Source: Talinum fruticosum (taxonomy: Eukaryota > Streptophyta > Magnoliopsida > Caryophyllales > Talinaceae). Taken from it: a stretch of 64,000 bases of DNA. The notes beneath the pieces were generated by a model that made no database searches, was not told where the DNA came from, and saw only the letters and a list, made by a program, of their open reading frames with translations. This document shows positions 1 to 64,000 of this stretch, piece by piece; within the stretch, counting starts at the first letter, position 1, and each line of letters opens with the position of its first letter. The position numbers were made by a program, and so were the translations under genes. The stretch covers positions 558,001-622,000 of the forward strand of contig JAITYX010000007.1 in assembly GCA_021018815.1 (NCBI GenBank), written 5' to 3'.

Positions 1-53
1 ATGCTGGGAATCTATTTTGATTGTTATAGTGCCATAAACAATCGAGGAACGTG

Positions 54-392
54 GAGTGTAGCTTTTATATTCTCCAATACATGAAAGAGATTGTGACCCA
101 GCTTGAATTTCGATGATCCTGAATCTAACCCCTCAAAGGTACTTAATTCTAAGCACCTTTTGTTACATTTGTTTAAGAAAATTTAATTGATTTTTTCATG
201 TTCTTTTTAGTTTAATTAGTACTTGCACTTCACATAAATATATGTAAAATTAATTGTACAACATTGATCGTATTATTTCGGGAAAAAAGCCCGACACTAC
301 CCCTTATACACAAGTTGTGTTGGATGAGCTTAGAGAGGGTTGGGCGCAATTTATGTCTAGACGTGTAATTACACATAGATAGTATTCACAAA
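54..392 (+). pseudogene. Ulp1/C48-type protease C-terminal remnant (CACTA cargo)
   Basis: Two exon-like pieces are readable. The first (about 54-111) gives ECSFYILQYMKEIV, the ECGYYVMRYMKEIV-type segment that contains the catalytic cysteine region of plant transposon Ulp1 proteases; here the position after the Cys is Ser rather than Gly. The second (about 300-371) gives YTQVVLDELREGWAQF, matching the conserved last helix of the same proteins, followed by a stop near 372. About 180 bases of AT-rich intron separate them. The His and Asp parts of the triad would lie upstream of the window. The family is known for SUMO-type isopeptidases carried by CACTA elements; I infer no activity for this fragment. 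Confidence 0.65.
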
Positions 393-704
393 TGATTTTT
401 TCCTCATTATTTGATTGTTAATTTTGATGATGTTTTAATTGTATATCATACATATATATATCTTGTGTGAATATAAATAAGTTGTGAAATAAGTGAGGTT
501 ATTGTTTGTATGTTGTGTAAATGGTTGTGGTTGCAAAATGTACGTGTATATATTCTAGTTGTATAATTGTACAAGGGCTACGAAAAACAAAAGAAAATTA
601 TAAAAAAATTCAGACCTATTACTATCATTCTTACCCAAGAACCGTAGTAATAGGTGGAACCCCCTCCCCCCAAAAATGGCCAAAAGAAGGTGCTTTGGGC
701 TGGA

Positions 705-870
705 CCTATTACTATGGTTCATTTGTAGAACCTTAGTAATGGGTAGTTATTACCACGATTTTGGAGAAAGAATCGTAGTAATAGATGTACCTATTACTAC
801 GATTCTTTCTCCAAAATCATAGTAATAGCTACCTATTACTACTGTTATACAAATGAACCATAGTAATAGG
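705..870. repeat. Subterminal inverted repeat of the CACTA element
   Basis: Two arms of about 80 bases (roughly 705-787 and 789-870) are inverse copies of each other, separated by only a few bases around 786-790. The inner arm contains GATTTTGGAGAAAGAATCG and its inverse CGATTCTTTCTCCAAAATC; the outer part pairs TATTACTATGGTTCATTTG with CAAATGAACCATAGTAATA. As RNA this would fold into a long, nearly perfect hairpin. Confidence 0.85.
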
Positions 871-1379
871 TTCTCTTTAATACAGCTTTTGAACCGTAGT
901 AAAAGATACTCATCTACTACTACCCTCACATACACTACACCTAGTAACCGCAGTAAAAGGTTATTTTAAATCGTAGCAAAAGATGGTTACTATAGTAGTG
1001 CTTTTGTCATCCATTTTGACTAGTATACGGATTTGTTAAATACCTAATTTGATCATTAGTCACAAATTCACATATTATGCTAGTTGATGACCTAAATGTA
1101 GTGGGGAATAATATTAAGAATAGTGAGCTTAGCAAAATTATTTATTTGACCTACAAGACTCATCTCTCGCTCCGGCAAAACCCTAGCGACACAAGCAGCC
1201 ACTAGAAACGCCATTCTTGTGCAGAGTTCTTCACCCTCAATTTGTAGGGTTCCTTTTGCCTCAGTGTAGTGTCCTTTCCCTCCCCGGTGAGGGCTCTTTC
1301 CTGGTGGTTGACTCTACGACGTACCCTAGCAAACCTTGTAGTCTCCAAGTCACTAGGTATGGTGATGGATACCAAAATC

Positions 1380-2060
1380 AATACCGTGCTCGTAAACTTG
1401 AACTTGACAACCGTTGAAGAGGAAATTATTGATTTTTATGACCCCGAGACTCGATCAAAATGAGCAAATATCCTTATGTCAAATTGGAAAACTATGGACA
1501 GATAATCACTTCAACCCGCAGGCTCGAAAACCACCTTTAAGAACATATGGAGGCCTTCAAAAGGGGTGCTCATTAAAGATTTGGAAAAAAACTTGTTTGC
1601 ATTCCAATTCTTTACCCAAGTAGATAAGGAAATGGTCTTGAACGATGGACCTTGGGCCTTTGACGACCGTATCTACTCCTAAAAGCGTTACAAGGGAATA
1701 AACAACCATCTAAAACCACATTCACTAGTGCTCGGTTCTTGGTCAAAATCGCGACTTGCCGATAAAGAAGAAAACATATGCTTTTGCATAACATATAGGC
1801 TCTGTCTTGGGGAGTTTTTGGATGTGGATGAGGAAGACATTCTGGCGCCATCAAAGTACCCAAAGATTAGAGTTGATGTGGACATTACAAAACCGTTGCA
1901 AAGAGGATTTTGAATCAATATTGAAGGAAAACCAAAGTGGTGGAATTAAGATATGTTAAACTACCCAACTACTCGTTATGCCTACGGTTATATCGGACAT
2001 ACATATAAGGGGTGAAATCTGTATGATGGGGCAACGAAGGAGACAAACCTTCAATATGGT
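1380..2060 (+). pseudogene. LINE ORF1 remnant (DUF4283 / CCHC knuckle, RNA-binding)
   Basis: Readable across several frames. Near 1575-1680 the frame gives LIKDLEKNLFAFQFFTQVD then VLNDGPWAFDDRIY, the DUF4283 core of plant LINE ORF1 proteins. Near 1815-1912 it gives KYPKIRVDVDITKPLQRGF, the linker (RVRVEIDVTKPLKRG type) that always precedes the zinc knuckle. Near 1955-2020 a mutated knuckle follows; the first Cys positions read as Thr and Ala-Tyr, so metal binding is lost. In the family this protein coats element RNA. At least three frameshifts or stops are present. Confidence 0.8.
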
Positions 2061-2412
2061 CCTAAGCCGAGAGGCTTACCATTAAAACGAAAACGTATAG
2101 GACTTGAGGATGTTGGAAGGAGGAATCGAATAAGCTAGTTGAACTAAGGGGGAAATATAGTGCAACTCGGTTGTAATCAAAACTTATCCACCCACAAGCA
2201 CTAGAACAAAACATCTAAAGCTCACAACCGGGGGAGTCATCCAAGGGGAGGTAGTGGCTATGATAGTTGATGACAATGAAGTCAAAATGAAGAGAAAAAT
2301 CTCCGATATTAAAGGACCTAAACAAGGGGAACATAAGATACGTCTAGTGGACGAAGATACAGCTTGTCCAAAACAAGGCGGAGGTTGGCAAATACCAACC
2401 CCACTATCAACC

Positions 2413-3125
2413 ATGAAAATGTTATGTTGGAACCGTAGGGGTGTGGCAACCCTCTAGCAGTTCAAGTGCTCCAATTCTGGAGCAAAAACATAGCCTTGAC
2501 ATCATTTTCCTCTCTAAAATGATGTGAACAACTAGTAGGATGGAGTGACTCGAGTGTGAAATTTGGATTGAAAAATTCAGTTGTTGTTAATAGTAGAGGA
2601 CGATCGGGTGGCCTAATGATTTATTGGAGAGAAGAAGTTGATTTTGTACTTTGCTCTTGTACTCGACAATTACATACTCGGTCGACATAATGGAGGATGG
2701 AATGATAAAAATGAGATTCATGTGACTGTATGGATGGCCGAAAACCCAACAAAAATGAGAACTTGGTCCCTTCTTCGAGAACAGGTGGCTAACACTTCCA
2801 TCCCCATAGTGGTGGGTGGCGACTTCAATGAAATACTCTCCCTGGAGGAGAAGAACGGAGTTTTGGACCGTGAACAATGCTTAATGGATAACTTTCGGAT
2901 TGCACTTAATGATTGTAACTTAAGAGATCCGGGTTATCTTGGACAATGGCATACTTGGCTGCGAGGCAAACATGCTCATAGATGTATTAAAGAACGTCTA
3001 GATCGGTTCGTAGCAAATGATACTTGGAGCTCCTGTTTCCCTCATGCTTTTTGGTAGAAAATATGGTGCGTTATAAGTCCGATCACTCACTTATACTTCT
3101 CAATGTAGAGGGCTTGAGACAAACG
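2413..3125 (+). pseudogene. LINE ORF2: APE-like endonuclease domain remnant
   Basis: Starts with KMLCWNRRGVATL (compare the WNCRG start of plant L1 endonucleases) at about 2413. An open stretch from 2638 to 3055 carries IPIVVGGDFNEILSLEEK, the GDFN active-site motif, and then CIKERLDRFVAND, the (I)KERLDR motif. The final SDHSLILL histidine motif follows in another frame near 3078-3100. In the family this domain nicks target DNA to prime reverse transcription. The early part (2450-2640) is full of stops. Confidence 0.85.
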
Positions 3126-3689
3126 TACTACAAACAAAAACGAAACTTCACATTTGAGAAGTTCTGGGATGATGATGAAGAATGCGAAAAAGTTATACAA
3201 AGCGCCTAGCATGCTAGAGAGGGCACCCCAGCCAATAGACTTCGAACTTATGCTCGAACAATTGAGAGAATAGGGAACCAACAAATTTGGGAACATTTCT
3301 CACCGGATTTCTAAACCGGAGAAGGAGCTCAAACAAGTACATAGACTACCCATAACCCAAATAAGCCTGGACCACAAGTGCAAAACTTGAGCAACGATTG
3401 GAAGCACTTCACAAAAAAATGAGCAATTTTGGTTCATGAAAGCGCGAATGAATGAGCTCAAAGACGGGGATCATAACACCCCATATTTTCACCACAAGGT
3501 AGCACACGTAAGGAAAAGAAACTCTATTCACAAGATTATAGGCGACTATGGCGGATAGTACTCAAGCAGGGAGGACATAATCAAGGTAATTACGGACTAC
3601 TATGACAAGCTCTTTGAGGCCACTACACATTCCAATTTTAATGATACACTCGACGGGGATTTCACAAGTGGTATGCTATCAACCTTATC

Positions 3690-5060
3690 CTCGCGAATAC
3701 AATGACAAAGAGATCAGACTAGCCCTCTTCCAAATGCACTCCACTAAGGCCCCGGGACCAAATGGTATGCATGCATTATTTTTTCAAAAATATTGGCACA
3801 TTATGAGGCATGATATAACCTTGTATGTGAAAGAAATTCTAGCGAGGTTCGTTGGTGCTGCGTGAGGCAAACAAGACTATCATTGTACTTATCCCTAAAA
3901 CAAGGTCCCCATTTAACATGATCAAATATCATACTATTAGTTTGTGTAACATCTCATATAAGATTGCTTTGAAAACTCTTGCGAATTGACTAAAAGTCCT
4001 ATTATTGGATATTATCTCTCACAATCGAGTGATTTCATACCGGATGATCGATCACGGATAATGTGTTGGTAGCCTTGGAGATTTTCATACTATGAAAATT
4101 AAGTTGAAAAGCACATGAGGCACAATTGTTGTTAAACTCGACATGAGCAAGGCGTATGATAGGATCAACTAGGGCTTCCTGAAAACCGTGTTACTAAGGA
4201 TGGGGTTTGCTACATAATGGGTTAGAGTGGTCATGAAATGTATAACCTCGGCTTCTTAGTGGTTCATTGTTAATGTAACAACTTGTGGATAGGTTACACC
4301 TAGCAGAGGGCTAAGGTCTGGGGACCCTATATCCCCCTATCTTTTCACCATAGTTGTAGAGGCGTTGTCGGGACTTATCAAAAATGTCATATCCCAAGGG
4401 AGCATCCACGGTGTCAAGGCAAACAGAAACGGCCCAACTATTTCACACTTGTTCTTTACTCGATGACAGCTTTACTCTTTACTAAAGCCATTAGAGAAGA
4501 ATGCTTCAAGTTAGTTGAAATCACCAACAAGTACAAAGAAGCATCGATCCAAAAGGTTAACTTCGAAAAGCCGGAGGTCTCTTTCAATAAGGGCGTTGTC
4601 ACATCTAGAAGGGTAAAACTTGCAGAGTTAATCAACATAAGGTTAGCCGATAAGCATCGAAGTACCTTGGAGCTCCTACAATGATCGGTCGTAGCAAGAA
4701 GGAAGTTTTTGGGATTCTCAAGGATAGGATGTGGAAAAAGCTAGACGAGTTGAAGGAGAAATTCCTATCTCAAGCGGGTAAAAGAGGTTCTTCTTAAGGC
4801 GATTATCCAAGCCATGTCAATATACCTAATGAGTATTTTTAAACTTCTCATCACTCTTACAAATGATTTTCACAACCTATGCTCTCCTTTTTGGTGAGGA
4901 TCAATGGACAACAAAAGAAAGATGCATCGGAAGGCCTAGGAGGCGCTTAGCAAACCAAATTGTCTTGGTGGACTTGGATTTAGGAGGCTTGACGTCTTTA
5001 ATGATGTGATACTTGCCAAGCGGGGATGGCGACTGATACAAAATGAAATTCACTTCTTAG
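3690..5060 (+). pseudogene. LINE ORF2: reverse transcriptase domain remnant
   Basis: The RT start is clear at about 3697-3860: FQMHSTKAPGPNGMHALFFQ, the SKAPGPDGF-type motif of non-LTR reverse transcriptases. From 3870 to 4460 the frame is broken many times, and the region of the catalytic FADD box (near 4445-4475) is corrupted. The thumb region is recoverable at 4463-4682 (NFEKPEVSFNKGV, compare NxxKSxxxFS). The region after 4900 keeps KPNCLGGLGFRRLDVFNDV, the GGLGFR motif that begins the zf-RVT connector. No functional enzyme is possible. Confidence 0.85.
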
Positions 5061-5064
5061 CAAG

Positions 5065-5885
5065 TTGATGAAGGCCAAATATCACCCTCGAAGTGATTTC
5101 TTAAATGCCACATTAGGATATGCACCAAGCTATTTGTGGAGAGGCATTTGGGCAACGAAAGCACTACTCAAGGAGGGGCTAGCGTGGAGGGTTGGCAACG
5201 GTTGTAAAATAGCTATATGGTCTAACGCTTGGCTGATTGACAAGCATGAGAAACTGGCCACTTTGGAGCAATCGAGCGACTCCAATGTGAGCATGGTGTA
5301 GATTTGATAGATGTCGACTCCATGTCCTGGAACTTGGAACTCATTGACCAGCTTTTGAATGAGAGAGACAAACGAATAATTTTCACGGTTCCTCTCAGTT
5401 CTAGATCCCCTCAAGACATACAGGTGTGGTGTTTCTGTAACAAATGAATTTTCAATGTGAAATCTGCATATCTGCTAGGCTCTTCTGTCGGCTTGGATGA
5501 CTATGGATTTTTGGCCTAGTCTATGGAGTGCGAATGTAATCCCCAAAGTCAAGCATTTTTGTGGAAGTGGTGTGCTGACATACTTCCCATAAAATTTCTA
5601 CTTTTCCATCATCATATATATATAATTCAGATCAACCTATGTAATAGATGTGAAGCTCATATCACATAAGACCCTTGGCATCCTCTCTTTGATTTTGTGA
5701 TGACTAAAGAAGCTTGGAGTGACATAGACACCAAAACTTGGCCAATCAAACTTGCTGGTACCTAACCCCCTGGCGAGCTACTCAAAGCATGGAGTACATC
5801 TTTAAACCAGGCTACCTTCACAACCTGCCTCATGTTAGCTTGGCAAATATGGCGTAGTTGGAATGATTTTGTCGTCAATCACATC
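5065..5885 (+). pseudogene. LINE ORF2: zf-RVT connector region remnant
   Basis: An open frame at 5065-5298 reads YHPRSDFLNATLGYAPSYLW and AWRVGNGCKIAIWSNAWL, the conserved linker between reverse transcriptase and RNase H in plant L1 elements. The downstream Cys-rich finger (about 5560-5720) is shifted and interrupted by stops. The coding remnant ends at the solo LTR insertion at 5890. Confidence 0.75.
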
Positions 5886-5889
5886 TCTG

Positions 5890-6779
5890 TGTTGGATTAT
5901 TTGTGATTTAGAAAAATCAAATTATTTTTTCACTCCTAATTTTTTTACTAGTTAATGGGTTGATTTGTTCCTGAATTTTCTCCCATATTAATAGTTATTT
6001 TTTAGCTATGTAGAGGAGTGGGAGAGTGGGTTTATCTCTAAAGATTTTAACGGTTATTATTATATTGTTAGTCGGAGATAATACTCCTTGATTTTATAGA
6101 GTAAAATCAGCAGTAATTTTACTATTTAAAGGGTTGAAAGGTGGGCTGAAGATACACAGCAGCTTTCGAGTTTTACAGAGCATTTGATAAACTCTCTCTC
6201 TCCTCTGATTGATAAACTCTCTCTCCTCTGATTGATTATATTTTCAATTCGCCAAGAGCTTCACTACTTGAGTATTATTGAGCTACGGTGGATATTTCCT
6301 ACTAATTGATTGATAAAGATTTATCATGATTCTGAGTTTCTGTTTTTAGTGAATTTGCTGCTCATTGCCGATGGATTATTAGAAAAAATAATTTTCTGAG
6401 TTTTAAAAATTTTGTTTAAACTTTTATTAAATTAGTATTATTGTTTTTACTACAAATATTACTTTTGAGCATTGGGTCAAGTAGTTGGTCCGGGATTTCT
6501 CTTGTTGTTTTGAAGAAGTCCGACGGGCTGTCATATCTTGTGGGAAGATCGCACATATACAAATTCAACCAGTGCAGTGGGGGTGTTTCTTCTCTTAGTA
6601 TAGCGCTTAGCATGCTTCAATCCAATCAGGCTACTCTTAACTTTATTCTCTTTATTTCCGTCGTAATTTTTATGTTATGGCACATTGATTGTATGTAACC
6701 TTGACATTCGTAAATTGTATTTTATGAGTTTATTAATAACATCAATTTGAGGTATTATTTCGTATCAATTTTTCTAACA
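5890..6779. mobile_element. Solo LTR of a copia-type retrotransposon, inserted in the LINE
   Basis: An 890-bp unit starts TGTTGGATTATT and ends TTTTTCTAACA, giving the TG...CA ends with short inverted repeats typical of copia LTRs. It is flanked by CTCTG (5885-5889) and CTTTG (6780-6784), a 5-bp target duplication with one change. There is no internal coding region, so this is a solo LTR left by recombination between two LTRs. A short tandem duplication (GATTGATAAACTCTCTCT type, about 6186-6237) sits in the likely transcribed part. A weak TATA-like CTATTTAAAGGG is at about 6122. Confidence 0.85.
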
Positions 6780-6904
6780 CTTTGTCCCAATCGCCACTAT
6801 CAAACAAAGATGACAAAGGTTGGTGATGGAGTTCAATCAGGCTACGGAGGAGTCAAAGAGCTCATGTTACAAATGCAAGTCTGGCGTCCAACACTTGCTG
6901 GAGA

Positions 6905-8495
6905 CCACCACCTAAGGGAATAATTAAGATCAATGTAGATGCCTCCGTAAACGAGGATGGGTGGGTTGGACTTGGAGTGTTTGCTAGGGACTACTGAGGA
7001 CAGGTGATTATGGTCGATGGCGGATCTAGAAATTTAAAAAGGGGGCTCAAAATAAACTAAATAATATCGTGATATTGGTTTGAGGGAAAGTATAAACCAT
7101 ACTGGGAGACATTAAATCTGCACATATATCCGGACATTAACGTTTGAGGGAAAGTATGATTTCGGGGTTGAAAGGGACCTTTTTGGAGATATGCTCTTCT
7201 TACCTCATCTTGTTCATCAGGATGATATCATGACATTGGTTTTCTTACTCCTGGATCGGATAGAAGTGCATTAACATCAACTCGACTTCTCCCAATAGAA
7301 GAGGGATTGTCATTTGCATCACACGTTGTAGGAGGGGGATTGGCATTTGCATCACAAAGTTGTAGGGGAAGGATTTGTATTTGTATCACCTTCTTCATTC
7401 AATGGTGAATTTTCAGATCTAGAACTTGAATGAATTGAGGGTTCTATAGTTATCTTTTTGAAATATCTAAACATTTCGACCTATAATAAGAATTTAACAA
7501 CAAAAATCAAACCTCTACCGTGAAATTTGTCTAAACAATGAATGAAGTGAAATTGAAAAATCAATGAAATCACATAAATTAAGAATAAAATCAAAAAATT
7601 AAACCTAATAACACACAAATTAAACCTTAAATTGAAATAAAATGAAAAATTTTAGAAGTTAGAACTTACGGATCCGGAGAGAAAGAGAGAGTTTAGTGCG
7701 GGAAAGGAGAGATAGGGACGTGCTTGTGACAGAGAGGTTAGGCGGGCGGCTGGTTTAGGGCCAACGCCCGGACCAATAGCCGTGTCGTGGTGCGGTGGGC
7801 TGGGAGAGAGAGAGTGAGGTAGAGAGGGGAGGTGATGCGTAGAGTAGAACCAGGAGAGGCGGCGAGCCGGACGGCCGACTGGATCGGCACGGTGGTAGCG
7901 TTGGCCACCGGCCGTGGTGGGGGCGATCCGCGGAGGCAGAGCAAAAGAAGAGAATCGTGGGTGGGTGTGGCTAGCAAGCAAAAATAACCAAGGGGAAATA
8001 AAAGGGAAGATTGGATTTTGAAAAAAAGAAAAAGGGAAGCTATCAATAAAAGGATTTAAACCCTTCGCCTCTCCTTCACATTATAAAAGCCCTTACCAAC
8101 TCATCTATCCGCGTTTGCTCATTTTTACCTACTATATAAAAGTTTTTATTTTTTTTAAAGGGGGTCGATTGACCCCCTGGATCCGACACTAGTTATGGCT
8201 ACAACCAAACGAGTATGTGCATCATGGCCAGTTAATATTGCAAAAGCAAAGACGTTACACTATGGTGCCTAACTTGTGAAAAGGTTCAGCCTTAGGAAAA
8301 TTATCTTTGAATCGGACTGTTTATGTCCTATCCAAAGGGTCAAGCAATCTACACCATATCTTAGTGATTTTGACTTGGTTTTTTAGCAAGTAATTTCTCA
8401 TTTTGTGATTGGTTGCATGTGAAAAGAGATGGGAATTCATTGGCCCATCATCTCGCTAGGACTTTACCTTCCGGGATAGAGTAGGTTTGGCTAGG
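6905..8495 (+). pseudogene. LINE ORF2: RNase H domain remnant, split by a DNA transposon
   Basis: The N-terminal part (about 6915-7000) reads GIIKINVDASVNEDGWVGLG with the catalytic Asp of the NVDA motif present, followed by VFARDY with a stop. The domain resumes at about 8195 with ATTKRVCASWPVNIAKAKTL and then KIIFESDCLCPIQRV, carrying the Glu of the AEAxAL motif (here mutated to Lys, AKAKTL) and the ESD motif. It ends with RDGNSLAHHLART, the conserved RxxNxxAHxLAR tail. The interruption is the TIR element at about 7015-8191. Confidence 0.85.
7015..8191. mobile_element. hAT-like non-autonomous TIR element inside the LINE RNase H region
   Basis: The ends are inverse copies (CGATGGCGGATC at the left; GATCCGACACTA at the right, inverse TAGTGTCGGATC), followed on both sides by further similarity (AAAAAGGGGGCTC and the inverse of GGGGGTCGATT). 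The flanks attatggt / gttatggc fit a decayed 8-bp duplication, which would place it with hAT elements. No transposase is present. A GC-rich block (about 7650-8040) looks like an untranslated first exon on minus, ending at CCGGATCC followed by a GTAAGTT donor near 7672. Class is inferred from ends and duplication length; exact borders are uncertain by a few bases. Confidence 0.55.
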
Positions 8496-8591
8496 CGTAT
8501 GCCTAAGGCCGCTTAGTAGCTATGTACTTATGTATTCTATTTCAATGAATTAGACCCCGCTTCCCAAACAAAAAAATTATTTAACCTACAA

Positions 8592-9640
8592 ATTTGCTTG
8601 GAATAAATAACAAGGGATTATTAATCTCACGACACTAGATATTAATCACTTATTTGAGTGGTCATTTTTAGATAATTTAGTTCTCATTAAAAGAAAATTG
8701 GGTAAAGAATAAACAAAATAATATCACCTAATAATAAATATCAAATTTAAGTGATTATTTATGTGTTTATTTATCATGAAGAAACAAAAATGACAAAATT
8801 TCCAATTATATCCAATTAATGCAAAAAATTAATTTTATCAAACAACCTTTTCAAAAACAGTTAAGTTTACCAAACATTTTTTTAGAAACAAATAATACAA
8901 TCAACCAACACAAAAAGTCAACAAACAATAACCAACAACTGATTGCTAAATAGGGCCTTTATGCCTTTGAATATGTCATGTGACTTCTTCTCATACATAT
9001 TTTTGTTTTATTTAATTTTTGTATTCAAAACCCTGTAACTTCTTCTCAGACATATTTTTGTTTTATTTATTTTTGTATTTTTGAATAGTTACTTTATACA
9101 AGAATTTGTACATAAAAAAATTATATCAAGTGTAGGTAAATGCAATAGAAAACAATAAAAATGATTAGAATGACAAATTGTAATATTTTTTAATTTATTT
9201 TGTTTTCAAAAACTACTACCTTAAATGTAAACTTAACTACAGGACCAACCAAGTCATGCCAAATCAATTATTTGATTTAACAGTAAATTAGATCAATCGA
9301 TCCAACTATCTAACAGGTCTAGCTACTTGACTCGTTGACCCATTTCCCGCTTGGGTCAGTCACCAAACCGGTTCTCTTAACATTGAATGGGGTTAAACAA
9401 AGTAACAAAAAATACCCCAATAATAGTAACAATAGAATGTATATCACTTTGCATAATATGCTAACAATAGTGGCCTAAAAATAGTTTCCAAAGAAATAGG
9501 AGTACTCCTTAAGTTATTTTTTGATGTCTTGAGCGATTTCTAAAACAGTTTTGTTCACTTTTTGTCAAAAATGGAGTGTCAAGATTCCAAACCCATGTTC
9601 AAGAGTGTCTAGCACGGGTGAGACAAAATAAAAACTCCAA
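8592..9640. other. AT-rich intergenic stretch, possible MITE remnant
   Basis: No gene is visible. The sequence that continues from the LINE target site up to about 8960 is AT-rich and ends CTGATTGCTAAATAGGGCCTTT, whose inverse resembles hAT-type MITE ends; I could not find the matching left end. A direct duplication of about 45 bases lies at roughly 8981-9028 and 9038-9085 (shared CTTCTTCTCA(T/G)ACATATT and TTTTGTTTTATTT). The remainder to 9640 holds nothing I recognise; the 3' UTR of the downstream minus-strand gene probably begins near its right edge. Confidence 0.5.
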
Positions 9641-9929
9641 GTAACACAGCCCAAAAATGAAAAGATGGTCCAAAAGTGACTCATTCATCTGTGCAAAGCA
9701 GACATTGCGCTGCCTAATTACCGGAAATCAGACACTCAGTTGGTATAAGAGCTCCAGGAATCAAGTTAACAAGATACCCAGAAGGCAAGAAGCATACACA
9801 CAAGAATTACACGAATTAATTCCTAACTTCCAATACACATGACATGTACAATGTTCGGCACCAGTGGTTCCAAACTATCAAAAGCCTATAGTTGTCACTG
9901 ACTCGAGATTAGCTGCCTCGTTTCATTAT

Positions 9930-12900
9930 TCACCATTCATCATCAAGACTAGCACGGTGGAAGCACAAAACTGTACAAACAAAGATGAAGAAGGAAGTTA
10001 GCTCAATAATCATGGCTCCAGTCTCTATCAGATTAGCATGCCTAAGAATCATAGGAATTGCGATGCTGCCCACTGCTGATGCTCCTGTCAAGAACTTGGC
10101 TGCATCTATCCACCTGCAAACACGTGTAGCAACAGGGTTTTTCAGCCTTTTGAATTACCGAGAAACTCAATATTAATAACACTATACCATCAAGGTCTTA
10201 ATCTAGTAGTTAAGACTAAGATCCGAAATACATGAAATCTCACGTTCAATCCCCCTCCCCCAACCCCAATTGCATTATACTCCACTTGTGACTCATATAA
10301 ACCCACCAAAAAAATTTAAAGAAAACACTGCCTTCTGTTCATTTTGTACTACTAACACAATACCAGGAATCCCCACATGGGCAGAGGCTTTCTTTTTTCT
10401 TATTCCCTTGTTTTTTTTGGGGGGTCGGGAGGGGGCTGGGGATGTCAGATGGAAACAACATGACCCTTAAATTACAAAGAGGTAGTTCATAATCTAGATT
10501 AAAAACTGGCTAAATGTAACTTCTTTTGGCTACTAGGAAAGTAGACAAGGCTATGTTCATTCCAAACATGATATGGAACTTCAAACTGAAACCCTTCTGA
10601 AATTTAAGTTTTACAAGCCTCTGAGTTTAACTCCTAAATTTCAAGTATCTACAAGACATATAAGAATCATTTAATCAGTCGAAGATAAAATGAGTACACA
10701 AAATGACATGACAGAACTTAGTCTGAGTAAAAGTCATGGAGTTATGAATTTCTTATATCAACACCTGACATTGCACAAGTAATCAATGCTCAACAGACAG
10801 AATGTTTGAATGACTATAAAGCATATCAAAGTGATATGCCAACAAAATCAGAAGTCCATTCAAGAAGAGGATAATCTTTCAATCTTCAATAATCTAAATG
10901 GACGACAAAGCTCCAATAATATTTCAGCAGCATCATTACAACAACAACAACCACAGTGTGGGTTCTGCTTTTACGGGGTCTGAGGAGATCCAGAAGTAGG
11001 CAAGGATAACACATTTCTACAGCACAAAGACCGATTCCAAAAGACCCACATTAAAAAAATTTGCTAAAACATTCGAAGTTGAAAATCTTTTGAAAATCTT
11101 CGATGGAAATAATGAAGATAATAAATATAATGCCACTGATGATGTTAACAATATCAGTAGCAATAAAAGATTTATAATAATAACAGTAAGAATAATATCA
11201 AGTAACCTTAGAGGCAAGTAACTTAAAAACACCATAAGACAACAAGATACAACAAACTGAGATCAAGAATACTAGGAAGCTAATAGAATGTCAATGATAA
11301 TAATACAAGTCGCAGGGGGGTTGAGGGGCACCTAAAAGCCACTGTGATTGTAGATCTCCATAAACTCCTATCCTCAGCCATGTCTCCTATGAGTCTCACT
11401 TGTCTCACATCATGTCTAATCACCTCGGTCCAATTCTTTTGCGGTCTTTCTCTACTCCTCTTACAATCTAGAAGGTTAATCCTCTCACACCTCCGCATAA
11501 GTGCATTAATATCACTTCTCTTGATATTGCCAAACTATCTGAGCCTTGCTTCTCCCATCTTATCCTCTATCGTTGCTACCCCTACTTTTTCTCTAATAAC
11601 CCTGTTCCTGACTCTATCAAATCTCATATAACTACACATCCACTTGATCATTCTCATTTCTGTCACAATCAATCTTTGAACTTGATTCTTCTTAATCGGC
11701 CAACACTCTAAGCCGTATAACAATGCTGGTCCAACCAACATATGGTAAACTTTTCCCTTCAGCTTTATTGGGAACTTCTTATCACACTACATACCAGATG
11801 CATAGATGCATATCTCCACTTCTGCAAATCTACCCTTACAAGGTGATTGACTGATGTGATCGTCAATCTTTCCATTGCCCTGTCTGAACGAACCCAGATA
11901 CTTGAACTTCTCAAATTTCGGTATTCAACACAAGTGAAATTGTTTATTTTAATTACCCAAGTAGTTTAATTTATGATTTTATTCCCTTATTGATTGTTTT
12001 TTGATAGAGGACAGCTCAAGGAACACTAAAGGGAATTGATAAAAGTATTTTGCTCTGCAAGTTGTAAATCAACAGCAGTCTAAAAAGTCAGGTCAAATCC
12101 AGTCAATGCGTCAGGTCAAATCCTAGTCAATGTCAACGCCAACGCCTGCCTATGGAATTACCATAAAAACACAGAAATAACAGGATAAAAAATCTTTAGG
12201 AGCTCCAGGAACCAAATTTAATCATTCATCAGATAACATACGTTAACTATCATGTCTCTATCTTGATAGATTCTCACATAACTACTCACATTCATACAGG
12301 ATGCTAAGTGGCAATAGCTAACGATGCTTATATTAACACCATTACAGCAAAATATGTAGTCATACACAGATCATTCAAAATGATAGACTTACCCTCCACC
12401 ATCTCGACTTATTAAGAATTGTGTGGATCCACCTCCAAAGAACAAGCAAGGCATTGGAACTAGCACGTACATGAGAGCTACAACCACCAATCAGATGACT
12501 TTCAGTACACAGGCACAAAATAACAGTTGCTTACCTTGATAAGCATATACAAACAAGGGCATACCTGACAACATCGGCCACCAGTTACCATATAATACAC
12601 ACGCCTGTTAGACGCAGCTTTATATGATTAGTATACAAAACAAGAAAGGAGAAAAAGAGGATGATGCATATAATGCTGAATAATCAAGATGGAAGCTTAT
12701 GTAAGACTAGAGAATTCAGACTCAAGCCACTAGGCCAGCTATTTGTACATGGTATTTAAAAATTAATTAAAAAAATTCTAATGGTTATTAGTATTACTTT
12801 AGTGCATGTCTGGAGTAACTCTTGAAGATTGAAGGGATAACTTTTTTCTACAAAGTACAAGTTCACTATGATACGACTGGCCAACATGAATCTTTTGGAC

Positions 12901-15900
12901 AACCAAATGAAATTATTTGGTTCTTATCCAAGCAGATAGTTAAAAAATTGATATATAAGAAGCAAACAAGCTTACACAATCCAAGTATTTGAGATTATAT
13001 TATACAGAAAACTAATAGCCCACAAAGAGGGTTAAAAAGTTTAAGCTGAAAGATCATCTCAAGCTACATAAAATAGAGATAAGAGCTGTTGACTCCATGG
13101 ATACTCGTCACGCAACCGAAAAAGGAAAAAGCATGACACTAAGAGTCCATAGAGAAAAACATGAGGCACGAATTAAAAGCTTTGACAGCATTGTTCCTGC
13201 CAGACTTAGGAAGGCTGTCTATGGCTCTATGAAAGAAAGTAGCGCTAAAACAAGACATGAAACATTGCTAGTTCTATAGATGTTAATCCTGGTTAAGAGG
13301 ATGGTTATTGAGGTTGAACACCAACTTATCAACATGAACTTAGTGCTAGATGAAGCCAGAGGCAACTATAAGGGTTTGGGCATAACTGATATTCACATCT
13401 GTCCACTACCAAATCATGCAGACGCACATCACTGAACTCAGAAAGAGAGAGGGGGGCATTCAGATAGCTGTCAATCTGCTACTTCAGGCTGCTTCTTGTT
13501 TCAATGAAGAAGAGGTATATGTTGGAGAAGGGGAAAAAAAAAAAAGGTTCAACCAGAAGTTCTCGAGATTGCAAAAAGAGGGGGAATAATTCTACATAAG
13601 GCCCCTAAGTTCTTGTCCATACAAACTAGGTCTGCAAAATATAACCGACGTTACAAGAAACAAATAAAGCAGAAGCTCTGTCAAACCATCATTATCAGAT
13701 TTGGAGGACAAAGTAAATCTTTCCCTAGGAAACAATTATTAGCTCAAGAATACCCAAAAAATGCATATAGAGTTGCTCCCTAGCTTCCAACTCAAAAAAC
13801 GTAGCATAAAGCATTGGAAGATATAGCATGGAAGCTATCTAATCTGCAACATACTGTAAACAGGAGCCTAAACATCATTTCGAGAGGAATCATGGTCTTC
13901 AAGACTCCAGAGAGAGTAACAAAGACACGAAATTAAACCGCGGATCAAACACGAAGTTGTCTGAAGAAACATTTACAAGGTGAATTATCACATATCTTAA
14001 ACCTCACCAAATCCTCCACGCACAGTCAGGTGTCAAGGAAAATGATTCGGAAAACGATTCCCAGCCCCCAACATATCTCTCTTTTTCAATAGAAGTTTCA
14101 ACAGAGATCAATCACAACAATGGCATATACCTTCAGTGAATCTCCTTTAACTTTTAAATAAAAAGCCCTCATGGAGAACTCTTTTGCACATTCTTTCTGC
14201 TGAAAGCATAGAACTGCTAAATAGAACATCACGGAGGCAGGAAATAGGAGTAAAAACAAAGTAAGTGCTAGCAAAAGACCAAGCACAATTTAAATATCCT
14301 CCCAAAACCAGATCCTATTCGTCATACATCCATACTGAATTTAATATCCAGCCAGGGGAATGCATAACAAATAAATTTGCAAGGACACACATAATTAATA
14401 CTAATCTCTGCATTAGTTACCTTTTTTGGGAAAGGGTGCGTAACAGTATTACTTATTCTGCTTCAAGTTAAGCTTATATAGAATTAAATGCTGTAAAGTG
14501 GATTCTGTTCTTTGAGAAAAGCACCAAAACCATTTCCCCACCAAAGCAATGTTCTAAGATACTACTTCCAAGGCCAAGAGCACAACCATGTTCTGGAGAC
14601 TTTGAACAACTAAAAACAAGGTAATCTATATGATTCACTCATGCCCCCAACCAACAAGAATCTAAACGATTCACTCGCATCCCTCAACCAATGAGAATCC
14701 CCGAGTCTCTTCAACCTTTCAGACTGGCACAAAAGAGAGCACAACTAAAACACCACTAATCCACATATGCCGCCAAAGATTAGATGTCTGAAACCACCAG
14801 AAAAACCTGTCGAGCAGTCCTGCGAGACCCTCTACTTTCTCGTGCACAAAGAGATCATCATAGGATCTGCTTCCTTGCAGTTGAGCACTCCCAAGAAATA
14901 ACATATGTATGGCTCTATCTATTTCAAAAGACCTTATTACAATTTCACAACCACTGTAATGCAGGAGGCTCCATCCAAATATTGTGAACACTCCCTCCCC
15001 CGAGAGATGAAATCCTAGGGAAGCCAGATTTTCAATTAATTATTTGACCCTCCTCATGGTTTTATTCCCCAAGTAGTCCATCTTTAACTAGTAGCTCACT
15101 TGATTCATTCATTCATCGTTTCTTCTACCTTGCCTGCCTAAGTATTCTTTATCCCATTCCCACCTATTAGGTAATTATCTTCCTATGCTGCTCAAACCCT
15201 TCCAACACTCAGCAGCAACCCCACCCCTCCTCTTTTGGGGAGCACTCCTTCACAGCATAAAGAAATCAACTAGAGGTCGGAAAATGATATATTAATAAAT
15301 TTTCCTCTTTTTAAGAGGAAAAGGTGAAACAGCATGTCTTTATAAAAACTTCAGTGAGCTAAGGTTTGCAACTAATTAAAATTAAGAAACAATCCCCCCC
15401 CAAAAAAAAAAGGCATCATTTAATCCATCTCTTACATCTATTAACACAACCTTCTCATCTTAATGCACAGCACTACAATAATAAGCATATTGCTCTTAAT
15501 TTCATGAACTATCCTTCTTGAAAACCAACAGTATGAAAATAAGCTAAAATCCTCCACCAAATGCAACACAGAACACCTCTATAATGCTGGAACGAGCAAT
15601 TTTCATCAGAGGCAGTCTTTCCCAGTGAATTCTTACAAAACACCTTGGTGATATACTAGAAATTTTGAACACAAAACGTATTATGAATTTCTTGATAGTT
15701 AGAAACCAAACAAACTTCTTATAGTCATGCTATTCAAACCTTGAACCTTGTTAACATAACCACAATCACAAAAACTCCAATAGCTTCCTCCTTAAGAATG
15801 AGGATTAATATCTCCCATTTCAGTAACCAAGGCAATAAATCCTGCCCATTTTAGACCTCCAAGGTTCACTCTTTGCAAAAAAACAAAGGAAAAGAAAAAC

Positions 15901-18900
15901 ACAAAAGAGTTGTACAAGGCCTTCAATAGCAAATTCATATTTCAGTGAGTGTAAACCAAACCCCCCGGGCCCCCATGGGGGAAACAAACACTAGTCACCA
16001 GACATTCTTCCCTAAGCAAAATCTTGTTCAAGTCACCTCTTAGGCGTCACGTAACCAACCCCTAGTTCCATAAGCTCCACATATAGCCTTAACTTCTCTC
16101 TGGATAAGGATAGCCTGCCATTTCCTTCATTACATTGATTATCTGCTTGCACACTAGTTATTTGTCCTTCTTGTTCTTTCATTTCAATGAAAGATCCAGA
16201 CAAGGATGAGTTTCCTATAGTTTTATAAGCAAGCACCAATTAATTTTTATGGGTGTGCACTCTGCAATTTAAAACTTTTTAAGAATTTTTACACAGATTT
16301 TTGGATAACTTTTTCATTCACAGTTTTCCAAGATGCCGTCCTGAATAGTGCATGTCCGCCACAGAAAAACAAAAGCATCAGGTGACTGCTCATGCCAGTT
16401 TTACTATAAATATCACCACTTCTGTTTCTTGAACAAAAAGAAGTGCTAGTGCAAAGGATATTTACAACAGCATTTAATTTTAAGTTACAAACAATGGTTC
16501 TTCCAAGTCATCAACTGTAATGGCCCACACAATGCTACCTTCACAGAAGTAAAATATAAAGCAGTTGGTACAAAGGATAATTACTTTAACCACTGACACT
16601 TAAGCCATACACTAGAGGCATAACATCAATGCAAATAAGCATTAAAATCAATGCAATTAGGCATACATCAACAGCTCTAACGACAAATTATGGAGCCATT
16701 TGGGTTACGGCAATGAGAAATGCCTCCTCAAGATGGACAGGGCAAGGGAATGACTTGTCATTTGTTTTCATTTCAATTACTCCCCAGTATTATGCATCTC
16801 CATTGGATTCATCAGAATATGTCAAGATCAAAGAAGAGAAATTTGTTCCGACGATATGTGCATAGCCCCTCCAACATACTCACCATCTTAGAGCCTAAAA
16901 ACACTACTTCACCATCAGCAGCATCACCACCAACATAGAACACCTATTAACCGCTATCATTGCGATTCACCACTACCACTCTTAGTTCTAAAAGACATGA
17001 GGCACATCAAGGCGCATACGGTCCCAGATGAAAGGCGTAAGGAGAGGGGAACACATCAGGATGTGAGCCACACTTTTATGCAAAAATGTTTAGAAGTCTT
17101 TCATAAAGCATATTTTGTAGAAATAAATTACATAAATGCATCTAAAAAGTGCTTAGGTTCAATATAACTACTAAATACAACAAATAGCCTTAAAATACAT
17201 TATGTTGGTGTCATGGTTCCCCAAAACACATGTTTAAGGTACAAATCAAGTCCAAGAAAATATTAGAAATCAATTTTGCACTAACTCACATTCAGAATCG
17301 CCGATTGATAAACATGTAAACAATCTAGGATAAACAGGGGCAAGTACTGTGTACTATATAGCTCACTTTTCAGCTCACAAGAAAAGAAAGACAAGACAAG
17401 AAAGGTCACAGGTGTTCATCTAGGAGGGACCAAAAACAAAGAAATAATTAGATGGGGAGGGTTGTCGTACACTGCACAAGCCAGTACTAAATTTTCAGAC
17501 CCCAAGGGGGAAAATAAGAAAAAAAGGTAAAGGCCAAGAAAAAGTGGCTTGTATCATAAGCAAGGGCCACAAAAAAAGAAAAAGGGATCAAAGCCTCAAC
17601 TTCACACAAATAGAGACAGAACGGGGCCAAGAAAAACCCATACCCATACAGAGAAGATGAAATCAACGACAAGTAGTAGAGGAGAAGAAATAGAAGAACA
17701 TAGAGGAGGAAAAGAAGAAAACGAAGAGCAGAGAGGAGTTAGCAATGTCGAATGACGTTAGTAAGGCTAACAAAAAATCAGATTCGGGTCAATTCAGGTT
17801 TGGACGATCAGACAAAAACCTCATACCCGAACAATGTTTGGATTACTAATTCGGAAACTCTGACGAGATCTGGACTCGGCTGTCCAAATGTCTAAATTTG
17901 TTGTATGACAACTGGATCTTCTGATTGATATTATGTTTTTGGACTGAAAGCGAACCCATTTTTTAACGTCCGAACCTGGTTGACCGGATTTTTAACATAT
18001 ATTTTTGGAGATTTTGTACCAAAAATATTTCATATCTAGTTGTCGGATGTCCGAACCCGAATTAGTTCACAAATCCACACAACCCAAACCCGAATGCCTC
18101 GATCCAAACCCGACCTGGTTATCAACCTGTATATGACCAATTGTTCGAGTTTTAATTTCAGAGAAAAAAATCAGACCCAATACTTTCTAAGTCGAACAAA
18201 TTTTTGCCAGTCTTATGCTAGAGTAAGGTGGATGGAGGATAGACCCATGCATACACACCATACATATCAAACATGTCAACAACAATCTAATATGCAATGA
18301 CTTTAATGGTAACTACGCACCAATATTTGCAGCAAGATGCTAGCGGAGAACATAAAAGCAAGCCCACCAAGCCTGCAAATTTAGCCAAGTTTTGTTAGGT
18401 TCTACATATCAACCAAAAGATAACGAAAGCAGAAAAGCCTTCAATGTCATGGAACTTACACTGAAGGAGCAAAAGCCGACGAACAGAAAGCCCAGCGACA
18501 CACCGTATGCACAATGGGCAATATTAGTAAAGCGCATCACCAACAATAAAAGGCCAATACAGTTAACACTATGAAGACAAAATTAAATTCATTCAGCAGT
18601 TAATTTGCTAATCCAAGCATTTTTGTTATTATTAGTTTCATGAAGACTAAGAAAATGATCAAAAGGGGGCAGAGCATGACCTCATGAGGCACCAACAGGG
18701 TCTGGGACTAAGCAAGCACAAAGTAGTCCATTTTATCTTCCCACACACATACGACAATTTCCTAAGTTAGTCTCAATTTTAAGATGGCGAGAAAAGAAGA
18801 CAAAGGAAGAAAGCGGGAAAGCATTAGACATTTCTAGTGTTTTGTCTAATTAGGGGTTAGGGAGAAACTATAAGTATTCTTTTTTAACCGCTTGCAGCAA

Positions 18901-19591
18901 CTCCAACTAACTATGATGCAATGCAATACTTGCGAATTGGCGAAAAAAAGGGGGACATTATGCCTAACTCAGGGGCAGAAATTGCTTTCGAGGAACAAAT
19001 ATTTATCAGCAATATTCTACCAGGTCGATTATTCTGGAGGAATACACGGGAAGAAATCTCTCTAGCCCCTATCATCGAGATCTATTTCTACCAAGTAAGC
19101 TCCTTGATTAGGTTTGTTCTGCCATTGGTTACCTGTGGAACACTTTGTAGAGATGACTATCAGTTGATGTGTTATCGGTCTATCTTCCTGCAGCCCTCCG
19201 ATTTCTTACTATATTGATGCCCTAAAGAAATCTTCGGATGAAAAGATATTCACCTCAGCCCAGGACCAACTTGCTTTTTCAACTTGCCCTTTCCCAATTT
19301 TTAACAACCACTTAAAGTTTGATTGACAAAACCCCAGAAAATCAGAAACACAAGAACCCAACAAGCTTTGGCACAATCCCACCTCCCCCAATCCCAAACA
19401 CATCACCCTAGAAACTGGGTTTCATTAAAAAAAAAAAAAAAAGGTCGAAATTGAAATGCTAACAAAGATTATTTTGTACAAATTGGGAAAAATTATAACG
19501 AGTTTGCTATAAGAGAGATCATATTCAAGATAGCAAGAATCAAACAAAGAGGAAATGGAAAGAAAACCGCACCTTCAAAGGTCATCGCCAT
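9930..19591 (-). CDS. VPS55/LEPROT-family endosomal membrane protein (vacuolar protein sorting 55 homolog)
   Basis: Reads as 126 residues from six minus-strand parts: 19591-19573 (19 nt), 18460 (1 nt), 18372-18321 (52), 12604-12565 (40), 12477-12393 (85), 10113-9930 (184, stop at 9932-9930); the sum, 381 nt, is 127 codons. All splice sites are GT/AG: donors GTGCGG, GTAAGT, GTGCGT, GTATGC, GTAAGT; acceptors CTTCAG, TTTGCAG, TAACAG, TTGTAG, TTTGCAG. Two introns are 87 nt, one is 5.7 kb. The protein has four hydrophobic segments: LAFMFSASILLQIL near residue 10; LMYVLVPMPCLFFGGG near 40, after the YGNWWPML motif; LTGASAVGSIAIPMIL near 75; and FFIFVCTVLCF near 107, ending LDDEW. Vps55 proteins act in endosome-to-vacuole sorting, in yeast with Vps68. 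I am sure of the family; the first 7 residues depend on the 1-nt exon. Confidence 0.88.
10185..10325 (+). mobile_element. tRNA-derived SINE in an intron of the VPS55-like gene
   Basis: The head resembles a tRNA with polymerase III promoter boxes: an A-box-like TCTAGTAGTTAAGA (about 10202-10215) and a B-box-like CGTTCAATCCCC (about 10243-10254). The spacing and the sentence-like order (TCTAGTAGTTAAGACTAAG ... GAAATCTCACGTTCAATCC) match plant SINE heads. The unit seems to end in an A-rich stretch near 10310-10325. No clear target duplication was found. It lies antisense to the host gene. Confidence 0.5.
10940..11950 (-). mobile_element. RTE-clade LINE, 3' portion, in intron of the VPS55-like gene
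   Basis: Minus-strand frames give the C-terminal end of an RTE-type reverse transcriptase: LVGPALLYGLECWPIKK, then EMRMIKWMCSYMRFDRVRN, VIREKVGVATIEDKMGEARL, and in another frame INLLDCKRSRERPQK and DMAEDRSLW, the usual end of these proteins. Downstream on minus the 3' end resembles the plant RTE tail (CCTTGCCTACTTCTGGATC ... CTCAGACCCCGTAAAAGCAG) and finishes in a GTT repeat (about 10952-10938). The element is 5'-truncated at about 11950 and lies in the same orientation as the host gene. Frame breaks show it is dead. Confidence 0.8.
12605..18320 (-). other. Large intron of the VPS55-like gene
   Basis: A 5.7-kb intron between the 52-nt and 40-nt coding exons. I found no conserved coding sequence in it; the open frames are short and unlike known proteins. 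Content noted: a homopolymer-rich stretch near 13540-13560, a GC palindrome (CCCCCGGGCCCCCATGGGGG, about 15962-15981), and a degenerate CCGAACCCGAA-type stretch (about 17790-18110) related in motif to the array at 29790. Several AT-rich blocks are probably old unclassifiable transposon debris. Confidence 0.6.
18460..18460 (-). other. Candidate one-nucleotide microexon of the VPS55-like gene
   Basis: On minus, the pyrimidine-rich CTTTTGCTCCTTCAG is followed by a single T and then GTAAGTTCC, so one base is flanked by a strong acceptor and a perfect donor. Exon 1 ends in phase 1 (GAA G) and the 52-nt exon begins with the third base of a codon (G CTT GGT GGG). Adding T gives GTG (Val), and the frame continues into the conserved LGGLAFMFSASILLQIL segment. 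In the frame needed at the donor, the upstream sequence meets a TGA (18538-18536) with no intervening AG, so a longer exon at this donor is excluded. The downstream intron is then 87 nt. The alternative is a ratchet (recursive) splice site, or a missed exon elsewhere. Confidence 0.6.
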
Positions 19592-19800
19592 GATTGCTGA
19601 AGTTCGAATTCCAGGTAGGAGAGAGAGACAGATGATCAGGTGCTTAATTGCACGAATTCGATAAAAATAACTGAATTCAATCGAAGGAAAGCGGGTGACT
19701 TCAGAGAGGGACTATTCTTGTGTGATGAGATTATTATTGTGTAGTGAGAAACACAACAGAGCGATCAAGCTTCACAAAAGATGCGTTTGGACTTCTGACC
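19592..19800 (-). promoter_or_regulatory. 5' leader / proximal promoter of the VPS55-like gene
   Basis: Upstream of the proposed ATG (AGCAATCATGGCG, a good plant start context with G at +4) the minus strand has a CT-rich leader (CTGTCTCTCTCTCC, about 19636-19623). I see no convincing TATA box within 200 bases. The extent is a guess from base composition. Confidence 0.35.
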
Positions 19801-22430
19801 ATAAAAAATGTTATTCTATGCGTTCTCGTGGTGCTAAATATTGCTCAGATTTTAAAATGTCATTTTTTATGGTTAATAATTAATCTAATTAATATTTAAA
19901 AAAATAATTTAGTAGTAATTATTGATCATTAAATTAATTATGATATGTTTTATATTTTGAGATAATTTAGTGACATTTTAATCCGAAGCACTATGGTGTT
20001 AAAAGAGTTATTGTGAATATCTAATAGTTTTTTTGTAAGGCTTTTTAAAAACACTCGATTTTATAAGGATTATAAGATAATTTTTTAATTTAAGAATTAC
20101 CGACAGTTCATCCAGTGGTTACTTTTATTATAGTCACTCCTCAACAAATAATTAATAACATCAATTATATTAACAAAAACTATAAAAAACATATGTATGA
20201 CACGTCCTATGTGAGATGGTCTCATATAAATTTTTTTAAAAAATGATGGTGAATATTGATGTTAAAAAAGGAAAAACAATCAAACTAAATATAATTTGAT
20301 AAAAATATCAAATAATAAGAAATAAATAAAGACATAATCTTAATTTTTTTAATAAAATTGTTAAGGTCATGAAACAACAAATATTCAATTAACGTAAATA
20401 TACCTATTTGACAAAAGGCCTAGTCTCTAGGGGCTTGGTTGTGGTTTGTCAACACTCAAACCATGTTCAACCACTCTTTCCATAAAAAATCTACGTTCAA
20501 GCACTCTCACTCACATTCAAGCACTCTCACCCATATTCAGTCACTCTCACCCATATTTAATCAATCATTCTATAAAAATCCACTATTGTCCATACTTTAC
20601 ATTCAACTACTATTATCCACTCTTACCCTGAACCACATCTCATTTTAATCACTCATCTTCGACAAAAATGTCCACTGGAGGTGCTAATTGACTTTGTCAT
20701 TTTTCCCTAACTTAGTTGAAGCAACTTGGTGCATGTTTACATAAGTTTCAACTTCTAAAAAATTACTTTTTAAAAGTACTTTTGAAAAAGTCACTTATCT
20801 AGAAATTATGAGATGTTTGGCAATCTAGTTATAGAAGTGCCCATAAGACGTAGAAACACTTAAACATATGTTTGGCAATTTCTCTGTCCTTGAGCTTCTA
20901 AAATCTATATTTTAAAAAATAAAAATAAAAAATGTACGAAGGAAAGGAACTAAAGAAGTGTAATTATACTTTGTTGAGAAACCTTATGATTCAAAGACCA
21001 TTTTGGTTTTCTAAATCAAATGTGAAATTAACAATTTACTTATAATTACGAAAAAAGAATTAAAATTAGTAAAATATACCAGTTAGTTAGAGGGTGTCAC
21101 AACACCAACTTTTCAGCAATAGAAAAGAAACAAGATGAATATTAGAAGAATTTGGTCACTAATTAAATGGATTGGCTTTAACTTATTCATTCAAGAATCA
21201 AACATGTGGAGCATATAAAAGTAAAGAGAAGTATGAATGATATACATAGATGAAAGTGGAGCGAAAGAAATTTGTTTATAGTTAGTTTGTTGTTGAGAAA
21301 AAATTACTATAGGATTGATGAGAGAACTTATTGATAAATAATAATGGTGATGGAAGACAAGAAAAGTAGTAGATATCAAACTAAACATTGAGGTTGTTGA
21401 GATAAGTGAAACTTTGGAGAAAATAATTATATACTTTATAGTGGGATGACCATTATTAAAAACATAATACAAGAAAATTTTAGTCAAGGTATTGAATTCA
21501 TTAATTTAAAAAAGTGAATACCCGATAATTAGAAATGGAAGATACAAATTGTAGCTTCAACTTTTTATATATCTTGGAGTTGTTTTGAGATTCTTAGGAG
21601 TGAGAAACCACAATAATTAAAATTAATGTTTTTCCTACTTCAGCTTTTTGATGGATAAGCATTTGGAGAAGTTAGGCCAAATGGATACTTAGCTTCCTTA
21701 ACAACTACAAAATTTAACCCAAATTGTAACTTTATACCTCCTAACTCGCAATACTTTATTAAACAAAGAGAAGTCCTTACAATCAACTACACTATCCACA
21801 TACCAATTTCCATGCCCTTCTAAGACCACTCCTTCCACGCACTGAAACACATGAGAAGAAACCAATATTGAAAGGTAGAAGAAATGAGAAATGTAACGAG
21901 AAACAATGAACGATGAATCTACCTTTCATTCTAAAACAAACTTGCCCTTATCTTCTTTCTTAAAAAACTCATCCGTTCTCATTAAGGGTAATTTAGTCAT
22001 TCTTACTCGACATAAATCTTGCAATCTAAAAAGCATGTTAGCAATTACGCCACACAAAATAACACCTACTTGGAAAAAAAACTCCTTTTCTAGTTGAAAA
22101 GAAACTAAAATAACACTTATTGATTAATTTTTTTATATCTTTATATTTCAAAAATTGAGGAAGGCATTTTACTACTCATGCAAGGAATGACAATCTTAGT
22201 ACTCTGGGGGCAAAATGGGTATATGAAAACTTAAAAGCAAAACTGAAAAGGAAGTGCAAAAGGGTAGCTTGGTAATTGTTCAAATGTCTTGTGGCACACA
22301 TTACTGTTCCATTGAATAGTAATTTATAAGGCAATTTATGTCATTTTTCTCTTTTGTGAGATATTGGGAGGTCTTTTTTGTAAATGTCTTTTCTGTTAAT
22401 ATGAGTGGATTTTTCGTTGTCGTTGGACCT
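19800..22430. other. Intergenic AT-rich stretch with MITE-like debris
   Basis: No gene is visible. Around 20480-20570 there are imperfect copies of TTCAAGCACTCTCAC(C/T)CA. Near 20200-20225 GTGAGATGGTCTCAT is a near-palindrome common in plant MITEs. From about 20705 to 21695 the two ends are loosely inverse (GTGCATGTTTACATAAGTTT and AGTATCCATTTGGCCTAACTTCT on the opposite strand), suggesting an old hAT-like non-autonomous element with no coding content. I cannot fix borders or duplications. Confidence 0.4.
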
Positions 22431-23970
22431 GGATGTGTTCATTTTGTATGTTAATTTGGGTCGGCCCACATATTTTGTTTTCTAGAGTGGGATTGTTGTT
22501 TTGTGGTGTTTTGGGCTTAGTAATGAGTTAGTTTGTGGGGTTGGTTCCTCCAAAAGAAGAAAACTATGTGTACGTGTTCCATGACGAGAAGGCTCAGTTT
22601 GCTTGTGTAATCTAACAAAGATCACGAAGGACAATTGTCCATGCTTCCTTGTACTTTTCCTCTATTTGTGTACTTTTTTCAGTGTGGCGTATTAAGCAAT
22701 TAAGGGAAGATGAATTTGTGGTTTTCGTCGTGTGGGAAAATTATTGGAGTTTCTTTTACATTCTGGTGAGTGCTCTCTATGTTTTTTCATTCAGTTTTCC
22801 TTGCTTGATTGCTTTAGATTGTATGTATATTACTTTATTATTTATCTCAAATAACACACTCTTTGCTTATTTTTCTTCTTGTTTTACGTTATATGTTGCA
22901 TCTTTATTTGGTTTATAGTTTTATAAATGGACTTTAATGGTTTCTAAGTATACTCGGTGTTTTGGTCTTTTATGTGAGGTGTGTAGATTGTTTTTGTTAG
23001 TTGTGAACTTAGTTTGGTTTGATTGTCGCCTTCAGTGTTGTTTTTTGGTTGAATGTTGATATCAGCTTTAATTTTTATTTATAGGTATTATTTTTGCCTC
23101 TCCGGAAAGGAAAAGTGGTGTATATGTCTGGAGGAAATTGTTGTTTATGATGTTTGCTATATTATTATTCGAATGTTTATTGTTGTTGGTTTTTGTGTCT
23201 TTGGAAATTGGATGTTTAGAGGTGTTGATTTTTCTATGTTGTTAAGATTAGAGATGTTATTCTTTGTTTTATGTACATGTTTGGGTTCATATGTTTGATT
23301 ATTAAAATTCTATATCGGTGTTCTTTGGTTATTTATGTGTATTGGTTTATAGATTGGGTATTAATTGTTCTTTTTTTTTTAAAAAAAAGTACTAATCTTC
23401 TACCATTCTCATCGCTATTGAACAAGGTTGAGATTTTATATGCAATTTGTATTGTCTTAATGTGGTATATTATTAGCTATATTTTCTTGGAACTGTGGAG
23501 AATTTTAAATAGTTTGACTAATATTGTTTTCTTTCCTCTCGGTTTAATATGTTTTTGGAGTGTTGTATGTGATGTATCTTGTCAAGGTCCTGTGTTTATG
23601 AGGCAAACTATTGAATCAAATGGGAAATTTAAGTTCATATATATTGATATTCTGTGTTGGTTTATTTGTATGTGTTGTATGCAATGTAATGTCTTTTTTG
23701 TTTATGAAAAAAAAGGTCAACAAGTTCAGCAGTCTTATTATGCCCCCTCCCCAAATTAGGACATCAAGGATTTGAATAAGGAATCAAAATAGTATTCGAG
23801 TAGAAGTTAAAATGATCGAAAAATCACAACCTTAAGTTTCGCCAAACAAGAAGAAGTATCAAACGATTTGAATGAAAGATGAACAAGTATATTTTATGTA
23901 CATTTATGTTTGTTTGGAATTTTCCACAAGTATACTAATCTTATAAGATATTGTTTTAGTTTTTACATAG
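22430..23970 (+). other. T-rich stretch, probably 5' region of the Helitron
   Basis: T-rich on plus, with long but compositionally odd open frames (for example 23271-23759) that look like hydrophobic readings of T-rich DNA. I recognise no domain. Because the RPA-like coding remnant starts right after (exon acceptor TTTTTACATAG at 23970), this may be leader and intron of the Helitron. The 5' TC terminus of the Helitron was not found. Confidence 0.35.
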
Positions 23971-24276
23971 GGTGATGAAATGGGAGTTATGCTTTGCAAT
24001 GAGAATATAGAACTTTATGAAAAGGCTATTGAGTATCAAAGGGATTATAAAATCTCGAATGCAATAATTAAACCTTTCAAGAGAGCATGAGGAGGAGGAA
24101 CAATAAGTATGAGATGGAGTTTGACTGTCGTACAATTATTATGCGTATGCTTTTTAAGACATTAGAAGATATGAATCTTTCCAACTATTGTGAAATGGCT
24201 ACTGTGCCGAGGGTGGTTCTTTCAAATGACCGTTACAATAATATTCCACTTTTTGTGTTTGCTTCTATTGTAGTAT

Positions 24277-27212
<2,936 letters not shown>

Positions 27213-29789
27213 AGTACGTATTATGATAATATCTAGACTTGTTATTTGAATATTGATATGTTCTTATTTATATATGTTAGATGTTAATATTTATACGTTT
27301 TGCTTTGTTCACGTTTGTCGTTTAGGTTTGCTTTTTTTAGATAAGTGATGTTATTAATGGATGAAGTACCTCTTGCATATGAATAATGCTTTGTTATTAG
27401 TTATTTAGTGTTGTGAGATATTGTTTACTTAGTGTAGATCTTGTCAATGTGGTGCTTTGTGTTAGAGAGGTGCACTGGAAGCAATACTATGATGCTAACA
27501 CTAGTGCTAATGTGAGGTTTTTGTTAGAGAGATAGTGCTTGTTGATCAAAGGTGTGCTTGTTTCTAATTGTTGGTGTTGCAATGATGTGTTTTATTAATT
27601 ACTTTGCTATAATGTTTTTTGGGTTGTTTTGTTTGCTTGGGTTAATGTGCTGTTATAGGGGTAACGATATAATATTTATCTCCACTTGAAATGATTTGGC
27701 TACGGATGTTTGTCAAAAAATGTACGACAAAATTGATTCAATATTGGTGATTGCAATTACAACACTTAAACCTTCATCAAACAAATGTATACCTAATTAA
27801 TATAATTGAGATTATTAGATTAATTCATTGCTTGTTTAGATTATGGTATATGTTGGTCAGTATGATGTTACTTTTTGTATATAAAGTTATGCTTATTTAT
27901 TATCAGAGTTCTCATTACATGCATCTATGTCGATGAATGTAATATTAGACCCTAAAGGTGATAAAGCAAAAGCTATCATGAAATGGTAGTCGCTGATCTT
28001 ATTTGGTTATTCATTTTTCGTGTTATTGTGTAATCGGTTATTGTTGTTTTAAATGCCTTTGTTTTTTAGGTGAGTTAACCATGCTAGTACTTTGGTTTCT
28101 TTTTGTGAAACTGTAACAGAAGCTCGTTTAGTTCCAATTCAAATAAAGACAAAGTATTGGAATTGTAATCCAAAAAGGTTGTTATGTGTCGAAGTTGATC
28201 TTTTATTTTTTGCTTTATCTATAACTTGTTGGTGATTTTCTGGTAGTTGTATTGTTCATTTGAATAGGTTGATATAAAACTGTACCATAAGAATGTTATC
28301 GTGTCCGTGGCGGGAGAACCGACGTCCACAACAGTATGGTGTATCTTTATATTGGGTGTGATAGATGTGATAAAAAGACAAATGTAGAAAGAGGAGCTCC
28401 TAGTGTCGAAAAGCAACTTGCGGGAATCAAAATTGTGTGGTTATCCCAAGGTTAGTTGTTTCAATAATTAGATCAAAGAAGTAGTCTATTAGGATAATAA
28501 CCGAGCCACATAATGAGAGAGCTTCAATTAACATAGTGTTTCTGGTTTGCACATTGAAATTTGTCGAGGATGAGATTTACTTTTAATCTTGTCGACAAAA
28601 TTGGTTCCATGAAGTTTAATGCTCTTTTCTGAGGATGCTATGAAGATTTTAGGTGTTGAGCCGTAGATTTTATATGATATGTCTACTGAGGTACGATTTT
28701 TACTCTTATTATTTTTTAAAATGTTTTTTTAGTTGATGCTATTTAATCTTTGTTGGTACTTATTGGTGTTAATCTTTGTAGGATTGCAATAGGTACATTA
28801 GCGAGGTTGGAAATCATCTGCCAAAGAAGATTATTCATGTTGATGTCTGTCGGATATGTAATTTGCTCTTAATAAAATTTTAAAGTGAACGTTAAAAGGA
28901 GTTTCTATTGAGGAACTTAATCAAGAAAGTTAGAAGGTGGCTTCATTATATTTGGTGCAAGTTTGAATGATTATAAACTGCAATCAACTTATTTTAATAA
29001 GGATTTTTCATTGAACTGAAGTTATGTTGTTATATATTAAGTTAATTACTATGTAGTTTGTAAGATTCACCATGAAATTATGTGTTATTTTCTTCTGACA
29101 TTTTAGAGATGGCTATAAGTGAACATCTTTTATGAATAATGATAGTGACTATTGTAATAGGACAGTGGCTACTACAATGGAAACTGAAGCTTATCTGTTC
29201 AGATTGTTATATTAGTTGCAAATATAAGGAATAATTGTCCTCATTTTACCTGTAATTTTACGTATTAGTTAATCGGCCATGTTTTAATATATCAAATAGC
29301 TTATGAATAGAAGTTATAACAATTTACTGTTAGTTGCGATGTAGGAGAAAACATATTTATTCTACGAAGATATAGGCCACACAAAAATCATGGACATAGT
29401 ATTAGTTTTGTAAATACTACATCAAAGTATTAAATTTAGTAAGAAAGAGTGTATTTTAGTTAGTTATCTATAGTAGCATATATGAAGAAACTAATCATTT
29501 AAATCGAAGGAGGTTTATATTTCCAGATTTGGCATAAAGGGTGATTTCACATTGCAGCTATTATTTGGATTTAATAATTACACATCTAAGAGATCTATTT
29601 TTTTACTGCTATAAGTCAGTGAAAGAAATGTACTTTTATTTTTCAGTTAAATTCACATATAGGTACAATCAGTGAAAGAAAATAGTCAGTGATACTAATG
29701 TTACTCTAAAATTAGCTAGATAGTATAAAACGTAAGTTAATTGATACAAATTTTTTATGTTATATAATTGAGTACAAAAAGTAATATTT

Positions 29790-30375
29790 AGACCTGGCAA
29801 AACCGACTCGAACCGAACGGGTCAATCCGAACGACCCGAAACCCAAACCGAACCGACATCCAAAACAGTTGAACCGATTTTGACCCGAAAACCGAAATGA
29901 ACCGACCCGAACTGAACCGACCCGAAATGACCCGAACCGAAACTGACCCGAATGCAAAATGACCCGAACCGAAACCGAACCGAACCCAAAATGACCCGAA
30001 CCGAATCAGATCCGAATCGATTTAACCCCAATAAAAGTGACCCAACCCACATTTTTTTGTTGGGTCTCTCGGGATGTACTTTAGTGCCTATAGTGGTACA
30101 ATTTTGAATCGATTTTGACCCAAAAAGTGACCCGATTACGACTAGATCCGAAATTAACCCGAATCGAACCCGAACGAGATTGACCCGAAGTTGAACCGAA
30201 CCGAAGTTGACCCGAACCGAAACCGAACGAACCCGAACGAGATCGACCCGAAGTTTACCCGAACCGAAGTTGACCCGAACCCGAACGCGAACCGAACCCG
30301 AACAAGATTGACCCGGAGTTAACCCGAACCGAACTAACCCGAACCGAACCCGAACCGAATGACCCGATTGCCAGG
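29790..30375. repeat. Degenerate minisatellite of CCCGAACCGAA units
   Basis: About 590 bases made of variants of ACCCGAACCGAA, GACCCGAAATGA and ACCCGAAGTTG. One gap (about 30040-30110) holds a short non-repetitive piece. On minus, all frames can read through as Gly-Ser-Phe-Arg/Val-Arg peptides, a by-product of the repeat and not a gene. Sharp edges, with ordinary AT-rich sequence on both sides. Confidence 0.9.
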
Positions 30376-31389
30376 TATAGTAATATTACAGTCAAGCTGT
30401 ATAGAGGAAACGTGATCTATTGACATTGTATATGGATACACTCTTTAACTTTTCTTTTTGTGCAGTTTAATAAATATGGCTATATCTAATTTATAAAAGA
30501 GTTTTAACTTTATAGCTTGACAATTTGTTGGAGAAGAAAGGTACACAGTATATTTAATGTTTATTTGTACTTTGTGTGTTAAAATGTGACATGGAAATAT
30601 ATTTTTCGTACTTTCAAAATGATTGTTGCTAGCTTCTTTCTTGCACATGTCAATTTCTATATGAAGGTTAGTGTGATCTCCATTTGTAGCTGAGCTTGTG
30701 AAGGAGATGAGGTTAGCATCTATTATGTGTATTTGGACTTTTTATTTGCGATATTTTGTCTGCAAAAGTAAGTGATGTGTAAACTATAATATTTACTTGC
30801 ATATGGTTTAAAAGGTAGATAAAATAGAATTGTAGTTGTTGTCTAATAAAATAATTGTTTGATAAAACAGTGGTTTGCTAGCTTGCTGCTTGCTATTGTT
30901 TTCAATAAAGTAGTTGTTCTCAAGTTTGTTGCTTCCTATTCTCTATACATATTTGGATTGAGTTTTACTTGAGAATTTTAACCATGATATTAAATTATAA
31001 TTGGACAAAGTTTTTAAGTTTAAAACTCAATCATTGTGGTCTTTTGTATCTCTTTTTTCATTGAAAATATTGCTTAACCATAATTAATTCATTCCATATA
31101 TATCTGTTAATGTGTTCCTCTATAGCAACATTTCAGTGTGTTAGTATTCTCATAAGATTACAGTTGATGGTCATTAGTTTCATGACAACATTCATGACAA
31201 TGTTGGCTAACTATAGATTGGAATTGTAGGATATTTTAAGAATTAAGTGTTAGGATATTTAACAGTAATTTAAATACTTATTGGATGACATTAATAAAGA
31301 AACAATTGAAAACCAAAAAATCCAAGAAGAAGACTAACTTTAGTAATAGAATTTCAATTTATGGAAAACATATGTATACTAATTATTAG

Positions 31390-31432
<43 letters not shown>
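31390..31432. repeat. (TA)n microsatellite
   Basis: About 42 bases of TA dinucleotide in the Helitron inter-ORF region. Confidence 0.95.
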
Positions 31433-31434
<2 letters not shown>

Positions 31435-33896
31435 AAATTTTATATAATGAAAAAAATACGACTCATTTAATATATGTAGTGATGTCTAATTAACTAAGTA
31501 CTTTTTCTTATATTGCCGCAAAATTATGATAGAAAAGATCTTGAAAGAACACGATGAGTTTAGAAAGTACTTCTAGAACAAAAGACTATAAGAAGCGGTT
31601 AAGAAATCTTCCTATATCCATAAACAACTTGCCTTCACTTAGTGATACACATGCTAGACCTTTATGAAGCAGGCAACGATGTTTCATAACAAATGTTGCA
31701 CTCCAGTTGCTAGAGATTGAAGATGTTAATCTTAGTGTTCAAACTAATATTGATGAATTCATGAGAAATAAAAGGGGAGCAAGAATCAAACAATAACACT
31801 ACACCAAAGAATACATGAGTGAGGATCCAAACATTTATTTATTAATGTATGTTATTAGATGGTCAAATTGTGGCGTTGATTTCATAAATTTCTATGTTTC
31901 TAGCACTAATTTGTTTTTTATTAAATAAATAATATATAGATGTGATGTTTACCAATAAAAGATTAAATAAATAATATTTAGATGTGATGTTTATCAATAA
32001 AAGTGTTCAAACACATTGCAAGAAAAACATATTACAAGAACCTAACATATTACAGAGCAGTCATATATAGCCTGAAATAAGCAAAGCTCTGGTTCATTTC
32101 ATACAATACATTAAATATGATTTTTGTAGGAGACAGGAAAAAGTTTTCATTATATTATGAACTGTAATAGTCTAGGTCTTTGTTATTAAGTTCAGCTAGA
32201 GTTTTTCATAATCAACGATTAGTCAAAATATTTATTTTGGAAGGTTTTTTGTGATGGTTATAAGTTCTAAAACATCTTTAAAATCATTGCAGAAGATGTC
32301 ACTAAGAAGCGCAAGAGAAGAAATGTATCAGGGACAAGTAGGTTATGTATTCCTTTTTGCTACCATAATCTTTTCATTATCATAATTTGCTATAAATTGA
32401 ATAATATCTACTTATACAAGGAAATCGTGTTGCATTTGGAATACTTAATATACTTGAAGAAGCTGCGTAATTGGAGAAGCGAAAACCATGTTGTCATTGT
32501 GGTGTTATATGGTTTCAATATGATTCAGAGGGAATATGTTGTCGGCAAGGAAAAGTCAGAATACCGTCGAATAAAATAGTTGATAAGTTGCATATTTTAT
32601 TAACTTCTAAATTTGATGATGTTCTGCATTTCTAATGTTTTATAAGAATGTACAATAATTTATTTGCATTCAGTTCAATGGTGAGAAATTTGACAAAGAA
32701 CTATACAACGGATTGTATATCTTTAGATTTCAAGATCAAATATATCATTATGTGCCTAATCTCGGTCCTGTTGATAGAGAACTTTCAAAATATCTGCAGA
32801 TTTACTTCTATGATCCTCAAAATAAGGTTGAGAATCGAGCAGGTTTTTATAATGAGTTAAGACCAGAAGTTGTTACAAGTTGTTGAGAAAAATCTATATG
32901 CACAATTTTTCATGTCTTTGAGGGAATTTGTGATTGATGAGTCAAAAAAATAAGGATTAATAAAGATTCAGTTCTTGATCAAAGAACTTATGATATTCAT
33001 ACTTCTGATGAAGTAGCTGGAATATTGTTGAAACCAAATGAAGCAACAGAAAATCATAGACCACATATTATTGTTTATGGAAAATCAAGCAAAAAAATCA
33101 GATTAAACAGTATTATGGATGTTATGATACCTTGCAATATCTGATCATTTATCCACTTGGAGATTGTGGCTAATATCCTCAATCGTAGAAAGTGTTAAAG
33201 AATAGTTGGTTAGTGCCTTGATTGCAAGATCCAAAACAACTTTCAAGTGATATGCAGACAGAACAAAGTACAACATATAAGAGTTCAACAGGTATGCTAA
33301 TGTCTTTAAAAATTGTAATATAAATATGAAAAAATGAACCAAGTGTTTGTTATAATCAAAATTGCATTGGTTAAGAAAAAGATGCAGTTATTTTTATTTA
33401 TATAACTTTAAGAAAGGAATATTTTATATTAGGTGTTTGTCTTATTGATATGTGCCTTTTTTTTAGAGTTAGTTTACTTTATTATGCATAACCCTTCTTC
33501 AGTTCAAAATCTGAGGGGAGAAGATTATCATGTAGATAATATTATGTATACAGAATACAGTTTCAACCAAATGATTATACTTGCTGAAAATGGGACACCT
33601 TTTTTTGTAGTATGTAATTGATATGTATGTTAATACTGAAAACATAAGGCTTGACTTTTTCAGGAGAAATTAGAAACAACCAAAGCTGAGCTATACCAAG
33701 GTATTTTAGACAACGTATTACGTGGTGAAACTTCAGGTGAAAATGTAGGTCATCCTCTGATTTTTCCTCCTTTATATGTCGAAGGATTGCGACATATGAA
33801 AAAAGATTTCTCAATGCTCTCATTGTGTAAAGATATGACAAGCCTGATATGTTTGTCACTATGACATGTAATCCTAAATGGCCTGAGATTCAAGAT

Positions 33897-35331
33897 TGAA
33901 GGTTTGCTCTTGGAGAGATTAAGTCACCCTAGAGGGGGTGAACAGTGGTGATGAAATATTTTTAGAAATTACAAACTGTTTTGCACAAAACAGATTTACA
34001 AAATAATCATGAGTCTAGAATGAACTCGAAACAAGACAAACATAGAAATATGTGGAAACCCTTCAGGACAGAAAACCATGGACAGATGCTAATCCAAGCA
34101 CCAAGTCAAATTCACTATTTTGAATCCACAAAATACAAGGACTTATTCTTTGCGGAATTGCTACCTTATATAATTCAAGTTTTCCTAGACTCAAAAATTT
34201 CCTTATCCGATCTATTATTTCCTAATTGAGATAACCTTTACGAGTTAGGGACGACCGAGATGAGTTAATCCTTACAGCTCAGTCGAGGGACTTAGCAAAT
34301 AATAGAAAGAGTAGAAGTGATTACAAGACTTTCCTTTTACAACTTAGAAAGTAAGAATCATAGAATTGGAGTTATAAGTCGAAGATTGGGTAAGTATGCA
34401 TTAAGTAAGTGTTTTACAATGTGTTAAGCAATCTTCAAGTCTTGTAGAGTGGTTTCTATTTATACACAACAGGGCGGATTATTAGCCATTGAGACTTGTT
34501 ATGGACTGGCGAACTTCAATAGCTGTTGTAACGGCTAGTCCGAGTCACTCGAAAAGGATCCGTTGTAATATGAACGTTGTGAGGTGGTCCTTGGCTCAAA
34601 AAGTGGTCCATCTCTCTGGTTGTGACTGAATTCGGGGTGGAAACAACCGTTGGATTCAAAGTTAAAGTTTACTTGGATTTGGAAACAAACAACCTTGGCA
34701 TGGTATCCGAGCCATGTCTAAAAATGGCCGATTTTTGTCTACTCGGTGTTTAACGGCTAGAAACCGGTTGCTTTTACTTTTTCAAAAATATATTAGGCTA
34801 CTTTAATCAACGTACAAAAGCAAATTAAAGTGGTACTCAAAGTATAAAAATACTTTGGTCCAAAATTAGGCAAAGATAATAATTAATTCAAAGTAATTAA
34901 GCACTTAATTATCTTCGAGTCTAAAAGAATGGAATTTTCTGAGTCTAAAATTCATTACATTCAAATTCCATCTTGAGTCAATCCTTAAAATGATCAAGTT
35001 AATAAGAATAAAGACTTAGAATATATAAACTTGAACAAGTAAATAATTTCATTAAATAGCTCACTTAGAAAGTAGAATTAACGGTGTAATTCATCTTCGG
35101 TTAGACCACCAAATCAGTACTCAAAATATAAAGTGTTTGTGAAATTATTTACTCATGCCATTGTTCCGAGATATTTCGAGTGAGTCGAAACCCGGTTAAG
35201 AGTGTTATGCTTGATAAATGGTTTATGAGTGGGTAAGAAAATAATGAAAACTTAGATATGAGTTTCTTAAAAGCTTAGACTGACTTAGAATCAAAACTAT
35301 AGAGAGATAGAGAGTTATACCCGAGTCTTCA
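33897..35331 (-). mobile_element. Solo LTR, copia type, 1.4 kb (family B), inside the Helitron helicase
   Basis: Flanked by a perfect 5-bp duplication, AAGAT (33892-33896 and 35332-35336). Read on minus it starts TGAAGACTCGGGTATAAC and ends GAGCAAACCTTCA. The same LTR occurs at 53581-54965 beside a copia body in minus orientation, which fixes orientation and class, and at 62665 and 63767. Near the end on minus it holds the CACCCCCTCTAGGGTGACTTA segment common to all copies. It splits the helicase reading frame right after the WPEIQD motif. Confidence 0.92.
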
Positions 35332-35519
35332 AAGATGAATTGGAAATAGGAGATACAATAATAAAAAACTCCGAGGTACCTTAACTTTTAGGCCAACTAT
35401 TTTCCGGACTATAGTTAATAAACACTATTTTAAGGCGCCTTAAATAATTGGGCCAACTATATCCAAGGTCCAAATCGACCCCGAGGTTGAACAGAGTTGT
35501 TGAAAGTCCAAAAATGCTT

Positions 35520-35860
35520 ACGTACATCGCAAAGACCGGTACTACCGTTGCTCGCAAAGAAATCACCGGACCACTCGGTTGGTTCCGCTTGAACCGCACT
35601 TGTCCGGCTGACCCGTCTGCGCCGGCGTTGGTTTTGCCAGCGACATGAAGAATGTTGGGGTAAGGAGAAGCCATGGCTTGGAGCTAAGAGAAAGAGCGAC
35701 AGTTGGAGGAGTAAGGATCGGCATCGGAGGAGAAAAAGCTTGAGACCAAAGTCGAGAGCCGGTGCCGAGCCTAAATCCGGACCCAGTGAAGAGGGACTCC
35801 ACCCCGGTCCGGGGCAGCAGCGTTATCGTCGGCCTCGGCGGCGGCCCGATGGATAATATG
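35520..35860 (-). pseudogene. Exon-like GC-rich gene fragment carried by the MULE, function unknown
   Basis: On minus, CCAAGCCATGGCTTCTCC (start near 35674) opens a frame MASPYPNILHVAGKT ... VRFKRNQPSGPVISLRATVV to about residue 52, where GATGTAC is followed by GTAAGC, a plausible donor near 35522. Composition changes back to AT-rich immediately after the donor, as expected for an exon/intron edge. I do not recognise the protein; no catalytic motif is visible. Another frame is also open across the upstream GC-rich part, so the coding frame is not certain. Probably captured host sequence, or the element's own first exon. Confidence 0.4.
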
Positions 35861-35911
35861 ACGTCATTATCCACTATTTTTGTTTAATTGATTCCATCTG
35901 CAGCAGGATTT

Positions 35912-35912
<1 letters not shown>

Positions 35913-35960
<48 letters not shown>
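35913..35960. repeat. (AG)n microsatellite
   Basis: About 48 bases of AG dinucleotide inside the MULE, downstream (plus sense) of the GC-rich cargo. On minus it reads as a CT-rich leader upstream of the exon-like block. Confidence 0.95.
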
Positions 35961-35964
<4 letters not shown>

Positions 35965-37040
35965 AATAAAAAGATAGAGAGACTGGAAGTTTTATTGGTT
36001 TCTCTCTCTATCCATCTATTGTAGATCCAATAAGGGTAATATGGGGTGTTTAAGTTAAACACTCAAATTTCCTCCTCAAATAGTCAAAAAATTGAACCTC
36101 AAGGTCGAATTTGTACCTTGCATATAGTTGACCCAATTATTTAAGACTCCTTAAAATAATTTTTTGATAACTATGAGTCCAAAAATAGTTGGTTCAAAAG
36201 TGAAGGTATCTTAGAGATTTTTCTTTTGGGAGATAACGAGACAACATACTAGATTTACTAGTAAGAGTTTTTCACTCCGGGGTTGTCCAGTTAACTAAAG
36301 AAATCATGGATAAACATATATTTGGAGAAGTGGTAGCTAAAATACAGGTGATAGAATTTCAAAAGCGAGTTTTACCTTACGTGCATATGTTAGCTGTCCT
36401 CTCTAAGAACTGGAAACTTAAAAATCCTGATCAGTTTGATAAATATGTTTCTATTGAAATTCCGACAATTATAATCAACGTTATGCGGAAACTAATCTTG
36501 CGTACATGATGCATGGTCCTTGGGATAAGGAATTTCCAAATGTGCTTGCATGAGGAAGAAAAATGGTACTTTAGTGTGCATATTTGGTTATCCCAAGCCA
36601 TTTGCGAATGCAACAACAACAAATAAAGATTCAACCCTGCATATCAAAGAAGAAATATAGAAGAACATATCAGGATGCAAGGTGCTATGATGGATAACCG
36701 ATGGGTAACTTCATTTAATCCATATTTATTTGCAACTTTCAACTGTCATATAAATGTTGAAATTTATTCTATAATTAGAGTAGTGAAATACTTATATAAG
36801 TATATTTATAAAGGACATGATCGGATATCTTTCGGGGTTCCTCTAAAGACATGCGGAATCCAAATGATGAGATAGAAAGGTATGGTTCAACAAGGTGGAT
36901 TTCATCTCTTGGAGCAACGTGGTACATTTTGGGTCTTGATTTATATACCATGTATCCTCCTGTTAGTTCTTAACAACTCGCATACACCGAGAATGCATAT
37001 TGTTTATTTTATCCCTCAAGAAAATCGCAGAAATTTGTTG

Positions 37041-37365
37041 ATGACACGAAAAGAGATAAGAGCAACTGTTGGAGTGATTTTAGGGAGTACGGGGTATTTG
37101 TCGAACCATAGAAATGGACTAAATTAAAACTAAGTTGCGAAATGAATTGAAGGCTTAATATGTAAAACTTAAATTGACCTAAACTAACATGAATTGAAAT
37201 TGAACAATGATAGTAAACTAAATTATCCTAAATTATCCAAGTAATAGAAACTAAATCATCAATTCTCATCACAACCCAAATGTATCAATAACAATTCAAC
37301 CAGAAACTGAATTAAGCATTAACAAAAACCAATAGCAAGAATCAAATTTGCAATAAATTACATCC
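37041..37365. other. Unassigned junction between Helitron remnant and gypsy element
   Basis: Helitron coding similarity ends near 37040; gypsy integrase similarity starts near 37367. Between them is AT-rich sequence with GGAGTACGGGGTATTTGTCG at about 37083, weakly similar in layout to the GTAGGGATCGAATCCACGAGG stretch at 50831. I cannot place a Helitron 3' hairpin or CTRR end here. Confidence 0.4.
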
Positions 37366-37366
37366 C

Positions 37367-37700
37367 GGAAGTTGAGTGGGCTAAAGCACGTTATGAGGAA
37401 TTAGTATTATTGGATGAGAGATGCCTCAACGCCTTGCATAATGTCCAAATATACCAAGCTCATAAATCCAGGGCATTCAATAAGAAGGTTAAGCCTCGTA
37501 ATTTGCAAATTGGGGATTTGGTCCTTAGAGAGGTAAGAGTACTAATTCAGGATCCACAAGGAAAATTTAAGCCCGATCGGCGGGGCCCATTCATACTTAA
37601 TCGGATTTTACCCAGTGGAATAGTAAAATTAATTGATTTAGATGGAGAAGAGATTTTTCATTACATCAATCTGGATCAGCTGAAGAAGTACTACGCCTAA
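37367..37700 (+). pseudogene. Ty3/gypsy (Tat-type) integrase C-terminal fragment
   Basis: Open from the break near 37367 to the stop at 37698-37700: VEWAKARYEELVLLDERCLN, then YQAHKSRAFNKKVKPRNLQ, IGDLVLREVRVLIQDPQGKF, RRGPFILNRILPSGIVKLID and the end YINLDQLKKYYA. This is the integrase C-terminus with its SH3-like fold and the LKKYY ending common in Athila/Tat elements. The catalytic core and reverse transcriptase are absent upstream, so the element is 5'-truncated. The antisense ORF and LTR that follow belong to it. Confidence 0.85.
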
Positions 37701-39339
37701 CATATCCCTAGGTAGTGGGCCGAGCCCAGCCCAACCGAGGCTTGGTCAAGGCGGGCACCGGCCACCACCCGGTCAATGGCGGACTGGTCGTGCCACCGTT
37801 TTCCCTTATTTTTCTAGTTTTCTTTGGTGCGTTTATTTGCTGGATAGTCCAATTAGGTGGTCCAATATTTATTTATTTTATTATTCTACCTCTAGGTGAG
37901 CGATAAAGATATAAAAGTATAGCATAGTACTTACTTTTATTCAATAAAAGGTAAGCCTACTACTTACCTAAATACATAGCTAGCGAAGGAATTTAATTGC
38001 AAGCGCACTACTTGTAAAATAAAAATAAACACTCGTTTTAAAAAGGCCCCCTCATTTTTTTATTTTCTCTCAAATTCTTACGAATTCGAGTCCTAGTCTA
38101 TTTTCACTTTCTTTCCCTTAGGATCGCTAGACTTAGTTTCTTTGTCTCGAGTGCGTTCCTTTAGTTCTTGGATTCGGTGGACCCTCCTTTCTTCATTTTC
38201 GTTAGCTTTAGTTTCTCTTCGATGAGCGCGTGTAGCCATCCGAGGGTTTACTTCACGAATTTGCAGAGGGGCAGCAGCAGGAATGGCTTCTTCGGGATTT
38301 AGCTCTCTAATTCTTAGTGCTTTTCGTCGCTCGGGGTCAACTTTTATTATCCAATCTAGATAATAGGGAGAAACATCGGTATTTACAACTCCGTCGAGTG
38401 TCGGCAAGGTTGCAAGAGTCGGCAGCTTCGGAAGACCTTTCCAAGATTCGGGCCATGACCTAGTCCGTCTAGCGCTACTATGTCCTCTCGAACAAGTCAA
38501 AAGTTGCGGGCTAGATACAATCCAAGAATCGGTATTACTTATTCTCTACCCATTTGCCCGCAAGCACACGACTTGGAAAGTAATACATGCTCTCCTCCGG
38601 GCCTAATAGAGAAATGTATGGATGTTGTGTAGTATGAATTTTGAACCGGGACACCTTCCAATGTTTAACGTACCATAAGGGGTCATTGTTGTGATTGTTG
38701 AGATACTCTTCCCATTGGGAAGCAGGGCGATCAACTACCGTTGATGTTCGTTTCCGCTAGCGAAGTGAGTTGCTAAGTATGTGTCCAACTTCGGAGGAGC
38801 TTCGATGAGTTTTAGATGTTCCATTAGCAAGATATGCACATCACGGATGTAAAATCAAATATTAGTGTCTTGCACGGTCAAAGTCTAACTTTTTAGGCTC
38901 AACAGGAGCAAAATTGAAATATTAAAAATAGCAACAGAAGAGGCAGAAATGAAAGTTAAGTTTTTTGGCGTAAACTAGAAATTCTTCGGCTTCGGCCGGT
39001 GCCGTCGACGTCGATCGGTTTTACCATAGTTTGCTTCCGTTAGTTTTTATGCTTACATGCAATAACAAAGGCTACTATGGAAATTCTGTTCAGCGTTAGC
39101 TTCAACTTGGTCTAAGCCAATTATCGTTTCAACAAGTATTCATGGAGTTAGGGAATAATAATCCTCTAACCTGTTCCACCAGAGCTTAGCAGAGATGCTA
39201 GTGCCAAGTCCTCGTGACCCCTACTAGCGAGGAATCCCCCTGTCATGCAAGTAATTGTAGCTCCCTGTCTTGGGATGATGACGGACTCAAGCATAGGCAT
39301 ACATGTTGCAGTAATGCTTCATAAGATTGATTAAGCTAA

Positions 39340-40160
39340 CCCGATTCCCAATAAGGATCCACCCTAGATACTTTTTACTAAGTTTTAGTAGATAGTGGTA
39401 CTTTTCATAAAGATTTTATGAGGATTTGGGAACAAGCTGGTTTTGTTCGCCTAAACCCGCCTAGTATGGTATTGAACTCTTCGGGCGGGGGCACGGTTCC
39501 TTATCCGCAAACCTAAAGACATGGTGATGGCGATCCCAATGAAGTCGTAACGACCCTTAAGAAAGGCTAATAGATTTTCACTTGGCGAATGTCGAAGACG
39601 ACATTCAACCCATAATTGGTTAGCCCAAACCTATCCATGTTGTTCATCTCATGCATCCACCGGGTTAATTCAGTCATGAAGTCCATGGTTCTATATATGG
39701 ACGTAAGAAGAGGATATATCGGGATTGAGGGAAGGCTTTGGTGTCCGTATTTCTTGTTGTGCCGAGCAATCACATTTATGAGTGTTTTCCTGGAGTTCTT
39801 CGAATCCTACTATGATTACTACAACGAGGCACTACAGTCCCTACCGGACTCGTACATGGTCGGCGCCGACCTCACCTTGGGCCCAGCTTATTTCGTGATT
39901 TCTCGCGGGTCCGAGCAGTCTTTAGTTATTTTTATTTCTTGTCCCAGACCTATAGGGCGCATTTTGTTTTGGACCATGCACTTGCGATTTTTCATTTTTC
40001 ATTTTATTATTTTCTTTTAAAGGGAATGGGGGCTAATGCCATTTTGTTTTTGTATTTTTGAAATTGTATTTTTCTTAGGTTTTGTGCACCATATTAAATA
40101 AAAGAACACATTTTTAGAATCGAGTATTGCATTTCATCTCATTGTATAACTTGGGATATG
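39340..40160. other. Unassigned stretch within the Tat element
   Basis: On plus, LVDSGTFHKDFMRIWEQAG (about 39390-39446) and FHLANVEDDIQPIIG (about 39579-39623) recall retroelement protease and linker motifs (DSG; IxxxILGRPW), but the context (downstream of integrase, inside an antisense ORF) makes that doubtful. No frame is open for long. I do not assign a function. Confidence 0.3.
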
Positions 40161-40551
40161 GATGTCAGTGGGAATGAGCTGCCAAAGAAGAGAAGATGAC
40201 GGTTAATTTCCATACAAGAAATTCAAAGTTATAAGAAGGAAGTTGAGCACTCACTAGTTGAGTCATAATTTGAGATGCATGATGGGCGTAGGAGGTGTTT
40301 AAATTCATAAGTGAGGTAAAAGGATACCCCACCATGGCCGCCGCTTGCTCGTTTGGAGAAAGAGAACGAAAATAGAACATGGTTGGAGAAGGATCGACCG
40401 GAACAAATGGAGGCAATGTGTTTAACTCAAATTTGAGGAGTAACCCTCTCCCCAAGATACCAACAAAAATACAAAAGGACCTTCAAATAAGATCCTTCTC
40501 TCGCTCAATTCCTTGGCCACAAGGACATTTTGGGGAAGTTGAAGTTAGGCC

Positions 40552-42898
40552 TATAACGCCCTCAATCACTATTACTTAATAATCCCCTAATTAGAGAATA
40601 TTAGGTATGATCGCAGCGGAAGTTGAGGATTGAACAGCCCTAATAATAGGACTAGGCTAAAATAAAATACAATAAAAACCTTTGTCCATCGGTTATGCTT
40701 TAGTGAGTCCCGATAGCACTGAATATTATTTCCCAAGGAGTTAAACCATACAACATAATTAAACCAACCCCAAAATACACTTTTATATTATACAAGCCCA
40801 TATAATCGTCTCGTAGTAAGAAATAAGCATCATGTAATACATTCTAGGGTCAAACCCAAAACCGGATAAGGAGAGAATCATTATGAGCATCTAGACCCAT
40901 CATAGATATATGGAAACAACACATCCAGTTAGCTCTTACTTCCGTCAGGCTTCTTAGGCAATGGGCTGTTGATGGAACCTTTTCCTAAAAACAAAAACAG
41001 TAAAATAATTCGAAGAATAAGTCGAAACTCAGTACGAACATTCCCGCATCTGTAAAACCGCTTTGAAAACATTTTAATTGAGTGCGCACATTTCAATTCA
41101 TTTTAGTTCGAAATCGGAGGAGAAGGAATATGAGTCAAACTTGCTTGCTGGTTATTATCTCGAAAGTAGAGCCCCTTGTATAATTGATGCGATCTTTGAA
41201 TAAGGTGCACACCTCCCGAGCCGATCGAGAACCCGAGTTGAAGCCGCACGGGTGAAATTGAAGGGTGTAAGCCCTGATAATTGATAAGTGATAATTGATC
41301 GGGGACCACTTAATTAGGTGACAAAACTTGATTTGCAAATGATTCATTACTAGTTATATATATAAGAAATATTGAGATTTGCTTAAACATGTGAATTTTC
41401 GAAAGGTACGGACAATGAACTTACCTGGACTGAAAATATTTGTTTCTCCCCTTTATAGAAATTTAAGTTACCAGCTAGTCGGCAATGAAAATGGCCTCAA
41501 TACTCGTTTCAAATAGATTTCGTTGTTAATAACGTTTCTCTTCGGTTCAATAACCGAATTCGTACAAGTGTTTGCAATTTATTCCATTTTATTTATTTAT
41601 TACGTAATCGATAAAATTAAAATTTTTATTACTCAACTCTATTATGTTAATATTGTCCACAACACATAATTTGTGCAAGAGATTTGTTTAAGCTAATTAT
41701 TGACGTTATACACAATTTAATCTGTTACTCCGCTTATATCGAAAGACTTTTATTTTGGACTTACTAATTATACCTTAGCTAATGTTATTTGTTTAACATA
41801 CAAAATATATGCTCTAATTACTATTGTTATTATTATTACTATTGTTGTTATTATTATTATCAATATTTTTATTAACTATCCCTAATTCGATTAGCTTTGC
41901 CAAGCATAATATCACTTCGAATCCTTGCCATTAACTCACTTTTCACCTCATTACCTCCCATAAATTAATTTCATTGCTCAAATTCCATATATGCCACAAT
42001 ACACTACTTTAATTTAATGATATACACATCGCTTACTCAACAAAATTCACATTCACAATCACAATTAGGTGCACTAAATTGCTCAAATTGCTACATGCCT
42101 CCAACACAACTTATTATCCAACTTCGATCTCCCTTCACATTTTTCTTCCTTTTGCTCAATTGTATCCAATTCCAAAATGCAACGAAACCATCCAATTACT
42201 CAAATTCTATACCAAAACATCCCCAATTTAATTCACCAGTTCATAGTTTCACAAAAAAAAAAAAAATCACATTCATTTACCTTCATACACAATCACTCCA
42301 CCAAATTACCAAATCACAAACATTCACACTAATTATTAGTATTATTATTTTTTCTAATTCGATCTTTAAATTCACAAGTATAAACATCTTTCTAAATCAT
42401 ATAATTCAATTTTCAACTATAATCAATTGGTAGATAATTAAGGGAGATGAATTAGGGTTTAGCGTTTTACCTTCAAACCCAAGAGTGGAACCAAGGAGAG
42501 GAAGGAGGGGTGGTGGCGCACGGTTGTTGCTCCGGCGACTACCGGGAAGGGCCGGCGAGGAGCTTCAGCGCTCGGGGCTGTGGTGGCTGGCCAATAGTTG
42601 GGCAGCGGCAGGGAGCAGAGCAGGCGCACCGCGAGGGAGAGAGGGAGCGCGAACGAGATAGAGAGAGAGAGGAGAGAGAGAGGCAAAGGTGGCCTTTGAC
42701 CGGTGCTAGTGCCGTCTTTCAGCTGGCATGGCGGAGTCTCGGTTGCAAGAAAATGACACGACGAGAGGGGGTGGAGAGGCAGGGAGAGGAAAAGCGAGAG
42801 GAACTGGAGATAGAGTGAGAATGGTGAGAGGAAAGTGAAATAAGCTCTGGTGAGTTCTAGATAATTTAATCTAGATCCTTCCCGATAAAAATATCTGA

Positions 42899-42942
<44 letters not shown>

Positions 42943-43308
42943 TTACTTATCTTATTTCATGACTATTATTATTTTGTTCTAATAATGTTATAAATAGATT
43001 ATACGATCTGTTTTAAATGTAACATTTCGCTTAAAATATAACCTTTAATAATCATGTATTTTCACATTTATACTCATTATATATTTATACAAATTTCTAA
43101 ATTTTCTTTTCTCTTTTCTTTTTACATATGTGTAAATTTACAATTATTAATATGAAATTTTATTGGAGGCCACTTTGTCGCCTTAACTAAATAACACACA
43201 TATAAAACTAATTTAAATATCGGATATCGAATTGAAGTGCGCACGCTTGATTATGTAAATTTTGTAATCGGTAAAATAAATAATGTGGTTTAGGGTCAGG
43301 TTATTATA
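40552..43308 (-). mobile_element. Solo LTR, gypsy type, 2.8 kb (family A, minus orientation)
   Basis: Ends TATAACGCCC (plus left edge) and GGTTATTATA (right edge); each terminal TG/CA has one transition. Flanks AGGCC (40547-40551) and GGGCC (43309-43313) fit a 5-bp duplication with one change. On minus its start (AAGCGTGCGCACTTCAATTC near 43247) and its end (TTCCGCTGCG ... GGGCGTTATA) match the solo LTR at 24277. A GC-rich leader zone lies at 42490-42790, in the minus-sense position equal to 24840-25360 of the other copy. An (ATT)n tract lies at 42901-42942. It splits the antisense PMD ORF. Confidence 0.8.
42901..42942. repeat. (ATT)n microsatellite
   Basis: About 42 bases of ATT trinucleotide repeats within the solo LTR. 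Confidence 0.95.
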
Positions 43309-44699
43309 GGGCCCAAGGGTGGCAGTTGGGTTACATACAAGGATTATCAAGAAATCAGCTAGCAAGAATAGAAAGCAACAAGAAAATGGACGAACAAAAG
43401 TGAATACAAGAGGCAGGCGAGTGGTCCGAGGCTATGGGCATGACCGGAATGTAAAAAATGTGGCAAAAAGCTCTTTTAAGCCTATTTTGGAGCAAGTTTT
43501 GAGAATAGAAGCAACATACTGAGTTGACACGATTAAAGGCTGATCTCAAAAATCCTATTTCATGTATCTTGGTTTGCTCAAGATAAATTCTATCCCATGG
43601 CACGGATGCCTGGAAAGGCAGTGTCGATTTGTCCAACCTGGAGAGAGAGAAGTGAAAAGTATTCATATAGCCATGACTACTTTTTGACAAGTCAAGTAAG
43701 TCTTTTTATTCACATAAGATGAAAAGTACATATTGAAGAAAGGAATAATTTGAGCATACCTCAATGATCTTCCATAAGCCATTTAAAGGAAGATATTTGG
43801 TGGAATCCGGTTCCGGTCTTGTGTGCCACACACCGGCACGAAGGCCCCTAATGAGGCAAATATATGTGGGAGCACCCCAGTTGAGCTCCTTTACTCTATC
43901 AAGATCTACTAGGTTCACCAAATAGTGAACATGAATCTTAACGACTGATCGGAGAAGAGGATTGTGCTCAAAAGAAGAGCAAACACGACCCTTACTTGAT
44001 GTTGAGGAGAATGTTTAGACCATAAATCTTCATCCTCAAAAGCCTAAAAAGAATGGTATATTTGAAGTGGTTATTATATGGAAATCTCTCTGCTACGAGA
44101 TTAAAAAGGTGATGGAGGTAATTACGATTTTTGTATAAATTCCGGTCATAAGCTAAAGGTTCCCTTGAAAGGCCTAGACCGGATAAAACAGCAAACTCAA
44201 AGGGAGTTATCGTCATCTCACCAAAGGGAAGATGGAGCGTGTTGGTGGTATCCCAAAATCGCTCACCGATGGCTCTAATAGGATTTTTCTCCCTCCTATT
44301 AACGAGATGGCATAAAGCGATGTAGAGAGGTCCGAACCCAAGCATTGTACATGACATTCTCGAGAGGAAAGTGTATCATCTCGCATGTCTCCATAAACTT
44401 TAGGATGACTCCACTGCTTCAAATTAAGCCTTTCTACAAAACAAAATCCAACAAGATTTTAGTTAAAACTTTACTCTAAATGAGCAAATTAAGAGGTTTA
44501 AGCTAATTAGCTTACCAAAGAGAAATGGCAATTGAAGAAATGTGGGTTTCGGTTTCAACCAGTAGATCACTTGGATTCCATTCATTTTGCGGATGCCATT
44601 CATGCTCAAGGAAAGAGTCTTGAGTAAGACTCTCAGCTCTATTTCTTCCTGCAGGGTGAGCTTTTTTTCCGGGTATTTTGAAGGCAAGAAATTCTTGAG

Positions 44700-45416
44700 A
44701 ACTAACTAGCTTTCAAGAAGGAGCAAAGTAAGGAATTGCAAGAGGAGAGCAAGAGTAAGATGAAGAGTTGGTGTGCAAAATGAAACACACCATACACCCT
44801 TTTTATATCCTAAGCCGGCCAAGGACTCCAAGCACATAAAACAAGGGTCAAATAATTAGTGGGGAATCGAAGGAATCCGGCAAGGCACGCCGGGGCCATG
44901 CCCGGCGCTATGGAATCCAATTGGCGACAACTTTTGCAGCCTAACCCACCTCCCTAGTCCGAGTAGTCTTGTCCACTTGGAGCATGTGATTTTCGTTCCT
45001 TGTGCATGCAAGTGGAAGCTTTTAGGCCCACTAATTAACTCTTTTGGAACAGTTTTATCGATCTATTTCTAACTCGAATTGTTTAGGTAAAAATACTAAA
45101 CTTTTGTCAATTCGGTTATGCATGAACAAGTGTGCTAGCACAATAGATTATTCAGCAAGCTTCGGATCAAAATTCGATCAAAGTTTCAGCATCAAAATAT
45201 GCCAAGCTTCGAGCTACGATCAAGCTAAGCTTAGGATCCTTTTACCGAACTTCGAACGCATACATCTCGATCAAGTTCAGGTCTCACTTTGGAGTTCAGG
45301 TTTGATTACAACTAATTCCAAGCATCACATAATTCCTTATAGAAATCGAGGTAAGTACCCTTCGAGTGTCTAATTTGGCCCTTCGTCTTTTTAGACTTGG
45401 TCAAAGTGGGGCTAAC
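44700..45416. other. Promoter side of the antisense ORF and spacer before the Tat LTR
   Basis: No conserved coding. On minus this lies upstream of the PMD ORF and contains a TATA-like TATAAAAAGGGTG (about 44808-44796). The polypurine tract AAAGTGGGG (about 45402-45410) followed by CTAAC precedes the LTR start at 45417, as expected for the sense-strand 3' end of a gypsy element. A plus frame at 45044-45373 has no recognisable domain. Confidence 0.45.
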
Positions 45417-47150
45417 TGTAGACACCTAAAATGTGTATTCCTTTATCTCTTTATTTATGTGTTTTGTTTGTTGGCATGATAATGATAATCCCGAGTTCTG
45501 TTTGTGGATTTTGGATCTCGGACTATGATCGATCGGTGCAACATAAGCCGATAAATCATAAAAACCCCCAACACTAAATAAATAGCCTTTTACCTTGGGT
45601 CGGTACACAAATCCTTTTTCTTTCGGACCGTCCAAGAGCCCGGCCGAGCCTTTGGAGATTGTGGAGTTCCATGCTGTGTGTCTTGGGAAATTCCAAGTGC
45701 AGAATATCGCATTCTACTTTTGTCCAAATCGGACAAGGATCTGCAGACTCGAAGACAACGTTAAAGTGTTGAATTTCATGATTAGGAGTATCAAAGTGCT
45801 GCGTTTTAAGCTTCACGAGACAGCCCACATAAGGCTAGAAGCTTTTACCCGCTAAACGATGTCGTGGCCGGTGCCCGCCTTCCGGAAGCATGGTGGATCA
45901 CTGCGTTTTGAGCTTAGAGAGTCCTCGGAGACACAACTAGGGCATGAAACCCTAGGAGGGTCCGGTCGGCGGCGCCCGCCTTCTTAGTTCTAACCGATTT
46001 TATTTCTTTCGATCCGGTTCAATCTCTTAGGATTTGGCCCGGTTTTATTTCAACTGTTTGTATAGGCGATAAGAGGCAAACCCTAGGTCATTTGTGACCT
46101 AGGTCTTCTCTTATAAATAGAGAGCCATGACTCTCATTCAGCATACGGCTTCTTGCCTTAGCATCACGTTGCTTGAAAGCCAACTCGAATACTTTTACCT
46201 AAGCTGTTACTCTGCTGAAATTTATATAAACATTCATCTTTCAGTGTTGAATTAGTGCAAAAAGTTAAAGAATATTCAGTTATTCAGATCTCACGGGCAC
46301 TCATTCAATCGATCATTACCATACCTTAGACAAAACTCACAAAACTAGCCCTTTTCTTTGGATTGTCGCTATTGAATCGAGAGATCCGGTGTGGAGATCC
46401 AAATCAGCAAGGTGGGACAACCCGAGGGCCATATCTCAGCCTTTGAATGGTTATATTTATTTTTGTTTAATTGCTTACTCGTATTGTGGTTTAAGAGATG
46501 TAATCGCTTTAATTTCCTCTTCGACCGATGTAATTATTTTTATTTCTCACTTTTCTTTCCTTTATCGCTTTCTTTACCGCTTTTCTTTATTATTTTCCTT
46601 GTTGTGTTTTGGATGCTTTAATTTTGCTTTGCATATTGTATGCTTGTTTTCTTACATCATTATTAATACGCTGCTCGAACTAGTAATGGCCGTCTTCGGA
46701 CGGGCGGAACGGATGAGTTTATCCCTATGTTTTGTACCTTCGCCCTCGAATCCAATTCTCGGTCCAAAGACCGATGGAGTTAATTTTTATCCTTTTTCGA
46801 TCTTAGTTTTCCCATACTAAGATCGAGAGAGAAAATTTTCTTTTTTTATGTTTTTTGTTAGTTTTCTCTTCCTAAAACCGACTAGCGACTTCCTTATTTT
46901 ATGTTTTATTCTATGCAAAATCGCATCTCGTTATTTTCTCGGTTGTAGGAAAAATAATGTTAGGTTCTAGATCTGCCCACTAGGTAGAGGCCGAGGCTGG
47001 TTTTACCAGCCACGGCCTATGGCCGGCTCCCGTCTTCCCCGGTGTAGGGCACGACCAGCACCGCGGGGTCAATGGTGGTGGCTTCGGTCTAGATTGATGT
47101 TTTCAAATCAATCTGGCCCTAAAGCTTCAGGACATAACCATAACCCTAAT
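45417..47150 (+). mobile_element. LTR of a Tat-type gypsy element (3' LTR; right edge not resolved)
   Basis: Starts TGTAGACACCTAAAATG directly after the polypurine-like tract, the canonical start of Tat/Ogre LTRs. A TATA box (CTTATAAATAGAG, about 46110-46122) sits just after a perfect 9-bp inverted repeat (46082-46103) and is followed by a plausible transcript start (AGCATACGGC, about 46140). Up to about 47110 the sequence has GC-richer blocks with CCGGCTCCCG. I cannot find a clean CA end or a matching duplication; 47150 is an estimate. Open frames such as 46389-46820 show no domain. Confidence 0.65.
46082..46103. promoter_or_regulatory. Perfect inverted repeat upstream of the LTR TATA box
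   Basis: Arms CCTAGGTCA (46082-46090) and TGACCTAGG (46095-46103) with a 4-base loop TTTG, 8 bases before TATAAATA. Position and symmetry suggest a transcription-factor site, or an RNA hairpin if transcription starts earlier. Confidence 0.6.
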
Positions 47151-47171
47151 ATTGTTAATTCCTTAACTAGA

Positions 47172-47450
47172 AAATAACATCCCGGACTTCTCAAAATAAT
47201 TACTAAAATAAAAAGGTTAATAAAATTGCCATTCAAATTTTGATTAATCGGATTTAATAAAACTCGGAAAGTCTTCATTAAAGGTTCATCCCCACTTTCT
47301 AAAATTCATCTTCAAAACCCTAAAATCATCCTTTCCACTTTCTAAAACCCTTACGCCAAAAAGGCACATGGGGAAGCTCGGCCTTGGGGGTCTGCGCCTA
47401 GGCCATGGTTCTTACACCTTCTAATGGTTAGTTTCTTGACCGTTCATGAC
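47172..47450. repeat. Fragment of another gypsy LTR end
   Basis: Begins TAACATCCCGGACTTCTC, close to the plus-strand start of family A and similar gypsy LTRs (TGTAACATCCCG...), and runs about 280 bases to where copia-like sequence begins. It could be the start of a plus-oriented LTR or the end of a minus-oriented one belonging to the gypsy element at 55.8 kb. Orientation is unresolved. Confidence 0.4.
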
Positions 47451-47729
47451 ACAGAGAGAAAAAGAAATGTTCGAAAATATTTCCAAGATTCTCCATTGAT
47501 TTAGAGATGACCCAAAATCATGTTTCTTAATAACTAAGTCCGACTCAGTGATGTGTTTGAGATATTCATGACACACTCAAAAATTTAATAACTTATAGCT
47601 CGGTTTCATCGTATTTTAACCGATCCACTAGTTATTCACTCAAAACATATAATAATCAATCAAACTTATAAATTCTCGTGCAATCAATTAAATAATCATG
47701 CAATCATCATGCCAAGTTCATTCCTAATT

Positions 47730-48343
47730 AAACAAAATTGATCTTCACTCGGAGGTTTTGTGAAAATATCGCCTAATTGAAATTTTGTAGGAAGAAACTC
47801 AAGTACAATATCACCTTTTTAGAGTGGTCTCTCGGAAAATGATGGCACTTTGATTATCATACTTGATTGGGATAGATGTAAATGACAATCCTAGATCCTT
47901 CAAGTGTTGCTTGATCCATAAAATCTAAGCACAGGAGGCTCTAGCTACTATGTACTCGCCTCGGCTATTGATAGAGCAACCGAATTTTGCTTCTTTGAGT
48001 GCCAGGAGATGAGTGATTGACCCAGAAATTGACATGCTCCTAAGGTGCTCTTTCTATCAACCTTGTATCCAACATAGTCAACATCTAAGTATCTAGTGAG
48101 AGTCAGACTTGAGTCCTTTGAATACCGGAGACCGAGTGTCCGAGTTCCTACAACATATCTAAAAATTCTCTTAACCGTAGTGAGATGTGATTCTTTTGGA
48201 TTAGCTTGAAATCTCGCACAAAGACAGAAACTAAACATAATATTTGGCCTACTAGATGTAAGATAAAGTAGAGATTCAATCATACCTCTGTAGAGTTTAT
48301 GATCCACAGACTTGTTCACCTTGTTGATTTTCTTCATTAGCAT
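47730..48343 (-). pseudogene. Copia RT C-terminal end and RNase H domain
   Basis: Open on minus from 48343 to 47948 with SVDHKLYRGMIESLLYLTSS, RPNIMFSFCLCARFQANPK, RTLGLRYSKDSSLTLTRYLD and CQFLGQSLISWHSKKQNSVA, the end of reverse transcriptase and the Ty1 RNase H. The terminal piece LPTKFQLGDIFTKPPSEDQF (about 47790-47731) follows after a frame break. The Asp/Glu pattern is mostly there (DVDYVGYKVDRKST; the usual DxDWAG has Tyr-Val). The catalytic YVDD part is not in the window. Confidence 0.88.
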
Positions 48344-49730
48344 GATCTTTAGTAGTCCGAGCTGGTTCTTGAACTAACTTATTCCGAGTTGGCTCAGCTC
48401 CTTTGTTTTTGTTCATTCCGAGCTCAGCCTCTGCTATATCATCTTCATCTTGATTGAGCTTGAGATATGAGAAAGTGGATTCACTTATCCTGCCATGATC
48501 AATTTCATCAAAGATAACGTGGATACTTTCTTCCACTTTGTTAGTTCTCTTGTTAAAGATTCTATAAGCTTTGCTATGTGAAGAAAAACCAAGAAAAATA
48601 CCTTCATCCGACCTTGCATCAAATTTAGTAAGATGTTCCTTACCATTGTTATTCACAAAGCATTTACATCCGAATGGTTTGAAGTAGGAAATGTTAGGCT
48701 TCTTCCCTTTGTGTAGCTCATAGAGTGTCTTGTTTAGAATGGGTCGAATGAGGCATCTGTTGAGAGTGTAATTTGATGTGTTCACTACCTCGGTTCGAAA
48801 AAGTAAGGTAGATAATTTTCAATCATCATTGTCCTTCCTATTTCTTCAAGTGTCCTGTTATTTCTCTCCACTACTCCATTCTCGTTGAGAAGTTCTTAGC
48901 GCCGAGAAGTTGAGGGAGATGCCATTCTTGTCATAGAAGTCGACAAATTTTTAGTAATCGAACTCTCTTCCACCTGTCACTTCGAATTCTCCTTATCCGA
49001 GTCTCAAACTCTACTTGTATTTTTCTCGCAAATCTTAATGAACTCTTTGAAAGCGTCATTTTTGTTCTTCAGAAATCACACCCAGGTAAATCGTGAGTAA
49101 CCATCAATAATAACTTGTATGTAAGATTTACCTCATAATCTTTTAACAGAATTTCACCATACAAATCCATATGTATCAATTCAAGCAATTTGGATGTACA
49201 TAATGTCTTGAATGGCTTAAAGGAATTTCCTTTTATGCAAGCATCACAGATTTTATCTTTCTTAAATGAACAATTAGACAATCCTCCGACTAATCCATGA
49301 GATGCAAGTTTGTTAATAGTATGCATGCCAATATGGCATAATCTACGATGCCATGTCCATAAATCATCATTTAGAGAAGCTTTTAACCAAGATAAATCTT
49401 GATTTGAATAAGAAAGAGGGATAGTGTAGGTGTTACTTGACCTCGGACTTGAAAGCTTTGTCTCTTTGGTAGTTGCATAAGAAATGAAGCAGTTGGTTTG
49501 AGTGAACCTTACCAGAGATACTAAGAAGATTATACATGAGTCCTTTGACAAGATATACTTGGACGAACTAAGTTGTCTCCTTGACCAATTTTATCAATTC
49601 GAACTATCTTGTCCGTATTATTATCTCCAAATGTGACCTTTCCTCCTTTTAATTCTTCCAATTCGAGAAGAGTCTTGAATCTCCGGACATATGGCGTGAG
49701 CATCCACTGTCTAAGTACCAATGACCTTTT
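48297..49730 (-). pseudogene. Copia GAG-pre-integrase and integrase region
   Basis: On minus, 49551-49069 reads DLWTWHRRLCHIGMHTINKL and KDKICDACIKGNSFKPFKT: the HHCC zinc-binding segment (H...H...C..C) of the integrase N-terminus, intact here. ELIHMDLYGEI follows with the first integrase Asp. The catalytic core is frame-broken between 49060 and 48790. 48785-48297 carries the integrase end, LNKTLYELHKGKKPNISYFK, PFGCKCFVNN and DEGIFLGFSSHSKAYRIFNK. The frame then runs into the deletion junction near 48300-48345. Confidence 0.88.
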
Positions 49731-50224
49731 TGTTTTTGAGTTACCTACAAAAACAGAAACAAACTAACCCTTCTCACTTCCTCTTACAAACCTAGTAACT
49801 GTCTTTACTCGTGGTCCTTTTCTAAGGAATAGTACTTTTGGGAACCCATATTTGAATGATTTTAGGTTTGCTATAATTCCGAGTCTTCTTTCTTGAGAAC
49901 TAACTCTATGTCTCTTTCTTTTGAAAACCTCTCTTTTGGTATATAGGTTGAGAAGGCTTTTTCTTAAACATTAGTCCGGGCTCAATCCCTTTCCTTCTTG
50001 AATGAATGGGACCATCGTCCTCTTCAGACATTATATCCAAGTCCTTTTTGAAATGAGACACATTGAGAACCAAGTAATAAATGAAGTTTTTCTGACCTTA
50101 AGTGAGTCTTAAAACCAACTCTTGAGACTCATTGAACTTTTGTTTCAATTGCTCATTCTCTCGTTACGAGGCACTCGGACTCGGTCTCATTATCTTGAGT
50201 ATTGGTCTCAAGGACTTTCAGATT

Positions 50225-50760
50225 TTATCTCAATTTTTTAAAATCATTTTTCAAAGATGTGCTCTCGGTGTTAAGAGACTTTAGTTTCTCTTTAAAATAA
50301 GAAGATTCAAATTTGGACATCTCCTCCAAGGTAAACATATATCTAGCAAGATCATGCTTGGAGAATTTAAGAAAGTAGTTGATTACATCATGAGGATCTA
50401 TTTCCTCAAGCATCGATGCATCGTTGTCGACTCAAATCTAGCTTCGAGTCCGATATAGCCATTAGACATTAGATTCATCATTAGTGTCATCATCTTCTTC
50501 GACTCATCATCACTCCCGGTGGCTACTATAGCCTTTTTGTTCTTTTTGTTCTTCTTTCTCTTTGGATAATCTTTGACTATATGTTCTTTGCTACCACATT
50601 TAAAACCATAAGAATTCTTAGTTAAAAACAAATATGAAGAGGATGAGAATTTACCTTTTCTGTCTTTATTATAGAACTCTTGTTTAGGCTTCTTCTGTCA
50701 CTTTTTCTATTTCATCATTTTCTTGAATCTTTGGGCTAGAAGTTCCATGGGGTCATTGTT
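50225..50760 (-). pseudogene. Copia gag C-terminal part with CCHC zinc knuckle
   Basis: On minus, about 50635-50560 gives a knuckle reading YGFKCGSKEHIVKDYPKRKK, from a CYGCGxxGHxxxDCPK original; two of the Cys are lost (Phe and Tyr), so nucleic-acid binding by this motif is unlikely. A Lys-rich stretch and an acidic Ser/Met-rich stretch follow, then a coiled-coil-like segment (EEMSKFESSYFKEKLKSLN, about 50330-50274). The gag N-terminal half lies beyond the insertion, at 52800-53545. Confidence 0.75.
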
Positions 50761-50764
50761 AGCT

Positions 50765-52800
50765 TGTTGTATAGTTACAAATTAAACCACTACTAAGGCT
50801 TATAATAAACAATATAGCATAGGGAAGTAGGGATCGAATCCACGAGGAAAGATATAATAATATGTAAGTTTAAATCTAATTAAATTTACTACTCTTTAAA
50901 ACAACACAGAAAATATAAATCAGAAAATTAATATCTATAAATCACAGAAAATTATGTACTACTAAATAAATAATTTAGACAGAATAAAAAAACCATAATA
51001 ACCCAAAAATATTTTTGTATATTTTTTGAATAATTAAAACAGAAAACTAAAGTAGAAAATAAACAAATTCTAAAACAGAAAATTAAATAAGTAAAATTCT
51101 GCATTAAATTAAATACGAAAATAAATAATAAAACTATCCAGAATATTAATCCTAATTTTATTGACCTAACTAGACCCTAAAAATATAAAAATAAAATTTA
51201 AAACCGAAATTAAGAATTTATTTAGACTAAAAACATGCAGTAATTAAATCTGAAAATTTATCAAATTAATTTCAAAAATTCTAAAATTTAATTATAGAAA
51301 ACTAGGACACTATCTAAACTCTAAAAACAGATAAAACACGAAAAATAATTAAAAAAACCTATTTTTAAACTAATTTCTTACAAACCGACTCAAAAATAAT
51401 AAAAATTGACAGAAAAATAATCTAAAAATTAAAATACATAAAGACTCAAAATTAAATGAAATAAAATTTCTAAAACTAACCTAAAAGACTGTTATTTAAG
51501 GGGGATAATGAAATTAATAATAAAAGATTGTAACTTTGTAAATAAAAATTGACAACTAAGTAAAATAACTAAAAAGCAAATAAATAATATCAAAGATATC
51601 AATTTTATTAAAAACACTTAGTATAATCTATATCCACCAAGAAAATTATTATTTATCATTAACACACAAATTGATCTACCCCTAGCACTAGCACTAGAAT
51701 TTAATCAAATTAGAGCATTATGAATTAGAAAAATATCATCCAGCACCTAGTAACTAATCTACTAGCAAATTGATTTAAAAAGGATGTATGATAATTTTCT
51801 AATTAAAAAAGATGGATATGAGCCATCCATGATGAACTAGGGTGATACTTATATCTAAAAGATCAAGAGATTACGTACTTAAACCCTTTATACGATTATA
51901 TGAATTTATATAAAACTAATTAGCATGTACTCTAATTAATTAGACGTAAAAACATAAACATTAAGAACAAAGTATCATAGAATCATGGATAAAATCAATG
52001 AGAAACTAAAGATTAAAACTTGTTTCAAAATATCTAATTTAACATGGTTTTAAGTAGATTATACTAAGTATAAAAAAACTACTCAAACATAATGTAATTT
52101 AAAACACGTAAACTAAATAAAAATAACATCTTTAATATTAATCTAACAATAAAAATTCAATCTTTACTAATAGAAAATAACGATACTAAATAATACTACC
52201 GATATAAATTTCTTTGGATGCGGAAAGATTGACGATAATGGCTTCATAATGATCAACGATGATGAACGGTGATGATGATGAGAGGTTGGCCGCAAGGCTG
52301 ATGTTGATAATAATAATATGATGATGAGATGGGGAGGATACTGATGATTATGATGATAAAGGGGTTGGTGAGGTTGGTGATTATGTGAAGAATTTTTGTG
52401 GAGATAATTGATGATGAAGCGGCGCGAGTATTAAATAGTCGTGAGGGTGCTTGGCTTGGTTCCTCTTTCTTCTCTTCTAAGTTTCCTTCTTTTCATGCAA
52501 CTCTATGGAGGAGTCCTAGTGGGTTTAGGAGTATGATTATCTTCACTCTCCTCTTCAAATTAAGACTTCATAAAATAAAATATCATAAAATAAATATTTT
52601 ATGATACATTATTTTTATGGACCAACTTCATATCTTTTCTTGAACGCTTGATGGTAGCTAAAAATCCACTTTTAATGTCATTTCTTCTCTTTTCCATTTT
52701 ATTTGATAATTACCTAAAAATAAATAAAATAGAACAACTTAGATAAAATAAATTATATAATATAAACTAAATAATAACTAAAAATATGCTTAATTTACGA
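50765..52800. mobile_element. Unclassified 2-kb AT-rich insertion in copia gag
   Basis: Copia gag similarity stops near 52800 and resumes near 50760, so about 2 kb was inserted. The left side has TAGTTACAAATTAAACC and then GTAGGGATCGAATCCACGAGG (about 50831-50851), a motif I have seen in other plant repeats but cannot name. The interior is extremely AT-rich. Around 52200-52560 it becomes G-rich with ATGATGA repeats. Ends GTTACAAATTAAACC and GTAAATTAAGCAT (inverse of the right side) are weakly similar. No coding domain or clear duplication; class unknown. Confidence 0.5.
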
Positions 52801-53545
52801 TCGAACAACCTTCTTCGAGAATCTAAGGAGCTTAGACTTGGACCTTTTTCTTCCGAGTCCTTGAGAGCAATGTTTCTTTTGGTGTTGACCTCTGCTTCTT
52901 CCTCCTCTAGATGTAACTAATGGGTGAGGAGTTTCCCATTAAGCTCATCCGGCTTTAGTTGAGAAAGGTCCTGAGCTTCTTCTATTACCGTCACCTTAGG
53001 ACCCTATCTTTTCTTGGGTATACTCCTCGGAATATTTCTTACAACTTCTTCATGAGTCATCTTCCTTCCAAGAGATTTGAGATTGTTGATAATCTCAATG
53101 AAGCAAATGTACATCTGAGTGATGTTCTCATCAGCCTCCATCTTGAACATTTCATACTTGTGGAGATACTCGACTTATCTTGGCTTGCTTCACTTGATCT
53201 GGTACCTTCAAATGTAATAATCGGTGTATCCCAAACTTCTTTTGTTGTGTCACAGACAGATACTCTGTTGTATTATGTTGCATCAATTGTACACATTTGT
53301 GTGTTCATTGCCTTGAAGTTCTTTACCGTAGGTACCGTTTGAGTTCCTTCTGTCTTCATACGAGTGTAGTTTCCATTGCGAGATGATGTTCCGGACCTCC
53401 TCATCATATTCTTGAATGAAGCACTTTTGATCTTGTTCCAATGAGCGAAGTTTGATCCCTTGAACTTAGGTGTTCGAGTGAAAAATCTTCCTTCATCAAA
53501 CTCTCTATAGTTAAGACCCATTTTATCTTTAAACCTTGGATTTGT
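52800..53545 (-). pseudogene. Copia gag N-terminal part (UBN2/DUF4219 type)
   Basis: On minus, 53521-53273 is open: LNYREFDEGRFFTRTPKFKG then SNFAHWNKIK, the DUF4219-type start (P.F.G.NF..W...). It continues with frame changes as YNRVSVCDTTKEVWD, ITFEGT, MFKMEADENITQMYICFIEI and INNLKSLGRKMTHEEVVRNI (about 53275-53040), the UBN2 core. The start lies about 60 bases after the primer-binding site. No full-length frame remains. Confidence 0.85.
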
Positions 53546-53566
53546 TAGATCTTTTGAGAAGGCTAG

Positions 53567-53578
53567 GCTTTGATACCA
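53567..53578 (-). other. Primer-binding site of the copia element
   Basis: On minus TGGTATCAAAGC, complementary to the 3' end of initiator methionine tRNA (usual TGGTATCAGAGC) with one change, two bases inside the 5' LTR end at 53581. This fixes minus orientation and LTR identity. Confidence 0.88.
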
Positions 53579-53580
53579 AT

Positions 53581-54965
53581 TGAAGGTTTTCCCTTAAGAG
53601 TCCGAATCACCCTAGGGAGTGAATAGGGTGTGACGGAAATTTTGTGGAATAATAAAGTTTTCTACAAAGTACGAACTTAGAAAACTATGCTGGCTCTAGA
53701 TTGGACTCAAAAATGTAAAACTCGAAGTAACGTAGAAACCCTCATGGGGTAGAAAACCACGAATGATGTCAATCTAGACACCAAGTCAAATCCACTATTT
53801 TGAATCCACAAAATACAAGGACTAACTCTTACGAAATTGCTCCCATAGACACATAAATTCACTTATCTATTCTAGTACTTACTAACTGAGATAACCCTTA
53901 TAGCTAGGGACAAGCTGAGCTAAGTTAACCCTTACAGCTCAGTCAAGGGACTTTATAGGAATTGAGAATAAGTAAGAGTGTTTACAAGACTTTCTCTTTA
54001 CAACTTAGAAAGTAAGAACTTAAGTACGGAGTTGGAAAGCTAGAAAAGATTGAGAATGAATATATTTCGTTCGGTTCCGAGCAATCTTCAAGTCTTGTAG
54101 AATAACTTCTATTTATATTCAGCAAAGCAAAGTAGCCATTGTGATCGATTTTGAAATGGGAAGCTTCACTAGCCGTTGTAACAGGTAGTCTGCGTCCCTT
54201 AGAAAAGGAGTCGTTGTAAATGTGAACATTGTGCTTCGGTCCTTGGCTCTAAAGGTGGCCCAACCCACTAGTTATGATTGAGATCTAAGATGAAAACAAT
54301 CGTTAGACTCAAAGTTGAAGTTTACTAGATTTGGAAACAAACAACCACGACACGATGTTAGAGCCTTGTCCTAAAACGAGTGCTTTTACATCTGCTTGGT
54401 GTTTAACGGTTAGAAGCCGGTTGCTTTTGCTTTTTAAAAAGAAATTAAAATACTTTAATCAACCTGCAAAAGCAAATCAAAGTGGTACTCAAAGTATAAA
54501 AATACTTTGGTACAAGATTAGGTAAGGATAATAATTAATTCATAATAATTAAACACTTAATTATCCTTAACTTGAGAGAATGAAATTTTTGAGTCTAATA
54601 TTCAATAGGTTCTAATTTCATTCTTTGTCTATCTTTTAGATGATCAAGAGATTAAGATTACATGGACACAATGCATTAAGTTGGTTAGGTAAATAATTTG
54701 TTGTTAATAAATCGACTTAGAAGTAAGAATTAACACGAGTAATTCTTTTCTACTTAACATATAAAGTCGAGCTCGGAATAATATATGCATGTAAAATTAT
54801 TTACTCATGACAACCGTCCGAGTTAATATGAGTGGGTCGAAACCCTGTGTTGTGTGTGTTTACTCGGTCAAGCAGTATTGAAAACTTAATGATGAGCTTC
54901 TTAAAGATTGAGAATGACTTGAATTTAAAACCATAGAGAGATAGAGAGTTATACCCGAGTCTTCG
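53581..54965 (-). mobile_element. 5' LTR of the copia element (family B)
   Basis: Homologous along its length to the solo LTR at 33897-35331. The minus-sense end is GGGAAAACCTTCA at 53581. The start is CGAAGACTCGGGTATAAC at 54965, where the expected TG is CG. Shared internal segments include CCATAGAGAGATAGAGAGTT (about 54932) and the CAAAGTATAAAAATACTTTGG near-palindrome (about 54490). At 1385 bp it is slightly shorter than the solo copy, through small deletions. Confidence 0.9.
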
Positions 54966-55782
54966 GGTTTCTCCCTTTCTTCTTCCTCTTGCTCGCCCTC
55001 TACTCACTGCTTACGTTTCCGGTTCTCGGCTTTTACGCCCTTGCTTTCTCCCTTGCCCTGCTTGTGCTCTTTTCCTGCTCGGCTTTTTTCCCTTTCCATT
55101 TCTGGTTCCGGTTCTTGCTCACTCTCTCGTCTCCCTCGCTTGTTCTCTAGTTCTCTGCCTATGTCTTGACCCCTTCTTCTTTGCTCTCATTGTGTCCCCT
55201 CGCCTTCTCCTTCTTTGCTCTCTCTCATTTCACCTCGGTCTATCGGTGCTCCTTTTCTTCTTCGCTCTCGCTCTCATTTCTCTACTCCCCTTTCTCTCTG
55301 TCCATTCTTTCTTTTTCCTCTTGCTTTCGCCCTCTATCTTTGTGTCTTGCTTCCTCTTTCTTTCCCCGTTCTATGCTTGCCTCTTCATCTCCCTCACTTG
55401 TCCTTTTTCTTTTTCTGCTCCCTCTCTCTTTCCTGGCTTCACAAAGGGAATCTAGCAAGTTTCCAATTTACACAAACCTTGCCACATATCAAAACCTAGC
55501 TGCCTCCCATTTACCCTTCTTTTTCCTTTTAATCCCTTTCTTTTAGCTAAGTATAAATGTTAGGAAAGGTAGGGTCAAAATATTTTTTAATTGGGTTTAT
55601 TCTAATAAGTCTAACTCGGGTCTAAATTATTTATTTCTTTCAACATTAATACACACGGAAAAATGTCAAATACTTAAATATAATCACGTATATAAGTAAT
55701 TAATCGACCCCATTTATTTAGTTAGAAACAATTAATTAATTTAACTCGTATAACCACCTCAATTAAAACTTCGGGTATTACA
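54966..55782 (-). mobile_element. Gypsy 3' LTR portion (minus), cut by the copia insertion
   Basis: On minus, GAATTTCGAGGACGAAATTC (55820-55801), GGAGGGAAGAAA (polypurine tract, 55794-55783) and then TGTAATACCCGAAG (55782) form the classic end of plant Tekay-like gypsy elements and start of the 3' LTR. The LTR runs down to 54966, where the copia LTR begins. A strongly CT-rich plus strand (54966-55540) gives long artefactual Ser/Leu/Phe-rich frames. The remainder of the LTR may be the fragment at 47172-47450. Confidence 0.65.
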
Positions 55783-55899
55783 TTTCTTCCCTCCTTAAAA
55801 GAATTTCGTCCTCGAAATTCACAACAAATATATAACCTTTAGCTAAGTAAAAAATATAAGATAAAAGGTAAGTAAATGTCCTACCTCATGTTCGAGTGT

Positions 55900-56851
55900 C
55901 CGGGTTGCCTCCTCCAAGCCCATCTATGCAAAAGACTCCCCTCCAGCTTGTGTTTCTTTAGTGTCTCTTTGGTCTCCACTAGGAAAATGGCGTTATTGAT
56001 TATGGGGTTGAGGTTGAAACCTTGATCCTTGAGTATTAACTCAATTGTTCCATACAACTCTTGGGCGGTTTGCTACCCGATGTCCGTATTCGCCACATCC
56101 AAAGCATGGGTCCGGGCTTACTTTACATGGTCCAGCATGATGGCGAAGACACTTTCCACAAAATTTTCTACCTTGGCCTCCCATTGGTTGCTTACATTTG
56201 AATTGTTGTCCCCAGGAGTAAATCTTTGTGCAATACCGTCACCTTAAGAACTAGAACCGTCCGAGTAAAATTTTCCTTGAGCTAGAGTTTTATCTCTTTT
56301 ACGAGCTTCACTTTCATCAATTACTCTTGCAATTTTAACTGCCCTTCGATACATATCCTAAAAATTGACAAAGGTATGTCGTGTTATTTTCTCCTTTATT
56401 TTTCCCTTTAGCCCATGCTTGAAGTGATCCATTCTCATTTCTTCTGTTGCCACTTAGGCGGGAGGAAAACGACTAAGTTCAAATTTTCCAACATATTCCA
56501 TGACACTTATGGTTTGTCCCTACCTTAGCTGGAGGAATTCTTGTTCTTTTGTCCATTTTACATATCTAGGATAGTACTTTGCATCCATCAAGGCTTTTAG
56601 TTGCACCCAGGTCAAAGGCATCTCCCCTTCTCTTGGTTTTACGGTTCCCCACCGGTATTCCGCTTCTCGGCCAAGCCGATAGGTGGCCAGCCATATCTTA
56701 ACTCTCTCAGGACATTCCATTATTTCAAATAAGTTCTCTATCTTCCTCAACCATTCCTCATAAGTGAATGGGTCTGACCCTCCCTTAAATTTCGGAGGCT
56801 TCAACTTATTGAACATACATATTATTTCCATTGTGGTGGGCTCAACTATAT
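55900..56851 (-). pseudogene. Gypsy gag (Retrotrans_gag) remnant
   Basis: On minus, 56810-56520 is open: FNKLKPPKFKGGSDPFTYEE, WLRKIENLFEIMECPERVKI, LATYRLGREAEYRWGTVKPR and YYPRYVKWTKEQEFLQLR, the retrotransposon gag domain (LxPPxFxG...W...E..F.......R..LA...L...A..WW). The second Trp of the usual EYWW is Arg-Trp here. Downstream it continues in shifted frames (NMLENLNLVVF; RRAVKIARVIDE; KRDKTLAQGKF) to about 55900. Confidence 0.85.
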
Positions 56852-58469
56852 TTATACGACACGACATCTGTCCACAAATATATATGAACATATGGTCTCT
56901 CTTAACTTTTAACTTATGATGAGATTAACAAATGAACTTATTCGTTCACAATATATCGATGAGATGGCTAACTTCAATTAGCATGTATTTACCTCATATA
57001 CAACGTTACATATATCTAGAATGTCTATTCTAGCTTTATATAGCTACTTTACACTTATTTCAACCATTTAGAAATTCTAAAACTAGAAGTCACTCAAGAC
57101 ATGACATCTATCTTCCTTGACCACTAACACTAATTATAGATATATACATTTTTGTTCAAGTATTTGACATGTCTTTACACATACTCATTTATTACTCAAG
57201 CATGAACCTCATAATTCAGTATATGTAGTTAAAATCTATCTCATTTAGTTCATTTCTAGAGAGAGGACCACAAGATTAAGTTTTATTCACAATCTAGATT
57301 TGGTTCAATAGTTCGATGACTCTAGATGCAACCCCAAACTACAACAAATAACATCAACAAAATACTAAATCAAAAAATTAACACCACCCAATTACCACAA
57401 GTTTCAAAACTCATTTAAATCTCTATACTTTAATTTCACGCTTTTCTTCTACCCCTTAAACCTCAATTTCTCATTAAACTTAATTCAATAGTAATTCAGA
57501 GAAATTCATAAATCACAAGAATTTAATTCTCTTATGCCATAACAACTTCAAACCGCCACAACTAGTCACGGATCATCACAACTACTATCTAGCTCACTTT
57601 TTCATACTTGTCTCTAAACTTGTCAATTTTCCGATTCTATTTCACATGAGCCACAATAACCACAAACTATCCGAAACCGTTATGATTTAACTCAAATAGT
57701 CACAACTCATCATAAATTATTACATTCGATTCAAATTCACAAATGGCCTCTCTCTAACCTGTCAATTCACTAATTTTGTTCATACAAGCCAAAATAATCA
57801 CAAACACCATAATCACAAACGGTTACTATTCCCTATATTCGACCAAATTTCCGCAATTCCATCTATCTACCAATCAATGTACTGATTATGTTTCTCAATT
57901 TGAAGTTGCTCCAAGATTTAGCTCATTCCATAATTTCAAATAATCAAACAACTCAACATACTTCATAATGTAATTCAATCATATGGAGAATCAATTCATA
58001 GTTACACTAAAGTTATTACCTCCCATAATTTTGCAATGCTCAAGTATCCAAAACAAACTTTCACAACATACTAGGCACAAGGTTTTGCATGGCTCGAAAA
58101 CTATTGTACTCTACACTAATTTCACTCATTGCTTCTCTAAAAAGGACGACATGGTAGGTGTCCAATCCAAAAGGCATATATGTATAATCTTCCCAAGTAA
58201 ATGCCATTGCAAGTCAATACTTAAGGCATATAATTTACCTCACCTTATGACATATAAGTCACACACTTAGCACATGCAAGTTACTCGCATATCACCTTAA
58301 TGGGCAATTTACAATCAACTAATTAACGAAGTTAACTAGGTAATCACCTATGAGTTAAGTTTTACACTTAAAGCCACACGTGTACTTGTTACAAATAAAT
58401 CACATTACCATATAATGAGGGAACCTAGAAAACTATATGTAATGCAAACATAAGCTCACCAAAACCTAT

Positions 58470-58480
58470 GCTCGATACCA
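58470..58480 (-). other. Primer-binding site of the gypsy element
   Basis: On minus TGGTATCGAGC, an initiator-Met-tRNA-type site with a small change, four bases inside the LTR end GGGGTGTTATA (lower edge 58485). Confidence 0.75.
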
Positions 58481-58484
58481 TAAA

Positions 58485-59710
58485 TATAACACCCCAAACC
58501 TCACCGGAGGAGTATTACATCACCAAGGTTCCCCAAAGGAACCCCTAAAGCTAATTAAGGTGTTGATTTGGTTTCCTAATCTCAACTTAATAGGTAATAT
58601 AGGTGATTTTATATTTCTTGAAATTTTTTCGAAAATGTTGACAGAGTTCTATCCGTAATATGACCTATCCCCTAGGCTTAAAGCCTTAAATGTGCAAAAA
58701 GATCATAATAAAACTCAACGAACCACACTTTAGAGTGTACAACTCATCCGCCACACGTCGGAGTCTAACCAAAGTATAGTTCACAACTCAAAAAGGTTTG
58801 TTTGGTTACATGCACTAGATTATACAAACATAAAGAACGATCAAGCCAAATACATCAAGGAAGCCACATAAGGCTTCACGTCAAACCTTCGATAGCTTAC
58901 TCTGTACTGGAAAGAAAAGAGAGAGAGAGAGACGGGGTGAGCAAACCACAAGCTCAGTGGGTAATTTATCCCAAAATCACAACATTTATACATTGCATGC
59001 ATACATACAACCCATTGAGTATTAGCATTTTAATAGCATAGTCCTCATTCCTTGTTTTCAACTCCAGTTTAAACATCCCCTATGTCCCACATATTTCTCA
59101 AATAACTATTTCTCATATTTCTAAACGGCTTACTAAATGAATCAAACCAAACCGAAATAAAATTTTAGTCATCTTTTAACTTTTAGCTTTTTAAGGTCAC
59201 ATTATCACCAATGCAACTCAATCAATATATTTCTCAAACCATTATTCAATTCTCTAATTGAATAAGGGTATTTTAAAACATTAAAGAATTATTCAATTCC
59301 CTAATTGAATAAAAGCATTTTCACATGTCAAATCATTACTCAATTCCCTAATTGAATAAAAGACGTTCTCGAGCATCGGATCGCTGGCTAGACACTAGTA
59401 ACCTTTCAATTTGGGTGACTCGCAACCCAAATTTGACCTTTTTGAATCTCAAGAACCACTAAAGTCAAGAAGGAGCTCTTGTCAAAGAATACCGGATTGC
59501 ACGATATCCTAAGGTCGGACCGCACAACCAAGTCCTCTGTTAGTACCGGACAATTAACTCGGACCGTATAGGTTAATCGAGAGTACCAGATCGCACGGTA
59601 TCTTGTGGTGCGGACTCCTCGGCTCTTAAGGCCACTTATCAATACACTAACTTAAAAGAGGACATTTGGAAAGACCGTATTTTGAAATTCCTATTTACAC
59701 TTGTGCATAC
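58485..59710 (-). mobile_element. Gypsy 5' LTR (minus), upper edge unresolved
   Basis: The minus-sense end is GGTTTGGGGTGTTATA at 58485 (expected TTACA). Content upward on plus: GGGTGAGCAAACCACAAGCTC (about 58935), then three copies of ATTCAATT(C/T)(C/T)CTAATTGAAT (59245-59360), then paired segments with CCGGATTGCACGATATCC and CCAGATCGCACGGTATCTTG (59490-59600). Such repeats are usual in long gypsy LTRs. I do not see the TG start; the similarity fades near 59710. Confidence 0.65.
59245..59360. repeat. Three spaced copies of a palindromic 20-mer
   Basis: ATTCAATTCTCTAATTGAAT, ATTCAATTCCCTAATTGAAT and CTCAATTCCCTAATTGAAT occur at roughly 45-50 base spacing. Each is a near-perfect palindrome (ATTCAATT / AATTGAAT). 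All lie within the gypsy 5' LTR. Confidence 0.85.
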
Positions 59711-59839
59711 GTTATATAATATACCTAAATTTATAAATGGGCCACACTCGAATTGCAGTGGTTACTTTCCAAATCCCAATTTCTCTACTTCCTTATGATT
59801 CCTTGTCTTCGTTATTAATTTCTCTGCTTCCCAAACCCT

Positions 59840-62640
59840 AATCCATGCCCAATCAAGTAGAATTTGATGGATTCTGAAGATAATAGAATTGCTTGAAGCA
59901 AAGCTATTACCGATTGAAGAATTACAATTATTAGAGATTCAACAAGAACTCGAACTCGCTGAATTAGAAGTTGAACAACAACCTAAACCTGATGCAATGG
60001 AAGAAGAAATTGAAGAAGGAGAAGTACAACAATTTATCCCAGCTATAGGTGAAGGTACATATGATTCATGCTGAATATATGAGTTATTAAAAACACGCTG
60101 AAGTTATATATTGCTCGTGTAACTTGTGTTAATTTGTTAGTTTTCATATTATTGCACGTTACATGTTTGATAAAATTCCTTAAAGATAATATTCTTAAAA
60201 GTTAACTCACGAGGTATGAAAAGATCCTATAATTTTCACAAAAGGTACACTAATTTGTTGATAAAGATACACTTCTAAACCATTAAAGGTACATTAGATT
60301 AACAAACAATATAAACGAATAATAACAAGTATTTACCTATTCAAGTTGTTCTATTTTATTTCTCTTATAAGTTATTAACGTAAATTGCAGTTCCTCAAAA
60401 TCAAAATCTTATTGAGAAATTATATGAAGAGAATGTTGAATTTGAATTAATGGGGAAAACGATCAACTCGAGCAAGAAGCATATGATCCGTATAATAATT
60501 ATGGTTTAATAGCGGGATTCAACATTCGTTGCCACAATAACGGACCTAGAACAGATGGCACTGGTATAACTATAAAGAGGTATTATAGTGTGAAACAAGG
60601 AAGTAAGAGACAAAGTGGGAAAAACGAAGAAGAAGGTGACAAAAGGGCATATGTCAAGAAAGTCAAATGAGCTGGTTACAAAGCAATGGTTCGGTTCTCG
60701 GTAGATAGACATGGTGTGTGGACTCTCATGAGACATGATAAGCTGCACGATCATCCATTTTGCAGTGTGAACAAACTTCACTTTATGAAATCTCAATGAA
60801 AAGTTACTAGTGCTAAATTAGAGTTACTGAAACTAATGAAATCATGTAGAATAAAAGTTTCGATACCGTAAAATTATTGAAGGAGGTAGACGGTTCACCT
60901 GCCCTCGGGTTTACCATAAGAGATGCATATAATATGCTTGCTGCAGATAAAAGAAAGCACTTGGAAGGTACCGATAGTAACACTTTAATGGAAATATTGA
61001 GGAAAAGGAAAGTTGAGGATGTCAACTTTTACTTTGACTTTGAACTTGGCGAAGGATCAAGTCTCACTAGCATTTTTGGAGGGATAGCATGATGAGAGAA
61101 GATTATGATCTCTTTGGAGATGTGATTATATTTGACACCACATACAGGACCAACAAATATGACATGATATGTGCACCGTTTGTTGGAATAAACCATCACA
61201 ATAAGAATATAATGCTTGGATGTGGGTTTATTTTGAATGAAAGGATAGAGTCATTTATTTGGCTTTTTCGGACTTTCTTGGAATCAATGGGTGGAAAACA
61301 TCCTAGGACTATAATGACAGACTAAGCACCTTCCATTGCTGCTGCTATCGAGTGGTATTTCCACAAGCAAAGCACAGACTCGTGTGTGGCATATTATTGA
61401 AAATTCAAAGAATCATATAAGAATGTTGAGATGTCGGGACAATTTCACGAGACAAATTCAATCATGTACTCATGGGTTGTGATATTGAAGAAGAATTTAA
61501 TCATTATTGGACAAGGTAAGAGCTTCATTGTAGCTTCTTTTCCAAATTAGTTAATTTTGTTTTCTTAATGTAAAAAAGATACCTTGCAATAGACTAAAAG
61601 TTCACTGTAGAATAAAATTAATACCTTGTAAATAGAGTAAAGGTTCACTATACAAGACTATTTTGAAATGATTCCTTAGAACACATTCATATAGAAAGGA
61701 TTCCTTGAATTTGAGTAAAGATACCCTAAAAGTTAGTAAAGGATCTACAAAAACATTTGTCTTATCACCACTCACCGAATCCATTTGTTTTCTTTTGATT
61801 TTCCCAGGTTGACTACGAGAATACAATTGTGCTTGAAAATGATTGGCTCAAGAAGTTTCACATAAGTAGACATCATTAGTGTTCGACTTTTGGTAAAGAT
61901 TTTTTTTCTGGGGCATCTTATCTTCCCAGAGGGTCGAATCAACCAATCGCTCAATTTCTTGCAGACTTCAAGCAATTACTGACCTTTGTGAATTTTATAA
62001 TAACTTTCTTGATGTCGTAGCTGAGTGGAGAAGTAAAGAGAACGGAAAAGACTATGATTCTTGGGAGGGACGGCCAGAAACCTATTTTGTCCATGGACAT
62101 TTACTGATTCATGCAACGGAAGTGTATACGGCTGAAGTGTATCATATTTTTCAGCAAGAGTACAAAAAAGGAGTATCTTGTGCGCATGCCAAAATTCAAG
62201 AGACCGCTTCATGTTTAATATATAGAGTATGGAGGGAACAAGTTGATGAATTTTTCCACATTGTTAACATCAATTGGGTCAATGAAAACAACTTCTTGTA
62301 CATGCAAAAATTTGAAGAGATGGGAATTATGTGTTTCCATATCTTGAGGATATTTAACATGTATTGCATTAAGAAGATACCTGAGAAATATATATTAGAT
62401 AGATGGAGGAAAAACATCAAGGCTTGAAGGTGATAATAATGCAAGATGTGTCAACAAATCTACCGGCACTTCTTTATCGGTTTGGCAGTTGCAAGTACTG
62501 CGAAAATTTAGTACCCTCATAATTGCATCCGCCACAAATGAGAAAACAAGAGCTTTCGAAAAGAATTGTTTGGAAAGGCTAAGGATGCTCTTGGAAAGGA
62601 TATTGGCTCAATATACCATTGCGTGATTAGAAGAGGAAAA
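59840..62640 (+). pseudogene. FAR1-like / MULE transposase gene, degenerate
   Basis: Exon 1 reads IELLEAKLLPIEELQLLEIQ with an acidic tail to GEVQQFIPAIGE and a GTACAT donor near 60054. Exon 2 starts after AAATTGCAG (60390): DQLEQEAYDPYNNYGLIAGF and RYYSVKQGSKRQ form a FAR1 DNA-binding domain whose Cys ligands are lost (Ser; GY in place of GC). 61040-61360 is the MULE transposase core: DLFGDVIIFDTTYRTNKYDM, APFVGINHHNKNIMLGCGFI and HPRTIMTD, with the first two catalytic Asp present. The end has a SWIM zinc finger broken by a frameshift: SCTCK (about 62295) in one frame, FEEMGIMCFHILRIFNMYC in another. FAR1-family proteins are domesticated Mutator transposases and MULE enzymes; this copy is dead. 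No terminal repeats seen. Confidence 0.85.
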
Positions 62641-62664
62641 TGTAAACTCAAGAGGAATAGTCCA

Positions 62665-63766
62665 TGAAGGTTTGCTCTTGGAGAGACTAAGTCATCCTAA
62701 AGGGGGTGAATAGGGTGATGAGGAAATTTGAATAAAGACTCGGAAGATTAAATTCTAAAACCGACTTTGAAACAGATCCGAGTCTAGATTGGACTCGAAA
62801 AAGTGTTAACTCGGAAAATACGTGGAAACCCTCCCGGGGAAGAAAACCACGGTCGGTGCTAATCAAAGCACCAAGTCAAATCCACTATTTTGAATCCACA
62901 AAATATAATAGCAAGACTCAACCAAAATTGCTCCCTTAGACAATTGCTTACAAGATTTTCCTAGACTCGAAGTTCCCTTATCCGATCTAGTACTTCCTAA
63001 CCGAGGTAACCTTTACAATTAGGGACAACCGAGCTAAATTAACCCTTACAGCTCAGTAAAGGGACCTTACTCGAAAGTAAGAATAAATGTTTGTGATTGA
63101 TTACAAGACCTTACAACTCAAAAAGATGTTAAGTACAGAGTTGGAGTTGTAAGTAGAAAATTGAATGAGAATTATACAGAGAGAGATAATTTCAGCAATA
63201 AATTCAACAATCTCCTCGTCTTGTGAAGTGGCTTCTATTTATAGATGACCAGGCAGATTAGCCGTTGTGACTATCTTCCGATTAGAAGTCCTTTATGACC
63301 GTTGCAATGGTTTTTCCGATTGACTCGGAAAATATCCGTTGAGGTGTGAATGTTGGGCAACGGCTCTTGACTCCTTTGGATGTCCTAATCCATTGGTGGT
63401 GTCCGAAAGCGGGGTGGAAACCATCGTTGAGCTTGGCGTTACAGATTTCTAGTTTTGGAAACAGACAACCCCGACATAGTGTCTAGGCCTTGGTCGAAGT
63501 AGAAAAGCCTTGTCTCGCTGGTGATTGACGACTTGAAGCCAGGTTACTTTTGTATTTCAACAATAGGATAACCTCGTTTAGATAACCTACAAAAGTAAAT
63601 CAATTTGGTTCTCAAAGTATAAAATACTTTGGTCCAAGATTAGAAACATATAATAATTTAATTAAGATAATTAAGTGCCTAGTTATTTGAGTCTCGAAAG
63701 AGTGGAATTTTCCGAGTCTAATATCAATTATACTCAAATTCCATCCGAGTCGATCAAGAAGTAAAA
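62665..63766 (-). mobile_element. LTR of copia family B, interrupted by a second copy
   Basis: Lower edge TGAAGGTTTGCTC at 62665, directly joined to the FAR1-like pseudogene. Matches the solo LTR at 33897 over about 1.1 kb, up to the segment ATTCCATCCGAGTCGATCAA. It is then cut by another copy starting at 63767. The remaining minus-sense start would lie beyond the window. No primer-binding site lies at the lower edge, so this is a solo LTR or the 3' LTR. Confidence 0.85.
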
Positions 63767-64000
63767 TGAAGGTTTGCTCTTGGAGAAGTTAAGTCACCCT
63801 AGAGGGGGTGAATAGGGTGATGGAAGATTTTTAATAAAATCAAACTCTTTTGCACGAGAATAGAGACAGAAACATATTCCGAGTCTAGATTGGACTCATA
63901 AAAGTATGAACTCGCATTTACGTGGAAACCCTCCCGGGGTAGAAAACCACGGACAATGTCAATCCAAACACCAAGTCAAATCCACTAATTGAATCCTCAA
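63767..64000 (-). mobile_element. Second copia family B LTR, nested in the first, running off the window
   Basis: Starts TGAAGGTTTGCTCTTGGAG at 63767, preceded by TAAAA. In the uninterrupted copy at 33897 the equivalent place reads TTAAAATGATCAAG (about 34985), so the insertion point and a possible TAAAA duplication are consistent. Very similar to the copy at 62665 over the 230 bases visible. Confidence 0.85.

Follow-up and report, generated by a model that had tools for sequence, protein, structure and literature searches.

A predicted one-nucleotide coding exon in a VPS55-like gene of Talinum fruticosum

A VPS55-like gene is encoded on the minus strand of the window, by which we mean the whole 64,000-nucleotide stretch of Talinum fruticosum DNA analysed here (assembly GCA_021018815.1, contig JAITYX010000007.1, positions 558,001 to 622,000), and a single T at window position 18460 almost certainly represents one of its coding exons, with inclusion in the mRNA predicted from the genomic sequence. 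A one-letter VPS55 exon is already known in land plants (Yu et al. 2022, PMC8831610). The suggestion in the initial annotation that such an exon would be new to this gene is therefore superseded, while its proposal that a one-nucleotide microexon is needed stands as the best reading, the same type of exon having been published for this gene family (PMC8831610).

The minus strand was read from position 20500 to 7000 with downstream exons located through VPS55 peptide motifs, and the resulting scripted gene model extended from 19591 to 9930 and contained six exons. The coding part of exon 1 (19591-19573, 19 nt, ATGGCGATGACCTTTGAAG) ends in phase 1 at AAG/GTGCGG and is followed by an upstream intron of 1112 nt (18461..19572), the T at 18460 and a downstream intron of 87 nt (18373..18459) with a GTAAGT donor and a TTTGCAG acceptor. 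The remaining coding exons are of 52 nt (18372-18321), 40 nt (12604-12565), 85 nt (12477-12393) and 184 nt (10113-9930), the last including the TGA stop. All five introns (1112, 87, 5716, 87 and 2279 nt, the second of the 87-nt introns at 12564-12478) have GT-AG boundaries, and the joined coding sequence including T 18460 is 381 nt long with its stop, giving a protein of 126 amino acids in which one Val codon is distributed over three exons (G/T/G), with the T as its second base. Upstream of the exon 1 start an in-frame stop occurs at 19714, and the 209 nt preceding that start hold no ATG. Coordinates, phases, flanks and the equal length of the two 87-nt introns, as given in the initial annotation, were all found correct upon re-reading and in the scripted model. 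The 2279-nt intron also contains a broken sequence (11900-11300, minus strand) that by eye resembles the C-terminal portion of a reverse transcriptase of the LINE type.

The T is flanked by CTTTTGCTCCTTCAG and GTAAGTTCC and stands between CTCCTTCAG and GTAAGT. With the T included the frame remained open from exon 1 through to the VPS55 stop, as had been claimed for the 381-nt frame, and with the T skipped translation ended after 42 amino acids. Retention of the upstream intron gave a stop after 32 amino acids and retention of the downstream 87-nt intron a stop after only 7 (MAMTFEV), because an in-frame TAA lies within the GTAAGT donor itself (18459-18454, minus strand). Upstream of the T, the required frame is closed first by a TGA at 18539 and no ATG occurs between the two, while the AG preceding that of the T's acceptor begins at 18570. 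Since this AG lies beyond the in-frame TGA, a longer exon at the same GTAAGT donor is impossible, in agreement with the earlier observation, and among exons sharing this donor the T is the only one that restores the frame. The arrangement CAG/T/GTAAGT thus leaves exactly the single base between AG and GTRAGT that in-frame joining to exon 1 requires.

Exon 1 and the 52-nt exon lie 1,200 nt apart, and within this gap GTRAGT occurs just once, as the GTAAGT that follows the T. This donor matches the GTAAGT consensus at 6/6 positions, as does the donor of the 85-nt exon, in comparison to 3/6 for the exon 1 donor (GTGCGG). The 20 nt before the AG of its acceptor contain 16 pyrimidines, the most of the gene's five acceptors (10, 10, 11 and 13 for the other four). 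This AG is separated from the previous AG by 108 nt; of 7,457 such spacings counted over the two strands, 33 were at least as long. Three features count against the T as an exon, namely that the base preceding the donor is T and not G, that the donor of exon 1 is weak (3/6) and that branch-point-like YTNAY motifs occur 68 and 64 nt before the T, so that the nearest is 64 nt away. The corresponding distances are 23 nt (52-nt exon), 24 nt (40-nt exon), 14 nt (85-nt exon) and 60 nt (last exon). The motif 23 nt ahead of the 52-nt exon reads CTAAC. These branch-point-like motifs and the donor scores are consensus matches and not mapped branch points.

Comparison with published plant microexons placed the locus within a known group. 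Yu et al. (2022, PMC8831610), in a survey of 132 genomes, described a conserved land-plant 1-nt VPS55 microexon with a GTRAGT donor, which in Arabidopsis AT3G11530 was confirmed by RNA-seq and RT-PCR. A section of that paper is titled '1-nt microexons of APC11 and VPS55', these being the two genes in which it describes conserved 1-nt microexons. From ferns onward one of two VPS55 copies carries the microexon, and in flowering plants it occurs in the VPS55-1 clade and is absent from VPS55-2, while in Selaginella, a hornwort and a liverwort it is present in one of two transcript forms (PMC8831610). The same paper reports that the microexon is usually unannotated, with the loss of 13 N-terminal residues in Arabidopsis, and that VPS55 has four transmembrane helices with it and three without it (PMC8831610). 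The Talinum exon resembles the VPS55-1 microexon in gene family, in being a nucleotide near the N-terminus, in its GTAAGT donor and in the 13 residues lost without it, and it showed no difference from the published description in the features compared (gene, donor, position and residue count; PMC8831610). Since the locus agrees in gene, donor and residue count, the T exon is likely the orthologue of the VPS55-1 clade microexon, an assignment drawn from gene structure, donor, residue count and the text of the paper (PMC8831610). The initial annotation had also pointed to a single-nucleotide exon in Arabidopsis APC11, and Guo and Liu (2015, PMC4674806) indeed described a constitutive 1-nt exon there. 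That exon is likewise a single coding nucleotide in an apparent first intron without which the frame is not maintained, but it belongs to an unrelated gene, its base is A and it lies 333 nt into an assigned intron of 422 nt, in comparison to the 1112 + 87 nt found here (PMC4674806). Recursive-splicing ratchet points, a feature of long introns, are mentioned as a model in the same report (PMC4674806).

The handling of overlapping splice sites by the spliceosome is put to a stringent test by one-nucleotide exons. The two introns flanking the T are probably excised consecutively, since the machinery for GTAAGT and that for CAG cannot both fit around one nucleotide, and consecutive excision has been reported for plant microexons in general (PMC8831610). 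The 87-nt intron probably leaves first and the 1112-nt intron later, which is the better guess because the former has a 6/6 donor and the latter a weak one. At a ratchet point the acceptor AG directly abuts the donor GT and no base is left in the mRNA. The T resembles such points in that its acceptor lies almost immediately before a donor, but here one base separates AG and GT and the frame requires that it stay. The reversed order, in which the T acts mostly as a ratchet point and the upstream intron is cut first to place exon 1 and the T beside GTAAGT, appears unlikely, even though a long upstream intron of 1112 nt is here followed by a short one and the exon 1 and T so joined would adjoin a perfect donor. 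The weak donor of exon 1 speaks against it, as does the tendency of published plant microexons to lose the downstream intron first: among 69 constitutive plant microexons, 16 had downstream-only reads without upstream-only reads and 4 the reverse, and of the 49 with both kinds of reads 32 had more downstream reads (PMC8831610). The initial annotation had left the choice between a microexon and a ratchet point; our analysis favours the microexon, and as both routes yield the same mRNA the alternatives concern the order of splicing and not the exon itself.

That this one-nucleotide exon is regulated in Talinum fruticosum, and not constitutive, seems very improbable. If it were regulated, delayed splicing around the T could switch full-length VPS55 on and off by way of the TAA in the donor.

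The predicted 126-residue protein matched the Pfam Vps55 family (PF04133) over residues 10-120 with 112.4 bits, the cut-off being 24.6, which places it within the family. The earlier description of a frame matching VPS55 throughout therefore applies to residues 10-120, with residues 1-9, encoded by exon 1 and the T, outside the match; because the match begins at residue 10, it supports the frame of the 52-nt exon but says nothing about exon 1 or the T. A search of solved structures with the 126-residue protein returned no matches up to E = 1. By completing the Val codon, the T would keep residues 1-13 on the protein and with them the beginning of the first of three hydrophobic segments (2-31, 33-54 and 94-122 in a crude hydropathy scan). 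Without exon 1 and the T, the earliest Met available in frame is residue 14, encoded in the 52-nt exon, so that omission of the T would cost residues 1-13. It is highly improbable that the T goes unused and that a 113-residue protein starts at this Met14. Such a form would be in frame and still reached 107.3 bits with Pfam Vps55, and both the transcripts without the microexon in Selaginella, the hornwort and the liverwort and the VPS55-2 clade of flowering plants offer precedents for it (PMC8831610). However, the Pfam score dropped by about 5 bits and the first hydrophobic segment fell below threshold, leaving two segments in comparison to three in a crude scan that did not resolve all four helices. 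Since the needed frame upstream through the T lacks an ATG before the TGA, no other N-terminus is encoded there, and for flowering plants the form short of 13 residues is treated as a consequence of missing annotation (PMC8831610). The oversight of one-nucleotide exons by annotation pipelines leads to truncated proteins in this way, and the present locus is one more likely instance in a published conserved cluster, with its practical value lying in correct gene annotation.

The motif itself proves nothing, because AGNGTRAGT occurred twice in the window in comparison to a mean of 3.34 in 100 shuffles, with its second copy serving the 85-nt exon as donor, and YAGTGTAAGT, found once in the window, occurred at least once in 29/100 shuffles; it was rejected as standalone evidence. 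The arrangement became rare once the search was confined to the gap and both a maintained frame and good sites were demanded. Of 3,000 dinucleotide shuffles made from the 1,200-nt gap, 84 contained AGNGTRAGT, 34 contained an exon of 1-300 nt that restored the frame with a GTRAGT donor and an acceptor equally rich in pyrimidines, and a single one contained a 1-nt exon of this kind, its sites no worse than those observed. These quality thresholds were taken from the observed site and are thus biased in its favour. That the T is a chance match, and that the frame is restored instead by another exon of length 3n+1 or by an alternative first exon, is barely credible. When every AG was accepted as an acceptor and every GT or GC as a donor, 82 frame-restoring exons, the T among them, were found in the gap, so that 81 others suit the frame if site quality is ignored, and five single alternative first exons, using three donors with at least 5/6 matches, were found between 20200 and the 52-nt exon. 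However, with a GTRAGT donor, an acceptor of at least 16/20 pyrimidines and exons of up to 300 nt the T alone qualified, and by crude site scores none of the 81 equalled it at both ends. When spliced straight to the 52-nt exon, the five alternative first exons gave N-termini that looked unrelated by eye and were rejected, and the T has the donor and the residue count of the VPS55 microexon already published (PMC8831610).

Elsewhere in the window, a tRNA scan and an Rfam scan at gathering scores each returned no hits, and 15 open reading frames of at least 110 amino acids were present, 9 of which were run against Pfam. The open reading frame at 47948-48343 (minus strand), a third one in the Copia-like region given below, had no Pfam match. 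Two stretches gave weak scores that stayed under the cut-off, one (2638-3057, plus strand) for an endonuclease/exonuclease/phosphatase domain and the other (56520-56891, minus strand) for a retrotransposon gag domain, and both are probably transposon remnants. A fragment at 43992-44357 on the minus strand resembled the plant mobile domain (PMD), its 27 bits falling short of the 34.9 cut-off. Finally, the region 47948-49551 on the minus strand matched SH3_retrovirus (96.2 bits) and gag_pre-integrs (53.6 bits), both above cut-off, and contains pieces of what we take to be a Copia-type retrotransposon.
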